Positions 1 to 64,000 of a stretch of 64,000 nucleotides of DNA are shown piece by piece; position 1 is the stretch's first letter; each line of letters starts with the position of its first letter. The stretch lies in IMG/VR virus record IMGVR_UViG_3300022752_000023, positions 62,001 through 126,000 of that record, one strand, 5' to 3'. The translations under genes were made by a program, and so were the position numbers. The notes beneath the pieces were generated by a model that was given only the letters and a program-made list of their open reading frames with translations, had not been told where the DNA came from and did no database searches. The stretch comes from a virus.

Positions 1-337
1 CGTTGTTAGGGTTTTTATTCCCTCGCCCTAGACGATCTTTGTGGTGCACGACAAGTTTTTTCTTTTTGCCGCAACGAGAACATTGTTGTTCGTCGCGTTT
101 AATTACGGCTGTTCTTTCGCCGTTAAAATGTCGTTGTTCGCGGTAATTTTTTCGATACTGCAAACAATCGGCGTGGTTGTCGTAATACCATTGTTTTTTG
201 GTGTTGGCTATGCGTTGACGATTTTTGTCGTCGTTGCGATAGCATTCCAAATAACAGATTTTGCACAGTCCTTTTGCCATATGCAGCCGTTCGGTCAGGC
301 CGCACGATTGGCAACAGGAATATTTTTTTGACCACAT
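1..337 (-). CDS. HNH homing endonuclease, intron-encoded, partial at window edge
   Basis: An open frame starts at ATG 337 and runs off the left edge (112 codons visible). The N-terminal part has two CxxC pairs (SCCQSCG near residues 7-13 and GLCKICY near 23-29), a probable zinc finger. After a basic stretch rich in Tyr and Asn there is a second CxxC (CSRCGKK near 89-95) followed directly by VVHHKD, the start of an HNH/His-Me finger motif (HHxD). The gene lies downstream of the R element inside a group I intron, the usual place for a homing endonuclease. Expected role: cutting intronless alleles of the AAA+ gene so that the intron is copied in. The catalytic C-terminal residues are outside the window, so activity cannot be judged. 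Confidence 0.82.
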   Translation of the reverse strand, partial: MWSKKYSCCQSCGLTERLHMAKGLCKICYLECYRNDDKNRQRIANTKKQWYYDNHADCLQYRKNYREQRHFNGERTAVIKRDEQQCSRCGKKKKLVVHHKDRLGRGNKNPNN

Positions 338-525
338 CTCAAAACTCTACTACAAGGCCCCCATTTCGAACCCACTTGGGTCCTACGATCTTTCGATCTA
401 GTCGTTGAACCTTCCAAGTATATTGCTACTTGGCTTGGCTGCAAGTTGCCCGGCTTACGCTGAGGGGTTTCTTGCAATTAAAGGGCTTTTCACTGATTTG
501 TCGCCAAATCAGGGGACTGAACTCA
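1..525 (-). ncRNA. Group I intron (td-like, 5' part), interrupting the AAA+ ATPase gene
   Basis: The minus strand below 525 carries the ordered core elements of a group I intron. The 5' splice site follows a GGAT at 529-526; GGATTGA pairs with TCAGTCC just inside the intron, giving a P1 helix with the required U.G wobble at the exon end. A P-like element lies at 479-464 (AATTGCAAGAAACCCC), a Q-like element at 447-434 (AACTTGCAGCCAAG) and an R-like element at 411-397 (GGTTCAACGACTAGA). A GNRA hairpin (GATC GAAA GATC) and a td-like GTAGG...TTCGAA stretch follow. No convincing S/P7 partner is seen before the HNH gene starts at 337, so that gene probably sits in the P8 loop, as in SPO1-type introns. 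The 3' splice site lies beyond position 1. Family knowledge: such introns self-splice and spread by endonuclease homing. Confidence 0.87.
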
Positions 526-1473
526 ATCCACAAACAACACGCACGGAGCCATTGCGTCAACCTGCTTGAGCGCGCGACGCATGTTACCCTCGGACTCGCC
601 CACGAACTTGCCCATGAGCGAACCGAAATCCAGCATTACGGTCGGACGACCGACTTCGTTGCCAAGTGCTTTGGCAAACTGCGACTTGCCGCAGCCCGGA
701 GGCGACAGCAAAAGAACGCCCTTGGGGCGCTTGTCTACGTTGGTTTCGCCTTGCCGCCGCATGGCGCGCAGGCAGAAACTCTTAAGGTTTTCGAGGCCGC
801 CAAGATTCTCAAAGTTGGCGTCGCCACGATAGAGCGTCATCGTACCGCTCTTTTCAAGCGTCTGCGCCTTGATACCCCAGATCGTATCGGGCGACAGCTT
901 GTTGTTGCGCACCAGCGACAGCGCGAACGCGTTCTCGGCCTCCTGCCGAGTCAGGCCGCGCGAGGCGTCAACCACCGCCGCGACTTCCTGCTCGGTCGGC
1001 TTGGCGAACGGGGAGCCGTCAGGGAACAGCTCGGTGCACACGGTCTTGAGCTGTTCCAGATCCGGCAGCTCGTGATGCACCACGGTAAACAACTTCTCTA
1101 CCTCGGGCTGCAGCTGCAGCACCGGCGCGACGATAATGATATGTTTACCCTCGCCCTTACCCTGCACGACGCGGTTTGCAAGTGCCTGCAGCACCTCCGG
1201 GTTGCCGAGAAACCGGTGAAAGTTCTTCAGCACAATAAGCATGGGCTGCTTGGGCTGCGGCTGATCAAGAAACCGCAACGCCTGTAGCGGGCCGGGAGCC
1301 TGCGCGTTCCCCGAATAAAGCTGGCGGTCGATGTCCCAGACATCGAATCCCCATTCCTTCTCTTCCGTTACACGACGAACCGACGCAATCGCGTCGTCGC
1401 ACTCCTGTGATTCAACCCAGATGCCGGAGAAGCCGGCGCATACCAGCTCCTTGATTTCTTTTTCGAGCGACAC
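526..1473 (-). CDS. AAA+ ATPase, Ycf46-like, 5' exon
   Basis: This exon gives 316 residues. A Walker A P-loop reads SPPGCGKS near residues 258-265, followed by FAKALGNEVG and a GESEGNMRRAL stretch typical of AAA proteins. The frame ends at CVLFVD, the Walker B motif, where a TGA follows because the reading frame enters the group I intron. The second Walker B acidic residue, sensor 1 and the arginine finger must lie in the 3' exon, left of the window. The N-terminal half (LVCAGFSGIWVESQE, LRFLDQP, LIVLKNFHRFL) matches the degenerate first domain of Ycf46-type ATPases. Downstream neighbours encode DUF2997 and DUF1257, known companions of this ATPase. The cellular role of the group is not established; an ATP-driven remodelling function is inferred from the fold. 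Confidence 0.85.
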
Positions 1474-1514
1474 TTGTTGCCTTTGATGTTGTTTTGTGTG
1501 TGGGCCAGTTATTG

Positions 1515-1706
1515 TCAGTTACTTTCAGCGATTTGCTCGTCGTTGCTGGCGGTATAGAACTCGCCAGTCAGTTGCTCATCCACCTTTGCGCCTAGCGCCT
1601 GTTCCAGCGCCCGCGTGGCATCCTGACACGAACTGCCGGTGAAACCGCTCGTCTCGATCTTGGTGCCGCCCTTCGGGTCGACAACGATATGAATGGTCTT
1701 CGACAT
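1515..1706 (-). CDS. DUF2997 family small protein
   Basis: The 63-residue protein starts at ATG 1706; a longer frame reaching 1856 would read inside the upstream gene and has no family similarity. The N-terminal strand KTIHIVVDPKGG, the GFTGSSCQDATRALEQALG core with its single conserved cysteine, and the overall length fit DUF2997. Family members sit beside DUF1257 (Ycf35) and Ycf46-type ATPases in cyanobacteria and planctomycetes, and that arrangement is reproduced here: the gene lies 2 bp from the DUF1257 gene and 41 bp upstream of the AAA+ exon. Function unknown; a small adaptor for the ATPase is a reasonable guess only. Confidence 0.8.
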   Translation of the reverse strand: MSKTIHIVVDPKGGTKIETSGFTGSSCQDATRALEQALGAKVDEQLTGEFYTASNDEQIAESN

Positions 1707-1708
1707 GT

Positions 1709-2074
1709 TTAGAAACCTCCCGTCAGGCTGAGTTTGACCGAACCGTCCGGCAGCATTTCCTCGAACACCGAGTAGCCGCCCTTCTGCGCTTCGTAGATCG
1801 CCTTCTCGACCGCGTACGCCTGCAGGAACCTGTCCAGCTCTTCCTGCTTGCCCCACGCGCCGTTGTAGTTGTCATAGTTCGCGGCGCCGGTTTCCGTATT
1901 GAACACAGCCGGGAACTGCCAGCCGGGAAGCTTTACAGCGAGACCGTCCGCCGACTGCCCGGCGAAAAGAACGTGATGACCGGCCTTCGGCGTCTCAAGG
2001 CCGAGACGCTTGCAGGCCGCCTCGACGGCAGCCGCGTCTTTTACTTCCGTCTTGATCTGAACGATATGAGACAT
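1709..2074 (-). CDS. DUF1257 (Ycf35-like) protein
   Basis: A 121-residue protein beginning MSHIVQIKTEVKD and containing EAACKRLGLE, the GLAVKLPGWQFPAVF strand and YNGAWGKQEELDRFLQAYAVEKA, the recognisable pattern of DUF1257, whose plastid member is Ycf35. The C-terminal ...GGYSVFEEMLPDGSVKLSL is also typical. It is translated immediately before the DUF2997 gene (2-bp gap), and both precede the AAA+ ATPase, so the three probably act together. No enzymatic residues can be pointed out. The family is mainly plastid, cyanobacterial and planctomycetal, so its presence in a phage hints at host ancestry. Confidence 0.82.
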   Translation of the reverse strand: MSHIVQIKTEVKDAAAVEAACKRLGLETPKAGHHVLFAGQSADGLAVKLPGWQFPAVFNTETGAANYDNYNGAWGKQEELDRFLQAYAVEKAIYEAQKGGYSVFEEMLPDGSVKLSLTGGF

Positions 2075-2075
2075 G

Positions 2076-2396
2076 TTAGCCTCGATGATCCTTTTCTTTT
2101 AGGTAGTGTTGAAGTGCGCACACAATTGTGCTTTCAAATATCTCGGGCGTTATGTAGTCAGTGCCCGCAAAATACGCTAATACTGCGACCGCAGCGTCGC
2201 GGTCATATATCGATTTAAAAACGCGCGGACCGTGTGGCGTGTCTAGCCGATACTCTGCGATGTCGTGTAGTGTGACGACTTCGGGTATAGCTATTACTTC
2301 GCTATATTTACGGCGTAACTCGTTTAATTCATCGAGCGCCGACAGGATCCGTTCGCGATCTTCGTCAAAACTGTTCTCGTCGGTATACGGCGTCAT
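2076..2396 (-). CDS. Hypothetical protein, 106 aa
   Basis: Not recognised. The N-terminal third is charged and likely helical (DRERILSALDELNELRRKY); the rest contains a short beta-like segment (RVFKSIYDRDAAVAVLAYF). It starts with ATGA overlap on the preceding gene (2393-2701) and is followed 1 bp later by the DUF1257 gene, so it is translated within the same operon. No cysteine clusters, membrane segments or signal peptide are seen. Confidence 0.6.
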   Translation of the reverse strand: MTPYTDENSFDEDRERILSALDELNELRRKYSEVIAIPEVVTLHDIAEYRLDTPHGPRVFKSIYDRDAAVAVLAYFAGTDYITPEIFESTIVCALQHYLKEKDHRG

Positions 2397-2701
2397 CGAT
2401 ACGCCACAACCTCAGCGCGCGTTTCTACCCAGACATGCGCGCCGCAAGCAAGCGGCGCGTCGGGCGAGTAGACCACGCGAGAGTCGCCGCGCACATCTAC
2501 GTTTGCTGCGGCATACGTTTTGTTGCGCCACTTTATTGTCAGCGGCGGAACACGTACGTTTTGCTTTTTATTGTCGCGAATAATGTGCTGGTTAACGTGA
2601 ATACGTTTGATCGTACCAGCCGTCATCGTCATTTCATCGGCGTCGCCCGGAAAACGCAGCGGAATACGGGGCTCAAGTAGGCAGACGTCTTCTGTCGCCA
2701 T
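2393..2701 (-). CDS. Hypothetical protein, 102 aa
   Basis: Not recognised. The sequence looks beta-rich, with alternating hydrophobic residues (VRVPPLTIKWRNKTYAAANV, GAHVWVETRAEVVAYR) and no helical coiled parts; a small SH3- or OB-like barrel is possible but unproven. Its stop overlaps the start of the next gene by 4 bp. A 64-bp gap separates it from the upstream acidic protein. Confidence 0.55.
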   Translation of the reverse strand: MATEDVCLLEPRIPLRFPGDADEMTMTAGTIKRIHVNQHIIRDNKKQNVRVPPLTIKWRNKTYAAANVDVRGDSRVVYSPDAPLACGAHVWVETRAEVVAYR

Positions 2702-2765
2702 TGATAAAGATATTTATCCGCGTCGGTGCGGTCTTCCATGACCACCACCGGACGCAGAAAATTTA

Positions 2766-3644
2766 CTACGACATCATGGAGCGTAGCTGCTTGTGCTCCG
2801 CCAAGATTTCTCCGGCGGTGTCGTAGCAACCATCGCACGCCGCCAGAAACGCCGTGGCGGCCTTTAGCTGATCCATCGGCAGCGTCGCGGAGCCAGACGG
2901 CCCCTTGGCTACCGGGCGCTTCGGCGCAACCTTGGCGGGCTCCGTCTTCGCGTGCTTTCGGCGCGCCGCGTCGCGGCTACGCTCCTCGCCGGCTGCGACA
3001 GCAACCGCCGGGCCGCGCCTCCCAGAAGCAACGCCCGCTTTCTTCAACAGCTGGCTCACCTGCGCCGGGCTCACCGTCACGCGCTTCTTAGCAAGCGCCG
3101 CTACGATGTCCACGCCACGCAGCGAATCACCAGACTCTTGCCGACGTTCGATCTCCTCGCGGATGTGATCGGCGCCGCTCTTCTTCTCGGCCATGTCCTT
3201 CACCTTCCTTTTTGTGGTCCTCGTCGCCTTTGGCGATTCGACCGGGTCATCGTCTTCGTCGACCTCCACAGTGGAGTCGACAGTGTCGTCAGAAACCTCG
3301 TCGCCTTCTTCGGGCTCATATTCAGTTTCATCGTCGTCAGCATCCGCAATTTCGTCTTCGGGCAGTTTTGCTGCCGTCTCGCGGATGTCTTCACTACCTT
3401 CGTCTTCGTATTCGGTCTCTGCTTCAGCGTACGCATCGTCGTCATCAACCGAATCCTCTTCAAGCTCGGCGTCGACGTACGCGTCGACTTCCTCGTCGTC
3501 ATAGTCTTCTGGCGTTGCGAACCGCATCCGTGTGGTTCCTTTCTCCTTCTTCTTCTCTTTCTCTGCAGATGCCTTGCTGGTTGCGCCCGGCAGTGGTTTT
3601 CCCCACAGATTAGCCGGACTCACAAACTCTTCAGCCTTGGCCAT
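2766..3644 (-). CDS. Acidic/basic bipartite protein with helix-turn-helix-like segment
   Basis: The chosen ATG at 3644 is preceded by TTTAGGAGAGG at good spacing; a longer frame to 3851 would run through non-coding sequence. The 292-residue product has a Lys-rich N-terminus, a long Asp/Glu stretch (about residues 45-140), then a basic region with ADHIREEIERRQESGDSLRG and VDIVAALAKKRVTVSPAQVSQ, a pattern resembling short DNA-binding helix-turn-helix modules common in planctomycetal proteins. After a Lys/Arg/Ala/Pro linker it ends with a Cys-containing helix (AFLAACDGCYD). Such charge-segregated proteins often bind nucleic acid, but no function is demonstrated. Confidence 0.6.
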   Translation of the reverse strand: MAKAEEFVSPANLWGKPLPGATSKASAEKEKKKEKGTTRMRFATPEDYDDEEVDAYVDAELEEDSVDDDDAYAEAETEYEDEGSEDIRETAAKLPEDEIADADDDETEYEPEEGDEVSDDTVDSTVEVDEDDDPVESPKATRTTKRKVKDMAEKKSGADHIREEIERRQESGDSLRGVDIVAALAKKRVTVSPAQVSQLLKKAGVASGRRGPAVAVAAGEERSRDAARRKHAKTEPAKVAPKRPVAKGPSGSATLPMDQLKAATAFLAACDGCYDTAGEILAEHKQLRSMMS

Positions 3645-3732
3645 AGCGTCCTCTCCTAAAGCGCCGCCAGTCGAAACACTTCGACACTGTGTGCGGCTAA
3701 ATGAAAAATACACGGCCGAAAACAAAAAGCAA

Positions 3733-4152
3733 CTAGCGTGACTTTTTTCGGCGGCGCGGTTTCTTTTTGACCGCGAGTTTCGGCTGGGTTTTAGCGCCAA
3801 TGTTGTATTTTGGCGGGACGACGCAATTCTGCTCTCGCAGTGTTCCGTCATTTAAGTGAGGCCACTTTTCAAGCGAGTGGATCGCGCCGATTAGATTCCA
3901 CGTAGCGTGTCCAAGATGATCTTCGGATCGGTCTCCGCCCAAGAAGTTGTAGATGTGCGCGATGGCGTGGTTTAGTAGGTCCGCCACCGGCATTCCGTTT
4001 TCCCAGTTATACGGGCCGAACTTTTCTGCGCCTTCATTATAGGTTTGCGCGAGTGCTCGCAAACCTATTGGCGATATCAAGTCGTAGCGCACCGCGTCAC
4101 AATCTGCACTGCGTACGGCGCCTGTGGTGTACTCGTGGCGTTCGTTGCTCAT
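3733..4152 (-). CDS. dATP/dGTP diphosphohydrolase-like protein (DUF5664/MazZ-like)
   Basis: The 139-residue protein contains RYDLISPIGLRALAQTYNEG, AEKFGPYNWENGM, DLLNHAIAHIYNFLGGDRSE and LGHATWNLIGAIHSL. This all-helical series of GA.K.G..NWE, N/RH....L and H..WN motifs marks the phage family annotated as dATP/dGTP diphosphohydrolase, related to MazG-type enzymes that hydrolyse purine dNTPs to dNMP and pyrophosphate. The conserved Glu/His/Asp positions expected to bind Mg2+ are present (E of NWE, ED of RSEDH). The tail is a basic run (VKKKPRRRKKSR). The neighbour downstream overlaps by 4 bp. In phages making modified purines this enzyme shapes the dNTP pool; no modified-base synthase is visible here. 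Confidence 0.7.
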   Translation of the reverse strand: MSNERHEYTTGAVRSADCDAVRYDLISPIGLRALAQTYNEGAEKFGPYNWENGMPVADLLNHAIAHIYNFLGGDRSEDHLGHATWNLIGAIHSLEKWPHLNDGTLREQNCVVPPKYNIGAKTQPKLAVKKKPRRRKKSR

Positions 4153-4460
4153 TCGAGAAAACCTTCTGGGCGAAAAGCAAAATAGAAGCGCGGATCGTCG
4201 TTGAACGCAACTGTGCCGCGTACGCCGTCCACCTTGCGAATTACGTGCACATACGGCGAGTCGAAGTGCGACACCTCGAACATGTCTAGCAGTTGCCCGC
4301 TATCCCAGACTTGTTCGCCGTATTGCGTTTGCAGTACTGTGCGAATTTCATCTGGTCCGCGAAGGGCAATTTGGTCTTTGATAACATTGCGCAGCATTAC
4401 GTGCCCAATGTCCAGCGGGATTTGCGCTGCCAGTTCTTTAGCTTTGGGTGGTGTCGGCAT
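4149..4460 (-). CDS. Hypothetical protein, 103 aa
   Basis: Not recognised. Start taken at ATG 4460 (MPTPPKAKEL); in-frame alternatives at 4517 and 4556 lie deeper inside the upstream gene and no clear ribosome binding site decides between them. The protein mixes a helical N-terminal half (DIGHVMLRNVIKDQIALRG, EIRTVLQTQYG) and a beta-like C-terminal half (YVHVIRKVDGVRG, RFYFAFRPEG). The stop overlaps the next gene by 4 bp. Confidence 0.5.
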   Translation of the reverse strand: MPTPPKAKELAAQIPLDIGHVMLRNVIKDQIALRGPDEIRTVLQTQYGEQVWDSGQLLDMFEVSHFDSPYVHVIRKVDGVRGTVAFNDDPRFYFAFRPEGFLE

Positions 4461-4836
4461 TTGGTTGTACAAGCTTGTCCAGTTCTTCTTTCTGTTGTTT
4501 GATTTGCTCTGCGACATGCGCCGCGTACTGGTCAAGCATCCTAAGCTGGCCGACAAGATCTTTGTGCACGTCGACGCTGAATAGCGCGAGTCGTCGTAGC
4601 AGCATGAGTAAGCTGGCGGTAAACGGCGGCTCTTTGCTGCGCAGACTCAGAAGACCAGGCGGTGCGTTTTCTGGTTGCGATGTCCACAAAGGTACGAGGG
4701 CAAGACCGTGCAGTTCTGGCACGGCAGCCATGACTTCGTTGCAAAATTCTTCTCCGCGCCGCATAAACTCTACGTCGAACGGTAAACGGTCAGATTGAAT
4801 TTCAGGGTGCTGTTCAGGTTGCTGCGGCGTATCCAT
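4438..4836 (-). CDS. Hypothetical protein with C-terminal coiled coil, 132 aa
   Basis: Not recognised. After a Gln/Pro-rich N-terminus there is a mixed domain (FDVEFMRRGEEFCNEVMAAV, LVPLWTSQPENAPPG), then a long helix with heptad-like spacing (LRMLDQYAAHVAEQIKQQKE) suggesting a coiled coil and oligomerisation. It overlaps the following gene by 23 bp if that gene starts at 4460. Confidence 0.55.
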   Translation of the reverse strand: MDTPQQPEQHPEIQSDRLPFDVEFMRRGEEFCNEVMAAVPELHGLALVPLWTSQPENAPPGLLSLRSKEPPFTASLLMLLRRLALFSVDVHKDLVGQLRMLDQYAAHVAEQIKQQKEELDKLVQPNADTTQS

Positions 4837-4849
4837 TAAACATCCTTTG

Positions 4850-5197
4850 TTATTGCGTGTAGCGCGATTCTTTTGGGAGCATGCCGTCGATTACGTTACC
4901 GAGGCGTGTCGCGGCGAGACTGTACACCACTACGCGAATGGCAGTCTCGACCATACCGCCAATTCCCGTTCCTGCCAATAGCAGCAAAAACAGGTAAAAT
5001 GGCGCGTGATATGACTTGCAAAACGGGCAATTGATCAGCTCTAAAAGCTTTCCCTTTGCCGTGTTGTAGGGTGTCACATCTTGGAGCGCTTGCGCGTACG
5101 CTCGCGCCGTTTCAAACAGCGACCCCTTATGCCACACTTCGATGATTGCCCCGGCGGCGAGTGTGACAGCCAAAAAGTCTAAAGCAGTTATTGTCAT
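4850..5197 (-). CDS. Small membrane protein with CPFC motif (DUF1360-like)
   Basis: A 115-residue protein with a hydrophobic N-terminal segment (FLAVTLAAGAIIEVW), a central loop holding LINCPFCKSYHAPF, and a second hydrophobic stretch (YLFLLLLAGTGIGGM) with a further amphipathic segment. The arrangement (transmembrane helix, cytoplasmic-side CPxC next to an aromatic, transmembrane helix) resembles DUF1360-type phage and bacterial membrane proteins. The CPFC could bind metal or be redox active. It overlaps the preceding membrane-protein gene by 4 bp, so the two are probably translationally coupled. Confidence 0.55.
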   Translation of the reverse strand: MTITALDFLAVTLAAGAIIEVWHKGSLFETARAYAQALQDVTPYNTAKGKLLELINCPFCKSYHAPFYLFLLLLAGTGIGGMVETAIRVVVYSLAATRLGNVIDGMLPKESRYTQ

Positions 5198-5376
5198 CGC
5201 CTTTTACGCTTGGGTTGATCTGCGGTGTAGCCGTTCATAAAACAAGCGCCACTATAGATCGCGCCGGCAGCCATGAGTAGGCCAGCGATACCGACCTGCG
5301 ACATTGCACAGATGCCAGCAAAAAGCATAAGCGCAGTGTAACTAGAGAAAGTTGCGTGAGGATCTGGTTGCGACAT
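5194..5376 (-). CDS. Small two-helix membrane protein, 60 aa
   Basis: Start at ATG 5376, sharing one base with the upstream stop (TAATG); the longer in-frame extension would lie inside that gene. The sequence has two hydrophobic segments (ALMLFAGICAMSQVG and AGLLMAAGAIYSGACF) and a basic tail (PKRKRR) expected to stay in the cytoplasm. The size and topology are compatible with a holin-like or accessory membrane protein, but no lysis enzyme lies nearby, so no function is assigned. Confidence 0.5.
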   Translation of the reverse strand: MSQPDPHATFSSYTALMLFAGICAMSQVGIAGLLMAAGAIYSGACFMNGYTADQPKRKRR

Positions 5377-5600
5377 TATGGTGCCTGACTGTCGCCGTGC
5401 GGCCACACCTGCGTACGGGTTGTGTCCGGCGCGGCTGGGTTGAATTGATAGTAGGGTAGCGGCAACGGCGCCTCAAGTTTAAGATGGTTCACGGCGTTAT
5501 CCGGCAGGTAAATCTGCGGACCGGGTCCGCGTCTGGTACCTTCCGTATAAATTTGTTTGCGTTCTTGGTACAGCTTTGCAGAGCGTCCGACGTTAGCCAT
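5376..5600 (-). CDS. Hypothetical protein, 74 aa
   Basis: Not recognised. Contains a basic N-terminal part (RSAKLYQERKQIYTEGTRRG) and a Pro-rich remainder (APLPLPYYQFNPAAPD). An AGGTTAT stretch lies just before the ATG. It is translationally coupled to the next membrane protein through TAATG. Confidence 0.45.
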   Translation of the reverse strand: MANVGRSAKLYQERKQIYTEGTRRGPGPQIYLPDNAVNHLKLEAPLPLPYYQFNPAAPDTTRTQVWPHGDSQAP

Positions 5601-5658
5601 ATAACCTCCAATGAGTACGCGCCCGGGTCACCGTTTAGTATACCCGGACGCGCACCAA

Positions 5659-5823
5659 TCACTTGCGAGTCGTTTCTTTGGCTGCTGCGGCCGCGACCTG
5701 ACACATGTAACCTATTACATTTGCCAGCCCGAAAAGACCGTAGACGAAAACATGCCCCGTGTACTTGAGGCTGTCTTCGACCCATTGAAACTCTGACTCG
5801 CTACCGCTGTTATTGTGGTTCAT
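5659..5823 (-). CDS. Small membrane protein, 54 aa, divergent from terminase
   Basis: The frame from ATG 5823 encodes an acidic N-terminus (SESEFQWVEDSLKYTGH), one hydrophobic helix (VFVYGLFGLANVIGYM), an Ala-rich stretch and a basic end (KETTRK), a sensible single-span membrane protein. Its start codon overlaps the plus-strand terminase start within the tetranucleotide CATG (5821-5824). It is the first of a row of small minus-strand membrane or unknown genes. Evidence is compositional only. Confidence 0.45.
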   Translation of the reverse strand: MNHNNSGSESEFQWVEDSLKYTGHVFVYGLFGLANVIGYMCQVAAAAAKETTRK

Positions 5824-7738
5824 GGATAAACCTGATCAAACAATTACTGAAGCAATTGACATGCCTTCCACGGGCGTGCAATCGCTTCTACAAGAATTAA
5901 TCTCAATCGATGTGACGGATGTGCAATCTGTTCACGCGCGAGCAGCTGTTTTGCAGCAGCTCGCGGGGCAGCACGCTTTCCCGTCACTCGAACCAATTTT
6001 GCCGTTGGTGTTGAACCTAAATGGACGGCCGTACAGTATTCAACACCATTTTCCTTTTTCCCCACTTTTCCGTTTACTCACACCAAAAAATCAGGTGTGG
6101 TGTACGGGGCGGCAGGTATCAAAATCGACCAGCCTAGCAGCGCACGGAGTTGTGGTGGCCAACTCTATTCCGTTTTTCAAAACGTTATTTATTACACCGC
6201 TGTACGAACAGATACGACGGTTTTCAAATAACTATGTGCGTCCGTTTATCGACCAGTCGCCAGTGAAATCACAGTGGTCCGGCACATCAACTGAGAACTC
6301 GGTGCTGCAAAGATCGTTTAAGAACAACTCGATGATGTTGTTCAGCTTTGCGCTTTTAGATGCGGATAGAGTTCGTGGTGTGTCTGCAGATCGAGTGTGC
6401 ATCGACGAGGTGCAGGATATGGATCCTGACCACGTTCCGATTATTCAAGAAACCATGTCGTATTCACGATGGGCGACTAGTTATTACACGGGCACGCCGA
6501 AGACGCTAGATAACTTAATTTACGGCTTGTATAAACGATCATCACAGGCCGAATGGTTTATACCGTGTCATTCTTGCAAGCATTGGAACATCCCTGCGCT
6601 TGAATATGACCTCGATAAAATGATCGGCCCGTACAGTATTCATATCAGCGAGAAGTATCCGGGCACCGTTTGCGCTAAATGTCAAAAGCCGGTCAGTCCA
6701 AGACATGGCCGGTGGGTGCATAGATATCCCGAGCGCCGCTGGCAGTTTTCCGGGTATCACGTACCACAGATGATACTACCGCTTCATTTCTCCGACCCTG
6801 AAAAGTGGTCAACTCTATTGTTGAAGAGGGAAGGCTTCGGGAATATGACCCAAGCCCAGTTCTACAACGAAGTAATGGGAGAAAGCGTTGATACCGGACA
6901 GAAGCTCATCAGCGAAACTGATTTGAAGGCTGCGTGCGTGCTAGACTGGGAAAACAAGAAAGATCCAGACCCTAAATGCTTTGCAAATCTTTCGCAATAC
7001 AAACACCGCATTCTTGCGATCGACTGGGGCGGCGGCGGAGAAGCAGGTATTAGTTTCACCGTGCTTGCTGTGCTGGGGTTCCGCCCGGACGGGACTATCG
7101 ACACGCTGTGGGCTAAGCGCCTGCTCATTGGCGGCGATCATTTAGCCGAAGCTGTTGAATGTATGCGCTGGTCTAACTTGTTTAATTGCGATTTTGTCGC
7201 TCATGATTACACCGGAGCCGGCACGGTCCGCGAAACAGTCATGGTGCAGGCTGGGTTTAACTTAGAGCGAGTCATGGCGATGCGGCTTGTTCGCTCCGCA
7301 TCCCAAGATTTGATGGTTTTCAAACCGCCGACAGAGATCAATCATCGGGCGCACTATAGCCTCGACAAAACGCGGTCGTTGCTGTACACGTGTCAGGCGA
7401 TCAAGCTGAAGCAAGTCAGATTCTTCCAGTATGACTGGTCGTCGCAGGATTCGCCGGGCTTGGTGTCGGACTTTCTTGCGCTGGTTGAAAATAAAGCCGA
7501 GTCTAGACTAGGCGGCGATATTTATACCATTACAAGGAACACGTTGTTGACTGACGACTTCGCGCAAGCTGTTAACCTAGGCTGCGCCGCTCTTTGGCAC
7601 GTGAATGACGCGTGGCCCAATTTCGCGGAGATCGCCGGCGTAGCGCGGTTAAGCGAGCGTACTGTCAGGGCCGAGACGCCCGTTGATGACGACTGGGCGG
7701 ATGATCCCATCGGGCGAAGCTACTTTGGCGGATACTAG
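5822..7738 (+). CDS. terL: Terminase large subunit (packaging ATPase-nuclease)
   Basis: The 638-residue protein (ATG 5822; an in-frame ATG at 5813 adds three residues) has a Walker A-like motif GRQVSKST near residues 96-103, a Walker B motif VCIDEVQDMD near 192-201, a YTGTPKT coupling motif near 224, a zinc ribbon made of CHSC (about 250) and CAKC (about 284), and a nuclease start AIDWGGGG near 399 with further acidic residues (HDYTGAG about 463). This domain order, with the inserted zinc ribbon, is that of GpA/TerL-like terminases that cut and pump DNA into the prohead. It is alone on the plus strand, more than 50 kb from the capsid genes and without a recognisable small subunit beside it. 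The start and stop overlap minus-strand genes in CATG and CTAG. Confidence 0.9.
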   Translation: MDKPDQTITEAIDMPSTGVQSLLQELISIDVTDVQSVHARAAVLQQLAGQHAFPSLEPILPLVLNLNGRPYSIQHHFPFSPLFRLLTPKNQVWCTGRQVSKSTSLAAHGVVVANSIPFFKTLFITPLYEQIRRFSNNYVRPFIDQSPVKSQWSGTSTENSVLQRSFKNNSMMLFSFALLDADRVRGVSADRVCIDEVQDMDPDHVPIIQETMSYSRWATSYYTGTPKTLDNLIYGLYKRSSQAEWFIPCHSCKHWNIPALEYDLDKMIGPYSIHISEKYPGTVCAKCQKPVSPRHGRWVHRYPERRWQFSGYHVPQMILPLHFSDPEKWSTLLLKREGFGNMTQAQFYNEVMGESVDTGQKLISETDLKAACVLDWENKKDPDPKCFANLSQYKHRILAIDWGGGGEAGISFTVLAVLGFRPDGTIDTLWAKRLLIGGDHLAEAVECMRWSNLFNCDFVAHDYTGAGTVRETVMVQAGFNLERVMAMRLVRSASQDLMVFKPPTEINHRAHYSLDKTRSLLYTCQAIKLKQVRFFQYDWSSQDSPGLVSDFLALVENKAESRLGGDIYTITRNTLLTDDFAQAVNLGCAALWHVNDAWPNFAEIAGVARLSERTVRAETPVDDDWADDPIGRSYFGGY

Positions 7739-8061
7739 AAAATCCGCCAGCAATAGTCTTCGATAAATTTTTTCATCGGGCGGTAGTCGCGCATCTTTGC
7801 GTTTTCAATAATGTCGATGACTTCTCGTGCGACGTCGGCTAACGCCGCGGCCGCTTCAGTGCAGTCCATCGACGAGTCGTACAGTTCCCAGCCAGCGCCC
7901 GATCGAGGTATGGCTGGTTCTTTACCTTCAAACGCGTCGACGAGTAGGCGCTGAAATACGCCGTCTGGTTCCGTATCTAACGCGCCAAACTTGCGATATT
8001 TTGTTTGAGTGTGCTCAAACCTACGAATCGCTGCCTGAAGTTTCTCCACCGTCAGCGTCAT
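7735..8061 (-). CDS. Hypothetical protein, 108 aa
   Basis: Not recognised. ATG 8061 (MTLTVEKLQAAIRRF) is preferred; an in-frame TTG at 8085 with GGAG close upstream is the alternative, and both overlap the preceding gene. The product is mostly helical with an acidic middle (TEAAAALADVAREVIDIIE) and an aromatic C-terminus (FIEDYCWRIF). The stop shares CTAG with the terminase stop on the other strand. Confidence 0.5.
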   Translation of the reverse strand: MTLTVEKLQAAIRRFEHTQTKYRKFGALDTEPDGVFQRLLVDAFEGKEPAIPRSGAGWELYDSSMDCTEAAAALADVAREVIDIIENAKMRDYRPMKKFIEDYCWRIF

Positions 8062-8497
8062 TGGAGTCGTTAATAGAGTTGACAAGCTCCATTCCCTTTT
8101 CGGTTATTGAGAAGTTGAAATCGTTTTTCTCGCAGTCGTATTCGGCGTCGAGAAAACCGCGCTGCACACCGACGCGCATGATGTTCGAGATTACGCGCGC
8201 ACCGAGCGCACGAAACAGCCGCAGCATTTTTGTTTTGTACTCTTCAAACGAGTTGGCGCCGATACCGTACGCTCCGTCGGCTTGTACGTCCGACAGCTCG
8301 CGCACGATTTGTTCGACCTCCCAGACTTCCAAAAACTGCCGCTGATATTCAAGCGAGCATTCACTTTCAGTCGGCTCTTCGTTTTGCAGCTTGGCGATGA
8401 GGCCGGCGAACATGATTAGCACGTGATCGCGCAGATCTTCAATCGACCCGCAAATACGGCGTGCGGGCTGCTCTTCGTCTTCGTAGTCTTCGAACAT
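8021..8497 (-). CDS. Hypothetical protein, 158 aa
   Basis: Not recognised. Start at ATG 8497 is supported by GAGGTAACT just upstream; the longer frame to 8566 lies in the upstream gene. The protein is acidic at both ends and helical between (DHVLIMFAGLIAKLQNEEP, EVEQIVRELSDVQADGAYG, MLRLFRALGARVISNIMRVG). The region around VGVQRGFLDAEYDCEKNDFN followed by FSITEKGMELVNS resembles a winged-helix tail (a turn followed by F.IT..G), so it might be a DNA-binding regulator; this is a weak inference. Confidence 0.5.
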   Translation of the reverse strand: MFEDYEDEEQPARRICGSIEDLRDHVLIMFAGLIAKLQNEEPTESECSLEYQRQFLEVWEVEQIVRELSDVQADGAYGIGANSFEEYKTKMLRLFRALGARVISNIMRVGVQRGFLDAEYDCEKNDFNFSITEKGMELVNSINDSNDADGGETSGSDS

Positions 8498-8504
8498 AGT
8501 TACC

Positions 8505-8819
8505 TCAAGCCGTTTCTGCGGCAAGGCGGGCGGTGGCGAGCGCTGCGTCGTAATTACCGCGCGCAATCATACGCGCGTGCGCGGCGTCGCGGCACTGCCC
8601 GAGATAATCAGAGTAGTCTGCGTCGGTGTTGACGAGCGCTTCCGCAGAGCTGAAGCTGTGCGGTTTGCCGGTCAGCGGGTTGTCGCCGCTCTTCATGATC
8701 CGCTCAACCGCGGCCATCTTGACGGAGATGCGGTTATCTTCAAGCTCCGACTCGCGGCGCACGGCGTCGGCGAGGGCGACAGCGGCGGCGGTAATGTTAT
8801 CAGCAAAGTTCTTAGCCAT
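8505..8819 (-). CDS. Hypothetical protein, 104 aa
   Basis: Not recognised. An almost wholly helical, Ala-rich protein (NITAAAVALADAVRRESELE, DYLGQCRDAAHARMIARGNY, DAALATARLAAETA). It precedes the 158-aa gene by 7 bp. No catalytic or membrane motif is visible. Confidence 0.5.
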   Translation of the reverse strand: MAKNFADNITAAAVALADAVRRESELEDNRISVKMAAVERIMKSGDNPLTGKPHSFSSAEALVNTDADYSDYLGQCRDAAHARMIARGNYDAALATARLAAETA

Positions 8820-8835
8820 GTTAATTCCTTACGTG

Positions 8836-9258
8836 TTAGAGAGTGTGTCGTCTACGAAAACCGTGATCTAACTCCATTTGCCGCGCGTCAACTGGCGCAG
8901 CGTCTGGATGTTTTTCTTTGACGTGCATGCTCAACGCTACCGCTGAGCGAAATTTTGTTTTGCATGTGTCGCAGCTAAACGGTTTTTGACCCAGATTAGC
9001 CGCGGCGACTTTTTCTGCCTTTTTGTATGAGCAACCCGTGCGGCGCTTGTGGCTTTCTTCAATCTCTGACAAACCACCGCCGCAAGCGTTACACCGCGGG
9101 GCAGACGCACGCTGCGTTTCAAGAAACCCAAGGTAGTTGAGTTTGTTGCACGAAATGCAACGCATGCTGATTAGATTGTGCCCTGTAAGAAGCACGCTGC
9201 GCTTACCGCTACCGGTTGCGCTTTTTCCACCGAAATCGTTTATTCGCTTTCGGGCCAT
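8836..9258 (-). CDS. Zinc-finger protein (zinc ribbon plus C2H2 finger)
   Basis: Start at ATG 9258; the longer frame to 9336 overlaps the upstream gene. The 140-residue protein is basic. Residues about 32-62 hold MRCISCNK and PRCNACGG, two CxxC pairs forming a zinc ribbon. Residues about 93-118 hold FSCDTCKTKFRSAVALSMHV followed by KEKH, a clean C2H2 zinc finger. Genes of this type in phages are presumed nucleic-acid binding. The next gene upstream (9240-9494) also carries paired cysteines. Function is otherwise unknown. Confidence 0.65.
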   Translation of the reverse strand: MARKRINDFGGKSATGSGKRSVLLTGHNLISMRCISCNKLNYLGFLETQRASAPRCNACGGGLSEIEESHKRRTGCSYKKAEKVAAANLGQKPFSCDTCKTKFRSAVALSMHVKEKHPDAAPVDARQMELDHGFRRRHTL

Positions 9259-9494
9259 TGTTGGCGTTCTTGCCTCGTGGGAATCCTTTTCGGGTATTTC
9301 TCTGGATGACAAACCTGACAACGCGCGCGAGTACAACCGCAGCTCCGCAAAGTTTTACGATACCGTCCAGCTTCGCGCGCGGTTTGTTCTGCGTTTTCAA
9401 CCCAACTACCAAACTCCAACCACCCGGCATTAATTTGTCGGTGCTGTTTTACTCGGCGTTCGATGATGTGTTTTTCGGCGTGGTAGCGTTTCAT
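9240..9494 (-). CDS. Small Cys-containing protein, 84 aa
   Basis: Basic, with an N-terminal helix (MKRYHAEKHIIERRVKQH) and a C-terminal half RYRKTLRSCGCTRARCQVCH followed by PEKYPKR. The CGC...CQVCHPEKYP arrangement offers three or four zinc ligands and is seen in small phage proteins of unknown role. It overlaps the zinc-finger gene by 19 bp. No strong ribosome binding site is visible. Confidence 0.5.
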   Translation of the reverse strand: MKRYHAEKHIIERRVKQHRQINAGWLEFGSWVENAEQTAREAGRYRKTLRSCGCTRARCQVCHPEKYPKRIPTRQERQQWPESE

Positions 9495-9497
9495 GTT

Positions 9498-9950
9498 TTA
9501 TCTGCCGTCTGTTTCGCAGTAGATTACAAATGTACAACCGCACTGCTGCGCAAGCCTTACAACGTTTGGCGCGTACACAGAGACGATTTTTGTTTTGTCT
9601 ATTTTGTTATCAGCGATTAACGCTAGAAGACCCAGCTTTGCAATTCCGCGTCGCCGGTATTCAGGGTCAACAAAACATTCGACCGTTTGTACAACTGTCG
9701 GGCGACCTTTGAAATTTTCGGTCCACGGGCGCGTTCCAACCCAGCCTGCTAGCGTTTCGTCTACCCAGATGAGCGCGAGGGCCATTTCTGGGTGCGGCTG
9801 CTCGTGATTGACGTGCAGATAACGCTTAGCGAGTTCTTTTTGAATTGAGCTGTCGCTGCCAGAATCCGGCCACGACAATCTTGTCATGATCGCCGTCACA
9901 TCGACCAGCCCGAGGCGGTTGATATCTTTGATTTTGATCGAAATATCCAC
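9498..9950 (-). CDS. GNAT-family N-acetyltransferase
   Basis: The 150-residue protein has the GNAT fold signature: an N-terminal segment with helices, strand ALALIWVDETLAGWVGTRPW, strand VVQTVECFVDPEYRRRG with the acetyl-CoA pyrophosphate-binding loop (RRRGIAKLG), and a C-terminal VSVYAPNVVRLAQQCGC segment resembling motif B. A strong GGAGG (in TCACGGAGGACC) precedes ATG 9950. The acceptor (small molecule, protein or nucleoside) cannot be told from sequence. GNAT enzymes in phages may modify host proteins or hypermodified DNA bases. Confidence 0.8.
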   Translation of the reverse strand: MDISIKIKDINRLGLVDVTAIMTRLSWPDSGSDSSIQKELAKRYLHVNHEQPHPEMALALIWVDETLAGWVGTRPWTENFKGRPTVVQTVECFVDPEYRRRGIAKLGLLALIADNKIDKTKIVSVYAPNVVRLAQQCGCTFVIYCETDGR

Positions 9951-9988
9951 AGCTGGTCCTCCGTGACCAACTATGGAGTATACATTAG

Positions 9989-10192
9989 CGCGGTAGGCGG
10001 GAGTCGAACCCGCTGCAGTAGATTTTCGGCCCGTCCGTCATTTCGGCAATTAAGTATGCGCACTTTTGCACACCGGAGATCAATCCGGCGGTAAATCACT
10101 CGCTCGCATACACCGGCTTCGTCCGCTCAGGTGATCAACCCATATCCGTCTACTGCATCAAGCGTTAAGCGCGCGCCCCGCGCATCTACCGC
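9989..10192 (-). ncRNA. tRNA-like structured RNA with insertion in the anticodon position
   Basis: The 5' end GCGGTAG (10192-10186) pairs perfectly with CTACCGC (9996-9990), followed by a G discriminator. A textbook T arm, GCGGG TTCGACT CCCGC (10013-9997), adjoins the 3' acceptor strand. A D-arm-like GCGC GGGGCGC GCGC follows the 5' strand. Where the anticodon arm belongs there is instead a 9-bp perfect helix (TGCAGTAGA 10157-10149 with TCTACTGCA 10022-10014) enclosing about 126 nt. Nested inside are a 7-bp helix (10111-10105 with 10060-10054) and a CCGGA/TCCGG hairpin (10088-10073). All helices are properly nested. It could be an intron-containing tRNA, a decayed tRNA pair or a new RNA; no anticodon can be named. 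Confidence 0.55.
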
Positions 10193-10196
10193 AAAG

Positions 10197-10267
10197 AGCC
10201 CCCAGAAGGAATCAAACCCTCATCGGCTGATTACAAATCAGCTGCATTATCATTATGCTATGGGGGC
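10197..10267 (-). tRNA. tRNA-Thr (anticodon TGT)
   Basis: The 71-nt cloverleaf has acceptor GCCCCCA/TGGGGGC with T discriminator, D stem GCAT/ATGC, anticodon arm GCTGA TTTGTAA TCAGC (anticodon TGT, reading ACA) and T arm GAGGG TTTGATT CCTTC. CCA is not encoded. The D loop (AATGATA) lacks the usual GG and the T loop has T in place of C56, so the conserved G19-C56 contact is missing; this is unusual but the stems are sound. The 5' end overlaps the last 15 bp of the HNH gene, and the tRNA-like RNA begins 4 bp after it, so all three may be cotranscribed. Confidence 0.8.
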
Positions 10268-10690
10268 ATTTTTATTTGGCCATTTGAACTGTTTAGCTGT
10301 TTTTCGTCTGTGGCAATTTGCGCAGCGAACGACGCATTTTTTTATTTCGTGTGCTACGGCTTTTGCGCTGCAGTTTTTAAGTCGCGACACACTGTTTAGT
10401 TTTTGTCCGCGAACGTGGTCAAATTCTAGTACAACCGGATCGCTTTCACCGCAATCGACGCAGGGGTGTGTGCTTAAATATTCGCAGATAAACTCGTGCG
10501 CTTTGTTTCGTGCTGCTCGACGATTTAGTTTTATGTACTGCCGCCGGTGCGGGTGCTCGGCGTAATGCTCGCGATCGTACTTTTGTTTGCACGGCCGGCA
10601 CATACTTGCGCAACCCGTCTTTGTTGCCGCGCGTTTTTGAAATTCTGTATACGGTTTTGTTTTTTTACACCGCGTACATTTTTTTTGCAT
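10253..10690 (-). CDS. HNH endonuclease, free-standing
   Basis: The 145-residue basic protein starts with KKCTRCKKTKPYTEFQKR and MCRPCKQKYDREHY, paired cysteines of a zinc-ribbon DNA-binding domain (residues about 4-40), followed by HPCVDCGESDPVVLEFDHV, IKKCVVRCANCHRRKT: the core with D/H (FDHV), a structural zinc formed by two CxxC pairs, and the final His-Arg-Arg (CHRRKT) of an HNH nuclease. GGAGGAACGACGAC before the ATG is a good ribosome binding site. It sits next to tRNA genes, a common place for mobile phage endonucleases. Expected activity is double-strand or nicking DNA cleavage. Confidence 0.85.
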   Translation of the reverse strand: MQKKCTRCKKTKPYTEFQKRAATKTGCASMCRPCKQKYDREHYAEHPHRRQYIKLNRRAARNKAHEFICEYLSTHPCVDCGESDPVVLEFDHVRGQKLNSVSRLKNCSAKAVAHEIKKCVVRCANCHRRKTAKQFKWPNKNAPIA

Positions 10691-10748
10691 GTCGTCGTTC
10701 CTCCATGAACGTACGACAATTTTAACAATTACAAATCAAGACTACAAG

Positions 10749-11216
10749 TCATTTAAAGGCTGTTATTAAACCAGTTGGCCAATGGTACGGCAAGTCGATA
10801 GGTTCTTGCCAACCGAACCGCGAATAGTGGCGAAAGTCTTTGCGCAGTAGATTGCTGCGGTGGCTGGCATGAAACTGCGCGTCGCCAATCCACGGCGGAT
10901 ATACGTTGCGTTCGATTGTGTCGCGCAGCGCTGTGTAGCTGTCCATGAACTGCGGGCACAACGTATCGTTAAACCCGCGGCGTATCCATTCGCGGCACAC
11001 GACTATGGCGTATACGGTTAGCGCTGTCTCGTATCCAGCCCACATGCGCACGGCCGGATGATTGCGCCAGCTACTTGTTCCGGGCTCGTGTTCTCCTACC
11101 GGAACGCCAAGGCAGAGTAGGATCTGCTTACATTCAACCCTTTGCTTGCCGAGCCTTTTGTTATCAAGGCAAGCGGCCGAGTGTTTAAATCTCGGCAGCG
11201 GCAGGAAAGTTTGCAT
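10749..11216 (-). CDS. Pyrimidine dimer DNA glycosylase/endonuclease V-like protein
   Basis: The 155-residue protein reads MQTFLPLPRFKHSAACLDNK, RLGKQRVECKQILLCL, SWRNHPAVRMWAGYETAL, YAIVVCREWIRRGF and FHASHRSNLLRKDFRHY, a series of motifs characteristic of the Pyr_excise/MSMEG_6728 group related to T4 endonuclease V (DenV). Family knowledge: the T4 enzyme excises UV photoproducts using the N-terminal amine, with an essential Glu; here LDNKRLGKQRVE supplies the equivalent region, although the N-terminal residue is Met-Gln rather than Thr. A role in UV repair of phage DNA is plausible. It ends 5 bp before nothing else and follows the acidic-protein gene. Confidence 0.75.
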   Translation of the reverse strand: MQTFLPLPRFKHSAACLDNKRLGKQRVECKQILLCLGVPVGEHEPGTSSWRNHPAVRMWAGYETALTVYAIVVCREWIRRGFNDTLCPQFMDSYTALRDTIERNVYPPWIGDAQFHASHRSNLLRKDFRHYSRFGWQEPIDLPYHWPTGLITAFK

Positions 11217-11220
11217 TTAA

Positions 11221-11535
11221 TCAGTCGTCAAACTCGTCGTCAAAGTTTTCTTCGTATTCAGGGTCGTCATCCTCTTCGTCCTCGTATTCTTCGTCCCAGT
11301 CTTCGTCGTCGTCACCCCACTCTTCGTCTTCCTCGTCTTCTTCTTCGTCATCGTCGTCTGTGAAGACGTAGTTGGGTTTTGGAAGATCAATGTCGCTGTC
11401 TTCATCGTCGTCGTCATCGTCGTCGTTGACAAATTGCCACTCTTCTTCGATGAAGTCATCATCGAGTCCGTCGTCATGGCGGGCGGCTGTCTCATCTACT
11501 TGGCGGCGAAACGACGTCGATTCAAAGTAGCGCAT
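11221..11535 (-). CDS. Extremely acidic protein, 104 aa
   Basis: After a short mixed N-terminus (MRYFESTSFRRQVDE) the protein is dominated by Asp and Glu, 58 of 104 residues by direct count, with interspersed aromatic residues (EEEWQF, DEEWGD, DEDWDEEYEDEE). The GGATAACT before the ATG is a modest ribosome binding site. Such acidic, aromatic-dotted small phage proteins can mimic DNA and block host nucleases or nucleoid proteins, or act as chaperones; which applies here is unknown. It is translated 2 bp after the primase-like 562-aa gene. Confidence 0.6.
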   Translation of the reverse strand: MRYFESTSFRRQVDETAARHDDGLDDDFIEEEWQFVNDDDDDDDEDSDIDLPKPNYVFTDDDDEEEDEEDEEWGDDDEDWDEEYEDEEDDDPEYEENFDDEFDD

Positions 11536-11537
11536 AG

Positions 11538-13226
11538 TTATCCAATGTCCCGGGCAAGGTCAGCGGCAGGTAATAAATACTGATCGCACCAACTACTATC
11601 GACGAGAATACCCGGCAGGTTGCGCACAGCTTCCTCTCCGCCGAAAACTCCGCGACGCGTCAATAGTTTAACAAGCCACAACCAATTTGGGGCTATAGCT
11701 TTTTGATCGTAAAAATAGCGGTCGATTGCCCGCTGGTTCAGCCACCAGTGCGTTTTTTTACGCACAATGTAGTTTCCGGGTTGACCAACTTTTCTCGCGC
11801 GCGGCAAAACCGCGAGCGCGCCCGTCTGTACGGCTTTTGTTAACTCGTCGAAAAAGGCCGTATCTGCTTCGTTTTGTGTGATTAAATGGTTCTGTGCGTA
11901 TTCCAGTTGAAACGCGTCTCCGTACGTCTCTAGCAGCCAGCCGTGCATATCGGTCAGCGCGGCCAGCGTGGTGATTGGGTTTGAAAGGCTGATGCGCATA
12001 CGCTGGCGTAGCGCTCGCTGGATGTACGCCGGCAAGATATAAGCTAGCGGCGTAAAATCTGTTGTTGCCGCGGCGGCGCCTGTAATTATTTGCCAGCCGT
12101 ATGTTGGCGCAACTGTTGCAGCTGTTGGCGTCAAATGAACAAGCACCGGCCTGTTGTGGCACCGCGGGACTGTAGGGCTTAGGCTTGCCGCGTCAAATAC
12201 GCTGGCTACGGTTGTTGGCCACTCTAGCTCAGCCGTGCGCTCATACACTGCGGCGCTGACGGACGCGCGCCGCAAGATATCAATTCGCTGATGCGGGCAC
12301 CCGAGCGCAGCGGCGACACCGAGCGCAGCTGTAAATCCATCGCCTGCGATACCGGTAGCGACGGGGTCGCGGCGCAGTACGGGGTCGACAAGGTTTGCTG
12401 TGATCGCCGCTGCGACGGTCCATACAAATGCGTTCTCTGGGCTGGGCGTAAGGAACTGCCTAATTGCGGGCGGGGCTACAGCGACCGGTTCATGAAACAC
12501 AGCGTGTTTATTTTTTTCACTGGGCTGATTCGGCGCAGACGGGGTGCCGTCGGCGGCCAGTTCGTAGTTTGCAAAACGGAACACGTTAGCTCGCTCGTCC
12601 CAACCCAAGCGGTTAGAGACGCACACGAGTTCTGGTTTGCTCAGCCCGATCGCTATTAGATGACTGCGGCTGTTCCAGCGGCTGTCGTACAGCATTACTT
12701 TTTTATGCGACGCAACAACTGCGGCGGCGTACGATAACAACCCGGCGCGTTCAATTTTTGACGCGCTGTCGGCAAACGGTATTTCTTCGCCCGCTAGATA
12801 GATTGTTCCGGTGTATGTTTTTTCTCCGTCATCGGCTTGCGTTATTTTGTTGATAACAATATTCGCGTCGCAAATATGCTGGTTTGTGACACTCCACCAT
12901 CCGTCCGCCTTTGGAATGACGGTGCGCTGCCACGGCTGCGGGATAGTCGGTGTGATGTTTTTTGATGTCTTGACGTGTGTCAGTACGCGGTCCGAAAAAC
13001 CGGGTGAAAAATTTTTGCCGATTTTTGTCAGGAACGGTACGAGCTTATCTGGCGGTATTGTGAGCCGAGTAGCGAACGAGTGTGCAGCTATCTCGCTCAT
13101 CTGACTCAACGCGCTGGCGAGTCGCGTCTGCCACGTTTCCGCGTTTTTACGAATCGATACCAGCCGACTCATGGCTTCTGTCGCCAGTCGGTTTTTTAGT
13201 CGTTGGTTTTGCGCAACTATCGCCAC
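11538..13226 (-). CDS. Putative replication protein, degenerate P-loop, 562 aa
   Basis: Start is a GTG at 13226 overlapping the end of the upstream primase-like gene (10 bp), suggesting coupled translation and a joint task. The N-terminal 200 residues are mixed, with a strand-rich segment around WWSVTNQHICDANIVI. Near residue 290 a GIAGDGFTAALG stretch sits where a Walker A would be expected in a primase-helicase C-terminal domain but lacks the GK[ST] lysine. A late segment (WWLNQRAIDRYFYDQ) could be a winged helix. I infer a helicase- or loader-like partner of the primase; no reliable family name can be given. Confidence 0.5.
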   Translation of the reverse strand: MAIVAQNQRLKNRLATEAMSRLVSIRKNAETWQTRLASALSQMSEIAAHSFATRLTIPPDKLVPFLTKIGKNFSPGFSDRVLTHVKTSKNITPTIPQPWQRTVIPKADGWWSVTNQHICDANIVINKITQADDGEKTYTGTIYLAGEEIPFADSASKIERAGLLSYAAAVVASHKKVMLYDSRWNSRSHLIAIGLSKPELVCVSNRLGWDERANVFRFANYELAADGTPSAPNQPSEKNKHAVFHEPVAVAPPAIRQFLTPSPENAFVWTVAAAITANLVDPVLRRDPVATGIAGDGFTAALGVAAALGCPHQRIDILRRASVSAAVYERTAELEWPTTVASVFDAASLSPTVPRCHNRPVLVHLTPTAATVAPTYGWQIITGAAAATTDFTPLAYILPAYIQRALRQRMRISLSNPITTLAALTDMHGWLLETYGDAFQLEYAQNHLITQNEADTAFFDELTKAVQTGALAVLPRARKVGQPGNYIVRKKTHWWLNQRAIDRYFYDQKAIAPNWLWLVKLLTRRGVFGGEEAVRNLPGILVDSSWCDQYLLPAADLARDIG

Positions 13227-14170
13227 ATAGCCGCGAGCATTAGCCCGCGACTTATTAACTCAGGCGATACCGCGTGGCTTTGAAAAATACGCGGGACCGG
13301 AGTAAACGCGCACCAACTTCCGCCCCAGCTGTTCGCCTCGACTCCGGTGTAGCTCGCCATGACCGGCAGTAGCGGCAGCCCGTGGCGTAGCATTTCGCAC
13401 TGCATGCTCAGCGCCCACATCGGATCGTCGACAACGAATTGCGTGCTTTTCAACGGCTCTGTCGCGGGCGATAACGCCGTGCGCAGCAGAAAGTATCCAG
13501 CTTCTGGCCGGCTGCGGCGGTATTGATTTAGCGCGATGAAATTTTGTTTGGCCGTAAATTTTTCATCGTACTGGACGACTAGAAAACCCGTCAGTCGGCC
13601 GGGTAGATCGTAATACGGAAACACGAGGCTGGCGCTGTTATCGCGCAGGGGGCTGATTAGCGGTCGGCGAACAAACCGCTGCAGTGAATCCAGCTGTTCT
13701 TTATACGCAACTCCGACAAAGCCAGCTGCGTTGATTTCTGGATATACGCCAAGCTCGCGAAGGCGGCAGGCGATAATATCGTCGTGATGCCCCCAGATTT
13801 GCGCCTCAACGTCGAACCAAAACTGCTCGAATTTTTCAAAGCGTTCGATGGCCCGGGCGTACTCATTTGCGGCGTTATCTTTTTCTGCCGGATTTATGGC
13901 GTTTAATTCGATAAATCTGGCAATAGCGCCGTCTGGGGTTGTATTCCATAATGCCGCGCTAAACGTTATGATATCTCCATGGGCCAAGCACGAATTACAA
14001 TGTAGCCAGATCCCGTTTGTGCTTGCGTCGTCGAACAGGTGTAGCGTATTTTTTTGACATAGCGGACAGCTGACGACGGCCGGGAAAACCAACTGGTCCG
14101 GCGCGATGCCCAACGCCGACAGGGCAACAGCGTGGTGTTGGCGGCCAATTAAACAGGTAGGAAATCCCAT
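13217..14170 (-). CDS. Primase-like protein with CHC2-type zinc domain
   Basis: The 317-residue protein has CPLCQKNTLHLF near residues 35-46 and WLHCNSCLAHGDIITF near 55-70, two CxxC/CxxC halves matching the zinc-binding domain of DnaG/gp4-type primases, including the G-DI-F continuation. Further on, LVFPYYDLPGRLTGFLVVQY resembles the strand region before a TOPRIM domain, and TQFVVDDPMWALSMQ resembles the DD strand of TOPRIM, where two acidic residues bind metal. It reads as a shortened bacterial/phage primase. The ATG shares CATG with the plus-strand start at 14169. Downstream the 562-aa protein overlaps by 10 bp. Confidence 0.6.
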   Translation of the reverse strand: MGFPTCLIGRQHHAVALSALGIAPDQLVFPAVVSCPLCQKNTLHLFDDASTNGIWLHCNSCLAHGDIITFSAALWNTTPDGAIARFIELNAINPAEKDNAANEYARAIERFEKFEQFWFDVEAQIWGHHDDIIACRLRELGVYPEINAAGFVGVAYKEQLDSLQRFVRRPLISPLRDNSASLVFPYYDLPGRLTGFLVVQYDEKFTAKQNFIALNQYRRSRPEAGYFLLRTALSPATEPLKSTQFVVDDPMWALSMQCEMLRHGLPLLPVMASYTGVEANSWGGSWCAFTPVPRIFQSHAVSPELISRGLMLAAMWR

Positions 14171-15350
14171 GACAAATACCCCGCTCGATCAGGCACATGA
14201 CGTTAGTGGCCGCGAAACACACCGGCTCACCACCCTGTACCCGCAGCCTGATTTTGTTAAGAATGCCGCGCAAGACAGACTTAACGGGGCTGCGGATTTA
14301 CCACGCCATTTATACGCTGACCAGCGCCATAAACTTTATCCGTGCCATACCGCCCCTGCAACATGGCTGTCGGCGCTTTTCTTTGCGGACAAGCAGGCGC
14401 AGTTCTCGCCGAACGACGCGGCGGCTATTAAAACTAGGATACACCAAGCGGCTGAGTATTTTGGTATTCGCGGGGCCGTGGCCGAGATGGAAGAGAAGGT
14501 CGCGGCCAGCGCCACCCAAGATATCAATACCCTGCCGGACTCGGAGTTTGCCGTCGTGTGGGTTGGCGAGGACGGCTCAAAGGAGCGTCACTGGCCGCTG
14601 CGTAACGCCGAGGAAGTTAAGTTTGCGGCTGCGCATTTCAAGGCCCACCGCGACGATTTCGTATTTGACGACCGACATGTAATCGCCACAAAGATCCTCG
14701 AAAAGGCGGCGCAATACAGCGCGGATGTTTTGGGGGCTGAGGGTTCGCTGGAGTTGGCTGCTGGGCTCGGGGCCTGCGCCGCCAAGGTAGCGAGCGACAT
14801 GATCAAAGACCGCGTACGGCTCACCCGCCGTCAGCACGCGCAGCTGGCTGGTGAGTTGTCCAAGTTAGCCGAGGTTATTGACCAGAACCCGGAAAGGGCT
14901 CGTACGGTTGAGATGCGGCTAAAGTTGGCGAGCGCGGTCGATAACTTCGATCGGAGCACGCAGCTCCATCGCCTGTATGCCGCCGGCGGGTTACCGCGGC
15001 CGGAAGAAGTCTTGTTTGCGATCACCGAAAAGGTGGCGCGCGACTTCTTGGAAAGCAATGTCGAAACCACCACGGGTAACGTATACGCGCTAGACGATCT
15101 GGAGAAACTAGCCGTAGACGACGTGCGCGAATGGCTGGGTGACGACTTTGCGGACGCGGTAAGCGCCGGGGGCGTCTACATGGACCGCGAGAAGCTGGCC
15201 GCGATTGTGCCCACGCTCGACCGCGGTATGGCCACTATGCTTGACCGGTTGATGCAGGAAAAGTCTGCGGCGCCGGTCGTGAAGTCAGCGTCGGCGACTG
15301 ACAGCCTTCTTCCGCTTGCCCGGCTTCATGAGCTTGCGGCTGGCGGCTGA
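14169..15350 (+). CDS. Phage protein of unknown function, 393 aa
   Basis: ATG 14169 is preceded by AGGTAGGAAATCCC. The segment INTLPDSEFAVVWVGEDGSK, RHWPLRNAEEVKFAAAHFKA and RHVIATKILEKAAQY (residues about 115-185) matches a module seen in phage proteins where ALPDS.FA...R.YP...A..V..A..YF is followed by R..IA..I..KA; these often occur near head-assembly genes, so a virion or internal-head role is possible. The remainder is helical and charged. It is one of three lone plus-strand genes, with its start overlapping the primase gene start and its 3' end overlapping the convergent gene by 66 bp. Confidence 0.6.
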   Translation: MTNTPLDQAHDVSGRETHRLTTLYPQPDFVKNAAQDRLNGAADLPRHLYADQRHKLYPCHTAPATWLSALFFADKQAQFSPNDAAAIKTRIHQAAEYFGIRGAVAEMEEKVAASATQDINTLPDSEFAVVWVGEDGSKERHWPLRNAEEVKFAAAHFKAHRDDFVFDDRHVIATKILEKAAQYSADVLGAEGSLELAAGLGACAAKVASDMIKDRVRLTRRQHAQLAGELSKLAEVIDQNPERARTVEMRLKLASAVDNFDRSTQLHRLYAAGGLPRPEEVLFAITEKVARDFLESNVETTTGNVYALDDLEKLAVDDVREWLGDDFADAVSAGGVYMDREKLAAIVPTLDRGMATMLDRLMQEKSAAPVVKSASATDSLLPLARLHELAAGG

Positions 15351-15794
15351 CGCTTTCTTTTTTGGCTTTCGCTTTTTTACCGGCGGATTAAATAGCGTCC
15401 GTATACGGCTCAGTACGAACCTATCGGTAGTCCGCTTATAGTTTACGTCGTCCCACGCTTGATCGACTTGCTCGATACCGCGCCGCGAGGCTTCGATGTC
15501 GTGGGCTAAACTGTAGGCGGGGTTGTGCCATTTAAACGCCGCCTCTTTTTTCTCGCGCGTGTCGCACACCGACATTTCAAATACTTCGTGTGTGCGCCGG
15601 TCGATGATCATTTGCGCGCTGGCGACGATACCAAATATACCCTGATGTTTTGCTTCGTAGACTGCGTCAACAATCGCCGCGTTGTCGCCGTAACACGACC
15701 AGCAGTAGTCCACGACTTCTTGAATGCTGTAGTTGCAGGCACGAAAAAATTCAGCTATTCGCGCCAGACCGGCGTGATCTATTTTGATGCTCAC
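15285..15794 (-). CDS. Hypothetical protein with basic tail, 169 aa
   Basis: Start is GTG 15794 within a GTGA overlap of the upstream stop, with GGAG 11 bp upstream. The first 125 residues look globular (IKIDHAGLARIAEFFRACNY, AIVDAVYEAKHQGIFGIVAS); from about residue 130 the protein becomes a Lys/Arg-rich tail (KKRKPKKKASAASRK), typical of nucleic-acid binding. That tail is encoded in the 66-bp convergent overlap with the plus-strand 393-aa gene, so the two genes constrain each other. Not recognised. Confidence 0.55.
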   Translation of the reverse strand: MSIKIDHAGLARIAEFFRACNYSIQEVVDYCWSCYGDNAAIVDAVYEAKHQGIFGIVASAQMIIDRRTHEVFEMSVCDTREKKEAAFKWHNPAYSLAHDIEASRRGIEQVDQAWDDVNYKRTTDRFVLSRIRTLFNPPVKKRKPKKKASAASRKLMKPGKRKKAVSRRR

Positions 15795-16039
15795 TTGAAA
15801 ACTAACTCCTTCAGTTTTGTTATCAATTCGCGCACACCCCACCGGGTCGGCGCCGGCACTGCGCGCGCCGGCACTTCGCCCGGCTCAATGTTTTGAGAAG
15901 ATAAGCCGCCCGACTGTTCGGCTAACCCGCTTCGACAGTATTCGAGGTAGAGTTGCCAGTTGTCGTAAGAATCTCTGTCTTCGGCTCGTTCGTATGGGAT
16001 GTAGGGTGGCTCGTCTGGGACTCTGTCGTTCCAGCCCAT
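15791..16039 (-). CDS. Hypothetical protein, 82 aa
   Basis: Not recognised. Tyr/Asp/Pro-rich first half (YIPYERAEDRDSYDNWQLYL) and a short helical C-terminus (GVRELITKLKELVF). Its first 118 bp overlap the C-terminal extension of the CsrA-like gene in another frame, so one of the two 3'/5' boundaries may be mis-set; the composition of this frame looks genuinely coding. Confidence 0.45.
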   Translation of the reverse strand: MGWNDRVPDEPPYIPYERAEDRDSYDNWQLYLEYCRSGLAEQSGGLSSQNIEPGEVPARAVPAPTRWGVRELITKLKELVFK

Positions 16040-16212
16040 TGCTTTTTGTCCTTCTTTTTAGTTCCGTCAATTAACTCGCCGCGCACTATCGTTGTTGTTT
16101 GCGGCGCAGTTAATCCAATCTTGACTCGATCGCCTGTGATTCCCAAAACTTTCACAACGATTCCGTCGCCAATTACAACTTCCTGTTCTTTCTTCCTTGA
16201 GAGTACAAGCAT
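15922..16212 (-). CDS. csrA: CsrA/RsmA-family translational regulator
   Basis: The first 47 residues are a complete CsrA: MLVLSRKKEQEVVIGDG, IVVKVLGITGDRVKIGLTAP and VRGEL, including the LSRK RNA-binding strand and the GDRVKIGL and R-x-E motifs; CsrA dimers bind GGA sites in mRNA leaders and usually repress translation. A Lys/Thr/Ser-rich extension of about 49 residues follows (GTKKKDKKQWAG...), much longer than the usual 60-70-residue protein, and most of it overlaps the next gene in a different frame. The phage copy could reset host or phage translation during infection. Confidence 0.85.
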   Translation of the reverse strand: MLVLSRKKEQEVVIGDGIVVKVLGITGDRVKIGLTAPQTTTIVRGELIDGTKKKDKKQWAGTTESQTSHPTSHTNEPKTEILTTTGNSTSNTVEAG

Positions 16213-16222
16213 CGTGTCACCA

Positions 16223-16894
16223 TCATGATGTGGCCGAACCTTGTAGCATTTTTACGACATACTCCGTGTTGCCGTTTTTTAGGTCCAGCGCGGTCAGTTG
16301 TTTGATAAGTAAATCCGTCTTCAATCGAATCGACTGGTTGATGTCTTCTGTCTTTCCGGCTTCAAGATCGTAGACCGCGTTAAACATCGTCGGGTCATCT
16401 GAGAAATCTGCGATATTCGGGCTTACCCGGGCAGCCCGCAGTGCAATGCGCAGGATATCCGGCGCGTTAATAATGCCCTCGCTGTCAAGCACAGCGCCGA
16501 TATAACCGCGAACTTCATCTGTAAACGGTTCAGGGTCGTCGTCTTCGGGCGGACTGATTAGCAGCGCCTCTGTGATTCCCCACGCCACTTCTTCAGCGTC
16601 TGCGGGGTCCCACATATCTGGTCGGTATGTGTCGCCGCCCATGACGTTGCAAAATGTCACAAAATCCGGCAGGCTCTTAAAGAACTTGTCGGTCGTGAGA
16701 ATCTGGATCGCCACCAGCAGCTTGTCGAGCGACAACTGCGGCAGTTCGACGTCAAACTCTTCCTCGATTTCGAGGGTGATTGTTGCCGGATCCCAATCCA
16801 GCGCTTCCACGCCGAACTTATCCAGAAACAGTGTCAGTAGGACGCTCGCAAACGTCTCCCTGCTTTTCCACGCTTCTTGCGCTATGGTTGTCAT
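16223..16894 (-). CDS. Hypothetical protein, 223 aa
   Basis: Not recognised. ATG 16894 is preferred over an in-frame start at 16945. The sequence is acidic and largely helical (SRETFASVLLTLFLDKFGVE, LSLDKLLVAIQILTTDKFF) with a Pro/Asp-rich middle (ISPPEDDDPEPFTDEV). It overlaps the upstream gene by 77 bp, and ends 10 bp before the CsrA gene, so the three appear to be one transcript. Confidence 0.5.
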   Translation of the reverse strand: MTTIAQEAWKSRETFASVLLTLFLDKFGVEALDWDPATITLEIEEEFDVELPQLSLDKLLVAIQILTTDKFFKSLPDFVTFCNVMGGDTYRPDMWDPADAEEVAWGITEALLISPPEDDDPEPFTDEVRGYIGAVLDSEGIINAPDILRIALRAARVSPNIADFSDDPTMFNAVYDLEAGKTEDINQSIRLKTDLLIKQLTALDLKNGNTEYVVKMLQGSATS

Positions 16895-17378
16895 TGAGTC
16901 CAGCCCTGCTTTTGATGATCTGCACGCCCCGGCGGTACAGCTCACTTAGATTATACGCGATCGTCTCCAGCGGACGGCGCGGCAGAAAATCGCATGGCTC
17001 GCCGGACTCTAGCGAGATCCAGCCCATAGCGCCGGTCCACGTGACGTGCCGGCCGTCCGCGAACGCGAGCGTGGCGGAGCAGTCACCTTGGATATCTTCG
17101 ACGGGCAGGTCCATCTCGTGTCGAGTCTGGCGCAGCAGTTCGCCGATCATCAGCCGCTGTTCGCCCGACAGGAAATTTAGGTTTTCCAGCATGTCGGCAA
17201 GTAGCAAATAAAACACGGCCTCCGTATCGACAACCATCCCCGGGCTGTACGTCCACTGACGCTTTAAAACAGTCGTAAAAACGTTGCGAATTTGTAGCTT
17301 GCTTATTTTTACGACCTGCACTACCATGTCGAGCGTCAGGTCTACTTCTTTCTCGGAGGTACTTATGTCTGTGTCCAT
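16818..17378 (-). CDS. Hypothetical protein, 186 aa
   Basis: Not recognised. ATG 17378 chosen because the frame beyond it lies opposite a well-supported plus-strand gene. Helical segments (LTLDMVVQVVKISKLQIRNV, AVFYLLLADMLENLNFLSGE, RLMIGELLRQTRHEMD) are followed by a beta-like part (ATLAFADGRHVTWTGAMGWI). The start lies 14 bp inside the divergent gene at 17365. The C-terminal 25 residues overlap the next gene. Confidence 0.5.
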   Translation of the reverse strand: MDTDISTSEKEVDLTLDMVVQVVKISKLQIRNVFTTVLKRQWTYSPGMVVDTEAVFYLLLADMLENLNFLSGEQRLMIGELLRQTRHEMDLPVEDIQGDCSATLAFADGRHVTWTGAMGWISLESGEPCDFLPRRPLETIAYNLSELYRRGVQIIKSRAGLNDNHSARSVEKQGDVCERPTDTVSG

Positions 17379-17643
17379 TATTGACGGCCTTTCTAATATC
17401 ACGCAGGGTCGTGCTGAGATCGTCGTCAGCGCCGATGGTATCGAGGAACTGCTGGCTGCTGCAACCGCTAATATGGTACTGCAGAAGGCTGCTGAGGCCG
17501 GCCTGCACCGCCCGGGCGTTTCTAGCGCCAGCGGGCCGTACCCGGTTGACGGCGAGGGCAAGACCGACGACGAGCTGATGATGGGCAAGCGCGGCCCTGT
17601 CGCGGGCTACCGCCGAGATTTTGTTATCTTGGCGTCGCTCTGA
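17365..17643 (+). CDS. Hypothetical protein on plus strand, 92 aa
   Basis: Not recognised, but well supported as a gene: GGAGGTACTT precedes ATG 17365. Residues 1-50 form a likely helix-rich part (GLSNITQGRAEIVVSADGIE, LLAAATANMVLQKAAEAG); residues 55-80 are Gly/Pro/charged (SGPYPVDGEGKTDDE). Like the terminase and the 393-aa gene, it is a lone plus-strand gene that overlaps minus-strand neighbours at both ends (14 bp divergent, 37 bp convergent). Confidence 0.6.
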   Translation: MSVSIIDGLSNITQGRAEIVVSADGIEELLAAATANMVLQKAAEAGLHRPGVSSASGPYPVDGEGKTDDELMMGKRGPVAGYRRDFVILASL

Positions 17644-18056
17644 TCAGGCGCGGGCGTGGCGGTGACGATAAAGCTAATCGCTCTGTCAGGCTTGCCGCGT
17701 TTGAACGGAACGATAGTAAAGGTCTGCTGCTCTGTCGCAACAAGAAAGCCTAGGCGCTTTTCTAGGTCGAGGTGCGCGTCAAGATTTATAGTTTCTGCCG
17801 CATTTATGGCGGCTTTTTCGCTTTTAAACAAACCGATCATTTTGTCGCCATAGCCATACCGGTTTCGCCACATAACGAGATAGCCGCTAATGCCGTTGCG
17901 TAAGGCGGAGGGTGTGTATTTTTTAAGCCTATGACCTTCCAGATACGTTGCTGGTCGTCGAGCTAACGTTGGGTTGCGGGCTTTTGCGGCCGCTTGCTGT
18001 GTTTTCTTTCCACCCGAGGCGCGCGGAGCGCGCCTCTTCTTTTGCGTTTTTGACAT
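17607..18056 (-). CDS. Hypothetical basic protein, 149 aa
   Basis: Not recognised. A Lys/Arg/Ala-rich N-terminus (SKTQKKRRAPRASGGKKTQQ) precedes a compact mixed domain (LKKYTPSALRNGISGYLVMW, KMIGLFKSEKAAINAAETIN). The N-terminus suggests nucleic-acid binding. The downstream end overlaps the convergent plus-strand gene by 37 bp. Confidence 0.5.
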   Translation of the reverse strand: MSKTQKKRRAPRASGGKKTQQAAAKARNPTLARRPATYLEGHRLKKYTPSALRNGISGYLVMWRNRYGYGDKMIGLFKSEKAAINAAETINLDAHLDLEKRLGFLVATEQQTFTIVPFKRGKPDRAISFIVTATPAPDQSDAKITKSRR

Positions 18057-18057
18057 T

Positions 18058-18531
18058 TCAGTCCTCTACTCCAAACTTGTCGATGTGCGCCAGTCTGGCG
18101 CAATAGAACTCCGCTACGAGCCCGGCTACGTCGCCGAACCGTTTGACCATGTCGGGAATTACCTGCTCGTTAAACACGCGCATAATAACTTTCCGAAACT
18201 TGGCTATCGCTTCTTTTGTGTAGCCCTCTTCTCGCGCTTTCTCTGCGGCTTTGCGGACATCGGCATTGCCGTCGAGTTGCAGTTGAAGATAAGCCGGGTT
18301 TACAAATTCGATTATATGCCCGTATACCTGTCTAACTTCGTACGAGCACGGGACGTCGAAAACGCCGCGGCCGGGCCAGCGTTCTCCGTTAACCGCGTCC
18401 TCTGACAGATATCGCAGCTTTCCCAGCGTCCAACCGAATGCCGCCGCGTCATCATTCGGTTCAGCCATGACAAAGGCTGGTTTTGGCGCTGGCGGTTGTT
18501 TGTCAAGTTTTGCTTTGCTTTTACGCGCCAT
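18058..18531 (-). CDS. Hypothetical protein, 157 aa
   Basis: Not recognised. Basic/Pro N-terminus (ARKSKAKLDKQPPAPKP), then mainly helical sequence (VRKAAEKAREEGYTKEAIAK, FRKVIMRVFNEQVIPDMVKR). It lies 1 bp upstream of the 149-aa gene and downstream of a long intergenic hairpin (18567-18642). Confidence 0.5.
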   Translation of the reverse strand: MARKSKAKLDKQPPAPKPAFVMAEPNDDAAAFGWTLGKLRYLSEDAVNGERWPGRGVFDVPCSYEVRQVYGHIIEFVNPAYLQLQLDGNADVRKAAEKAREEGYTKEAIAKFRKVIMRVFNEQVIPDMVKRFGDVAGLVAEFYCARLAHIDKFGVED

Positions 18532-18566
18532 AATTCACAATAGCTAAGAAAAATCGTGAGGGGTTA

Positions 18567-18642
18567 GTTCTGACTGCGTAGCCGGGGAGTCACATCAGCC
18601 GTCAAGGACGAACTAGATGTGCCCCGACTACACAGTCAGAAC
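18567..18642. other. Long imperfect hairpin in an intergenic gap
   Basis: GTTCTGACTG (18567-18576) pairs with CAGTCAGAAC (18633-18642) over 10 bp. Further in, TAG (18579-18581) pairs with CTA (18628-18630), CGGGG (18583-18587) with CCCCG (18622-18626) and CACATC (18591-18596) with GATGTG (18616-18621), leaving a 19-nt loop. It fills the 121-bp space between two minus-strand genes and has no T-run, so it is not a standard terminator. It could be a leader RNA, a processing site or a protein-binding site. Confidence 0.6.
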
Positions 18643-18652
18643 ACGCTGCGGA

Positions 18653-19030
18653 TTAGTCTCCGCAGTTGCAAGCAAGGTACGCATGGTACTGGGCTATAGC
18701 CTCAATATTAGGATCGATCTCTTTAAAAAATGGCCCAACATCATCCGTGGAGGCCATCTCACCCCGAAACATCGCGGTCGTATATTCGTGATACAGCCGG
18801 GCCATATCTCCGCGCAGTTTCTTCTTGGTGAATTTAAGCACGCGCTCCTTCAGAAAGGCAGCGCGTTCCCAGAAGTTCGGCAGCGCATCAAGCTGGTCCC
18901 GAAACTTCTCTGCAGTCTTCTCGAAAAGTTTATGCGCCCTATCAGGAACAATCTGAAACTCAGGCGCTGACTTCTTGCATCGAGCAGTGACTGCAAGGCG
19001 GATTTGCTCCGCCGGGGGCGAAAGAAGCAT
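18653..19030 (-). CDS. Hypothetical protein, 125 aa
   Basis: Not recognised. CAAGGGAGTTAACGC before ATG 19030 is a fair ribosome binding site. The sequence is helical and basic (DRAHKLFEKTAEKFRDQLDA, RAAFLKERVLKFTKKKLRGD), ending ACNCGD. The leader upstream holds a small 7-bp hairpin (GCTGCTG 19063-19069 with CAGCAGC 19078-19084). Confidence 0.5.
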   Translation of the reverse strand: MLLSPPAEQIRLAVTARCKKSAPEFQIVPDRAHKLFEKTAEKFRDQLDALPNFWERAAFLKERVLKFTKKKLRGDMARLYHEYTTAMFRGEMASTDDVGPFFKEIDPNIEAIAQYHAYLACNCGD

Positions 19031-19210
19031 GCGTTAACTCCCTTGTAACGCTGTGAAGAAGAGCTGCTGATACGACACAGCAGCGACAATAAATATGCCG
19101 CGATTTTGGCAAAAATTTAGTCGCCGTTCGGAGTTTGCGAAAAGCGAAAGTGCCTGTCATTACAGGACTTACGGCGCGATTAGTCGTGTTCTGGAAAATG
19201 GAAAATGCAA

Positions 19211-19290
19211 TCGCCGCCCCGCGCTGCCTAAGAGCATGAAGCCCGGAGGTTACGTGGCACGTAACCTTTCGGCAGACCGCAGGGCGGCGA
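19211..19290. ncRNA. Candidate structured RNA in intergenic region
   Basis: Within a 290-bp gap without a well-supported gene (19031-19320), TCGCCGCCC (19211-19219) pairs with GGGCGGCGA (19282-19290) over 9 bp; CTGCC (19224-19228) pairs with GGCAG (19271-19275); and GGTTACGT (19248-19255) forms an 8-bp hairpin with ACGTAACC (19259-19266) around GGC. The three helices nest correctly with an asymmetric internal loop of 19 and 4 nt. No T-run follows on either strand. The shape (two stems, large one-sided loop, GC-rich) recalls a small regulatory RNA or riboswitch-like leader, but I match it to no known class; strand is undecided. Confidence 0.45.
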
Positions 19291-19320
19291 AAGATCGCAG
19301 CCTACGCGTGGCAGGTGCGG

Positions 19321-19623
19321 CTAGAAAGTCAGCTGCACAACTTGGCCTCCCGCGTTAATATACACAACGCGGATCTTTTTGGCGTCGAGCAGCGATTTGA
19401 GCTGTGTCTTTTTTTCCATACTTAAACCGGCAAGACACGATTTAATTTGAGCCATGGCGCTGCGGCGTTTTTCTTGTCGTTTTTGCGCGCACGCACTGCA
19501 ACCGTTACCGTTCGCCCGAAATAAATCGCGCTTGTTGTAAAAACAAGGGATGGACTCCGCGTACGTGGGGTCGTTCAGTAAAGATATTATTGTGCTGTCT
19601 TCGAGCACTACCATATCGCGCAT
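19321..19623 (-). CDS. Hypothetical Cys-containing protein, 100 aa
   Basis: Start at ATG 19623 is backed by GAGG (CCGTGAGGTTGTT). The longer frame to 19794 would overlap the upstream gene. The protein includes CFYNKRDLFRANGNGCSACA followed by a basic helix (QKRQEKRRSAMAQIKSC) and a beta-like C-terminus (KIRVVYINAGGQVVQLTF). The CSAC with nearby Cys could bind zinc. It follows the fibre block and may be a small virion protein; not recognised. Confidence 0.5.
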   Translation of the reverse strand: MRDMVVLEDSTIISLLNDPTYAESIPCFYNKRDLFRANGNGCSACAQKRQEKRRSAMAQIKSCLAGLSMEKKTQLKSLLDAKKIRVVYINAGGQVVQLTF

Positions 19624-19630
19624 AACAACC

Positions 19631-20158
19631 TCACGGAGGCGGGGCTTGGACAGGCGGCGGACCGATCCATGTTTCTCCGCCCGGCAAAAGTGTGTCTGCA
19701 ATATCGAGCGTATCTTTGAGTCGTTGAACGTCTTCGACGACATCTTCGATAAACGCTTTGACTTCAGCGCGCGACCGTAGCAACACGTCGACATAGTTCA
19801 GTCGAAACCACGCCGGGCGATGATTCGGAATTGGGTCGTCTTCGGGATACTCTTCTAGATCGGTCGGGGAACATACGTGATCAAATGCGCCCACCTGTTC
19901 GTTTGCGCCCGGCTTGAGCGGCAGCATCTGGTACGCAAAGATCTTGGTTGGCATGTCTACGGCGTCACTGGCGGTAATGCGCACACGAATGCCGTCAGTC
20001 GTGTCAAAGTTATACCGGCTGACTTGCCACGAAAGTTTGACGCGGCGACCGTTATTGGGCGCAGGCGGCGGGTCGATATTGGGCGTGTAAAAATTCAGCC
20101 CGAGCGTTTCCGGTAATTCGATAATACCGTCGATTGGATCGGGTTGGCAGTTTGTCAT
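19631..20158 (-). CDS. Putative virion-associated protein, 175 aa
   Basis: ATG 20158 is preceded by GGAGCAGGAATAAC. The product has a Pro-rich linker (NIDPPPAPNNGRR), a beta-rich domain (VKLSWQVSRYNFDTTDGIRV, MPTKIFAYQMLPL), a C-terminal helix (EVKAFIEDVVEDVQRLKDTL) and a Pro-rich tail. The final gene order places it at the end of the fibre operon, next to an Ig-like protein, so a surface or fibre-accessory role is likely, without a family match. Confidence 0.5.
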   Translation of the reverse strand: MTNCQPDPIDGIIELPETLGLNFYTPNIDPPPAPNNGRRVKLSWQVSRYNFDTTDGIRVRITASDAVDMPTKIFAYQMLPLKPGANEQVGAFDHVCSPTDLEEYPEDDPIPNHRPAWFRLNYVDVLLRSRAEVKAFIEDVVEDVQRLKDTLDIADTLLPGGETWIGPPPVQAPPP

Positions 20159-20159
20159 G

Positions 20160-20438
20160 TTATTCCTGCTCCGGTAAAACGCGGGCGGCAACGTTAACAA
20201 TGCCCGGCGTGGTTGATCGCACGTACGCCAGTGCTAGACCCGCGTCGTCGGTTGGGCCCGGTTGTGTGATTTGAGCGGTGGGCACGTCGGCCACGATTTC
20301 TACTTGGCGGCCGGCGACGGGTCGATTCCAGTGGTCGCGTAACCGAATTTTGACTACCGCTGCTTTTACGCCGTTTGCGCGCACTTGCGGTTTCGAACCG
20401 TACAACAGCTTCGAGCGCGTCGGGCTTACGTAGCTCAT
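20160..20438 (-). CDS. Ig-like (Big-type) domain protein, 92 aa
   Basis: Nearly the whole protein is one immunoglobulin-like domain: KAAVVKIRLRDHWNRPVAGR, VEIVADVPTAQITQPGPTDD and GLALAYVRSTTPGIVNVAAR match the pattern of bacterial Big_1/invasin-like repeats (V.I.L.D..G.PV.G..V...T..........G.A.......G...V.A). Such domains decorate phage capsids and tails and bind weakly to polysaccharides. It starts with ATGA overlap on the preceding gene and lies at the end of the fibre operon. Confidence 0.65.
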   Translation of the reverse strand: MSYVSPTRSKLLYGSKPQVRANGVKAAVVKIRLRDHWNRPVAGRQVEIVADVPTAQITQPGPTDDAGLALAYVRSTTPGIVNVAARVLPEQE

Positions 20439-20803
20439 GGGTAGGTGTGCCTCTGCGGCGCCGTGCCGTCCGGTGGCGCATAATATATTGTAACACCCGT
20501 CGTTTCGTTGTTTGGTGTTTTAGCGACGAACTGAATAAATTGTCGCATCAGTTCTTGGTCGCTTTCTTTTGACGCGTTTAAAATATCAATAAACGCGGTC
20601 ACGCACGGCGTTAAAACGTTGTTATCCGCGCGGCAGCGACAACCACGTTCTTTTGCCGATTGATCGTAAGCAGCGTGGCAACTCTCGAATTTTTCTTTTA
20701 ACGCCAGCATTCCGGGGACGGCTGTAAAGAACGCATCCTGCCGCCCAAACTGCATTATGTTATCGCGGCTAATCGAAATCATGCGCGTAATACGCGGCGT
20801 CAT
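20435..20803 (-). CDS. Hypothetical protein, 122 aa
   Basis: Not recognised. Helical middle (VPGMLALKEKFESCHAAYDQ) with a GCRCRADNNVLTPC cysteine cluster, then DQELMRQFIQFVAKT and a beta-like end (TTGVTIYYAPPDG). An in-frame internal ATG (MISISRDN) is an alternative start. Lies between the collagen-like and Ig-like genes, so probably virion-related. Confidence 0.45.
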   Translation of the reverse strand: MTPRITRMISISRDNIMQFGRQDAFFTAVPGMLALKEKFESCHAAYDQSAKERGCRCRADNNVLTPCVTAFIDILNASKESDQELMRQFIQFVAKTPNNETTGVTIYYAPPDGTAPQRHTYP

Positions 20804-20855
20804 AACGTGGTCCTCGGGGTTATGGTCGCATTCTAATCGGTATGTACAAATGACG

Positions 20856-21758
20856 CTATGCTTGTGCGGCGGCTTTAACGGCCGCGCGTAATGTCGCGTT
20901 TGTTTGTAGCTCAGAAATTAGCTGAGCTAACGTTAGTTCACCGTGCGGCCCTGTCGGCCCTGTGGCGCCCATGTTGCCGCACGGTCCCGTAGCGCCCGTA
21001 TGCCCCACCCCGCTCGGCCCGGTAACACCTTGCGGCCCGGCAGGGCCTGTAACGCCGCGTGGACCGGTCGCGCCCTGAATGCCGGTGGACCCCGCGGACC
21101 CGCGTTCGCCCGCCGGACCCCGAGACCCCGTCGCACCTTGCGGGCCTTGTGCGCCCTGCAGTCCGCGAGCGCCCTGCGGCCCCATTAAACCCTGCGGCCC
21201 AATTAAGCCCTGCGGGCCTTGCGCGCCCTGTGGACCGCGATCCCCCGTCGGACCAGTCTGCCCGCGGGGGCCGGTCGCTCCGGTCGCTCCGGTGACGCCG
21301 GTAGTCCCGGCGGGGCCGTTTGTGCCCGGCAGCCCGCGGGGGCCTGTCGGGCCTGTAGGGCCTGTGGGGCCTGTGGGGCTTCGCGGGCCGGTAGGACCTG
21401 CCGCGCCCGTAGGTCCGGTAGGACCTGTCGCGCCCATACGCCCAGTAGGACCTGCCGTGCCCGTAGCTCCCGTGGCGCCTGTTGTACCGGTGACCCCTGT
21501 CATGCCAGTTACGCCGATTCTCCCGGTCGGCCCGGTCAGTCCGGTTGCGCCTCTGTCCCCTTTGTTTCCCGTGGTTCCCTGCGGCCCTTGCGGTCCGCGC
21601 GCGCCAGCCGGACCCGTCGGACCGATTGGTCCCGGATCTCCTTGTGGCCCTTGCGGGCCCGCGGGACACACGCCGCAGCCGTTGGTATTAGCCAGCGGCG
21701 AACCGCCATACGGCACGAACTCAATCTGGTCGTCGTCGTTATTTAACTGGTCTGTCAT
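20856..21758 (-). CDS. Collagen-like fibre protein, 300 aa
   Basis: After a short N-terminus with CGVC (residues about 27-30) the protein is an almost unbroken Gly-X-Y repeat (about residues 32-265), rich in [10 protein letters not shown] and GATG triplets, the hallmark of a collagen-type triple helix. It ends with a short helical segment ([20 protein letters not shown]) probably acting as a trimerisation cap. Phage collagen-like proteins form thin fibres on tails or capsids. The C-terminal cap resembles that of the adjacent 1786-aa protein. The two genes are linked by TAATG-like spacing of 1 bp. Homopolymer-like GC-rich codons may invite recombination. Confidence 0.85.
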
Positions 21759-21759
21759 G

Positions 21760-24700
21760 TTATGTATTTAAAATTGCGCGCAACGCGTTTTGGAGGTTTG
21801 TGTTTGACCCGAGCTGCGCAATAAATTCATTTAAAAACGCGGACGATTTAACGAGTTCGGCAACGTTAATTGTGATACTGCCGTTGATGTTATTTGTGTT
21901 TGCGGTAATTGTACCGCTACCGAACGCCGCTGGTGTAAATGTAATTATACCGCTTGTCGGTATCGCGCCGGTTGCGCCCTGCGGGCCTGTTGCGCCAGTA
22001 GCGCCTACATTTCCGCACGGGCCTGTCGCGCCGTTCGCGCCCGCCGGACCCCGAGACCCAGTCGCACCTTGCGGTCCTGTGTCGCCGCGCGGACCTCGCG
22101 GGCCGACAGGCCCTGTTACACCACGCAGCCCCTTTTCGCCTGTTAAACCTGTAACGCCGGTTGCGCCCTGCGGCCCGGGCAAGCCTGTACAGCCGGTTGC
22201 ACCTTGCGGGCCAGTTTGTCCCGTTATACCGGTTGCGCCGGTAATGCCGTCTAAATAAACAACTGTTTCTGTTCCATCTAAAACAACTACCGCGCCGCGT
22301 GGACCGGTCGCGCCGCGCATACGACCAAGATAAGTCCAGTAACCGGGCACAACATCGTCGGCGCCGCGCCACACATATGTAAACGTGTTTAGATGATCCA
22401 GCGGGTCATCGTTTAATTCGATTGACCACGCGTCGCCCGCTCTAGGTGTCTGACTAACCCCAGCTTGATTTATTATTTTTGTCGGCAAATCGTCGACCGA
22501 ATATAGCGGCGTTAGGTAAAATGTTTGATCTGACGGCGTGGCTGTCCAGATATAAGTACCAGAATAAGCAGGTAACGGGTTTTCAATTAGACAGCCAAGC
22601 TCGCCAATTTTGTTGATGTCGCCGTTAATAAGAACTTGCGCAATAACTGCCGTAAACTCTTCACTAAATTCTCTGTTTTCATCAATAACAGCTTTTACTG
22701 TGTCGCAGTCGTACAGCGCATTATTGCCAATGTAAAACCAACCAGATTCTTCTGTAGTTGTTTTGGTGTTGCAAAAAAGGCCGTCGGGGGACAGCGGCAA
22801 ATAAATGTACGCGTCGCCTTCCTGCGCGGGATATTTCGCGTTGCGAAACGCCGCACTTGCAATGAATTTTACTTCCGGGTCTTCTATTGCGTTTATTTGC
22901 TCATAAAATTCGTTGGTTTTTTGGGCCCCGCGGGCCGATAGATATACAACACTGCCGCGAACAAACGGCGCGCGTGCATTGCTATTCGGGTTGTTGCGGT
23001 TCGAACCGCTATGTCCAAATTTATAAGGAAAGTCATACGCGACACCGAGCATGCGTACACCCACAGCGTCAGTGCCGTTGCGGCCGTCGCGGCCGCGTCT
23101 ACCGCCGGCCGGGCCTTGCGGCCCGGCCGGGCCTCTGGCGCCGGTGGCCCCGGTGGCGCCAGCGACTCCTGTCGCGCCTTTGGGGCCGGTATAGCCAGTT
23201 AAACCGCGGACGCCTGTCGCGCCGGCGGGCCCTTGCGCGCCGTTAGTGCCGTTTATACCCGCAGGGCCTGTGGCACCAGTCGCGCCGCTTGGTCCGGTTA
23301 TACCTCGGGGCCCCGTCAAGCCGGCGGGGCCTTGCGGGCCTGTTGCGCCTTGCGCGCCGGTATTACCTCTTGGCCCGGCGGAGCCGGCCCGACCGGCTGG
23401 GCCTTGCGGGCCTGTTGCGCCCCTATTTCCTGCGGGGCCTGTAGGGCCTGTTGGGCCTGTTGGGCCCTGACTACCTGTGGCGCCAGTCGCGCCGCGAGCG
23501 CCTGTCGCGCCGGCGGCGCCAGCATCGCCTGTACAACCCGTCGGCCCCGTTTCGCCTTGCGGTCCAATAATACTAATACCGGGAACGCCCTGCGGACCGA
23601 TGGCGCCGGTGTCACCCTTCTCGCCCTTTTCTCCCTTTTCGCCTTTAAGTCCTTGCGGCCCCTGCATACCCTCCATGCCCGTAAACCCTTGCGGGCCGCG
23701 GGGGCCGGGAACACCTTGATTGCCTTTATCGCCTTTATCGCCTTTATCGCCTTTTTCTCCTTGATCGCCTTTATCGCCTTTATCGCCTTTATTGCCTTTA
23801 TCGCCTTTTTCTCCTTGATCGCCTTTTTCTCCTTGATTACCGGCTGGTCCCGTCGGGCCCTGTTCACACTTACCGCCACCACCGCCGCCGCTGCTGCTGC
23901 TTGGACAAGCTGTTGTGTTTAAATTAATGTTAACCGTTAATTCGCCGCTCTCTAAGTTGTAGTCAATCGTGCCTGTGCCTATTCCGGTTGGTGTAATGTT
24001 TACTGTGCCGCCAGATACACCGGTCGGAATATACGCGTAGCCGCCGACTTTGTACTTACACCAATCGGTTTCAAGTAGGTCGACAAAAATTTCTGGTGTG
24101 CCGCCGCCGTACGGCCGCATTTCTATGTGGCTGCCTTCAAATGTTGGTACACATGGTTTTGGGACATAGATACCCAGTTCAATGTCGTAAATACACGTAG
24201 GCGGCTCATCAGGCGACGAGCCTTCAATAGGTGTCGGTAGCACACTCGCCGTGCCGTATGGGTCGCCGTCTGTTTCTACAACATCAACATTAACTCTAAT
24301 TTCTGGGCACGGCGCCGGCGGGCACTTTGGTATCCAGATGTACGGCGTCAGCTTGAACTCACAAAGATCAAGCTGCTCTACCAGAATCTCAGCGCGCGGC
24401 TCGATGCCGCAGCCCGTCAGCGCAATACCCTCACTGCCGTGGATCTTCGGAATACACGGTTTTGGTATCCCGATATACAGCGGCAATACAACGTCGCAGA
24501 AATAGCCCGGATCAAAATTGAACACCGGGCCGGCGGCGAACGCGTACGGATCGGCCTGCGGCGGCAAGACGTTCATGTCCACCACGAGCGATACAGTCGT
24601 GCATGGTGGTTTTGGAATCGGAATAAACAGCTCAATATCAATTTCGTAACAACATACTGGCGGATCGTTTGTGCCGCGTTTTTCGTCGTATTCGGCGCAT

Positions 24701-27120
24701 TTTTGGATATCAAATTTGATTTGTTGCTGTACGTCGTACCCAACGGCTGACTGCAGATTTTTTACTCTGAATTGTGTGCACGGCGGCCGCGGTGTTGGAA
24801 TATCAATGTGTATATCAAACAAAAAGTTGCACGTGCCGGGGTCGTCGCATGTCGGCGGCGTTGGGACGGGGAAGAGGTTGAAAAAGCTAAGCGTGTTACT
24901 CAACCGGCCACCCGGGCCGTCTTGATAATGACTGTTGACGGTTAAAAAACGTGAAATGATCGGGCAGCGCGGACGAGGAATAGGCACTACGATTTCGAGT
25001 TCAATTTCAAAATCGCAGCGTTCTGGTTGATCGCAGCCCGCCGCCGGTGTCGGATTTTTTGTAATCTCAAAACGCGACTGCCCGGTCGCGCAACTTGTGC
25101 CCGCAAAACCTGTTTTAACTGTAAACAGTTTTTTTGTGATCTCAATGCACGGTGGCGGCGGGATCGGTACGACAATTTCTAGTTCGACGTCAAAATTGCA
25201 TTGATTTGGTGTGTTGCAGTCACCTTCTTGAGGGTCTGGAGTAATTTCAAAACGATTTGTTTTGCCTTGTACGCAAACAGAATTACTAAAACCTGTTGAT
25301 ACTTCAAATGTTTTGACATTAATGTTTGGACACGGCGGCTGCGGAATTGGCACATCAATTGTCAACTCAACGTCAAATTGACACTGATCTGGTGTATTGC
25401 AATCTCCGTCTATATGGTTCGGCGCAATCTCAAACTTTGAACTGCTGTTTGTGTCGCAATTTGGGTCGTCATATTTGACATTAACTTCAAATTTTGTGGT
25501 GTTAATTATTGGACAAAACGGGCGCGGAATTGGGACGATAATTTCTAGCTCGACGTCGAAGTTGCATTGATTTGGTGTATTGCAGTCACCTTCTTGCGGG
25601 TCGGGCGTGATTGTGAACGTTGACCCGCGTTGCGTGCATGTAGCGTCACTAAAACCCGTAATAACGTTTAACGTCGGCGGGTTAATTACCGGACACGGCG
25701 TGCGCGGAATTGGGACGACAATTTCTAGCTCGACGTCGAAAGCGCATTGATCGTGATTATTGCAGTCTCCCAGTGTGTGATTTGGAGTGATCGTAAAAGT
25801 TGAGCCGCCTTCCGCACAGGACGAATCACTAAAACCGGTTTTTACTGCAAGCTTTGATGCGTTAATTATTGGGCAAAACGGCCGCGGAATTGGAATGTTA
25901 ATTTCAAGTTCGACGTCAAATTCGCAGCGGTCTGGGTTGTTGCAGTCGCCGCGTGTGTGGTTTGGACTAATGACAAACCTTGACGGATCCACAGAGCAAG
26001 CGCCATCATTAAACGATGTCGTGATGCTCAGTATGGGTTGATTAATTGTCGGGCACGGGGTACGCGGGATCGGTACATTAATTTCAAGTTCAAAATTAAA
26101 TTCGCACTGCTCGGGTGTATTGCAGTCGCCGGCTACGTGATTTGTTGTGATTTCAAATCGGTTTTGATTTGCTCCGTTAACGCAAGCAAAGTCGGAAAAA
26201 CCTGTCCTGAAAATGAGGGTTGGCGGATTTAAAATCGGGCACGGCGTACGCGGAATAGGAATCAAAAGCTCAAGCTCAACGTCAAATTGACATTGATCCG
26301 GCGTGTTGCAGGCGGTGTTGCCGGGTGTGTGGTTCGGCGTGATGCTAAAAAAGTTTTGCTTATCGTCTAGGCAGGGCGAATCAGAAAAACCGCTGTCGAC
26401 CGAAAATTTTATGAGATTGATTGATGGGCACGGGGTGCGCGGAATGGGTATAGCGATTTCAAGTTCGACCTCAAACTGGCACGGGTCATCTGTAGTGCAG
26501 TTGCCCGGCGTAATAACAGGGTTAATCGAAAATTTGTTTTGCTTACCTAGCAGGCACACGTCATCTGCGTACCCTAAGTACACACCAAAATCGGCTATAA
26601 AAATTTGCGGGCACGGTGTTTTGGGTACCGGGATTTGAAGGTCCAAATCAATAACAAATTCGCACTGATCAGGCGTATTGCAGTCGCCCGGGGTAATGAT
26701 CGGCGTGACGCGAATTTCGCTTCTGGGTGTAATGCAGTCTTGATAACCAACTTCAAGGCCAAACTCACCGGCCGTAATTGTCGGGCACGGCGTACGCGGG
26801 ATCGGGATATTGATATCAAGCGCGACGTCGTAGCGGCACGGATCAATATCTTGTCGCGTAATTGTCAGTTCGTTTTTTGGCGGCGGACAGCCGTCGTTGC
26901 CCTCGTCGACAAAGTTGACGCCGATAGATGTCAGCGTCGAAAAATCTGGACAGCGTGTGCCGACCTCTGTCGGGGGCTCGCGCGGAATGATTGGCGCTTG
27001 GCACCCGTAGATCGGCGGCGGTAGCGGTTCAATTTCGCAGATTGACGAAATAAAATCGAAATCCACCTTCGGGGTGGGCTCAATCGGGCACTGCGAATTT
27101 TTGAAAAGATTTTCGAGCAT
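21760..27120 (-). CDS. Giant collagen-like protein with cysteine-rich repeats, 1786 aa
   Basis: Residues about 30-1030 are about 16 repeats of roughly 65-75 residues, each ending in a [14 protein letters not shown]-like strand and holding about four cysteines (CP, a GFSD..C, GDCN, DQC). Residues about 1085-1345 form the first Gly-X-Y block, beginning with many GDKGDKG triplets; 1346-1605 are globular ([15 protein letters not shown]..., [19 protein letters not shown]); about 1606-1715 are a second Gly-X-Y block; and the rest is a [12 protein letters not shown] cap. This is a modular trimeric fibre, probably the largest surface appendage. Intracellular assembly makes disulphides in every repeat unlikely without an oxidising step, so metal binding or extracellular oxidation are options. 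Not matched to a named fibre family. Confidence 0.85.
23711..23842. repeat. Tandem 9-bp repeat encoding GDK/GEK triplets
   Basis: The unit TCGCCTTTA (reverse complement TAAAGGCGA, coding GDK) recurs many times with small variants (TTGCCTTTA, TCGCCTTTT, TCTCCTTGA). It is the DNA form of the first part of the Gly-X-Y helix in the giant fibre. Near-identical tandem copies are prone to slippage, so the fibre length may vary between isolates. Confidence 0.8.
24600..27000 (-). repeat. Direct repeats of about 200-225 bp (cysteine-rich domain array)
   Basis: The region encodes the cysteine-rich units of the 1786-aa protein. Near-identical stretches such as TTGCATTGATTTGGTGT recur (for example near 25197 and 25561), as do segments coding [13 protein letters not shown] and GDCN. 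Protein units are more diverged than these DNA patches, suggesting recent local duplication or gene conversion among some units. Confidence 0.7.
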
Positions 27121-27121
27121 G

Positions 27122-28033
27122 TTAGGTGCAGTTAACTTGTGCGTTTGGTTTCTTTTGTACAGTGATTGTCCCGTCGTCGATCAGGATGTTAACGCCAGCG
27201 CCGCCGATTATGTTTACGTTTGCTCCGCCGACGCCGTTGATCGTTGAGATGATCTCGTTGCACGCGGGGCCGCCACTGTAGAATTTGCTGTCGGGCGGCA
27301 ACGGCTCGTTGGGGTATAGCGGTAATTCTCCATTATTTTGGCATAACTCGTCGCTTGTCGCGCCGGCACCAGCGCCCTTAGCCGCGGTCACAGCGAGTTC
27401 GTTTGCTCGGTCTGTTTGCGTAATCAGACAGTTATACCCGTCTTTTAATCTAATGTCGCCCTTCATGCAGCGCGCGTTTAGCAGAATCGGGCGCGCATCG
27501 TTTGTGCTGGGTGCGTCGCACGGCGGCACCGTAACCCGCGCGTAATTACCGACACTGATCGAACGCAAATACGTTTTGTTTAAATTCTGAATGCGGCTTG
27601 GCTCGACTTGATAATCGTTCGGTTGCAGTGTCCAAATACCGTTGACAGCCGCGCTCGCGAACGTGGCTGTTAATTTCTCTAACGGCCCGGTCACTAAAAA
27701 CCCAGACCAAATCGGTTCTTCTGCGCACGGGTTTGCGACATCTGCAGCCGACTCGCTGTGTTCTAACGCCCACTCGCCGGAATCGGACCGCGTGAACGAT
27801 ATCGTTGTGTTACTGGCATTTGTGCTGAACACAAACTCGAACAAGCTGCCGGTTTTTTTAACTGCCGACAACCACACCGTGTGCGCAGTTTCTTCGTAGT
27901 GCGCGTCTAACCCCATGATAAAACCGGCGTCAAGAATTGCGCTGGTCGGCAAGGCTGGTAGGGTAGCGGGCTTGTTGTAGATAAACGGATACGCGCGATA
28001 TTCGTTATCGTTGTAAAATCCGGGACGTGGCAT
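27122..28033 (-). CDS. Virion surface/fibre protein of the RxYP family, 303 aa
   Basis: N-terminus PGFYNDNEYRAYPF carries the short YP motif shared with three neighbouring genes. A beta-rich body follows (WLSAVKKTGSLFEFVFSTNA). Near the C-terminus EIISTINGVGGANVNIIGGA shows the INGV...(G)NxNI element shared with all five genes of the cluster. It is encoded directly after the next-upstream paralogue (stop and start share bases). Probably part of a fibre, whisker or baseplate decoration; exact role unknown. Confidence 0.6.
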   Translation of the reverse strand: MPRPGFYNDNEYRAYPFIYNKPATLPALPTSAILDAGFIMGLDAHYEETAHTVWLSAVKKTGSLFEFVFSTNASNTTISFTRSDSGEWALEHSESAADVANPCAEEPIWSGFLVTGPLEKLTATFASAAVNGIWTLQPNDYQVEPSRIQNLNKTYLRSISVGNYARVTVPPCDAPSTNDARPILLNARCMKGDIRLKDGYNCLITQTDRANELAVTAAKGAGAGATSDELCQNNGELPLYPNEPLPPDSKFYSGGPACNEIISTINGVGGANVNIIGGAGVNILIDDGTITVQKKPNAQVNCT

Positions 28034-28812
28034 TAGATCACGCTCCTACCAACAGTATCGACAACAATTGTCTCGCCGTCAGGATAAATTCGCAACACGG
28101 CGTCTGGCGCCGCTTGATTTGTTGCGGTGAACGTAAAATTGCCGAACTCGTCCGGCCCGCACCCGTTGATGGTTTTTAAGTATCGCTTGTTCGGAAAATC
28201 GGCGCCCTGCTGCGGTTCGCAGAGAAAGCGACGAAATAACGGAACGCCGACGATATCGATACGAATGACGTGCGGCCCTTCTTGTCGCAGTACTACACCT
28301 TGATCGCCAACAAACCATATGTCGCCGGTAAGAAACTGCTTTGTCTCCGGGCGAATTGCGCGTACGCCCGGCTCATTGGCTGGAATAACGACACTACTTA
28401 CAAATTCAGTTTGATCTATTTCAAACGTGTAAGTACCGGTACCCCAACCAGAGAAGCGCGCTAACGCCGTTGGCGTCGACAGCAGCATGCCAGCGGGGCG
28501 ACCATACTGATCTTCAAAAAGCAACACGCCGTCTGTCGGCGGACTCAATGGGTTGTAGGTCGCTGCAACTCTCGCGCTTAGTTCTTCGTCGCCAACGTTG
28601 ATAATCACGCTCTGTGGCGCAATAACGATTGACGATATGTACACGCGTTGAAAACCACCAATGATAAAAAACGACGCGTCTATGAACGTATCCGGCGCAA
28701 TCTGTATCTCCGCCGCCGTCTCGCTTTGAAGACCGGCTGAATCGGCAAACGGGTAGCGCGAAGCTTCTTGTTCGTCGCGAAATTCTGGAAATAGGATACG
28801 TGCGCCAGACAT
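28033..28812 (-). CDS. Virion surface/fibre protein of the RxYP family, 259 aa
   Basis: N-terminus ILFPEFRDEQEASRYPFADS carries the shared RYP motif; the middle is beta-rich (VYISSIVIAPQSVIINVGDE) and the C-terminal part has LKTINGCGPDEFGNFTFTAT, the shared ING......GNFTF element. It is paralogous by motif to the genes at 27122, 28812 and 32819. Start and stop overlap neighbours (TAATG), so translation is coupled. Predicted to be a small trimeric adaptor or fibre tip. Confidence 0.6.
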   Translation of the reverse strand: MSGARILFPEFRDEQEASRYPFADSAGLQSETAAEIQIAPDTFIDASFFIIGGFQRVYISSIVIAPQSVIINVGDEELSARVAATYNPLSPPTDGVLLFEDQYGRPAGMLLSTPTALARFSGWGTGTYTFEIDQTEFVSSVVIPANEPGVRAIRPETKQFLTGDIWFVGDQGVVLRQEGPHVIRIDIVGVPLFRRFLCEPQQGADFPNKRYLKTINGCGPDEFGNFTFTATNQAAPDAVLRIYPDGETIVVDTVGRSVI

Positions 28813-30542
28813 TATTGCACCACAAATTTGTTAAAAAACGTCGACGCTTGATTTGTGAACAAACCAATCGAGCCTGTTACTTCGCCGGGGTTGCTCAGGC
28901 TGGTTGTCCCGCTGACCGGATGCTCGCCGTTCAGCTCAGCTACCGAGAATGTCACTACAAGGCTGCTTCCGCTGAGTGCAAGACTGGCATACATTCTGTA
29001 CCACGTGTTAACTTTTGAGTTGTAGTTCACGGATAATTCGTCAACAAATACGCTGCCGTTGTATCGCAACACGCGCACTTTGCCGCGCGTGCTATCGAGC
29101 ATTACGACGACGTATCTCGTGACCACTTGACCCAGCTCAAGCGTTTGCACGTAATTCAACACAAGACCGCCGTTTCGTGCGGCGCCGTTTGTGCCTAATT
29201 TGAATTCGGTCATGATCGACTTGTTAAGCGCCCAATCTGTCGCACAGTTTTTGAGTACGGCGATATTGGTTCCACCGATACCCGTCGACAGGTAAGTACC
29301 GTGATTCGTAAGAAGCGCGCCTATATTTGAGTCAAACTCGCCGGGATCGCAATTTCCGCAGGTCGGGGGTGCGAGCGTTTCCTGCGACGAAAAGATGCCG
29401 TTTTTGGTAACAAAATACGCGCTTGGCTGACATGACGCAAAATCAATACATAACGGCGTTGGCATGCAGGCGTAATCTGGCGTATCAAGTGTTTCGTCTA
29501 CAACGAGATCAATCGCTTCGGTCGGATCTGGCCAACAGTATTCATCAATGACAATGTCTGTTTCGGCGTAGTTTGAACCATCCCAGCGGTACACGTTGTT
29601 TGTATCAAAAGCTAAATACAGCCGATTGAGTTCGCCGGCCGGCGGGAAGGAAGCACGGTTTGCGTATACGGTGATGTTTTCGCCCGTAGGCTCGCAGCAC
29701 AGATCTTGAAACTCTTGCGGCTGTTTTGGTTTATTGGCGTCGCATACGGCGCTCAACCCGGTGTCAGTCACGATGTCCGCGCCGCCGCAGTTTGCAAAGT
29801 TGATGGCGTTAAACCCATCAAAAACAATATCAATGTTCCCGTCACAATCGGGGGCGACGCCATTGATTGTTTCAATCGGTGTCTTCGGGCACGTCCCGCT
29901 TTCTGGGCGCTGCGCACACGGCCCAAGAAACGTTGCCAGCGGGTTATAGTCGCCCGTGACAAGAGAACTATCCAACCTGAATACAACGGCGGGGTACTCT
30001 ACTGAGTCGTACTGAATTGTTTCGTACTTCGCTATGACCGGCGACGTACCAATTACATTCACGACGCCCTGCAAAGATGTACCCAAATTGATTTTGCCAA
30101 TGGTGGGTATAGGTAACGGCCGATATGGGCGTGCGTTTCTCGGCTGTACTAATGTTTGACGCGCGGTACTGTAGCGCCCCACAAATGGCGTGTCGACGCC
30201 GGGCCCGAATACAACCCACCCAGATACTGCACCAGCGATTGGCGTGATGGCGTAGTTAACGTACGGCGCCGCCGGTTGCGGCACTGACACCGCGCACACC
30301 GTCTGGCCGCTGTCATCTACATTGTCAACGGCGCCAAACAACACCGTGACAATACCGGCCGATACAGTGAGGCCCTGTACGTAGAGATATGTGCCAAGAG
30401 ACGCCGGGAAACGAATGTGGCAGTCGACAATGATATCTTCACGAATAAACTCGCCGCGGTCGTCCACGCCCGTAGAAATATCATCGAGCGGATATCGCCG
30501 TGTCGATTGCAGGTTGTACCAGTTTTGATTGCGGATAGACAT
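28812..30542 (-). CDS. Virion surface/fibre protein of the RxYP family with C-terminal lectin-like domain, 576 aa
   Basis: N-terminus NWYNLQSTRRYPLDDISTGV (RYP motif); beta-rich middle; then PIETINGVAPDCDGNIDIVF (ING element). The last about 200 residues (LTNHGTYLSTGIGGTNIAVL, MTEFKLGTNGAARNGGLVLN, YVQTLELGQVVTRYVVVMLD) resemble a concanavalin/laminin-G-type jelly roll found in receptor-binding fibre tips. Role inferred: receptor- or polysaccharide-binding fibre. Confidence 0.6.
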   Translation of the reverse strand: MSIRNQNWYNLQSTRRYPLDDISTGVDDRGEFIREDIIVDCHIRFPASLGTYLYVQGLTVSAGIVTVLFGAVDNVDDSGQTVCAVSVPQPAAPYVNYAITPIAGAVSGWVVFGPGVDTPFVGRYSTARQTLVQPRNARPYRPLPIPTIGKINLGTSLQGVVNVIGTSPVIAKYETIQYDSVEYPAVVFRLDSSLVTGDYNPLATFLGPCAQRPESGTCPKTPIETINGVAPDCDGNIDIVFDGFNAINFANCGGADIVTDTGLSAVCDANKPKQPQEFQDLCCEPTGENITVYANRASFPPAGELNRLYLAFDTNNVYRWDGSNYAETDIVIDEYCWPDPTEAIDLVVDETLDTPDYACMPTPLCIDFASCQPSAYFVTKNGIFSSQETLAPPTCGNCDPGEFDSNIGALLTNHGTYLSTGIGGTNIAVLKNCATDWALNKSIMTEFKLGTNGAARNGGLVLNYVQTLELGQVVTRYVVVMLDSTRGKVRVLRYNGSVFVDELSVNYNSKVNTWYRMYASLALSGSSLVVTFSVAELNGEHPVSGTTSLSNPGEVTGSIGLFTNQASTFFNKFVVQ

Positions 30543-30545
30543 GAT

Positions 30546-32744
30546 TTAACACGGCGCCTCTGTTTTACCTTCAGCGTTGCAGTGCAATGTTTGCGTGACT
30601 TCGGCAATTGCTGGTAGCGGCGGCAAACCGTCATCTAGGTTATTTCCGCAGTTTGTTAAGATCGGTTGCGCTGTGCTTAAATATGTGCCGGTCAGCGTAC
30701 CGGTGATCACGTATGGCCCGCGTGCGCGCGTACTTTCGGCTTCTGGATTATTCGGGTCATACTGGTTGAATTTAACACGAAACTGTACGTACGCGGAGTC
30801 GCCGGGTTTTAGTTGCGGCAACGCGGCCGAGTATTGAAAACCGCCGCCAGCCACTGAAATACCGACTGCGTTACCGCGTATTCCCGGCGCATACATAGTC
30901 GTGTAGCCGCATTCCAGTTCCGGCCTAACCGCGACAGATGTTTGCGTCTCTGGATCTGACAGCACCAGATCGCCGCTCACTGACAGGTTTAGTGTTAACC
31001 GTGTGGGTTCAACGCATTTGTCACATGGGTTACACAGCATCATGACGATGTCCAAATAAGGACACCGCTGCGGTACCATGATTAAACGTAGCGGGCGTTG
31101 AATGCTGCACGCACGCTGATCAAGCCAGCGCGCGATGTTGTTTTCATGCTCGGTTCGCACCTTCTCGGCGCGCTGGCCGATGAGTTTGTACCTGTAACTT
31201 GTTTCGTTCATGTATTTTGCCGTGTTGGCGTAGTCGTCGCAGCCGCAACACGGGACACAGTCGGCGCCAATTTGTTGTTGCGCCGTTGTTGACGGGTTAA
31301 CCGGGTGCGGCGCGGCTAGCCCGACAGTAACAGGCCGCCTAACCCATAAACAATCCGTCGCGCCGAATCTAAAATCTCCGTTTGTTCCCGCGACGCCGTT
31401 GATTTTTGTAATCGGGACGGCTGCGCCTTCTGGGCAGGCGCCGTAGCGGCCAAGTCCTGTGCCGGCTACTGCGCTAAAATTTACGCGGGTGATGTTTCGG
31501 AAATTTTTTGTTTCTGCCGGCGCGGCGACGATTTCGGTGTTGTACCCGTTTTCAAACTTAAACGCGCCAGCGTACCGCGGCGATGTTGTCTGCCCGTTGC
31601 GAACGCGCATAGACAATAGCCGCCGCGGCATCTTGTACACAGCGCGCTCGTCAATTTTGGCGTTCAACGGCGTCAGATACAAATCGTAAGTTTTTTCTGT
31701 GTCGTCATCAATGAACCCGTTGTCTGCGTCCGGCCACTTCTTGTGCGCGATTAATCGACATGTAGCGTTTTTCATGCGCCACTCAACCGCTGTATAAATT
31801 GTGTCCGAATCAAAAATCGCGCATGACGTCTCATTTTCTGCGGCAGTCGTGTCCACAATTACGCAGTTGTCTGCGTCCACCACGACGATATCAGCTTGAT
31901 GCGCTGGCGTAGGAAAATTTGCGTCTGGTGTGTTTTCGTTGCAACCAAAACCGTACAAGTATTTTATGCGCAATGGGTGTTTGGCTTTTTTTACGCTGTT
32001 GTCGTACTCGCCTTTGTCGTCATAGCTTAAATGAAAATCGGCGATTAAATAACTGATGTCATCTGACGGATTTACCAGCGGGTAATCAACACCGCTCTGC
32101 GGTTGCACAACGCCGACCCCGCGGCGGCTGCGAGCGTCAAATGCAAACTGGTTGTACGCGTTGATTGCGGTTTTTAGCGCAAGTTCAGCTGCAACAATCG
32201 CGGCTATGCGTATAGGTAACAACGCGGTATGCGTATTGATATCGTTTATTATGTAACCGCGCTCATTTTGTGCAGCAGCTATTTTTGCATATTGGGCCTG
32301 TATTGCATCAAGCAACCATTGCGGCGGCGAGTCCCCTTGTTCTTGCATACTCGTGACGCTATCGAGCAGGGCTTGTAGTTGCACTAACAGCGCTGCAATA
32401 AAAATGTCGATAAGCGTTAACCGAATATTTAATGCTTCTATTGCTTTTTCGCTTATTTCTTTTTCGGCTATAGCGAAATCGTATTCAAGTTGCCGAATAG
32501 TCTTGATGACCACAAAACGGCGCAATTGCTTGCAGTATCGTTCAAAAGCGTAAAGAAGCGGTGCACCGACTTCCAGCGCCGCAAGCCTGTTTGTTAGCGC
32601 GAGCAACTCGTCGTTTAACTGCGCAATTTCTTCCGCGCGTAATGCGTTTTGTTGCTCGCGTGCGAGTATTTCTTGCTCTAACGCCGGCACCGCGGCATTA
32701 CCGGCGAGATATTCATTCGTATATTGATGCGTAAACGCGCTCAT
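30546..32744 (-). CDS. Virion fibre protein with N-terminal coiled coil, 732 aa
   Basis: Residues about 15-200 are almost entirely helical with heptad-like repeats (EQEILAREQQNALRAEEIAQ, LNDELLALTNRLAALE), a likely coiled-coil shaft. The middle is beta-rich with MPRRLLSMRVRNGQ and the shared VPITKINGVAGTNGDFRFGA element. The C-terminal third has a cysteine-rich part (CVPCCGCDDY, CNPCDKCVEPTRL) followed by a beta domain. Different from its neighbours at the N-terminus, but shares the ING motif and operon. Probably a long fibre or appendage subunit. Confidence 0.6.
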   Translation of the reverse strand: MSAFTHQYTNEYLAGNAAVPALEQEILAREQQNALRAEEIAQLNDELLALTNRLAALEVGAPLLYAFERYCKQLRRFVVIKTIRQLEYDFAIAEKEISEKAIEALNIRLTLIDIFIAALLVQLQALLDSVTSMQEQGDSPPQWLLDAIQAQYAKIAAAQNERGYIINDINTHTALLPIRIAAIVAAELALKTAINAYNQFAFDARSRRGVGVVQPQSGVDYPLVNPSDDISYLIADFHLSYDDKGEYDNSVKKAKHPLRIKYLYGFGCNENTPDANFPTPAHQADIVVVDADNCVIVDTTAAENETSCAIFDSDTIYTAVEWRMKNATCRLIAHKKWPDADNGFIDDDTEKTYDLYLTPLNAKIDERAVYKMPRRLLSMRVRNGQTTSPRYAGAFKFENGYNTEIVAAPAETKNFRNITRVNFSAVAGTGLGRYGACPEGAAVPITKINGVAGTNGDFRFGATDCLWVRRPVTVGLAAPHPVNPSTTAQQQIGADCVPCCGCDDYANTAKYMNETSYRYKLIGQRAEKVRTEHENNIARWLDQRACSIQRPLRLIMVPQRCPYLDIVMMLCNPCDKCVEPTRLTLNLSVSGDLVLSDPETQTSVAVRPELECGYTTMYAPGIRGNAVGISVAGGGFQYSAALPQLKPGDSAYVQFRVKFNQYDPNNPEAESTRARGPYVITGTLTGTYLSTAQPILTNCGNNLDDGLPPLPAIAEVTQTLHCNAEGKTEAPC

Positions 32745-32818
32745 GGTTTTGCCGTAAAATAAATTGCATTCATACTGCGCGTGCTTGCATAATCCGCAAA
32801 ATTATTACGCGGCGCGGA

Positions 32819-33760
32819 TTACAACGTTGAGCAGCCGGAGTCGCCGAGCTGGCTGCCCAAGACGACCAGACTCATTTGCGTGACCTCAGATCCGAGTCGC
32901 GTAATAAAGTTTTGCAACGTTGTAACGCCGTCGCCAAATCTGTTGATTTGATTAACAATGGCGTCTAGCTCGGTGCACCCGCAGCACGGTTGCGCGCACG
33001 TGTCTGCAAATTTCAGCCCGTTGCTCATGGGCGTAATTTGAATACAGTCATCAGGCGCAATTATGAAGTTACCGTCTGTGCTGCATACGCCGTTAATGCA
33101 CCGGATGCACGAACCAATTTCAGGTGTTTCGCAGTAGCATTCTTCGTTTAGGTTGGTGCCGGAAATTGCGTCAAAAATAATTTCTGTTTCAGTGGCAAAC
33201 GCTACTGCCGTGATTCGAACATTATTTCCGGCCACGAGCGTCACGTCGCCGTATATGGGCGCGCTAAGTTCGCCGTTGTTGGATACGCGCAGCCGGGTTA
33301 CCGCGCGCAACATCGGGCGAATCGCGTCCGGTTCGAGTTCGCCGGCGGCAAAAGAAAATTCGTATTGTCCGGGCGGCAGCTGATCGATTTCGTCGAGCGC
33401 GCCGAGAACGACGCGCCCGACACAGTCATCAAAATTGTCGACACCGCCCAACGCGTATGATCGGTTGGGTTGATAGTTACTGCGAATAATATTCGCTACA
33501 GCGACGTCAACTTCTGTTCCGTTGTCATCGTAGCCGACTGTGATATTAAAACCTGTCGGGGCAATGAGCAGATTTTTGATGAAAAATTTGTTGGGCGCAA
33601 AAGCCAGCCCCGAATGGATGGGTAGATACAGCGCAACGATAAAACTATCGGGCAACCGGATTGTTCCGGTTGTATCTGTTTTTGTGGCGCGCTCGGTAAG
33701 CGGGTAAGACCGCTGTGAGTTGTGGTTGAGCCACTGTAGGTTCCAGTTTCCAATCGGCAT
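32819..33760 (-). CDS. Virion surface/fibre protein of the RxYP family, 313 aa
   Basis: N-terminus WNLQWLNHNSQRSYPLTERA (SYPL version of the RYP motif). Central beta-rich part (SFIVALYLPIHSGLAFAPNK). C-terminal half: CIRCINGVCSTDGNFIIAPD (ING...GNF element) with CxxC pairs and a PCCGCTE motif, then a helical tail (AIVNQINRFGDGVTTLQNFI). Shares the same architecture as the genes at 27122, 28033 and 28812. Probably a surface or fibre component. Confidence 0.6.
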   Translation of the reverse strand: MPIGNWNLQWLNHNSQRSYPLTERATKTDTTGTIRLPDSFIVALYLPIHSGLAFAPNKFFIKNLLIAPTGFNITVGYDDNGTEVDVAVANIIRSNYQPNRSYALGGVDNFDDCVGRVVLGALDEIDQLPPGQYEFSFAAGELEPDAIRPMLRAVTRLRVSNNGELSAPIYGDVTLVAGNNVRITAVAFATETEIIFDAISGTNLNEECYCETPEIGSCIRCINGVCSTDGNFIIAPDDCIQITPMSNGLKFADTCAQPCCGCTELDAIVNQINRFGDGVTTLQNFITRLGSEVTQMSLVVLGSQLGDSGCSTL

Positions 33761-33772
33761 GGCGGCTCACCT

Positions 33773-35623
33773 TTATGTGTCGCTATAGACGATTCCGGTG
33801 ACGCGCAGTACGCCGATTTCTCCGTAAACGTTGTCTTCCGTACGCCCTATGGTGACGAGCACAGTGTCGCCTTCGTCCACAGAAAACTCATCGCTGTCGC
33901 GTTGAATTACGTGGTCAATATAGAGGTTTGCGGAAGAATCAAAAATAAGTGGCGCGTCTGTCGTCGCCAGCGCGATACCGTCAGCGCCTGTTCCCGGCAA
34001 CGGTAATGTTCGGCGCGTCATATACAACGACGGCATAACTTTTCGTTGCAGCTGAGTTCCGTCGCGGCCAAACAGTTGCACGCGGATTTTCATTTTCAGG
34101 TTATCGCCGAGGTTGCTGCCCGGCACGTTAAAACGCAGACGAAGCAGCGACGCCTGATTGCCGGGGAAACCAAGATACGGAATATCCATGTATAGCCGCT
34201 CAATCGTATCGCTTAGCCGAATGATTTGCGGCGAAATTTCGCGCTCCACCAATTGATCGGTGTAATCGATTTTGAGAATACCCTGATGCAGCGTGATCGG
34301 GTTTGCTGTAGTTAAATTGAATTGTTGTTTTTCTTCTGTTGTCAGCGTACGTGGATTGCTGCGCGACCCGGTTATTGCGATTTGATTTGATAAGGTGAAC
34401 GCGCCTTCTGTCACCCAGCCGCGGCGCAGCTGGTGACGATTAATGACGCCTTTCAATGCTTGTCCGCCAGTAACCTCTGCGGCGGCAATCTGCAGATCTA
34501 GATTTAACTGTAGGTCGCCGGTAGATGCGGGATCGTCGGCGCAGTTTGTAATTGCGATTGGGCTGGTGACGTTTGTGGCAGTCGGTGTCGGCTGCGTTTC
34601 CGTTGTTGTGCCGTCGACATCTTTTACAAGGCTGGTCACCAGACTTCTGTCGTTGCCGACGAGCATGCGCAGGTACACTACCGATACGCGCATTTTTTCG
34701 TATCGCGGACATTCGTCGGTTTCGTTGGGATGTTCTGTCGGCGTTGTAAACGGAACGTCGCCGCCGCAATCGCTCATCCACCAAATTCCATTGGTGTCAC
34801 AGATTGCAAGCCCCGTCGGCCCCAGCGGTATTTCTGTGGCGCCGACGTGATTTACACCCTTGTCCCAGAGCATCGCTACCGACTGAATAGGTAGCGGCGG
34901 CCACACATTAGAGAGCGCCGAGTGCTGACTTAAGTTGTAACCAAACACGGCTCCCGCGGGAGCCTTGCCTGCAAACACGCTATTGTTGGCCGGCAGCCAA
35001 CCGGGATCGTTTTGCGTTGCGGCAAGCAGCGTTACCAGATCAAATCGATAGTGCGTGTGCTCGTCGATAAAGTCGCGCAGGTGCGGCATAACTACGACGC
35101 GCGGAACTGCTGTGCAGCTATCTTTCGGCCCCTGCACGTGGCAGACTGTCACAGTTACCGGCGGCTTTTGTTTTACTAGTTTGCCGGCGTCGCTTGCTGA
35201 CAGGTAATAGCGCCCCGGCGTAATCGGCCCGTCTACCGCGTTGGCAAGATCGGGAATTTCAACAATGCCGCGCAGCACGATGTCGCCGAGCGTTTCAGAA
35301 CGCTTGCGCAGGCAGATACCTACGCAATCCGACGACGGCTGCACCAGCAATGCTTGCGTCTCTGGATCTGCAGCAACGGACGCGAGCGCCGGTTCGTAGC
35401 GCTTTTCAACCCAATTCCAGTACACCGGTTGTCCCGGCAAAACTGAACTGCAAATAGTTGCGTCGCTATCAACGAGAACACGACCTGCGTCGGCGGCATC
35501 GAGCCGGTCTTTTAAGTAATCTGTGCGGTCTTCAAGCGTGCGGTCTGGGCGTGAAACGACACCAGCCTGTACAGGCTCGCCGGGATTGACGTGTTTAATG
35601 TTGTGCAGCCAGTTACCGGACAT
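33773..35623 (-). CDS. Tail-fibre/virion structural protein, 616 aa
   Basis: Typical of a phage fibre or baseplate-attached protein: N-terminal adaptor (SGNWLHNIKHVNPGEPVQAG, PDRTLEDRTDYLKDRLD), beta-rich repeats with a cysteine-containing turn (MSDCGGDVPFTTPTEH), and a C-terminal jelly-roll-like part (LRLRFNVPGSNLGDNLKMKI). It follows the 210-aa gene and precedes the fibre block. No enzymatic motif seen. Assigned by position and composition. Confidence 0.6.
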   Translation of the reverse strand: MSGNWLHNIKHVNPGEPVQAGVVSRPDRTLEDRTDYLKDRLDAADAGRVLVDSDATICSSVLPGQPVYWNWVEKRYEPALASVAADPETQALLVQPSSDCVGICLRKRSETLGDIVLRGIVEIPDLANAVDGPITPGRYYLSASDAGKLVKQKPPVTVTVCHVQGPKDSCTAVPRVVVMPHLRDFIDEHTHYRFDLVTLLAATQNDPGWLPANNSVFAGKAPAGAVFGYNLSQHSALSNVWPPLPIQSVAMLWDKGVNHVGATEIPLGPTGLAICDTNGIWWMSDCGGDVPFTTPTEHPNETDECPRYEKMRVSVVYLRMLVGNDRSLVTSLVKDVDGTTTETQPTPTATNVTSPIAITNCADDPASTGDLQLNLDLQIAAAEVTGGQALKGVINRHQLRRGWVTEGAFTLSNQIAITGSRSNPRTLTTEEKQQFNLTTANPITLHQGILKIDYTDQLVEREISPQIIRLSDTIERLYMDIPYLGFPGNQASLLRLRFNVPGSNLGDNLKMKIRVQLFGRDGTQLQRKVMPSLYMTRRTLPLPGTGADGIALATTDAPLIFDSSANLYIDHVIQRDSDEFSVDEGDTVLVTIGRTEDNVYGEIGVLRVTGIVYSDT

Positions 35624-35647
35624 CCTTGTCCTCCGGCAGTTAGTTGA

Positions 35648-36280
35648 TTACAGGAACGCGACATCCCACGTGATGCCGATTTGAGATGACGCTTCCTTGG
35701 TCACCTGATGCGAACTGTCGAATACAGTACGCGCAAATATCACGTCTTTCGAGCGATCGTTGAGTGCCGGGGCAGCAACAAGCGCGGCAGCATATACACG
35801 ACTGTTGTTGGAGCTATTGAATTGTTTTTCTTCGCCGGTATACACAACGCGCGCTTCCGAAGTTTGCGCGAAAAACGTCAACTGGTTGCCGGATTGATTG
35901 ACCGGCAAATTTGCTTCATAACCCGTTGAAACACTAAGCGCCGGCTCAATGCTCAACGGTACGCGGATAAAATTGCGCGTGGCGGAATCTATCAACGAGT
36001 TGTAGTACGTGATATCGACGTTACGACCAAAACTCGGCGTAGAAATTTCTAACGATGGGTCGAGATTTTCGTACTCGATGTACATTGCCGAAATGTGGTA
36101 ATCGAGCCGGTCCGGCTGCCGCCGATAGCCAAGTTGTTTGGCCGCGATAAATCCCCAGCCATATTGAATTTGATTTGACTGCGAAAACAACGGCAGCTTG
36201 AGGCCGGTTTTTTCGTCAACGCGCCAAACTGAAACGTGGCCGCGTACGCCAAAAGCGGGGGTAATGTTATCAGCAGCCAT
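35648..36280 (-). CDS. Putative tail/baseplate-associated structural protein, 210 aa
   Basis: Beta-rich, aromatic-dotted protein (AFGVRGHVSVWRVDEKTG, NQIQYGWGFIAAKQLGY, AMYIEYENLDPSLEISTPSF). It lies between the tail-protein-I-position gene and the long fibre gene, which in myoviruses is where fibre-attachment and short-tail-fibre genes are found. No specific family recognised. Confidence 0.5.
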   Translation of the reverse strand: MAADNITPAFGVRGHVSVWRVDEKTGLKLPLFSQSNQIQYGWGFIAAKQLGYRRQPDRLDYHISAMYIEYENLDPSLEISTPSFGRNVDITYYNSLIDSATRNFIRVPLSIEPALSVSTGYEANLPVNQSGNQLTFFAQTSEARVVYTGEEKQFNSSNNSRVYAAALVAAPALNDRSKDVIFARTVFDSSHQVTKEASSQIGITWDVAFL

Positions 36281-36289
36281 GTGTTGTCC

Positions 36290-38011
36290 TTATTGGCAGG
36301 TACCGGACACGAGTCTGGCGGTGGCGCCCAAATCATGCACCAAAGACACCGGTACGTCGTCGTTTGCTGGGTTCATTCCTGTAAAGCGCGTTACGGCCTC
36401 AAAAACGGCGTCCGCTGGCGTTATCTTATCTTTATCGGCCGCCAGCTCGAAAATAACAATCATTGCCGTTTGCGGTGGTAATAACTGGCGTAGATGCCTA
36501 ATATTGTACAGTCCCAGATGATTTAGCCCTAGCGCGCTTACCGAAATTCTGACTACAAATACGTTGTTTCGCAGTACATTTTCAACGAGAAAACGCAACG
36601 GGTTAATTGTCTTCGGTAAATGGGCGGCGGTAGGTTCTGTGGCGGCGTTAACGCGTTTATCGAGTAACTGCGCCAACGTGCCGATTTTGAGCCGCGGGGC
36701 GCATTCCGGCTGCGCTTTGCGAAACTCCGCTGCCTGCACGCCGCGTTCGTGAATCTCGTCAAAAAACCGCTGCACGTCTGCCGGGTAACCACCTACGCGA
36801 AATTTTACATACGTGTAACCGGTGTCGTGCGCAGTGTTTACTTCGAGCGGTACATTTTGATTTTCAAAGACAAGATCGCCATAAAAGCACGACGCGAGAA
36901 ACCCGCTGTCAAGCGCTAACGCCACAATAGTACGACGAGCGGGTCGGCAATCATCTGCGTTTGGATCGAGCAGTAATTCGTCTTCTGTTTCGGTCGCTAG
37001 CGGTTCCCACGCGTTGCTGGTCAAAATATTGTTTAGCGGCGGACAGCAGATAACTTCGCCCTGCGTTTCGCGCGCGTATGTGTTGCCAACAAAGAATTCG
37101 TATACATCTATGCCGTGGACTAACGGCGTGCCGGCGTGGATTGTTTGACCCACCTCCACGCGCGGAACCGCGTTTTCTGCAAAACGGTAAACCGCTTTGT
37201 CTGTCACGACAAGCAGGCCGCGGGCGTCGTCGTCAACAAGCTCGACAGTTTCTACCGGCCCAATGCTAACCGGTACGCCACAGATAGCCGCAATAGCAGC
37301 ATCAAGCATTGCAGCGGTAGCCCCACCCTCAACGAGACCAGAAATAATAGCGTTCGTTAGATCTTTGTATGCCTGACTTGTGCGTAGCTTTATTCCGACC
37401 GCGTAAGCAAACTGATTGAACACTGTGTTGTAATCAAACTGCCCGCAGAACCCCCACAGCGTCATCTCTTCGTCGTCGGCGTTGTCGGGTGCCGGTCGTT
37501 TTGTGAACACTGGGTTTTCAAATGGATCTTTAGCGAAAACAATTGCGCCGCGCGTTGTGTCGATCAGGAAATCCGCGTTTTTGATCAGTACGCCCGTGGG
37601 ATACGTAATACGGTTAAACAACTGCATAACGTCGGTCAAATCGGCTGGCAGCGGAAACGAGAAAAAAGTTGTCGTTGGCGGCACGTCAAACCGCAGGCCA
37701 GAATCAAACGCCGCCAAGTTGCGATCAAACTGCGTAATCGTCGTGCGCGCTGTATTCCGCTCGGATTTCTTTAACACAACCGGTGTCAGCGTTTCAGTGT
37801 GTAGCAACGGCACGTCAAAGCGACTTAACGCCTCAATAGTTTCAATGAGGTTTTGATACGTTTGATTTACAATCTGCGCGGTTGCAATTGTGTACGAGTG
37901 CACCTGATCTACGCCAGTGTATGTACGCGCCCAGAAACTACCCAACGCCGCAATCAGGTTTCGACTGCGGTCGAAATCAGACCCCGGGTACACGAATTCT
38001 GGTTTGTTCAT
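36290..38011 (-). CDS. Baseplate protein in the gpI/gp7 position, 573 aa
   Basis: Located immediately after the gpJ-like wedge gene, the usual place of tail protein I or the gp7/gp10-like wedge and fibre connector. N-terminal helices (NLIAALGSFWARTYTGVDQV, YQNLIETIEALSRFDVPLL) are followed by a beta-rich, Pro/aromatic middle and an SFYGD-like cysteine part. The protein is longer than P2 gpI. Function (linking wedges to fibres) is inferred from position only. Confidence 0.5.
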   Translation of the reverse strand: MNKPEFVYPGSDFDRSRNLIAALGSFWARTYTGVDQVHSYTIATAQIVNQTYQNLIETIEALSRFDVPLLHTETLTPVVLKKSERNTARTTITQFDRNLAAFDSGLRFDVPPTTTFFSFPLPADLTDVMQLFNRITYPTGVLIKNADFLIDTTRGAIVFAKDPFENPVFTKRPAPDNADDEEMTLWGFCGQFDYNTVFNQFAYAVGIKLRTSQAYKDLTNAIISGLVEGGATAAMLDAAIAAICGVPVSIGPVETVELVDDDARGLLVVTDKAVYRFAENAVPRVEVGQTIHAGTPLVHGIDVYEFFVGNTYARETQGEVICCPPLNNILTSNAWEPLATETEDELLLDPNADDCRPARRTIVALALDSGFLASCFYGDLVFENQNVPLEVNTAHDTGYTYVKFRVGGYPADVQRFFDEIHERGVQAAEFRKAQPECAPRLKIGTLAQLLDKRVNAATEPTAAHLPKTINPLRFLVENVLRNNVFVVRISVSALGLNHLGLYNIRHLRQLLPPQTAMIVIFELAADKDKITPADAVFEAVTRFTGMNPANDDVPVSLVHDLGATARLVSGTCQ

Positions 38012-38013
38012 GG

Positions 38014-39735
38014 TCAGTTAGCCCAGCCAGCAGAGACAACAGACACCGACACGTCTTGAGGCCCCGTTAAAAACACAGTCGTTCGGCCGGTGACTAAGCG
38101 TGCTGCGTCCGTTGGTAGTTTCAAAATTGTGTTGTCACGTACATATGTGATGCTGCCGTCAGGGCGCCTAATGCGGCCAAACATATCAATACCGCCAAGC
38201 GCTTGCTGGCTCGACAGGTGTTTGTGCGCCGCGTTACTGATAACCGACGCATGCAGCTGGCCGGAGAAACCGACGCCAGCAACGGCAGCGCTGACGCTCT
38301 TTTGAATGGCTTCAATATCGGGCGTAGCGGCGGCGGGGCTTTTACGGATCTCAAACGAAATTTTTGTGAAACACGGTACGGCGGCTTTTATAAGCACGTC
38401 GGTGGCGCGCGGGCGAGTGTCGCGTCCGGCAAAATAATCTTGCAGCTCGCCGATCAGAGGCATGCCCGTTGTGGTGACGGCGTACCATTTTTTTGTCTGG
38501 TTTGGAATTAACGCAGCCGCGGGCTGAATGTCGGTGTTCACAAAACGAATAATCGCCGCCTGATATCGTGTATACGCGCTTTCGTGGAGATACAGCACAT
38601 CGGGCACGAAGTCCAGCTCTAAAAAATCAGCTGTTCGTGTATCTTGCAGCACAGAGTAATTTGCTTGCGGCGCGCCGGCTAGCGCCGGATCTACAACTCG
38701 TGTAACCTCATAAAATCCGGGTGCCGTGTTTCGACCAATTGACACTTGCCATACCGTGCCAGTGGGTGTACCGCCTACCAGCGTCTGTTCGTCGCAGTTC
38801 CCGGTCTGGTTTGTCGGCGGTGTGTACGGACCAACGTACGTTGCCTCTAGCAAATGCTCAATTTCTTGTGCGTACGTGTTAGTCTGTGCGTAAATGTCAA
38901 CTTTTCCACCACTGGAGATTGGAAACAGAGAGTGCTGATCGCGCTGCTGTTCGGCGTCGCCGCACCCTAGTACAGACAAGTGCTTCGTGTTTTTAAAGAC
39001 TGGTTGCGCCATGACAGCGGCAACATAACTGGCGCGGCTTCCAACAGTCTTAGCCGCTAACCCTGTTACCAGCCGCGCTAAATACTCTTCGTTGGTGGCC
39101 GGGTCTCGGCCGTCGATAAAATCTGTAGCGGCAAAAGCAGCTGCCACATTATTTAAAAGATTGTCAGGAATCATATTGACGCCGCGCTTGATGTTACCCG
39201 CTGCGCCAATCGAAAGCGCTACGACGTTAATCGTGGCCGCAAAAGTGCCGTCACCGACAGGGATCATTTTGCGTTGATTCGCGTCGGTCAGTACGTCAGT
39301 AGTTGTTGTAGGCAATACAAGAAAAGACCCGGTCGGCACAAAAATAGTTTCGGCGTCTTCGGCCGTAAATCGCACATTGTCAGGAATCTCAGTGCGCACG
39401 TCCGAATTGAAAATTAACGTAATTGATCCGACCGCGGGCGTGCCGTTGTCGCGTGACACATTAAAATTGGACAACACTTGATCGACAATCTCTGGGTCGG
39501 CGAGCGTCGGGTCTTGTGTGATTTTTAATAAGCTGTTGCTTTGCTGGACGCGTGCGATATTTTCTTGAATAGCGGCGTTTAACAAACCGTCAAAATACAG
39601 CACAAGGTCGTGGAATACGCCGCGTGTTAGCTCAACCTCTGGGTGGCGCTCCGCCATAAGCTGCGACAACGTCGCAACCATTTCTTGCACCTTAGTCGGG
39701 CTAAGCTGCGTTAAACTAGTTATTTCAATCGGCAT
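38014..39735 (-). CDS. Baseplate wedge protein, gpJ/gp6-like
   Basis: The 573-residue protein shows the J-family pattern: N-terminal helices (LSPTKVQEMVATLSQLMAER, GVFHDLVLYFDGLLNAAIQE), the SITLIFNSDVRTEIPDNVRF strand region with TEIP..(F), the GAAGNIKRGVNMIPD segment, and FIDGRDPATNEEYLARL, matching the baseplate-J signature G.D..T.E.YR.R. The C-terminal part ends with VTGRTTVFLTGPQDVSVSVV. Baseplate wedges built from this protein surround the hub and trigger sheath contraction. Placed between gp25-like and gpI-position genes, as expected. Confidence 0.85.
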   Translation of the reverse strand: MPIEITSLTQLSPTKVQEMVATLSQLMAERHPEVELTRGVFHDLVLYFDGLLNAAIQENIARVQQSNSLLKITQDPTLADPEIVDQVLSNFNVSRDNGTPAVGSITLIFNSDVRTEIPDNVRFTAEDAETIFVPTGSFLVLPTTTTDVLTDANQRKMIPVGDGTFAATINVVALSIGAAGNIKRGVNMIPDNLLNNVAAAFAATDFIDGRDPATNEEYLARLVTGLAAKTVGSRASYVAAVMAQPVFKNTKHLSVLGCGDAEQQRDQHSLFPISSGGKVDIYAQTNTYAQEIEHLLEATYVGPYTPPTNQTGNCDEQTLVGGTPTGTVWQVSIGRNTAPGFYEVTRVVDPALAGAPQANYSVLQDTRTADFLELDFVPDVLYLHESAYTRYQAAIIRFVNTDIQPAAALIPNQTKKWYAVTTTGMPLIGELQDYFAGRDTRPRATDVLIKAAVPCFTKISFEIRKSPAAATPDIEAIQKSVSAAVAGVGFSGQLHASVISNAAHKHLSSQQALGGIDMFGRIRRPDGSITYVRDNTILKLPTDAARLVTGRTTVFLTGPQDVSVSVVSAGWAN

Positions 39736-39736
39736 A

Positions 39737-40210
39737 TTACACCTGTGGCAGCGTGGCTACCGGTAAAATCACAACCCGCTCGTCGCCGGCGATGCTTGTA
39801 ATCATAACACGCATGTTTAAATATCCCGGCAGGATTGCAACAGATAATAATTCTGCGTCATCAAACCGCTCGTCGTCCGGCATTCCTTCGTATTCTTCGT
39901 TTTGCAGTGTGACGCGTAATCGTAGATTCGCGGCGTAAAAATTCTGGGTAACATCGAGCTGGTTGCGCATTTGTCCTTGCCGGACCAGCGTCATGAAGTC
40001 GGTGCCGCGGTTTGGTAGCCCGGGCATTGAGCCGATCTCTGTCAAAAACTCTAGCGCCCAGCGTTGCGCTAGTTTTTGAATGCCGACACAAATAAGCCCA
40101 CTGTTGTCTTCGTCATATAAAACGAGACCGAGTTTGTTGTCGCGCGCAGTGTTGACGTTCTGTAGCGCGAGATAGTCATATTTGCGGTTTGCAAAGTCAG
40201 CTAAACTCAT
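39737..40210 (-). CDS. Baseplate wedge subunit, gp25/W-like candidate
   Basis: The 157-residue protein contains GIQKLAQRWALEFLTEIGSM, PGLPNRGTDFMTLVRQGQMR and NFYAANLRLRVTLQ, which fits the gp25/GpW pattern: helices, a G.P..G..F..L... turn, then strands reading (L.V).L..N. and I....G. Its position directly before the gpJ-like gene is the canonical gp25-to-gp6/J order. gp25 clips the sheath to the wedge. Confidence 0.6.
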   Translation of the reverse strand: MSLADFANRKYDYLALQNVNTARDNKLGLVLYDEDNSGLICVGIQKLAQRWALEFLTEIGSMPGLPNRGTDFMTLVRQGQMRNQLDVTQNFYAANLRLRVTLQNEEYEGMPDDERFDDAELLSVAILPGYLNMRVMITSIAGDERVVILPVATLPQV

Positions 40211-40212
40211 TG

Positions 40213-40695
40213 TTAACCTCCGGCCGCCCCGGCATCGATATGCGTCTGTACGTTGTCTTTGAAGAACGAAAACACGCTGACTTTCGCCTTACCGTGCCCG
40301 TTTAGGCGTCCGTGCATGAACGACATACACCGCGCGTAGCTTGCATGTCGCGTCCGCCACGCGCGCTCTTCTACGGCCATAAAGTCTGCTTGCCATTTCA
40401 TCGCTATTAAATCGCCAGTTGTGCCGCCCTGCTTCTCTGGTCCGGCAAGCACAGAGTCCGAGTAAATCTGATTAATGTTGTTGCGGTCCCAGCTCGGAAA
40501 ACTCATGCCGGGAACGTCAAGCAGTTCTTTTGTTTTGATCTCGTCTGGTGTGTGCCAAGGACGCCAATCCGTCATGTAGTTTTTGAAGACTTCAGCCATT
40601 TTCTTGGCGCGTTCTTCCAGCTGGTCGATACGGGCTTGAAACTTTCCGTCGACCTGCCCCTTTTTTGCGCCGAGGCCGGGTTTTTCTTCTGCCAT
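40213..40695 (-). CDS. Hypothetical baseplate-operon protein, 160 aa
   Basis: Not recognised. A helical N-terminus (KFQARIDQLEERAKKMAEVF) leads to a Trp-containing middle (YMTDWRPWHTPDEIKTKELL) and FFKDNVQTHIDAGAAGG. Situated between the sigma factor and gp25-like genes, hence presumably a tail-assembly protein; note MKWQADFMAVEERAWRTRHA, helical and basic. Confidence 0.5.
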   Translation of the reverse strand: MAEEKPGLGAKKGQVDGKFQARIDQLEERAKKMAEVFKNYMTDWRPWHTPDEIKTKELLDVPGMSFPSWDRNNINQIYSDSVLAGPEKQGGTTGDLIAMKWQADFMAVEERAWRTRHASYARCMSFMHGRLNGHGKAKVSVFSFFKDNVQTHIDAGAAGG

Positions 40696-40704
40696 GACCG
40701 CTCC

Positions 40705-41526
40705 TTAGAAATTGCCCTGAGTATATTGTTTGTCGAGCATTGCCTGAATCTTGGCCGCGCGCTGGCTTACCGCGCCGGGCGTTATGTTTAATCGTCGCGC
40801 AATTTCTTGCGTGCTTGTTTTTCTTCGCCCATTCCGCCCGAGCGTCATATCCGCAATTAACTTGTCGACCGGGCCGAGATCTTCGTAAACAAAGTTAAAC
40901 CAAGCGTCGGCTGATCGGTTACTGTTTGGAATCGTGCTGGCGACATCGCCGCCATAGCTTTCTTCGTCGGTGACTTCGCGCGTCGTCATACCCTCTGACA
41001 CTGGCTGGTTAAACGCGCGTATTTTTTGAATGCGGCGTTTTGACAAACCGGTGTGATCGGCCAGTTCGTCGTCGGTAGGGTCGCGACCTAGCTGGTCGTA
41101 TAGCTCCGATTCGCTCTCTGTTAGCCGGCCGTAATCAAGCCCGACTTGCTCAGGAATCGAAATGATGTTTTGCGCCTGTGCAGACATGCGGCGCAAACTC
41201 TGCAGCTGTGACAGCAGGTGTGTGCGCACATTGCCACGTTGCGGATCGTAGCTATCCAGCGCCTTGAGTGCCATAAGCCGCGCCTTAGATTTAATTGTCG
41301 GGCTGGCGTTTTGTCCGGCGTAGCTCATCACGGCCGTGTCGATAACCGGCTGAAGTGTTCCTAACAGCGCTGTATTTGTTTCCGGCGTTTTAGTGTGCTG
41401 CCACTGAGCATACGCGTTATCAAAGTCGGTACTGACGCCGGTCGGCCTACGGGCCGAGAAAGGCGCCGGTACGTCGCCCAGAATAGACGGCATGCCCGCT
41501 GGCATACTGGTTTTGTTATCAGCCAT
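40705..41526 (-). CDS. RNA polymerase sigma factor, sigma-70 family
   Basis: Start at ATG 41526 inside the upstream gene's overlap. The 273-residue product has a region 2-like helical segment (LQPVIDTAVMSYAGQN, MALKALDSYDPQRGNVRTHL), a region 3-like segment (ELYDQLGRDPTDDELADHTG with a LSKRRIQKIRA helix), and a region 4-like segment (RKTSTQEIARRLNITPGAVS). D.(P/L)TDDELA is typical of sigma region 3/4 helix-turn-helix domains. It is embedded among tail genes, so expression with late genes is likely, and a role in late transcription or packaging-linked regulation is inferred. Confidence 0.8.
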   Translation of the reverse strand: MADNKTSMPAGMPSILGDVPAPFSARRPTGVSTDFDNAYAQWQHTKTPETNTALLGTLQPVIDTAVMSYAGQNASPTIKSKARLMALKALDSYDPQRGNVRTHLLSQLQSLRRMSAQAQNIISIPEQVGLDYGRLTESESELYDQLGRDPTDDELADHTGLSKRRIQKIRAFNQPVSEGMTTREVTDEESYGGDVASTIPNSNRSADAWFNFVYEDLGPVDKLIADMTLGRNGRRKTSTQEIARRLNITPGAVSQRAAKIQAMLDKQYTQGNF

Positions 41527-41528
41527 GA

Positions 41529-43136
41529 TTATGCCTTCTTGAGCGGACCGCCGGGCCATTTAATACTGTTCTGGTACAACGGCGCGTACGTTTGTGAAAT
41601 AAGTTTCGTGTCTTCGTCTTCTTCTTCTGTGCGAATGTATGACAGCGCAAACGACGTTCCTGCTAGCGCGCGTTCAGCGTTGATTGCGTATGAAACCTGC
41701 GTCACGGCTGCGATCATCGCGCCGTCGGATTGAATTTCTGAGTTTGGTAGCTCAATTCTAACAATACTGCCCGGAGCAATATCAAACCGCAATTTGCCCG
41801 ATAGTTCTCCGTAACGTTGGCTCAAAAACTCGGTTTTGTAAAAGTGTTCTGCGAAACGTTTACTCACGCCGTCCGCCATTCCGTTTGCGACGTCAGCCGG
41901 TAATAACCACTCTGGCGGCGGCTCACCTTCGCCGGTGGCTGGCGCGATACAATCGCCGGGTCGCTTCCCTTTTATGCCAGTTGTTGCGCCCGTAAAAATC
42001 GGCCACGGCGACATGTTTGTCAACCACGAGGGTAAGTCTTTAAATAGCTTTAATCCGGGGCGCTCTTCTCCGGGTTTAAACGGGTACTGACCCGCGGGTT
42101 GAGTGTATACGTCAGCCATATGAACTTGTCCGCCGGTTGATAACATCGGATCCATTTGTTGGGGCCAAAATACGACCACGCTGTCGATAAGTTGACTCAT
42201 AGGCGCGTTAAAGTTGGCGTAGCTGTACTCGTCACCTTTGATGACGTATTTTTTATTGCCGTCATGTTTGAGTCCGCCAAAAAAAGGAACGACGTAGGCG
42301 TGTTCGATTGCCGGCGACACGGCAAAGAAAAACTGCGACGCATACTCGCCTACAAGCTTCCCCCAGAACGATGTGTAGGCGAACGACTCTAGCGCGTCCT
42401 TTGTGAGCGCCGTTCTCACAGATTGTTCGATGTTGTTGCCGTTTAAGCCATCAAGATTTAAAGCAAGCTTGGCATTACCCGGAGCAACAGGTATTCTCTT
42501 TAACGCTTTTATGGCGGCCGCGTTCGGACGCGACTGCGGTAACTTATACTCAGCCATTTTGTTGAAGATTGGCTTGATAACTTCGCCCCACAAATCACGC
42601 GCAATCTTGTCTTTACGGATAAGATCTCCGTTGGCGTCAATAACGGGGACGCTGGAGCTTGCGTTACCTTCTGTCTGCAGCGCCACAAATGCTGCGTTTG
42701 TGGCCATAAGAAACGGCGCGTTTTGAAACCACTTGCCGTTGAGCGCCGACGAGTTGTTTAAATCGTCGAGCCAGTGGATGAGTTGCAGCACGTAGTTAGC
42801 GCTGTTATGCGAGCGTTGATACCCGATGCCGGCAAGCATGCCTTCAAATATCACAAATCCGCCGTTCTCCATTTTGTCTTTCTGCCCGGCTTCAGGAATA
42901 ATTCTGAGCCAGACAGTCACAGGATCGCGCGGTTTGATTTGTTTACGCAGCTTATGGATCGTCGCTTCACGCGTCTGACCCGATGCTGCGTCGTATCCGA
43001 CAGCCACGGTAAGGGATGCGGTTGGAATACTGTTCAACCCGAACGTCGCCGAAATAGCTACGACGTCATTAAACACGGTGTCTTTAATCTTTGCCGTGAT
43101 TTCAAACTTCGAGTAGACGTACGGAGCCTTAGCCAT
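41529..43136 (-). CDS. Baseplate hub protein, gp27/gpD-like
   Basis: The 535-residue protein has an N-terminal beta-rich domain (VFNDVVAISATFGLNSIPTA, SLTVAVGYD, PVTVWLRIIP, GFVIFEGMLAGIGYQRS) like the tail-hub fold, then a large insert and a C-terminal part (SGKLRFDIAPGSIVRIELPN, AMIAAVTQVSYAINAERALA, LSYIRTEEEDE) reading like the terminal barrel of gpD/gp27. The hub trimer joins the tube to the spike. It follows the 297-aa gene by 8 bp overlap and precedes the sigma gene. Confidence 0.7.
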   Translation of the reverse strand: MAKAPYVYSKFEITAKIKDTVFNDVVAISATFGLNSIPTASLTVAVGYDAASGQTREATIHKLRKQIKPRDPVTVWLRIIPEAGQKDKMENGGFVIFEGMLAGIGYQRSHNSANYVLQLIHWLDDLNNSSALNGKWFQNAPFLMATNAAFVALQTEGNASSSVPVIDANGDLIRKDKIARDLWGEVIKPIFNKMAEYKLPQSRPNAAAIKALKRIPVAPGNAKLALNLDGLNGNNIEQSVRTALTKDALESFAYTSFWGKLVGEYASQFFFAVSPAIEHAYVVPFFGGLKHDGNKKYVIKGDEYSYANFNAPMSQLIDSVVVFWPQQMDPMLSTGGQVHMADVYTQPAGQYPFKPGEERPGLKLFKDLPSWLTNMSPWPIFTGATTGIKGKRPGDCIAPATGEGEPPPEWLLPADVANGMADGVSKRFAEHFYKTEFLSQRYGELSGKLRFDIAPGSIVRIELPNSEIQSDGAMIAAVTQVSYAINAERALAGTSFALSYIRTEEEDEDTKLISQTYAPLYQNSIKWPGGPLKKA

Positions 43137-44022
43137 TTGTATGCCTTCTTACGCTTTCCATACGGTAAATAAACGCCAACACTAACCCGGCAAGTCGGTA
43201 TGCCGGAAGCGGGTGATCAAACCACAGATTTTTGAATGTCGCATATGGTTGCGCGTCGTCAAGTCCAAACAGCTCAATAAACACAGGCTCGCCGATCAGC
43301 TCCAGTGTCGGAAACAGCGTTGTGATTGCGGGCGCCGGGTTGGCGTTTAAAGCGATGTACCAACGACCATTGAATGTTGTTGGATCTGTCGTCAACCGCT
43401 CTAGCCTTAATTTGATATCTGTTTCCGGGAGGGTAATGACGGGCAGCTCGCCCGCCGATCGTTCTCGTGTACGGGGCGCGGGGTCGTACACTGTTTGCGT
43501 CGTTAAAAACACCTCAGCGTCTGGATCAAGTTCTTTGAGCAGCACACCTCGGTTGTTTTCGAGCGTTAAAAACTCGTCTTTTTCGGCCCCCAGCGGTTCG
43601 GGCGGCGCTGGATACAAACCCATTGTGTACTGGCGGTTTGCGCGACCTGTGCTGTTGCTGGCGATAAACTCACCGCCAATTGCGACATTTCTCGGCGCGC
43701 CGGCCATTTGCGTGACGCGTAACGACGGCTGATATTTAAACTCGTTTTCTGCAGGCTCTGGCCAATACGTCACGCGGTTGTCGAGTTTATACAAATATTC
43801 GACCGCGGGAGTTTGATGAATATAGCTAAGTAGTTCTCGTGCGCGCAGATTCAAAAACCGCTGATCTGGGCTGCTGCCAAACAATACGCGGCGCACCGTG
43901 CTCAGTACGGTCGGCAGCACCAGCGGCCGAAACGTGGGCGGAATGTACTCATATCCTGCCTGTTGTTTCTGCGCGCTTTGCGCCCAGATGTTTAACAGTA
44001 GTGTTCGGCCGTGATTGATCAT
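43129..44022 (-). CDS. Putative tail/baseplate protein, 297 aa
   Basis: Not matched to a family. Beta- and Pro-rich (YIPPTFRPLVLPTVLSTVRR, ARELLSYIHQTPAVEYLYKL), ending with a helix (LAGLVLAFIYRMESVRR). Lies between a tube-like and a hub gene, the slot often taken by tube-initiator proteins (gp48/gp54-like) in myoviruses. It overlaps the next gene by 8 bp. Confidence 0.5.
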   Translation of the reverse strand: MINHGRTLLLNIWAQSAQKQQAGYEYIPPTFRPLVLPTVLSTVRRVLFGSSPDQRFLNLRARELLSYIHQTPAVEYLYKLDNRVTYWPEPAENEFKYQPSLRVTQMAGAPRNVAIGGEFIASNSTGRANRQYTMGLYPAPPEPLGAEKDEFLTLENNRGVLLKELDPDAEVFLTTQTVYDPAPRTRERSAGELPVITLPETDIKLRLERLTTDPTTFNGRWYIALNANPAPAITTLFPTLELIGEPVFIELFGLDDAQPYATFKNLWFDHPLPAYRLAGLVLAFIYRMESVRRHTNG

Positions 44023-44023
44023 G

Positions 44024-44509
44024 TTAATTTTTCGGCACGATGTTGAAACGAAGCGACCACTGCCCGACCAGCGTTTGTGGATCTTGCAGCTCTAAACGCA
44101 TACCAGTCAGAAACGCCCAAAACGTGGAGTTCGCGCAATCGCCAATTGTGACGGACATCTTGCCGTTTTTCTTGATTCGATTTTCGTGATAAAAGTCATA
44201 GACGTTGCATAACTTAGCACTGTCTGCGCCCGGACACGGTTTTACAAAACCGAAACCAGACACGGTTAGCTCCCCGACTCGGTTGCCAAACGCGTACACG
44301 TAAATGAAATCATTGACCGTATGAAGAAATTGATAATTGCCGTTTAATTCGAGCGCAAAACCGCTTATCGGCATAGTTAGTTGGCCGGGATTGTAAAAAA
44401 TATTGGGGCCATTAACGCCGGAAAACTTTAATCTAAAAATATCGCCGGAGCAGTTTTTTGGCTTAATAATTGTCACTGCGCCGGCGCATGGAGTAAAAGC
44501 TACTGGCAT
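44024..44509 (-). CDS. Tail-tube-like protein, 161 aa
   Basis: The 161 residues look like a tube-fold barrel: alternating strands FRLKFSGVNGPNIFYNPGQL, GFALELNGNYQFLHTVNDFI, YVYAFGNRVGELTVSGFGF, MRLELQDPQTLVGQWSLRFN. It is not the main tube (see 53604-54047) but its fold and place, between tape measure and hub, suit a tube-initiator or distal tail protein. Confidence 0.6.
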   Translation of the reverse strand: MPVAFTPCAGAVTIIKPKNCSGDIFRLKFSGVNGPNIFYNPGQLTMPISGFALELNGNYQFLHTVNDFIYVYAFGNRVGELTVSGFGFVKPCPGADSAKLCNVYDFYHENRIKKNGKMSVTIGDCANSTFWAFLTGMRLELQDPQTLVGQWSLRFNIVPKN

Positions 44510-44512
44510 GTG

Positions 44513-47500
44513 TTACTTTCCGTAGTTTGCGCCGGTACCGCCAGCCATGTCGACCGCCGGCCCGTTATCTGGTGTATCTTCCATGCGATGGCCGGTGGCT
44601 GCCAGCACGGCCTCTGAGAGTCCGTGCAGCGTCAACGTACCGTTCACATTCATATCGCCGCCGCCGCCGCCCATGCCGCGCGCCGCTTGCGCGGAATCGT
44701 ATTGCGAAATTGTGTCGCTAAGGTAGTTGTACCGGGCTTGGTCTTTGTCATCATCAAAATAGTCGCCGCCGCCGCGGATCCACCAGTGTTTTTTCTTTTT
44801 CTTTTCTAGCTCCGCAAGACGCTGGCGCATATCTTGCACAGGTGTCTTTGTGTTTGCATCAAGCAACGCCTGTTCTGCAACCATGCGTGCGTGCGGTTTT
44901 TCAACAACCTGCGTTACCGATCCATCCTCTGCTGTAACATTTACTTTTTTAGCGCCGCCGCGGTGACGAAACGCAGCTTTTTCTGCGTTTGTACCGTAAC
45001 GTTCGACGTCCTGCTTGGCTTGCTCTTCTGTATATCCGGCGTTGTACGGGAGAAATACGCGTTCGTGCTGCGGGCGCCCGTCAGCAACGCCGTCTTTTAC
45101 AGCGCCGCCGCGCAGCTCACTAAGTGAAAAAGATTGTCCGGCGGCGTTACCCATCGCGTTATACGGATCATACACCGTGTATTGTTGCTCGTGCGCTTGC
45201 GATTTTATTGCGTCGCGGCGCGTTTGTAGTTCTTTTTTTCGTTCTTTATCTTCTGCGTTGTAATCCAACCAGTTATTTTTATTTCGTTCTTCAATTTGCG
45301 CTAACTCGGCGTCAATTTCGGCAATGGCGTCTGTACGTTTTTGAACGTGAGTTGTTACGGCGGCGGGTTTATCCGGCTGATTAGACGTCGGTGCGTGCCC
45401 CGAGCGATTTAGCTGCTGTACCTGCTCTGGTGTAATGTTTTGCGACGAAACTCCCGCGCCTGTTTTACTTTCAGAAATGGCGGCATGAATTCGGCGCATG
45501 TTTGCAAGATCGTCGTCGGTCAGCCCTTTCATTTTTTTGACAAGCTCGGGCGGCGCGGACAGCGCTGTTTTAAACTGATCCATTGCGGTTTTTTGCGCTG
45601 CCGGATCCATTTTGTTGAAAAGTTTTACCGCGTCTGCCGCCGGCAGCGTTAGCAGTTGTTGTCTTTTTTCTTTGTCAGCAAACGCGGTCGCAAACGCTGC
45701 GCCCGTCGGATCTTTACCTACTTCGTCTAATACCGCTTGCTGGTCTGCGGTAACTTTTTCAGTGGCAGAGGCGACACCTTGTCCGTGGGCACGTTTTGCT
45801 TCTTCAGCTATTTTTAACGCACTGTTTGTTCGGCGCACGATAGCGTCTTTGTCGCTACCTAGAACAGCCGTTAACTGTTTACGCGCTTCCGCCTTGGCTG
45901 TCTCTGGATCCATACCCTCCATAACAAATTGATCGGTCAACTGCTGCGTCATACGACTTGTCATTATCAGCGCGCGATCTTCATCGGATTTTCCAAGCGT
46001 ATCGTCCATGTTTACGGCGACGTTTGACACGGCGAGGCTGATCTGCCGCAAACGCCGTTTGCGTTGAGTCTCAAACTGCGAATCCGACATACCTTTTGGC
46101 CGCAGTTTTTCATACTCGGCTTTGTCGTAATTCTTTTCCAGCGCGTCGTAAATGTTTTTGCTGGCATCAGAGGCAACCCGATTTGTGGCTGCAGTTCCCC
46201 GTTTCTGCGCTTTTGCAACATCAACCGGCGTCTGCTCTAAACCAGCGCCAGCCAGTCCGCCAATGTCGCGCGAGCCGCGGAGCGCTTGCGCGATACCACG
46301 CGCCTGCTCTTTTTTTTCCTCTGATAATCCACCCCACCCGTCCCACGCAGCTGACATCTGCTTTTCGAAATCTGTGCTGTCAGCGGCCAGCGCGGCAGAA
46401 GCAAACTTTTCGATCTGCGCAGTTGTTGCGCCGGCGCCCAGCGTCTGCTGCGCCATTGCTTTTGCTGCAACTTGTACGTCTTCAGCTTTACCGGTGTTAT
46501 AGCCGCGTACAATCAGCTCTGCGCGGTTACGCTGCTGTTCGTTTTTTGCCCGTTCTGCGTCTGTGCTACCGGCGGCTGTATCTGCTGACTTCATCTTGGC
46601 CGCGCCGCGTAACTGCCCCAACTCGTCAGCCGTTAGTTTCTTGCCGGGATCGACGCCGGCCATAATTTTGAGTTGCTTGGCTTCGTTTCCGTCCGGGTTC
46701 TTTTGCGCCGCGTCAGCCAAAGTATCGATTTGTTTTTCAGTAACGCTTGCCTGCGTATACATACGCGCTGCCGCTACAAGCCCTTCTTGCATGTCGGGCG
46801 CGTAGCTCTGCAGCAGCGAATCTTCAGACGCGATTGCAAATAGGCGTTTGAGCGAGCCTTCTTGTATGCCGGCATTTTCGCTGGCTAGGTTTTCTAGTTC
46901 GTCGCCAAAGCGTTGCGCAAGCGTAGATTCTGTTCCGCGCCCCGCGAGTTTGAACCGGGCGGCGCGACGCTTATTCATTTCTTCTTTAACTGTGGCTTCG
47001 TCGGTAGCGCCCTGATGGTGCATTTGTTTATGCGCTTCGATAGACACGCCTGTGCGCTTCTGTGAACTAGCGCTCGTCTCGGAGTACGTCGCTAAAAGAG
47101 TGTCGCGGCGGTCTGATTCGTTTGCGCCGTAAAATGCGTTGAAGTATTGCTCGGCCATACGCTCGGCCGCCGCGCCTTTGAGCCCGCCGCCGGCGCTGCT
47201 TTTAAAGTACCGCACCAGCTCTTCTTTGCCACGCTTTTCAAGTGTCTTTACACGTTCTTCCGGCGTCATGTCGGCTGTTTCGTCCATCATGATGCCGGTC
47301 ATTTTGGTAGCAAAACTCGTGGCAAGCGTGCTGTTGCGTGAGTGGAAATCTTCCTCCGACATACCAGACGGTTTTAATTTTTTGAACTCGTCGCTACCCA
47401 TGCGATCGACAATAGCGCCGGCATGTGCTCGCGATAAATCCCGTTGCAGCTCAAAGCGTTGAGTTTTATATGCGTACCCAGCCTTCATGTATTCTTCTGT

Positions 47501-49186
47501 GCCGATCTGGTCCGTCATGTAAGCGCGGAATAACCGGTCATCTGCGCCGCTTTCGCGCGCCATGTTGTAGAGGCCCTGAACGCCTTGCTGCCCGGCCATC
47601 TCAGCGAGGTTAAACGTCTTACCCTTGTATTCGTATTTGTCCTCTCCGCGTTGATATGCTTGCATCGCGGCGGCCAACTGCGTGTCTTTGTACTTATCTG
47701 GATTTTCAGACACGAGTCGATTCATAGACGCTAGCGCGCGCCCGACAGACGAAGCGTCGCCGCGGGTAGACATAGCCGACATGCGGGCCTCGGCTTCGGC
47801 GCGGTTTAGCTTGCCAAAACCGGGCTTTTCAAACACACCCGCGTCAGCCATGGCTTGCCCGCGCAATAGATCGCCGGCAAGCCCCTTTTCAGCTGTAACT
47901 TCCTGCAACCCCATACCGCGGGCCATGGCCTTCTTTTCGGCAGCAATGGCGTTCAAGTTTTGCAGGTCAGTATTTGTGTCGCGAGCGGCTAATCGAATTT
48001 CGCGCACTAGCGATTCAACTTTGCCGCCGCCCATACTACCCTGAGCGCCGTTTGTTAAATGTTGCAAATTAGCAATAAGTTGCTGAATCGGCGCATTTGG
48101 ATTGCCATTGTCGCCAAAGATTTCTCTGATCGCAGACACGGCGCCGTTGTATTCTTTAACGGCGCGCGACACGTTCTTTGCGTCCAGCGCGTTCGCTGCC
48201 AACCCAAAGCCGCTCATCTGCTCAATTTCTTCAGCAGATTTAGCGCGCGGATCTTTCGCTTGAAATTTATCGACTTCACTCAGTGTCGAGTCGAGGCGCT
48301 GCCGAAACGACGGGAGTTTGTCCGCCAGCATAATTTTTTGTTCTTCTTCGCTGGCGGATGCGTAAGCGGCGTCACGCGACATCAACTCCGAGTGCCCAAA
48401 CTGTCTAGACAACTCGTTCATTGTTTTGTCGTCGCGCTTAGTGCGGCTGATCGCTTTTACGCGGTCCGCTGCTGACAGCGCGCCAATGCTCTGCGGTAGG
48501 CGACCCTGCTGGAACAGAGTCTCCATCATCTCGCCGCTAGCCACCGCCCCGAACCCGTGCATTTCCCCGAGATTGGCATCTTCGCCGTACAGATTTTGAT
48601 ATACATTCTGCGAGAATTGCTTTAACGAGTCTGACGACATGCGCGGCCCTTGGCCGGCTGCGTCCGGTCTAAAAAAACCGATACGGTTGGTGGCCGCGGC
48701 GATCGCCGTCGGGTCGCCCCGGCGGCCAAACATAATACCTTCAAGGTTCTCGGCGCCGATCTGCGACGCGGCAAACTGTTTAAATATTGGGTTGTTTAAT
48801 ACGCGAGCGCCGATATTTGCATGCTCGCGGTCTAGGTCTGTTACGGGTTGCCCGCCGTTAACAAGACGCTGCGCGCCAATTAACTTTTGCGCCACCTGCG
48901 AATTGCCGGCCATGTTCGCGGCTTCAATTGCCGCGACACCGTGACGCTGATAACGAGCGGCCGTGAACTGGTCCAGAAGGGCCTGCCCGGGCGCCTGATG
49001 CGCCAAAAACGCGTCCGGCCCGAACATGCTTTTTACCAGTCCGGGGGCGTACATGTTGGCCATATAGCCAAACGCGTCGTCTACGTGGGTGGCGTTTTGA
49101 AACGGAGAGTATACGGGCGGAGCGTATGGGTTACCCGTATAATTTTGCGTAAAGCCAGCGGCGTTTTGTGTGTGATATTGAGCCAT
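44513..49186 (-). CDS. Tail tape measure protein, 1557 aa
   Basis: The longest tail gene in the block. It is overwhelmingly helical and charged (ALQQL-, EEKQIM-, KAEARKQL-type stretches throughout), with short Gly/Pro-rich interruptions at the N-terminus (GNPYAPPVYSPFQNATH) and C-terminus. No membrane segment or hydrolase motif is obvious. Position between tail chaperones and hub is diagnostic for tape measure. By the rule of thumb of about 0.15 nm per residue, a tail of roughly 230 nm is expected (inference from length). Confidence 0.75.
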   Translation of the reverse strand: MAQYHTQNAAGFTQNYTGNPYAPPVYSPFQNATHVDDAFGYMANMYAPGLVKSMFGPDAFLAHQAPGQALLDQFTAARYQRHGVAAIEAANMAGNSQVAQKLIGAQRLVNGGQPVTDLDREHANIGARVLNNPIFKQFAASQIGAENLEGIMFGRRGDPTAIAAATNRIGFFRPDAAGQGPRMSSDSLKQFSQNVYQNLYGEDANLGEMHGFGAVASGEMMETLFQQGRLPQSIGALSAADRVKAISRTKRDDKTMNELSRQFGHSELMSRDAAYASASEEEQKIMLADKLPSFRQRLDSTLSEVDKFQAKDPRAKSAEEIEQMSGFGLAANALDAKNVSRAVKEYNGAVSAIREIFGDNGNPNAPIQQLIANLQHLTNGAQGSMGGGKVESLVREIRLAARDTNTDLQNLNAIAAEKKAMARGMGLQEVTAEKGLAGDLLRGQAMADAGVFEKPGFGKLNRAEAEARMSAMSTRGDASSVGRALASMNRLVSENPDKYKDTQLAAAMQAYQRGEDKYEYKGKTFNLAEMAGQQGVQGLYNMARESGADDRLFRAYMTDQIGTEEYMKAGYAYKTQRFELQRDLSRAHAGAIVDRMGSDEFKKLKPSGMSEEDFHSRNSTLATSFATKMTGIMMDETADMTPEERVKTLEKRGKEELVRYFKSSAGGGLKGAAAERMAEQYFNAFYGANESDRRDTLLATYSETSASSQKRTGVSIEAHKQMHHQGATDEATVKEEMNKRRAARFKLAGRGTESTLAQRFGDELENLASENAGIQEGSLKRLFAIASEDSLLQSYAPDMQEGLVAAARMYTQASVTEKQIDTLADAAQKNPDGNEAKQLKIMAGVDPGKKLTADELGQLRGAAKMKSADTAAGSTDAERAKNEQQRNRAELIVRGYNTGKAEDVQVAAKAMAQQTLGAGATTAQIEKFASAALAADSTDFEKQMSAAWDGWGGLSEEKKEQARGIAQALRGSRDIGGLAGAGLEQTPVDVAKAQKRGTAATNRVASDASKNIYDALEKNYDKAEYEKLRPKGMSDSQFETQRKRRLRQISLAVSNVAVNMDDTLGKSDEDRALIMTSRMTQQLTDQFVMEGMDPETAKAEARKQLTAVLGSDKDAIVRRTNSALKIAEEAKRAHGQGVASATEKVTADQQAVLDEVGKDPTGAAFATAFADKEKRQQLLTLPAADAVKLFNKMDPAAQKTAMDQFKTALSAPPELVKKMKGLTDDDLANMRRIHAAISESKTGAGVSSQNITPEQVQQLNRSGHAPTSNQPDKPAAVTTHVQKRTDAIAEIDAELAQIEERNKNNWLDYNAEDKERKKELQTRRDAIKSQAHEQQYTVYDPYNAMGNAAGQSFSLSELRGGAVKDGVADGRPQHERVFLPYNAGYTEEQAKQDVERYGTNAEKAAFRHRGGAKKVNVTAEDGSVTQVVEKPHARMVAEQALLDANTKTPVQDMRQRLAELEKKKKKHWWIRGGGDYFDDDKDQARYNYLSDTISQYDSAQAARGMGGGGGDMNVNGTLTLHGLSEAVLAATGHRMEDTPDNGPAVDMAGGTGANYGK

Positions 49187-49195
49187 ACGCCACCG

Positions 49196-49606
49196 TTATT
49201 TTCCGCCATTCAGTTCTTTGTATCGTTCAATAAGTTCCTGCGCTGATTTATCAGCTATTATAGCTTTTTTGGGGCTCGCTTTTGGTGTGTCTTTTGCTGC
49301 GTCTTTCTGCTCTTCTTTTGTATGATCCCACGGAAAAAGCGCAGTTTGAATATTTTCTAACAGTTCGATTGCTCTCGTTTTGGCGTTACCAAAACTCTCT
49401 TCGGTCAGGCTGCCGTGCGCGACAAGAGCGAGCCAGTGCCTGTGAGCTGCTTGCATGAGTTCATAATTTTCTCGTCGCGCCATTTCTGTAAGCGTTAACA
49501 GGTGCTTTATTCGCCATTGTCTATTTTTGGGATCGGCACCGGTGTAATCAATCACACCGGAAACGGCAGCCCGCACCATAAAGGCTGCTACCCGATCCCG
49601 TTCCAA
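49196..49606 (-). CDS. Tail assembly chaperone, second frame (possible frameshift product)
   Basis: Open from TTG 49606 (or ATG 49579), 136 aa. Helical: RKWRIKHLLTLTEMARRENY-like stretches (read WRIKHLLTLTEMARRENYEL, MQAAHRHWLALVAHGSL). It lies directly upstream of the tape measure and overlaps the chaperone gene by 19 bp in the -1 frame. Neither start has a clear ribosome binding site. The -1 frame is closed by TGA just upstream, so any shift must occur within AGTTTTTGG or nearby. This is the classical layout for a G/G-T chaperone pair. Confidence 0.55.
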   Translation of the reverse strand: MERDRVAAFMVRAAVSGVIDYTGADPKNRQWRIKHLLTLTEMARRENYELMQAAHRHWLALVAHGSLTEESFGNAKTRAIELLENIQTALFPWDHTKEEQKDAAKDTPKASPKKAIIADKSAQELIERYKELNGGK

Positions 49607-50577
49607 AAACTTGGTTCAAGCGCCATAGCTTCCATCGCTTCAACCAGACGCTGAAACTTGCGCAAGTGCGTAGCAGCCAAACGCCGCGTTACTTCATGCG
49701 AAAGCGCTTTACTATGCACAAATTCTCGCGCCGCCGGAAGCGCTGTTTGGTTGGGCTTATCTGGGTTAAGCTCGATCTTGAAATCGCTCAGCTGCGGCAC
49801 AATAACAAGCGGCTTTCCGTTGGCGTCGTAGACCGCGGCGAGCGAGCAGGCCATGCGGTATTCGAACAGCCGTAGAAACCACTCAGCTTCTGACAGGATC
49901 AGGCCGTCATTCTGGTCAAGCAGCAACTGACGCTGCACGTCGAAATTTTCGTCGGCCAGCATACTGCGGAATTCCAACACAATCTTGCCGCCCATTAACT
50001 CAAACCTGCGTGTAAACCGCGCGCCGCCAAGAATCGTGACGAGAAAGTCTTCTTTATCGCGGTCCGTTACTTCGACGTCGAATTTCTGCTGCATATCCCA
50101 GCCGCAGCGCGGGCAGAACGGCAGAAGGGCCATCGGCGGCACGATGTTCTCTTCTGGCGCCACGGGAGCTTCGGGTACGGGCGTCTCTGGCGCTACCGTG
50201 TTCGCTGCGGGGCCAGCGTTTTCTGTTGCCGGTGCTTCTCTGTCGTCGATGATTTCGGTATCTTGCAGCTGTGCGTACATCTCACGCACGCTATCCGGCA
50301 TGTTTGCTGTTTCTTCTTCAAACTGTTCTTTCTGCGCTTTTTTCTTGGCCACTTCTTTTGCCTCGCGCAGCATGGTTTTGATATTTTCAACATCCTCTTC
50401 TTTCATCGCGTCTTTGTCGATGAGGACGTCTACGCGTGAGGTCGGCGGCAGTGTGTCTTTAATCCGCAGCATAAGCGGTCCAAGCTCGGCGGGAATTGGA
50501 TCGTCTTTGCGCCAGCCGAACTGCTCTAGCGTTTTCTTTGTGAAGTCCGATACGTAAACGTTTTCAACCAGTTCCAT
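49588..50577 (-). CDS. Tail assembly chaperone, 329 aa
   Basis: Acidic N-terminal half (AMKEEDVENIKTMLREAKEV, EEETANMPDSVREMYAQLQD, Pro/Glu-rich linker) followed by LPFCPRCGWDMQQKF, a CPRC zinc-like knuckle, and FLVTILGGARFTRRFELMGG, a segment typical of tail-chaperone gpG-like proteins (F...ILG..RF...F.L.GGKI...FR.L). It precedes the tape-measure gene by one frame-shifted ORF. Its job is expected to be keeping the tape measure unaggregated during tail assembly. Confidence 0.6.
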   Translation of the reverse strand: MELVENVYVSDFTKKTLEQFGWRKDDPIPAELGPLMLRIKDTLPPTSRVDVLIDKDAMKEEDVENIKTMLREAKEVAKKKAQKEQFEEETANMPDSVREMYAQLQDTEIIDDREAPATENAGPAANTVAPETPVPEAPVAPEENIVPPMALLPFCPRCGWDMQQKFDVEVTDRDKEDFLVTILGGARFTRRFELMGGKIVLEFRSMLADENFDVQRQLLLDQNDGLILSEAEWFLRLFEYRMACSLAAVYDANGKPLVIVPQLSDFKIELNPDKPNQTALPAAREFVHSKALSHEVTRRLAATHLRKFQRLVEAMEAMALEPSFWNGIG

Positions 50578-50591
50578 AATCAGCTCCTTCG

Positions 50592-53492
50592 TTACTTTCG
50601 CGGGATGATAGGATAGTTACCGTTGATGATCTTTGGCTTGTTGGGTTTGAATTCCGGTTTTTCGTATTCAGACGAAAGATTGGGTGCCGTGCCGCGAGAC
50701 TGGTCAATATAGCCGTCTTCAATCTGCACGATTTTGAAATCTTGTTCGACGTACGCTGGCTCAGAGTTAAGCCACTTGTCGCCGGGAAACGGAAAGGTTT
50801 TGCCGCACGACTTAGCGATAACTGGCCGCTCGGTCCATTTGTCGTCACTCTTTCCACCTAGCCGCGCCATTTGCTGCCACCGATCCTCGTAAAGCATGAA
50901 GTCTGGAATCTTGTAATCTTCGTCGCGCCGAAACGAGAACTCAATAACGTTAATAGTCTTATTGTTACCGGCGCGTTTTTCTTTGTACCAAAGTTCTTGT
51001 AGTTTTTGTTCGTCAATATCGTTGCCCACTTGTGGAACGTCGTTGTCGATGAGTTGTTCAAAAATATCGACGATTGTGCGGACCTGCGCGGCGCCGTCAT
51101 CGTCGAGCGGGCCGACGAGCGGAAAAGACATTTTGCCCGCACGTTCTGTCAGAATATGACCTTTACCAACTAAAATGTCTTTAGTGGTCATAATGTGTCC
51201 GCCAACAAAGACATCGCCGTCGGTACCAATCGGCCCGCAAAGCAGTGTTTGTTCTGACCGGAACATGTTTGCCTTATTTGTTCCGCCGATTTTTTGTCCG
51301 CCAAAAAAGTGATAAATTTCGCCGGCTTCTTTTAAATAGCTGTAAAAGTTTTGTGATTTTGTAATAAGGTCTTTTTCGCCCATAGCTGCGTCGAGCACGA
51401 TGTCGCCGGGTTTAATGTTGCCGCCACCCGTGCGCATATAAATCTGGTGCGCTAGCCCCACTACGTTCGAGTACGGCGCCCGAGCAACCACGCCAGCGAA
51501 CTTGATCTGGTCGCCGCACTGCTCGAAGTCGTACTCGATGGTTTTGCCGCGCGATTCCAGTAGAATGCCGCCCTCGCGATCTGACGTTTCGTTACCGGCG
51601 AACACCAGTACGTTGCGCTCGGCTTTGATGCGGACGTTCTTCTCTGTCGCGGATACGTCGACGCTTTTGTTTGCGCGCAGAATGACGTCGTTACCGCCCC
51701 ACGCTTGCACGTCGCGGCCGCCTTTGAGCCACACGTCGCCCGGGGCCGAAATGATTACACACCCGGCTACCATTCGGATCTCGCCGCCATATCCGTCACC
51801 AATGACTACGCCGCCGTCCTCAAGCAACGAGATATACGACTCTTGTTCGTAAAACTTCTGCTCGTTGTAGCGATGGTCGATCTTCCATTCTTTCGGCGTC
51901 GGCTCTTTTAGGTACATCGAGCCTTTGAGCTGACTAAACTCAGGAATCTTTTGATTAACGTCGGCGTAGCCTTCTTGCCGCAGTTCTTGCTCTTCCCACG
52001 TCTTGTAATCTTTTTCGTGCCAGTAGAACGGGTGTAAACCGGCGTAATTAAACAAGTAGCCGTGGAGATCTAGTACAGCCGTGGCGCGCTGCATGTTCGG
52101 CCACTTGCTGTCGGTGGTTTTGATATCACCGGTGATTTTATGGTCTGGGCCGCTGCCGTACATACTAGCGGCTTTATAGTTCGTTTCGGCGTCGTCACCT
52201 TCGCCAGACTCGGGTCTGCGGAGACGTTGCGGCATGGGCAGTAGAATGCGTTTAGATAACACAATGCCCTTAGACGACGTAATGAACCGCCGACCGTCCA
52301 ACGCAGTGTTGTCTTCTTGTAATCCGTATACGGGTTTTTCTTTGTGTTCTTTTTCTTTGCTGCCGCCACCGCAATCTGGCGTGAAACCGTCTTTGCCGCG
52401 AATACTAGATTCGTACGGTTTGATCGCTTCGCCTGCGTCCCCGGGTTTATACGTCCAGCGCTGCACGCCTTTCGGCGGCGCGTGCGTAATTGTGCGCGCG
52501 CCTTGGCCTAAATACCCAAAGAATTTTTGCGTGCGGTGATATGGCTGTTGAAACTCGTTTTTATTTTCCCAATGCGTGTAATAGGGCACGCCAAGCGGGC
52601 ACTGATAATCTTTCGGCTGAAACTCTTGCACCATCGGCATGCCGGGTTCAATCATTCCGGCGGCTTCCCACGGATACGGCGAGTACCCTGTGCTGTCATT
52701 GCACTCAGCCTGATCCATGTAGGAGTCGCGCTCGCTGCCGGCCGTCCAAACCTGCATGTTGTAACCAGCCACGCGCAACATCTGATCGTGGTAAAAACCG
52801 TACACGCCGCAAAACTCGTTAATCGAGGCGCGAAACATAAAGTCGTCGAGGGTAATGCCAGCGCCTGTGGTTGTCATGGCGCCCCACTCGCTGGCTAATG
52901 TGGCGTCCCACGGGCGCCAGCACGACCAGTCGACCATCTGACCGTTTAGCTTCTCTTTGATGTATTTTTTCTGACAGTCATCTACCCGTTTACGGCTAGC
53001 CTGCGAGATGTAGTCGTGATAGGCGCGCTTGCCGATATCTAAAACGCTCGGGACACAGCCAACGATATACGCCTGCCCAAGCCTGTCATGAATCATGACT
53101 ACAACGGGCGTACCGGGAGCGTACGTGTTAATAGCCGACGCCCCGAAACACACCTGACTCGTCGTTGAAAGCGCGGACGCAATAATCGGCGCGCGCGACT
53201 TCTCGACAAACACCTTGTAGCAATTGGCGATTGCCGTGCCGTCGACGATCAGACCGGTGCAGAGCCGGCCGGTGTCTTGAAAGCCGGCTTTATACCCGTG
53301 TAATTTAGAGAACGGGTCTGAGACAGCCTGCACCTGCGCGCCGTAAGCGGCTGTTCCGGTGCGGCTAGATGATAGTTTTTGTGCTACAAGCCGGGCGGCC
53401 TGTCCGAGATCGTAGGAATGTTGCTGCCCGGTTTGTGGTGTATTACTGACCGGTTTACCCGGCGGGGTAACTCCCATTTTATTTGCCACCAA
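50592..53492 (-). CDS. Tail spike, gp5/VgrG-like, 966 aa
   Basis: N-terminal part has an OB-fold-like segment (TGLIVDGTAIANCYKVFVEK, APGTPVVVMIHDRLGQAYIV), as in gp5 and VgrG. The middle is long and cysteine- and aromatic-rich with no obvious lysozyme motif. From about residue 560 onward there is an octad beta-helix: EIRMVAGCVIISAPGDVWLK, GGRDVQAWGGNDVILRANKS, VDVSATEKNVRIKAERNVLV, ending in a Pro/Asn-rich tip. This is the membrane-puncturing needle at the tail end. Position after the tube gene is as in myoviruses. Confidence 0.8.
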   Translation of the reverse strand: MVANKMGVTPPGKPVSNTPQTGQQHSYDLGQAARLVAQKLSSSRTGTAAYGAQVQAVSDPFSKLHGYKAGFQDTGRLCTGLIVDGTAIANCYKVFVEKSRAPIIASALSTTSQVCFGASAINTYAPGTPVVVMIHDRLGQAYIVGCVPSVLDIGKRAYHDYISQASRKRVDDCQKKYIKEKLNGQMVDWSCWRPWDATLASEWGAMTTTGAGITLDDFMFRASINEFCGVYGFYHDQMLRVAGYNMQVWTAGSERDSYMDQAECNDSTGYSPYPWEAAGMIEPGMPMVQEFQPKDYQCPLGVPYYTHWENKNEFQQPYHRTQKFFGYLGQGARTITHAPPKGVQRWTYKPGDAGEAIKPYESSIRGKDGFTPDCGGGSKEKEHKEKPVYGLQEDNTALDGRRFITSSKGIVLSKRILLPMPQRLRRPESGEGDDAETNYKAASMYGSGPDHKITGDIKTTDSKWPNMQRATAVLDLHGYLFNYAGLHPFYWHEKDYKTWEEQELRQEGYADVNQKIPEFSQLKGSMYLKEPTPKEWKIDHRYNEQKFYEQESYISLLEDGGVVIGDGYGGEIRMVAGCVIISAPGDVWLKGGRDVQAWGGNDVILRANKSVDVSATEKNVRIKAERNVLVFAGNETSDREGGILLESRGKTIEYDFEQCGDQIKFAGVVARAPYSNVVGLAHQIYMRTGGGNIKPGDIVLDAAMGEKDLITKSQNFYSYLKEAGEIYHFFGGQKIGGTNKANMFRSEQTLLCGPIGTDGDVFVGGHIMTTKDILVGKGHILTERAGKMSFPLVGPLDDDGAAQVRTIVDIFEQLIDNDVPQVGNDIDEQKLQELWYKEKRAGNNKTINVIEFSFRRDEDYKIPDFMLYEDRWQQMARLGGKSDDKWTERPVIAKSCGKTFPFPGDKWLNSEPAYVEQDFKIVQIEDGYIDQSRGTAPNLSSEYEKPEFKPNKPKIINGNYPIIPRK

Positions 53493-53541
53493 ATAGGTGT
53501 GGTTACGGGCATTACGCCCAAGGCTTTGCAGCCTAATACCA

Positions 53542-53576
53542 TAAGCGGCGGCTGCGTTTTGCGCAACCGCCGCTTA
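53542..53576. terminator. Strong hairpin between tube and spike genes
   Basis: TAAGCGGCGG (53542-53551) and CCGCCGCTTA (53567-53576) form a 10-bp perfect stem, extended by a TGCG/CGCA inner stem with a TTTTG-type loop. It lies in the 111-bp gap downstream of the tail tube gene on the minus strand. No T-run follows on either strand, so it may attenuate or process the transcript rather than terminate fully, reducing spike relative to tube. Confidence 0.55.
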
Positions 53577-53603
53577 CTTAATTGCCTATATTACCGACTA
53601 GAA

Positions 53604-54047
53604 TCACTCGTCTTCAAGATCCGAGAAGATGAAGCCGAGATTTTCCGTCAGCACAATTTCCTGCGCTGTAATGCTGGCGCCGATCGACGTGAGCGTGGCG
53701 TCAAGCATTGTGTACTTTCGCTTGGCTTTCGAGCACTTCGGTCCGCCGCGGCCGGTAGCGTTTAACACGAGCTTGTCGGGGGAGCACATGTTGCCAAACT
53801 TTTTAATGAGTTGACGCATGGCGGTGTTACCACCAACCACGCGACTCATCTGGCACTGGCCCTGACGCCGGTTACCGACGTAGTACACATTATTCGAACC
53901 AATCTCGTACAGCATGTTCACTGTGCGGTTGCACGTGAATTGAACCTGCTGTACAAGCACCGCCTTTTGGCCGCCCAGCGTAAGCTCTAAATCTTCCGCG
54001 CGGAACGAACCAACGTGCGTCTGCTTATTTCCGAAACTAGCTGGCAT
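53604..54047 (-). CDS. Tail tube protein, 147 aa
   Basis: The 147-residue protein is beta-rich: LELTLGGQKAVLVQQVQFTC, MLYEIGSNNVYYVGNRRQGQ, CQMSRVVGGNTAMRQLIKKF, MLDATLTSIGASITAQEIVL, matching tube proteins of myoviruses (strand/loop patterns with a VGN/YEIG motif). It follows the sheath gene by 49 bp and has a strong ribosome binding site (AGGTGAGC). It polymerises into the inner tube through which DNA passes. Confidence 0.7.
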   Translation of the reverse strand: MPASFGNKQTHVGSFRAEDLELTLGGQKAVLVQQVQFTCNRTVNMLYEIGSNNVYYVGNRRQGQCQMSRVVGGNTAMRQLIKKFGNMCSPDKLVLNATGRGGPKCSKAKRKYTMLDATLTSIGASITAQEIVLTENLGFIFSDLEDE

Positions 54048-54096
54048 AGCTCACCTAACCTTTGTTGTGTGTGTGCTTTACTTTTGGTTAATTCCG

Positions 54097-57000
54097 TCAG
54101 ACAACTAAATGCAGCTCAATGTTGTTGAGCGGCGCCGGGACAACAAGATCGAGCACAATTTCGATGCGATCCTTGAGCAGCGGATGAATCTGCAGCGTCC
54201 GAATCTCACCAGAAATCAGTTGCGAACCGAGTTCTTGCGTATTTCCGTTAGTCGAAAGGAAATCAATTACGTTACCCACTTCGTACTCAAGAACCGCAAG
54301 CATACCGGGCTGCGCGTTCGTGCGGCCGATATACGGACGCAGACGACGGTAGAACAGGTACGACATGCTGTCGACGTTGCGCCGGATCATTTCTTCGCGG
54401 CGGTTTAGGTCGAGATTGTCGGTCGTGAGCGCGTGCCGCGTGTGCGGGGTGCCGTCACGATCTTCAGTCACGATCCAGACGCCGGCCTCAGCCATGCGGT
54501 TAAGCTGGGTTTCGTTGAGGTACTTGTAAGAACGCGAGAAGTCGTCGAACCCGGCTACCTCTACGTTCGTCAGCGGCTGGTGGGGCACCACACCGGAGAC
54601 GAGACCGGCCAGCGCGGCCGCGAGGTAGTAACCGGGCTGGATCGTGCCGGCTTCGCCGACCTGATCCGGCCACACGGCGCACACGCGGCGGTTCGACAGC
54701 GAGCCGCCTTGCTGCGCAATGTCTTCAACAATCTCGTTGCGGTTGCGGTTATGCCAGATTTCGACGCGCTGCGGAACTGTAACCGCGGCGTCAGCGCCGG
54801 AGTACAGCAGCAGAGTCGATTCCGAAATAACTTGATCCACGACGTATTCTTCGTACTGCTCTTCGCCGAAACCGTCGACGGCGTAGTTATAACGAACGAT
54901 GTCGCCGGGGCGGACATCATTCGTGATAAAGTAGCCGTTGCCCGACGTAACGGTAAGCCGCGTATACTGCGTGTTCGTGGCGTTCGGGTCGTCGGCCAGC
55001 ACGGCAAGAACCGGCTCGTTAACCGTTTCGCCAAGTACACCTTCGATGCTGACGCCTTCACCAACAACCTTTACGGTCGGAACCGCCTTGAGGGCGAAGA
55101 AGCCGGCCTTCCAGTTGTTCGCGTACTCATTCGACTCGCCGCCGATGTGCGCAGCCCACAGGTTTTGAATCCTGCGGTCAAACGTCATCGGAACAAGGTT
55201 GTACAGATCGTCGCGACCCTTGATGCGCTCCAGCACCTGTACCCACTTGTCGAGATCCGGTCCGAGCGAGCGACCCTCTTCGTCGTACTTCTCGGGATCG
55301 GCGACGGCGGTGTACTTTACAACGGTGCCGTTGCTGTTGCTGAGCGCCTTGTAAACGCCCCACTTCAGCGGGTTATCGGGATCGAGCTGGCCCTTGATTT
55401 GATCGAGATCGGCGACGTCGCTGATCGAGTTGACCTGATCGGCCAGCTCGGACAGCCACTCACGATACTCGACGTAAACCTTGCCAGACATGACAGGCAG
55501 CGGCTGCTCGGCGCCGGCGCTTGTCCACTCGGGGTGGTAAGCAACGATGCCTTCTTGCACGCAGATCTGCGTATCTTCGTACCAGAAGTTGGTCATCGGG
55601 GCGTATCCGATCCGATTCTTCGAGATCTGGATATCGTCCTTGATGAACAGCTTGAGGTCCATGTCTTCGCCGCTGATCAGCTGGCAGGTTGCTGTGGCTG
55701 TAGTGCCTTCCTCGTCGCCCGGGGCGGCGATCGTGATCGTCGGGGCGGCGGTATAACCAGCGCCACGATTGGTCACGGTGATGGCAACAACCTTACCCGC
55801 GTTCTCACCTGTGCCGAGTACCGCAACACCTGTGGCAGTTTGATTCTGCACAAGGTTGCCTGTCGGCGCAGAGAACGTAACTGTCGGGGGCGTCACATAG
55901 CCGGAACCGGCGTTTGTGATGCTAACCGGACCAACCTTGTCGACCGGCGCGCCATCTTGTGTGAGCAGCGAGGTCGGAAGGTCGTCGCGCAGGATGAGCT
56001 TGCGCACCGGACCAGCCTTGCTCGAATTCACTGTGATGTACCACTTGTCACCCTTGCGCAGGCCGTCAACAGCGTAGTTATCTTCTTGATCGGTCGCGCC
56101 TGTGAAGCGAACCTTTACGCCGTTAGTGCCGATCGCTACGCCGACCGCGTTGAGGCCAACGCCGTCGCCGGTAACTTCTGTCGGGCCGGAGAAATCGAGA
56201 CCCTTGACCGTGCGCACCGTGATCTCGGGGAGCTGATCCCAGCGACCACCCTTGGTGCACTCGATGACGTAGGTGTCGTTCTTTGCGCCAACGTACTTGG
56301 CCAGAATGTCAACCGCGCCGTTGACGCCGTTCACAGACTCTTCGGTCTGGTAGGGGCCGTCGGCTTCCGATACCGCCTTGACCTTTTCATAGGTCTGGTG
56401 AATGTCGAACTTCCACTTCTGGCCAACGACGAAGTTGTCGTTGCCGGTCGTGGTGAAACGAACCGACAGGCCGCGCGTGCCGACAAAGGTCACGCCGTCA
56501 GCATCGTCGAAATCGTTCGGCTGGATTTCAGCCTGATCGTCGGTGCCGCTGGCCGAAGTGACACGCAGACGGGCAGCGTTGCAACCCGAAATTGTGCTCT
56601 TGATAACTTCGACAACGTACTCTTCTTCAACGTAGCCGTCGACGAGGCCGTCATAATCGTTGGCGCCTTCGTCTTCGGCTGTCAGCACCGTGACCGCAAC
56701 AGCGTTATCAACACCCTCGATCTGCGTGACGGTTACGTCAACGCCGTTCGGGCTGGTGGCTGTGTAGCTGTCTTGATTGTTAACGTCGGCTGTGGCGGGC
56801 AGGATGCGCGACGGAACAAGATCGCTCGCGAAACCTGTGACGTATGTCTCAAGCACGGTCTCTTCGCAATCGTTGTCCGCGCTTACAGTGCGAAGCTGCA
56901 CAACGTCGCCAAGCTGCACGTCGCGGTCGAGGAACGCACTCGAACGCGGATAAGCCGCGCCGTTCGACTTGAACGACAGCGTGCTGGACTGAATCCAGTT

Positions 57001-57324
57001 AGTCTTACCGGGAACAGCTGTGATCGTCGTGTCGCCTTCGCCCATGTTGTGGACGTAGTACTGCAGCATCGCGTCGTCAACGTAAACCTTTACATAAGGC
57101 AGGTCGACAACGGAGCCGGGTTTACGTTGCGGCCACGGATAGCATGTATCGTTGAGACGATCGTATTGACCGAGAAGCGAGTGCTGCTTCTCGTCTGTAT
57201 TACCATAGCGGTGAAGGATAGCGTGCGGACCAGCGATGTGGGCGCGCAGCGGCTCCGTGATCTCCGTGGGGACGATACGGAACTCTTGGAAAACGAGTAC
57301 TTGCGGTTTTACGTAGCTCGACAT
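54097..57324 (-). CDS. Tail sheath protein, 1075 aa
   Basis: N-terminus VKPQVLVFQEFRIVPTEITE and C-terminus LTNVEVAGFDDFSRSYKYLN, RNVDSMSYLFYRRLRPYIGR, PLLKDRIEIVLDLVVPAPLN are classic for contractile sheaths (polymerising core). In between are large inserts, including repeated GSGYVTPPTVTFSAP and GAGYTAAPTITIAAP units near residues 470 and 520. T4 gp18 is 659 aa, so over 400 residues are insertion domains probably exposed on the tail surface. CACGGAGG precedes the start (57325-57343). Confidence 0.9.
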   Translation of the reverse strand: MSSYVKPQVLVFQEFRIVPTEITEPLRAHIAGPHAILHRYGNTDEKQHSLLGQYDRLNDTCYPWPQRKPGSVVDLPYVKVYVDDAMLQYYVHNMGEGDTTITAVPGKTNWIQSSTLSFKSNGAAYPRSSAFLDRDVQLGDVVQLRTVSADNDCEETVLETYVTGFASDLVPSRILPATADVNNQDSYTATSPNGVDVTVTQIEGVDNAVAVTVLTAEDEGANDYDGLVDGYVEEEYVVEVIKSTISGCNAARLRVTSASGTDDQAEIQPNDFDDADGVTFVGTRGLSVRFTTTGNDNFVVGQKWKFDIHQTYEKVKAVSEADGPYQTEESVNGVNGAVDILAKYVGAKNDTYVIECTKGGRWDQLPEITVRTVKGLDFSGPTEVTGDGVGLNAVGVAIGTNGVKVRFTGATDQEDNYAVDGLRKGDKWYITVNSSKAGPVRKLILRDDLPTSLLTQDGAPVDKVGPVSITNAGSGYVTPPTVTFSAPTGNLVQNQTATGVAVLGTGENAGKVVAITVTNRGAGYTAAPTITIAAPGDEEGTTATATCQLISGEDMDLKLFIKDDIQISKNRIGYAPMTNFWYEDTQICVQEGIVAYHPEWTSAGAEQPLPVMSGKVYVEYREWLSELADQVNSISDVADLDQIKGQLDPDNPLKWGVYKALSNSNGTVVKYTAVADPEKYDEEGRSLGPDLDKWVQVLERIKGRDDLYNLVPMTFDRRIQNLWAAHIGGESNEYANNWKAGFFALKAVPTVKVVGEGVSIEGVLGETVNEPVLAVLADDPNATNTQYTRLTVTSGNGYFITNDVRPGDIVRYNYAVDGFGEEQYEEYVVDQVISESTLLLYSGADAAVTVPQRVEIWHNRNRNEIVEDIAQQGGSLSNRRVCAVWPDQVGEAGTIQPGYYLAAALAGLVSGVVPHQPLTNVEVAGFDDFSRSYKYLNETQLNRMAEAGVWIVTEDRDGTPHTRHALTTDNLDLNRREEMIRRNVDSMSYLFYRRLRPYIGRTNAQPGMLAVLEYEVGNVIDFLSTNGNTQELGSQLISGEIRTLQIHPLLKDRIEIVLDLVVPAPLNNIELHLVV

Positions 57325-57379
57325 ACGTCTCGGCCTCCGTGCCTAAATTTACGTGTGTGCGGTAGGGCGTTCAGGTCGT

Positions 57380-57385
57380 AGTATA
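57380..57385 (-). promoter_or_regulatory. Candidate promoter -10 box (TATACT)
   Basis: TATACT in a TGTGTATACTACG context lies 56 bp upstream of the sheath start in the only long gap of the tail operon. A T8 run lies about 25-32 bp upstream of it. No TTGACA-type -35 hexamer is found at normal spacing, so it may be recognised by the phage sigma factor, or may be chance. Confidence 0.3.
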
Positions 57386-57426
57386 CACAACTACGGGTTT
57401 GCAAAAAAAACACCCTTTGAAAATTC

Positions 57427-58137
57427 TTAACAAGACAATAAATCCGATGCCTTGAAGACAATCCGCTTTAGGCGCGGCGCATACGGCTGGAGCGACCAAG
57501 CTTCCTCGGCAACGTATGCAACAGTCACAGGGACGGCATATCCCTGAGCGACCTCTTGAACTTCTCCTATGCCGCCTACTTCGGCGACGTAAAAGCGAAA
57601 CAAATCCATTTGCTCTCGGATCAGCGGCGAGAAGTTGATTAAAAACTTCAACACCTCTGTCGCGAGAAATTCGGTTTCAGCGCCGGCAGAACTTAGGCAG
57701 TATATGGTGTGGCTGCCTTCCCACATGCCGGCGTAACTTACTTCTCCAGTATAGAGGTTCGCGCCTGCAATGTCACCAATAGTTTGTTTTTGCCAGCGCC
57801 ACCCATTTCGTTTAATAAGTATGGCCGGCCGTTTGTCCGCCGTGTTGGGCGACCACCGGGTAATACTTTCTATCAAAATCCCGCCTTTGTTGTCGCCGGC
57901 GTCGGCTGGGCGCCACGCGCCAAGCGTTTCTACGTGCCGCCGAATACGCGGTTCTTCTATATTTTGCGGGTCGGCGAAGTGGCCCATTAATAGCTGGCGT
58001 AAAAACCCAGTCATTACGTGCGGGCGCATCCCGTACGAACAGAGCGAACTAACCTTGTCGACACGGTTTTCCGGCTTGCTGCCCGCCGGAAATTGCGCCT
58101 CAATGTCCGGCGGATTCGGATCGTCGCAGGTACTCAC
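57427..58137 (-). CDS. Putative tail terminator/neck protein, 236 aa
   Basis: The 236-residue protein sits between connector-like genes and the sheath, the slot of gp15-like tail terminators. It has helical parts (MTGFLRQLLMGHFADPQNIE), an NGWRWQKQTIGDIAGANLYT beta segment and a C-terminal strand pair (AVPVTVAYVAEEAWSL). Family not proved. Its start overlaps the 50-aa gene by 38 bp. The T-run after it could end the neck transcript. Confidence 0.5.
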   Translation of the reverse strand: MSTCDDPNPPDIEAQFPAGSKPENRVDKVSSLCSYGMRPHVMTGFLRQLLMGHFADPQNIEEPRIRRHVETLGAWRPADAGDNKGGILIESITRWSPNTADKRPAILIKRNGWRWQKQTIGDIAGANLYTGEVSYAGMWEGSHTIYCLSSAGAETEFLATEVLKFLINFSPLIREQMDLFRFYVAEVGGIGEVQEVAQGYAVPVTVAYVAEEAWSLQPYAPRLKRIVFKASDLLSC

Positions 58138-58252
58138 TGAGTTGTTCCTTTACCTTTTGGTCGTACACCTTGGCCGGAGCAGACAAATTTATCTTTGGCG
58201 GCGACAGCCTAATTTTGTCGAGTTTTGGTTCCGCAGGATTTTTGTTTGCCAT
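58100..58252 (-). CDS. Small protein between neck genes, 50 aa
   Basis: The frame starts at ATG 58252, sharing its first base with the upstream stop (TAATG), and reads MANKNPAEPKLDKIRLSPPK, then a charged helix (KVYDQKVKEQLSEYLRR). It is Lys/Pro-rich and short, typical of small virion accessory or head-tail joining proteins, and is easily missed because of its size. No function inferred. Confidence 0.5.
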   Translation of the reverse strand: MANKNPAEPKLDKIRLSPPKINLSAPAKVYDQKVKEQLSEYLRRSESAGH

Positions 58253-59565
58253 TAGATATCCCAAAAACCATCTGGAGCGTTTTGCGGCGCGGGGTTATTT
58301 TCGCATACCGTAAAGTCGCCGTCGGTTGCTAATTTTTTATCGTCTTCGGTCATAATCAAAAATAAGTTGCCGGTTGTGGCTGCCGCCAACGGCAACGTCG
58401 GTACCCACTCGCACGTTTGCGGCGGGGCAGTGGAGATAACGTTAACAAAATCAACATTTGGACCGTACTCACCTAACTTCTCGTATACGATAGCATAATT
58501 GCCGGGGTCTAGCGCGATAGACTGCGCCCATCGCCCGTTCGCGGTAGTCGACGTAACGCCTAGCGCAAGATTTTTGGGCGTGTCAAAACCACTAACGTCA
58601 AATACGTCTTTGGCGTAAATATGAATTGTGGCTCCGTGAATCGGACACCCGTCTTCGGTTTTGTAAACAAACCTATCGTTACCACCGTAGTTTTGATCTA
58701 CCGGTACGGCACCGCAGCCCTCGATGGGTAGTGTGGGTCCGGTGCGTTCCGCGGGTTCGCCGCCAACTTCAATCGCGTATGCCGTATTGCTGAACGGCAA
58801 CAGACCCATTTTGATCTGATAGACGAGCGGCACGTTACGAATAGCGGCGGCAATTTGAATTGTTTCTACCAGCCAGCGTTCGTCGCTAGAGCCGTTGACC
58901 CAGATGTCGTTTTTGTTAATAGCCGGAAAACCGATGACGCGCGCAGTGATGTACGGATTTTCTCGCGTGATTCCTTTTAATTGCGCGTCGACGCCTTCTT
59001 GAATTGTCTGCGTCGAGAGATCCCAGCACTGCAACGCCAACGGTGGATGATAGCCGACTTCAAAACCGGTGCCGTTGCAAACCGGGCAATCCGAGTCGAG
59101 CACTTCTTGCGTTAGCTGGTCGCGGCAGCGGGTGCACGGCTTACCGAATCGAAACGGCTTTAACAGGTAACCCGGCACCGCGACGTATTTAAACCGCAGC
59201 TGTTCTTTACGGATAATTTCGCGCGCAATCACCCAGTCTTTTTCTGGAAGATCGCCGTAACAATTTGCGGCCTGTGAAACGTAAACACTAGTCGGCGTTG
59301 TTAAAACAACGCGATAGTGATCAAGCAAATCGTATCCGGCTTCGCGCCAGTCAGAATCGTAGGCGTTGTAGCCGTTGACCACTGGCGGGCCGATGTTCAC
59401 CCAGTCAGCCGAGTCCCGAAGACCCGTTTTGCCGAGCTGCAGTTGAAAGACGTACGGTCCCGGATCGTTAAACGTACGCTCTAGCTGCCACCAAACACGG
59501 GTAGTGCCGCGAACCATATGATCCACGGACACGCGGCGAAACGGAAAAATGCGGGACTGTGGCAT
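58252..59565 (-). CDS. Putative neck/head-tail connector protein with zinc finger, 437 aa
   Basis: N-terminal part is beta-rich (RVSVDHMVRGTTRVWWQLER, PGPYVFQLQLG). A double cysteine motif, CTRCRDQLT followed by CPVCNGTGFEV, forms a DnaJ-like zinc finger at residues about 144-166. The C-terminal part has DPGNYAIVYEKLGEY, a transthyretin-like/Ig-like fold. Zinc-binding virion proteins of this sort occur in myovirus necks. Position between the connector gene and the sheath supports a neck role. Confidence 0.55.
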   Translation of the reverse strand: MPQSRIFPFRRVSVDHMVRGTTRVWWQLERTFNDPGPYVFQLQLGKTGLRDSADWVNIGPPVVNGYNAYDSDWREAGYDLLDHYRVVLTTPTSVYVSQAANCYGDLPEKDWVIAREIIRKEQLRFKYVAVPGYLLKPFRFGKPCTRCRDQLTQEVLDSDCPVCNGTGFEVGYHPPLALQCWDLSTQTIQEGVDAQLKGITRENPYITARVIGFPAINKNDIWVNGSSDERWLVETIQIAAAIRNVPLVYQIKMGLLPFSNTAYAIEVGGEPAERTGPTLPIEGCGAVPVDQNYGGNDRFVYKTEDGCPIHGATIHIYAKDVFDVSGFDTPKNLALGVTSTTANGRWAQSIALDPGNYAIVYEKLGEYGPNVDFVNVISTAPPQTCEWVPTLPLAAATTGNLFLIMTEDDKKLATDGDFTVCENNPAPQNAPDGFWDI

Positions 59566-59617
59566 TGATGTTTTGAGCGGTTTGACCTAAAAAACTTGTG
59601 TAAATGCCAACATCTTA

Positions 59618-60610
59618 TCAATAGCGAATCCGCAGCGCGTCGGTATAAGCCGAGTACTTATACGTAGACGACACCTCGCCGTAGCCACCTTCGAGGTTAA
59701 TACTGGCCTTCGTGGCGCGTACCCACTCGCGATACGCCTGCCACCGTGCCTGCCCCGCGCGCTCATAGCTCGCTTCTTTGTTCTGATCGTTCACAGACAG
59801 CCCCGCCGCCGAATAGTCGAACTGGTTGCGGCGGAATTGCTCAGCCACCATCATGAATAGGTTGGCGCAGATCCCCTCCAGCCAGTGATATCTAAACGGA
59901 AAAGACTGCGTGTTGTATACGGCGTCGATCGGCGGCGGGACTTCGTTCCAGTACATGACAGGGCGCGCAATCGCCAGCGCAATCTCGGCGTCGTCAAACA
60001 TTAAGTTATCAAGCAAAAAGCTCTCGCCCGGAGCCGAGTCCCGAAGATGTAGCCGAATCTCCGCAATGCTGGGCGGACCTCCGGGTTGATTAACGCTGGA
60101 GAACGTACTGCGCGCAATCACCACAGAAAACGTGTTCGAAAAGATCACGCACGGCTGATTACTGCTTTGCGCCGGAACGCTTACAAGCGCCATCTCGCCG
60201 TAATAGACACCCGGCACGCTCGTGGCGTTACTGGACAATGCAACGGCTACTTTGCCGGTTTCCGGCGCTACGATTGTGGCTTCCACCTCGACCGGCGGAT
60301 TTTGGTTGCCCAGAGAAAGCTGTTCTTTCAGGCGCAACACGACTTTGAAGTCTTGCGCATTCGTGCAGGCCGTAAGGCTGACCGGCCGGCCTTCGCGGTC
60401 GTGCATTGTCCACTCGATCGTGGCGCACTGACCCTGCGTCAGCGTAATAGCGCGCATCCGCGTTAGGATCGGCTGACCATTGATGCCCGAGATTGGGGCG
60501 CTAACTACGTTCTGCCCGCCGCACGAAACTGGCGTAATTGCTTGTCCGTTTGTATTGCCGTTGCAACACGGCACAATCGGGTGTTCGGCGGGTGTGGCGA
60601 TGACGACCAT
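59618..60610 (-). CDS. Putative connector protein with N-terminal Ig-like domain, 330 aa
   Basis: Residues about 40-160 look like a fibre-adaptor Ig/BppU-type beta-sandwich (GQCATIEWTMHDREGRPVSL, GKVAVALSSNATSVPGVYYG). Residues 190-330 are helical and like neck/connector proteins (GLSVNDQNKEASYERAGQAR, WQAYREWVRATKAS), ending in aromatic DALRIRY. ATG is preceded by CACGGAGG. It is the first gene after a terminator/promoter junction, so it may start a separate transcript. Confidence 0.5.
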   Translation of the reverse strand: MVVIATPAEHPIVPCCNGNTNGQAITPVSCGGQNVVSAPISGINGQPILTRMRAITLTQGQCATIEWTMHDREGRPVSLTACTNAQDFKVVLRLKEQLSLGNQNPPVEVEATIVAPETGKVAVALSSNATSVPGVYYGEMALVSVPAQSSNQPCVIFSNTFSVVIARSTFSSVNQPGGPPSIAEIRLHLRDSAPGESFLLDNLMFDDAEIALAIARPVMYWNEVPPPIDAVYNTQSFPFRYHWLEGICANLFMMVAEQFRRNQFDYSAAGLSVNDQNKEASYERAGQARWQAYREWVRATKASINLEGGYGEVSSTYKYSAYTDALRIRY

Positions 60611-60633
60611 GTGAACCTCCGTGTTACACCGTC

Positions 60634-60639
60634 ATTATA
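60634..60639 (-). promoter_or_regulatory. Candidate promoter -10 box (TATAAT)
   Basis: A perfect TATAAT hexamer in the minus strand (TTTATAATGACG), 24 bp upstream of the 59618-60610 start and just after the terminator hairpin at 60643-60676. No good -35 match is visible 17 bp upstream. Its placement after a terminator makes it a plausible start of the neck/tail transcript. Confidence 0.4.
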
Positions 60640-60642
60640 AAG

Positions 60643-60676
60643 AAAAACGGCTGGCCGCTTACGCAGCCAGCCGTTT
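60643..60676 (-). terminator. Rho-independent terminator of the capsid transcript
   Basis: On the minus strand an 11-bp perfect stem (AAACGGCTGGC with GCCAGCCGTTT) with a 10-nt loop is followed by a run of five Ts and TCTTT. It lies 27 bp downstream of the 60703-61038 stop, the standard layout of an intrinsic terminator. It separates the capsid/decoration genes from the neck/tail genes. Confidence 0.85.
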
Positions 60677-60702
60677 AGAGAGAAGTCAGAAGAGGTTAAA
60701 GC

Positions 60703-61038
60703 TCAGTCCCAACCTTCGGGGCTCTTTGTGCCCAGAGTGTCTTCGCTGAGTTTCACCTGATCGATGCTGCCGTCGTCTTCGTCGGTGAGGTAAACGGCCG
60801 GCGACTTGGTGATAACCAGCGTGCCCTGCTCAAGCGCGTTTTCGAGCGCTTTGAAGGGCCGCTGGCTGCCGCGACCACCCTTATAAGACGCGTTAGCGCC
60901 GAGGGCCGCGACGAGATCGCCGGGGACGGTGTACGTCTCGTTGTTTTCGAGTCGCTTGCCGTGCGCACCGAGGAAGCCGAACACTCGGGCGGCGCCCGAA
61001 GTGTTCTTAACTGTCGTGTATAAACCGGGTACTGCCAT
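60703..61038 (-). CDS. Small head/neck protein, 111 aa
   Basis: Beta-rich N-terminal half (GLYTTVKNTSGAARVFGFLG, KRLENNETYTVPGDLVAAL) and helical middle (FKALENALEQGTLVITKSPA), with an acidic end. Sized like a head-completion or capsid-decoration protein. Last gene before the terminator; not recognised. Confidence 0.5.
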   Translation of the reverse strand: MAVPGLYTTVKNTSGAARVFGFLGAHGKRLENNETYTVPGDLVAALGANASYKGGRGSQRPFKALENALEQGTLVITKSPAVYLTDEDDGSIDQVKLSEDTLGTKSPEGWD

Positions 61039-61057
61039 TGTTAGTTACTCCATTTCT

Positions 61058-61447
61058 TCAGGATGCGCTTTGCAGAGCCGCGGCAGCAGCAGCTTGCAGC
61101 GTCAGAACAGCCTGCGCAATCGCAGGTTGATCCGCCGCTACGCTCGCTACGTCGCCGTAAGCAGCCGCCTTTTCACCAGTGCCGCCAAAGCCCGCGGCGG
61201 CAAGCATCTCGTCCAGCTGCTGGTTGGCAGCCGAGAGCGAGGAAGCTTGCGCAGCCGCGACCTTTTCTTGCTCCGCCGTGTAGAGCACATGAAGCTTGGA
61301 AGCAGCAGACCACATTTCAGCGGCCTCGCTCTCCGAACGCGGCTGGATGCCGTGCGCGGCAAGCTTCTCGAAGAAATACGGCGCGGCAAGTTCCGACACA
61401 ATTGTGGCGTATGCTTGCTCAGCCGCTTCTTTAACAGTATCAGACAT
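61058..61447 (-). CDS. Hypothetical head-associated protein, 129 aa
   Basis: Almost wholly helical and Ala-rich (AYATIVSELAAPYFFEKLAA, EEKVAAAQASSLSAANQ-like stretches, AVLTLQAAAAAALQSA). It sits directly downstream of the major capsid gene. Similar in style to the 141-aa protein at 63082. May be an internal head or assembly protein; not recognised. Confidence 0.5.
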   Translation of the reverse strand: MSDTVKEAAEQAYATIVSELAAPYFFEKLAAHGIQPRSESEAAEMWSAASKLHVLYTAEQEKVAAAQASSLSAANQQLDEMLAAAGFGGTGEKAAAYGDVASVAADQPAIAQAVLTLQAAAAAALQSAS

Positions 61448-61481
61448 AACGTGCTCCTTTGGGTTTAATTCCTACACGGCA

Positions 61482-62408
61482 TCACTTGAAGTTAACGCGA
61501 GCCAGACCGTTGGTATGGCCGAACGAGCCACCCGAAGTCTGATAGGCGAAGTACTCAAGCATGTAAGCTTCACGACGGATGTACATCGTGGTGGGCTCCA
61601 GCTCGTAGTTCTTGCCGATGAACTTCGGCGACGCGAACATGAACAGCGAATCATCGGGGACAAGATCGCGCTTGATCGTGACGATCCAGCGGCAGTTGAG
61701 GAAGTTAGTCTCCGCCCAACCGTTCTTGATGATGTCCTGCGAAAAGTCGCCGCCCATTTCGTCACGGCCGAACTTGAGGAGTTCCTTGATCGTGATGTTA
61801 TTCACGAGGCAGGTTTCAACCTCGAAGTGCGACGGCGTGCGGGGCATGACCTTCAGCGCGTCAACAAGGGTCTCACGGGTGATGCCGCCCGAGATCTCCT
61901 CGTACTGCACAACGCCGCTGGCGACGTTGGCAACACCCGGAGTCGGGAGCACGGCGTTGAAGGCGGCAATAAACTTGCCGTCCTCTTCAGCCAGCATGTC
62001 CTTGATCATGTTGTCGCTGAGGACCTGACGGATGTCGATCACGTACGTACGCAGCTCGTCGACGTCCTTCACAGCGCGGGGCGACACGATCCGGTCAAAC
62101 ATGACGCGGTAGCGCGGGCCACGGATGTAGAAGTTAATCGGGAGCGTCGCAAACGGAAGCGACACAGCCGCTGGGGAATCGGGCTCCTTGTCCACAACCT
62201 TGACGGGCTTGTCAGTGTCAACCTGACGGTCAAGCTCGTCGTTGGTGATGGTCAGCGGCGGCATAATCCGCCGGTAGAACCCGTCTTCACGCATTTTGGT
62301 GCGCGTGAAGTCGTTAACCGCGTCGATGGCCTGCTTCTGCATGCCGGGGGTGTCAAGCTGCTCAAAGAGCGTTTCGTTGAGCAGTTGGATCTCTTGCTGA
62401 GTGGGCAT
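61482..62408 (-). CDS. Major capsid protein
   Basis: ATG 62408 is preceded by GGAGGTTCCCAAA; an in-frame ATG at 62423 includes the ribosome binding site and is unlikely. The 308-residue protein has the pattern of HK97-fold capsids: N-terminal helices (EIQLLNETLFEQLDTPGMQK, QAIDAVNDFTRTKMREDGFY), a spine-helix region (VDELRTYVIDIRQVLSDNMI), and a C-terminal beta region (FMFASPKFIGKNYELEPTTM, MLEYFAYQTSGGSFGHTNGL). The surrounding decoration and head genes agree. No scaffold or protease domain is seen inside. Confidence 0.7.
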   Translation of the reverse strand: MPTQQEIQLLNETLFEQLDTPGMQKQAIDAVNDFTRTKMREDGFYRRIMPPLTITNDELDRQVDTDKPVKVVDKEPDSPAAVSLPFATLPINFYIRGPRYRVMFDRIVSPRAVKDVDELRTYVIDIRQVLSDNMIKDMLAEEDGKFIAAFNAVLPTPGVANVASGVVQYEEISGGITRETLVDALKVMPRTPSHFEVETCLVNNITIKELLKFGRDEMGGDFSQDIIKNGWAETNFLNCRWIVTIKRDLVPDDSLFMFASPKFIGKNYELEPTTMYIRREAYMLEYFAYQTSGGSFGHTNGLARVNFK

Positions 62409-62447
62409 TTTGGGAACCTCCATGTTCCTTAATTAGTTAGGGATAGG

Positions 62448-63026
62448 TCAGTCGATTGTGGCCGCAGTGCCCGCCGGCAGGTACACGCACCAGAAGGAAA
62501 GCGTGTCCACGCCATTGTGGTTCTTCGACGCGCCACTCGAAACAACACCGCAAACCGGGTTTACGTACTGCACGGCGTTGGCCTTCGTCAGCACACCCTC
62601 AACGGCAGCGCCGCCAGTGGTGGGAGCAGTCAGAAGATCACCGGGGTTGTACGTCACCGCGCTACCGCCGGACGTCTTCACGTACTCGGTGGTGGCGATT
62701 TCATAACCACCGGTCGCAACAAGACCAGACAGCTTGCCCGAGGGCGAAACCGCTTGGTGCATGAAGTTACCGGCCGCTGTGGTACCCGGATTGCTGACGT
62801 CAGCATCCGTCGAACCGTTCAGCAAGAAGATCGCGACGCCCGTGGCCGACAGACCCGGAACGAACACGTCCTTACCGCCCTCTTTGGCGAGCGTTACGAC
62901 GCGACCGCGCGGGACATCATACGTGACTGTGCTCGCCAGCTTGGCCGAGTAGTCAAGGGACGCCATATCGAACCAGCCCTTTTTAACGTCAAGGCCGTGT
63001 TCAAACATAAGATCAGGAGCAGGCAT
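62448..63026 (-). CDS. Head decoration/capsid-auxiliary protein, 192 aa
   Basis: CACGGAGG precedes ATG 63026. Beta-rich Gly/Thr/Ser-rich protein (MASLDYSAKLASTVTYDVPR, VPGLSATGVAIFLLNGSTDA, GYEIATTEYVKTSGGSAVTY, LSFWCVYLPAGTAATID), typical of decoration or head-fibre proteins adjacent to the major capsid gene. It resembles lambda gpD-like decoration proteins in composition, without proof. Confidence 0.6.
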   Translation of the reverse strand: MPAPDLMFEHGLDVKKGWFDMASLDYSAKLASTVTYDVPRGRVVTLAKEGGKDVFVPGLSATGVAIFLLNGSTDADVSNPGTTAAGNFMHQAVSPSGKLSGLVATGGYEIATTEYVKTSGGSAVTYNPGDLLTAPTTGGAAVEGVLTKANAVQYVNPVCGVVSSGASKNHNGVDTLSFWCVYLPAGTAATID

Positions 63027-63081
63027 TGTTAGACCTCCGTGTCTTTCTCAATTGGAAACGTGTTCCGTAGGGGGGACGAAC

Positions 63082-63507
63082 TCAGGTAGTGGGCGGGTTA
63101 AGACCAAGGCCCGTAAACAGCTTTACGTCGGAAGCCTTGAGGCGACCATCGCGGGCACCCACATACCCGCTCGTCAGACTGGTCGTCGGGTCGTAGCTGG
63201 CGGCCTTTGTGGCAACCGGCGTACCCAGACGAGCCATTTCAGCTGCGTTTTTATGCGCAGCTAATTTGATAACAAGTTCCATCGTGCGCACCGGATCTTG
63301 CAGGGCGGCGGCAAGCGCCTCCTTCTGGTGCGCCTCGATCCGCTCGTTTTCCACGCACGCCTTGACGGCTTCGGGGATCAGGTGAGCCAGCTTTTCGCTG
63401 ACTTCAACCTGCGCCTTTTCGGCGGCGGCGGCTTTGGTCATCGCCGCATCGGAATAACCGATGTAGTCGATGATCTTATGTACGAGCGCGTTATTTTCGG
63501 TAGACAT
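63082..63507 (-). CDS. Head-assembly protein, 141 aa
   Basis: CACGGAGG precedes ATG 63507. Helical throughout (KIIDYIGYSDAAMTKAAAAE, VSEKLAHLIPEAVKACVENE, MELVIKLAAHKNAAEMARLG), ending with a loop-rich tail (TSLTSGYVGARDGRLKASDV). Lies between the decoration protein and the gene running off the right edge. May be a scaffold-like or internal head protein. Confidence 0.5.
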   Translation of the reverse strand: MSTENNALVHKIIDYIGYSDAAMTKAAAAEKAQVEVSEKLAHLIPEAVKACVENERIEAHQKEALAAALQDPVRTMELVIKLAAHKNAAEMARLGTPVATKAASYDPTTSLTSGYVGARDGRLKASDVKLFTGLGLNPPTT

Positions 63508-63523
63508 TAAAACCTCCGTGTGA

Positions 63524-64000
63524 TCAACGATTCACGAGTTCGAGAACGTGCTGCTTCATCATGTCCCGCAGCTGGCGCGAACGCTTTGTGCGGGCTTCTT
63601 TAACTTGGAACCTGCCAGCACGCTTAAAGTTTACAACAGCGCGACCGATGGCGTCTAAATCTTTAGCGGCAGCCATCTTCGGTTCTTCCATCGGCGGAGC
63701 AGCTTCAGGGGCGGGAGCGCCACCAGCAGCGTCGCCGCCGTCGGCGCCAGACAGCGCCTGCAGCAGAGCTTCCGGCGGAATGCCAAGTTCTTCTAACGCC
63801 ATCGCCAGCTCTTGCACGGCCTCGTCTTCCGACGGTTCGCCGCCGCCTACAGCAGCCGGGTCCATATCGCCGCCGCCTTCGGCGCCCATCATGGCTTCGA
63901 GCCCGGCGGGCGCGGCGTCAGCAGCCGGAGCGTCGCTGGCGCCAGAAGCAGCGTCTTCCGGCGCGGAGTGGTCCTCGCCTTCAGTGGCCTCTTCGGTCGG
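63524..64000 (-). CDS. Head-assembly protein, partial at window edge
   Basis: The frame is open to 64000; the 36 codons before the first internal ATG are in frame and Ala/Pro/Glu/Asp-rich, so the true start lies to the right. The visible part is acidic, Pro/Gly/Ala-rich (EEPKM, PPEALLQALSGADGGDAAGG) and ends in a basic helix (FKRAGRFQVKEARTKRSRQL, RDMMKQHVLELVNR). Low complexity plus a basic tail fits a scaffold/prohead core protein. The stop is 16 bp from the next gene, which starts with CACGGAGG. Confidence 0.5.
   Translation of the reverse strand, partial: PTEEATEGEDHSAPEDAASGASDAPAADAAPAGLEAMMGAEGGGDMDPAAVGGGEPSEDEAVQELAMALEELGIPPEALLQALSGADGGDAAGGAPAPEAAPPMEEPKMAAAKDLDAIGRAVVNFKRAGRFQVKEARTKRSRQLRDMMKQHVLELVNR

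What the first reader, a model, noticed from the sequence alone, without database searches (positions are those of the whole stretch)
1..1473. Group I intron inserted exactly in the Walker B codon of an AAA+ ATPase, with a nested HNH endonuclease
Seen: the ATPase frame stops right after CVLFVD, where the Walker B motif should continue with E. The stop is a TGA that pairs as GGATTGA/TCAGTCC (a P1 helix with U.G at the splice site). Further in, P-, Q- and R-like elements occur in the correct order, followed by a GNRA hairpin, then an HNH gene. Established knowledge: phage group I introns target conserved active-site codons and usually carry HNH or GIY-YIG genes; the core here resembles the T4 td intron. 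Inference: splicing restores an intact Ycf46-like ATPase and the HNH gene probably sits in the P8 loop. Introns in phage ATPases of this type are not ones I know of.
Basis: partly seen in the sequence, partly recalled or inferred. Interest (0 to 1): 0.85.

Follow-up and report, generated by a model that had tools for sequence, protein, structure and literature searches.

The report
Self-splicing intron splits phage ATPase gene
A bacterial virus carries a self-splicing RNA intron, with its own DNA-cutting enzyme gene inside, exactly between two catalytic codons of a motor-protein gene; related viruses have the same gene without it, so it looks like a mobile element of a well-known kind in a gene where I found no earlier report of one.

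Summary
The finding holds. The window lies in a 144-kb phage record, and the sequence to its left was available. An 809-nt group I intron (window 525 to -283, minus strand; Rfam RF00028, 67 bits, E 2e-16) splits a 494-aa AAA+ ATPase between Asp316 and Glu317 of Walker B (CVLFVD|EIEKG). All group I helices P1-P9 are present, with P7.1 and P7.2 joined by GUA (subgroup IA2). The complete 186-aa HNH gene sits in the P8 loop. IMG/VR holds four further distinct alleles with the intron at the same site, plus a partial one, and 42 alleles at least 60% identical without it; these run straight through at the predicted junction. The structure pairs in all 375 cells with three compensatory changes. The HNH gene is under purifying selection (dN/dS 0.09-0.27). 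Intron-bearing alleles are scattered in the exon tree. All share flanking codons GTG GAT|GAA, as P1/P10 pairing needs, where 41 of 42 intronless alleles have GAC|GAG. One intronless allele (L023) has GTGGAT|GAA, a candidate precise loss. Splicing and homing are inferred, not observed. Kind: an ordinary phage homing intron in a gene for which I found no earlier report. 'Ycf46-like' is plausible but unproven.

The parts
526..1473 (-). 5' exon of AAA+ ATPase gene (GTG start, residues 1-316, ends at Walker B Asp)
   Evidence: AAA domain E 1.4e-27 on the spliced protein
1..525 (-). group IA2 intron, in-window part; runs on to C1:61717 (= window -283), 809 nt in all
   Evidence: RF00028 67 bits, boundaries from intronless alleles
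514..529 (-). P1 (GGAUUG/CAGUCC, U.G at 5' splice site); splice between 526 and 525
493..512 (-). P2 hairpin
481..486 (-). P3 5' strand (pairs with 357-362)
440..476 (-). P4-P5 (P and Q elements); P5 has a compensatory C-G to U-A change
409..439 (-). P6-P6a
399..403 (-). P7 5' strand (R element GACUA); partner UAGUC lies outside the window (L002 after the HNH gene)
368..398 (-). P7.1 (GNRA hairpin), GUA linker, P7.2 (compensatory A-U to G-C in L044): IA2 signature
   Evidence: criterion from PMC3428280
357..362 (-). P3 3' strand
349..356 (-). P8 5' strand (CUUGUAGU; partner GCUACAAG after the HNH gene)
1..337 (-). HNH homing endonuclease gene in P8 loop (186 aa; stop outside window, L002:3777-4337 -)
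   Evidence: PF01844 E 1.3e-6; PHROG HNH families; dN/dS 0.09-0.27
1515..1706 (-). neighbouring DUF2997 gene, upstream of the ATPase
   Evidence: PF11211 E 8.9e-16
1709..2074 (-). neighbouring gene with weak DUF1257 (Ycf35-like) match
   Evidence: PF06868 E 0.004, below cut-off

Best explanation
A mobile group IA2 self-splicing intron interrupts a phage AAA+ ATPase gene between the two Walker B acidic codons. SHOWN by sequence: a complete intron with all core helices, exact exon boundaries confirmed by natural intronless alleles, an intact HNH gene under purifying selection in P8, and patchy occurrence among related phages. INFERRED: the transcript splices itself (guanosine attack after the P1 U.G, then ligation at the terminal G aided by P10 UUC/GAA), so that full ATPase is made; unspliced RNA yields only a truncated ATPase because the intron begins with UGA. 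Also INFERRED: the HNH enzyme cuts or nicks intronless alleles at this conserved site, and repair copies the intron with a short stretch of exon.
For: RF00028 67 bits, E 2.2e-16, model 1-253. Splicing in silico gives 494 aa, CVLFVD|EIEKG, matching 42 intronless alleles at least 60% identical. Five distinct alleles: 375/375 cells of 75 pairs form standard pairs; slid controls give 31-46%; compensatory changes in P5, P7.2 and P9. P8 enclosing the ORF: 8 bp, with U.G to C-G in L043. HNH dN/dS 0.09-0.27 in all pairs. Intron-bearing alleles do not form a clade of the exon tree (p-AU 5e-88; at least 4 changes). L042/L044: HNH dS 0.33 against ATPase dS 0.67. Codons GTG GAT|GAA in 6/6 intron-bearing loci against 1/42 intronless. 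Flanks within 60 nt resemble the other intron-bearing lineage (L042 p 1e-4, L043 p 5e-4, L002 p 3e-6 after leaving out the three junction codons).
Against: No RNA data. Endonuclease activity untested. The flank-similarity test was made after seeing the data, is weak or absent for L040 (p 0.24), and other positions in the gene sometimes score as high (1-6 of 92 centres in the significant cases). Scatter in the tree could also come from repeated loss. Only three of 75 pairs show compensatory change, because the five introns are close relatives.
Confidence: 0.93

Rival explanations
1. The intron is old and vertically inherited, and its patchy distribution reflects many losses, not homing.
For: L023 is intronless yet carries the intron-type flank GTGGAT|GAAATT and is sister to intron-bearing L044 (100/100 support), as precise loss would leave it.
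Against: At least 4 changes if losses and gains cost the same, many more if only losses are allowed; 41 of 42 intronless alleles have no footprint; L042/L044 intron ORFs are closer than their exons (dS 0.33 v 0.67); HNH gene kept under selection.
Confidence: 0.12
2. The shared flanking codons GTG GAT|GAA are kept only by selection for P1 and P10 pairing with the intron's guide sequence, not by co-conversion (compatible with the main explanation; it concerns the flanks only).
For: The three codons are just those that pair with the guide sequence; in L040 the flank beyond them resembles its intronless sisters.
Against: In L042, L043 and L002 similarity to other intron-bearing alleles extends tens of bases beyond the paired codons; an intron landing in GTCGAC|GAG would lack the U.G pair, so some flank must come with it or change at once.
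Confidence: 0.35
3. The ATPase gene is simply broken by a non-splicing insertion, and a truncated protein or two-part protein is used.
For: The reading frame ends at the first intron codon; splicing was not observed.
Against: 3' exon stays in frame with ATPase conservation in all intron-bearing alleles (ATPase dN/dS 0.04-0.23); complete ribozyme structure conserved; truncated form would lack Walker B Glu, sensor 1 and arginine residues.
Confidence: 0.03
4. Intein or metagenome assembly artefact.
For: Record is a metagenomic contig.
Against: Immediate in-frame stop rules out an intein; same intron at the same site in six separate contigs besides the window.
Confidence: 0.01

Closest known systems
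T4 td/nrdB/nrdD and other phage group IA2 introns
   Same: IA2 architecture (P7.1-GUA-P7.2), phage protein-coding gene, conserved active-site codons, endonuclease gene in a peripheral loop
   Different: host gene is a AAA+ ATPase; ORF is in P8 and of HNH type; placement in T4 introns is from memory
I-PfoP3I intron in DNA polymerase gene of cyanophage Pf-WMP3 (PMC3428280)
   Same: group IA2, HNH enzyme, 161 aa, intronless relatives known
   Different: DNA polymerase gene; ORF starts in P6a and overlaps P7; splicing and nicking shown experimentally there
Intron with endonuclease in phage PhiPA3 acting in phage competition (PMC11620839)
   Same: phage intron with homing endonuclease, intronless competitor allele
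   Different: different gene; interference shown experimentally there; not tested here
Related IA2 introns without ORF in a capsid-like gene of small IMG/VR phages (L074-L111)
   Same: identical P7/P7.1 segment GGTTCAACGACTAGATC....GATCGTAGG
   Different: no HNH gene in P8, different insertion sites and host gene, up to three introns in one gene

Membership tests
Group I intron (RF00028) | covariance-model match over cut-off | tested here: met
   67 bits v 50, E 2.2e-16, full model
Group I intron (RF00028) | P1 with U.G at 5' splice site, P3-P8 core, R/S pairing in P7, terminal G, P10 | tested here: met
   last intron base G in all five alleles; P10 UUC/GAA by inspection
Group I intron (RF00028) | removal gives uninterrupted exon as in intronless alleles | tested here: met
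Group I intron (RF00028) | self-splicing in vitro or in vivo | not testable with these tools
   no RNA data
Subgroup IA2 | P7.1 and P7.2 linked by G-U-A | tested here: met
   GAUCGAAAGAUC-GUA-GGACCCAAGUGGGUUC; criterion from PMC3428280
HNH homing endonuclease | HNH profile match and conserved catalytic His/Asn | tested here: met
   PF01844 28.8 bits v 21.4; H98 H99 N116 H125 and C86 C89 C121 C124 invariant
HNH homing endonuclease | cuts or nicks the intronless allele and drives homing | not testable with these tools
   purifying selection and patchy distribution only
AAA+ ATPase (classical AAA) | Walker A, Walker B, sensor and RFD motif | tested here: met
   PF00004 97 bits; closest PDB AFG2/CDC48 domains; FVDEIEK block invariant or nearly so
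Ycf46-like ATPase | specific relationship to chloroplast/cyanobacterial Ycf46 | tested here: inconclusive
   cyanobacterial relatives 27-29% including part of the N-terminal region; DUF2997 neighbour and weak DUF1257; no Ycf46 model used

The most novel reading that the evidence does not exclude
The intron endonuclease works as a weapon between related phages: it cuts the intronless ATPase of a co-infecting rival, and recoded intronless alleles such as L023 (GTGGAT|GAAATT) are escape or post-loss alleles, making the Walker B codons a battlefield visible as synonymous changes.
Probability: 0.12. Interest if true: 0.6.

Novelty: new member of a known kind. Interest (0 to 1): 0.42.

Why it matters
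It adds a AAA+ ATPase, cut between the Walker B Asp and Glu codons, to the short list of phage genes invaded by homing introns (mostly DNA polymerase, nucleotide reductase and terminase genes). With 42 intronless and five intron-bearing alleles, it gives a natural data set for studying how a homing intron re-writes the codons beside it, and how introns are lost. It also warns annotators that the ATPase would be called as two truncated genes.

Tried and rejected
Searching viral contigs for the guide-sequence pattern GTNGAYTGANTTCAGTCC gave seven extra loci (L112-L118), all chance matches without an intron. Looking for further RF00028 copies in 16 related records found none outside this site. 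AlphaFold of the HNH protein was too poor to use (pLDDT 58, four sequences). PDB fold search of the ATPase model gave p97/Cdc48/AFG2-type proteins at low TM (below 0.5 over the whole length), confirming AAA only. Intein and bicistronic explanations rejected because of the immediate stop and ribozyme core. Literature searches for group I introns in AAA+ genes found no report; the library is open-access only, so this is weak.

Full report
CHECK. On the minus strand the ATPase ORF (window 1473-523) ends ...PCVLFVD-TGA. The window is positions 62001-126000 of a 144,420-bp virus record, so the missing left flank could be read. Rfam finds a group I intron over the whole model at 67 bits, E 2.2e-16; the window-only copy scores 50.3. 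The intron runs from window 525 to -283 (809 nt). Removing it joins ...GTG GAT to GAA ATC GAA AAG, giving 494 aa with CVLFVD|EIEKGLAG. The insertion is phase 0, between Asp316 and Glu317, in the most conserved block of the protein: across 17 diverse homologues F314, D316, E317, I318, E319 and K320 are invariant.

NATURAL CONTROLS. A scan of viral contigs with the spliced protein found 64 loci. Most encode the ATPase without a break through the junction. Five (L040, L042, L043, L044 and its duplicate L053) are broken at exactly the same place by 809-814-nt introns, and a sixth contig (L072) ends inside one. Searching with the HNH protein and with the P7-P7.1 motif found the same contigs. Among 16 related phage records RF00028 occurs only at this site. 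The 40 phage GenBank records listed with a homologue are matched in one piece across this position; 87 further records were not inspected.

RIBOZYME. With the ORF left out, the five distinct introns align without gaps. A hand-built structure (P1, P2, P3-P8, P7.1, P7.2, P9, P9.1; 75 pairs) is fulfilled in 375 of 375 cells; slid controls reach 31-46%. Compensatory changes occur in P5 (C-G to U-A), P7.2 (A-U to G-C) and P9 (U-A to C-G); P8 and P9 also show one-sided changes. The introns are close relatives, so most pairs do not vary. P7.1 and P7.2 are joined by GUA, the IA2 sign (criterion in PMC3428280). More than half of known viral group I introns are IA2 (PMC11835236). The 5' core folds better than 199 of 200 shuffles.

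HNH GENE. The ORF begins at intron position 189 and ends at 749 in all alleles; its last codons form the 3' strand of P8, and in the window copy the stop codon is part of P7. It matches HNH and phage HNH families; its closest solved structure is an HNH endonuclease at a weak E of 0.003. dN/dS is 0.09-0.27 in every pair, so it is not decaying. The catalytic residues and zinc cysteines are invariant.

MOBILITY. In a tree of exons without the junction codons, the intron-bearing alleles fall in four places; holding them together is rejected (p-AU 5e-88), and four changes are needed. L042's nearest relatives (L021, L045) and the window's relatives (L003-L007) are intronless. The L042 and L044 HNH genes (dS 0.33) are closer than their ATPases (dS 0.67). 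All six intron-bearing loci read GTG GAT|GAA; of 42 intronless alleles 41 have GAC|GAG and 41 lack GTG. The coded amino acids at the junction are the same in all but a few distant alleles. These are the bases that pair with the guide sequence (P1 GGAU with AGUCC; P10 GAA with UUC), so an intron landing in GTCGAC|GAG would lack the splice-site U.G pair. Similarity to the other intron-bearing lineage extends up to 60 nt for L042, L043 and L002 but not L040; this was tested after the fact and is moderate evidence for co-conversion, a known companion of homing (PMC3984707). L023 is intronless, sister to L044, and carries the intron-type flank GTGGAT|GAAATT: a candidate precise loss, or an exon-only conversion.

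HOST GENE. The ATPase has a classical AAA domain. Cyanobacterial homologues at 27-29%, a DUF2997 neighbour and a weak DUF1257 neighbour fit a Ycf46-like module (that Ycf35 is a DUF1257 protein is from memory), but membership is not proven. Its function in the phage is unknown.

VERDICT. A genuine, well-supported phage homing intron of a known kind in a gene for which I found no earlier report (open-access library only). Splicing and homing remain to be shown at the bench. What is most useful scientifically is the allele set, not the element type.

Noticed in passing
L023:4001-5497 (junction): Intronless ATPase allele with intron-type flanking codons GTGGAT|GAAATT, sister to intron-bearing L044: possible precise intron loss.
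   Followed up: partly
L074-L111, e.g. L097:5998-7457: Closely related ORF-less IA2 introns, two or three in one capsid-like gene, in small IMG/VR phage contigs.
   Followed up: partly
L002:3777-4337: HNH protein has similar CxxCG...KGLCxxC motifs at both its N- and C-terminal ends flanking the HNH domain; the stretch between the N-terminal motif and the HNH domain comes in two versions that do not follow the rest of the protein (L042 like the window, L044 like L043), suggesting recombination.
   Followed up: no
window 19213-19288: Match to Rfam DUF3800-VIII RNA on the minus strand, 44.8 bits (cut-off 40.2).
   Followed up: no
window 10196-10267: tRNA-Thr (anticodon TGT), the only tRNA in the window.
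   Followed up: no
window 5813-7738: Terminase large subunit gene (phrog_675, E 1.7e-54), plus strand, opposite to the ATPase gene cluster.
   Followed up: no
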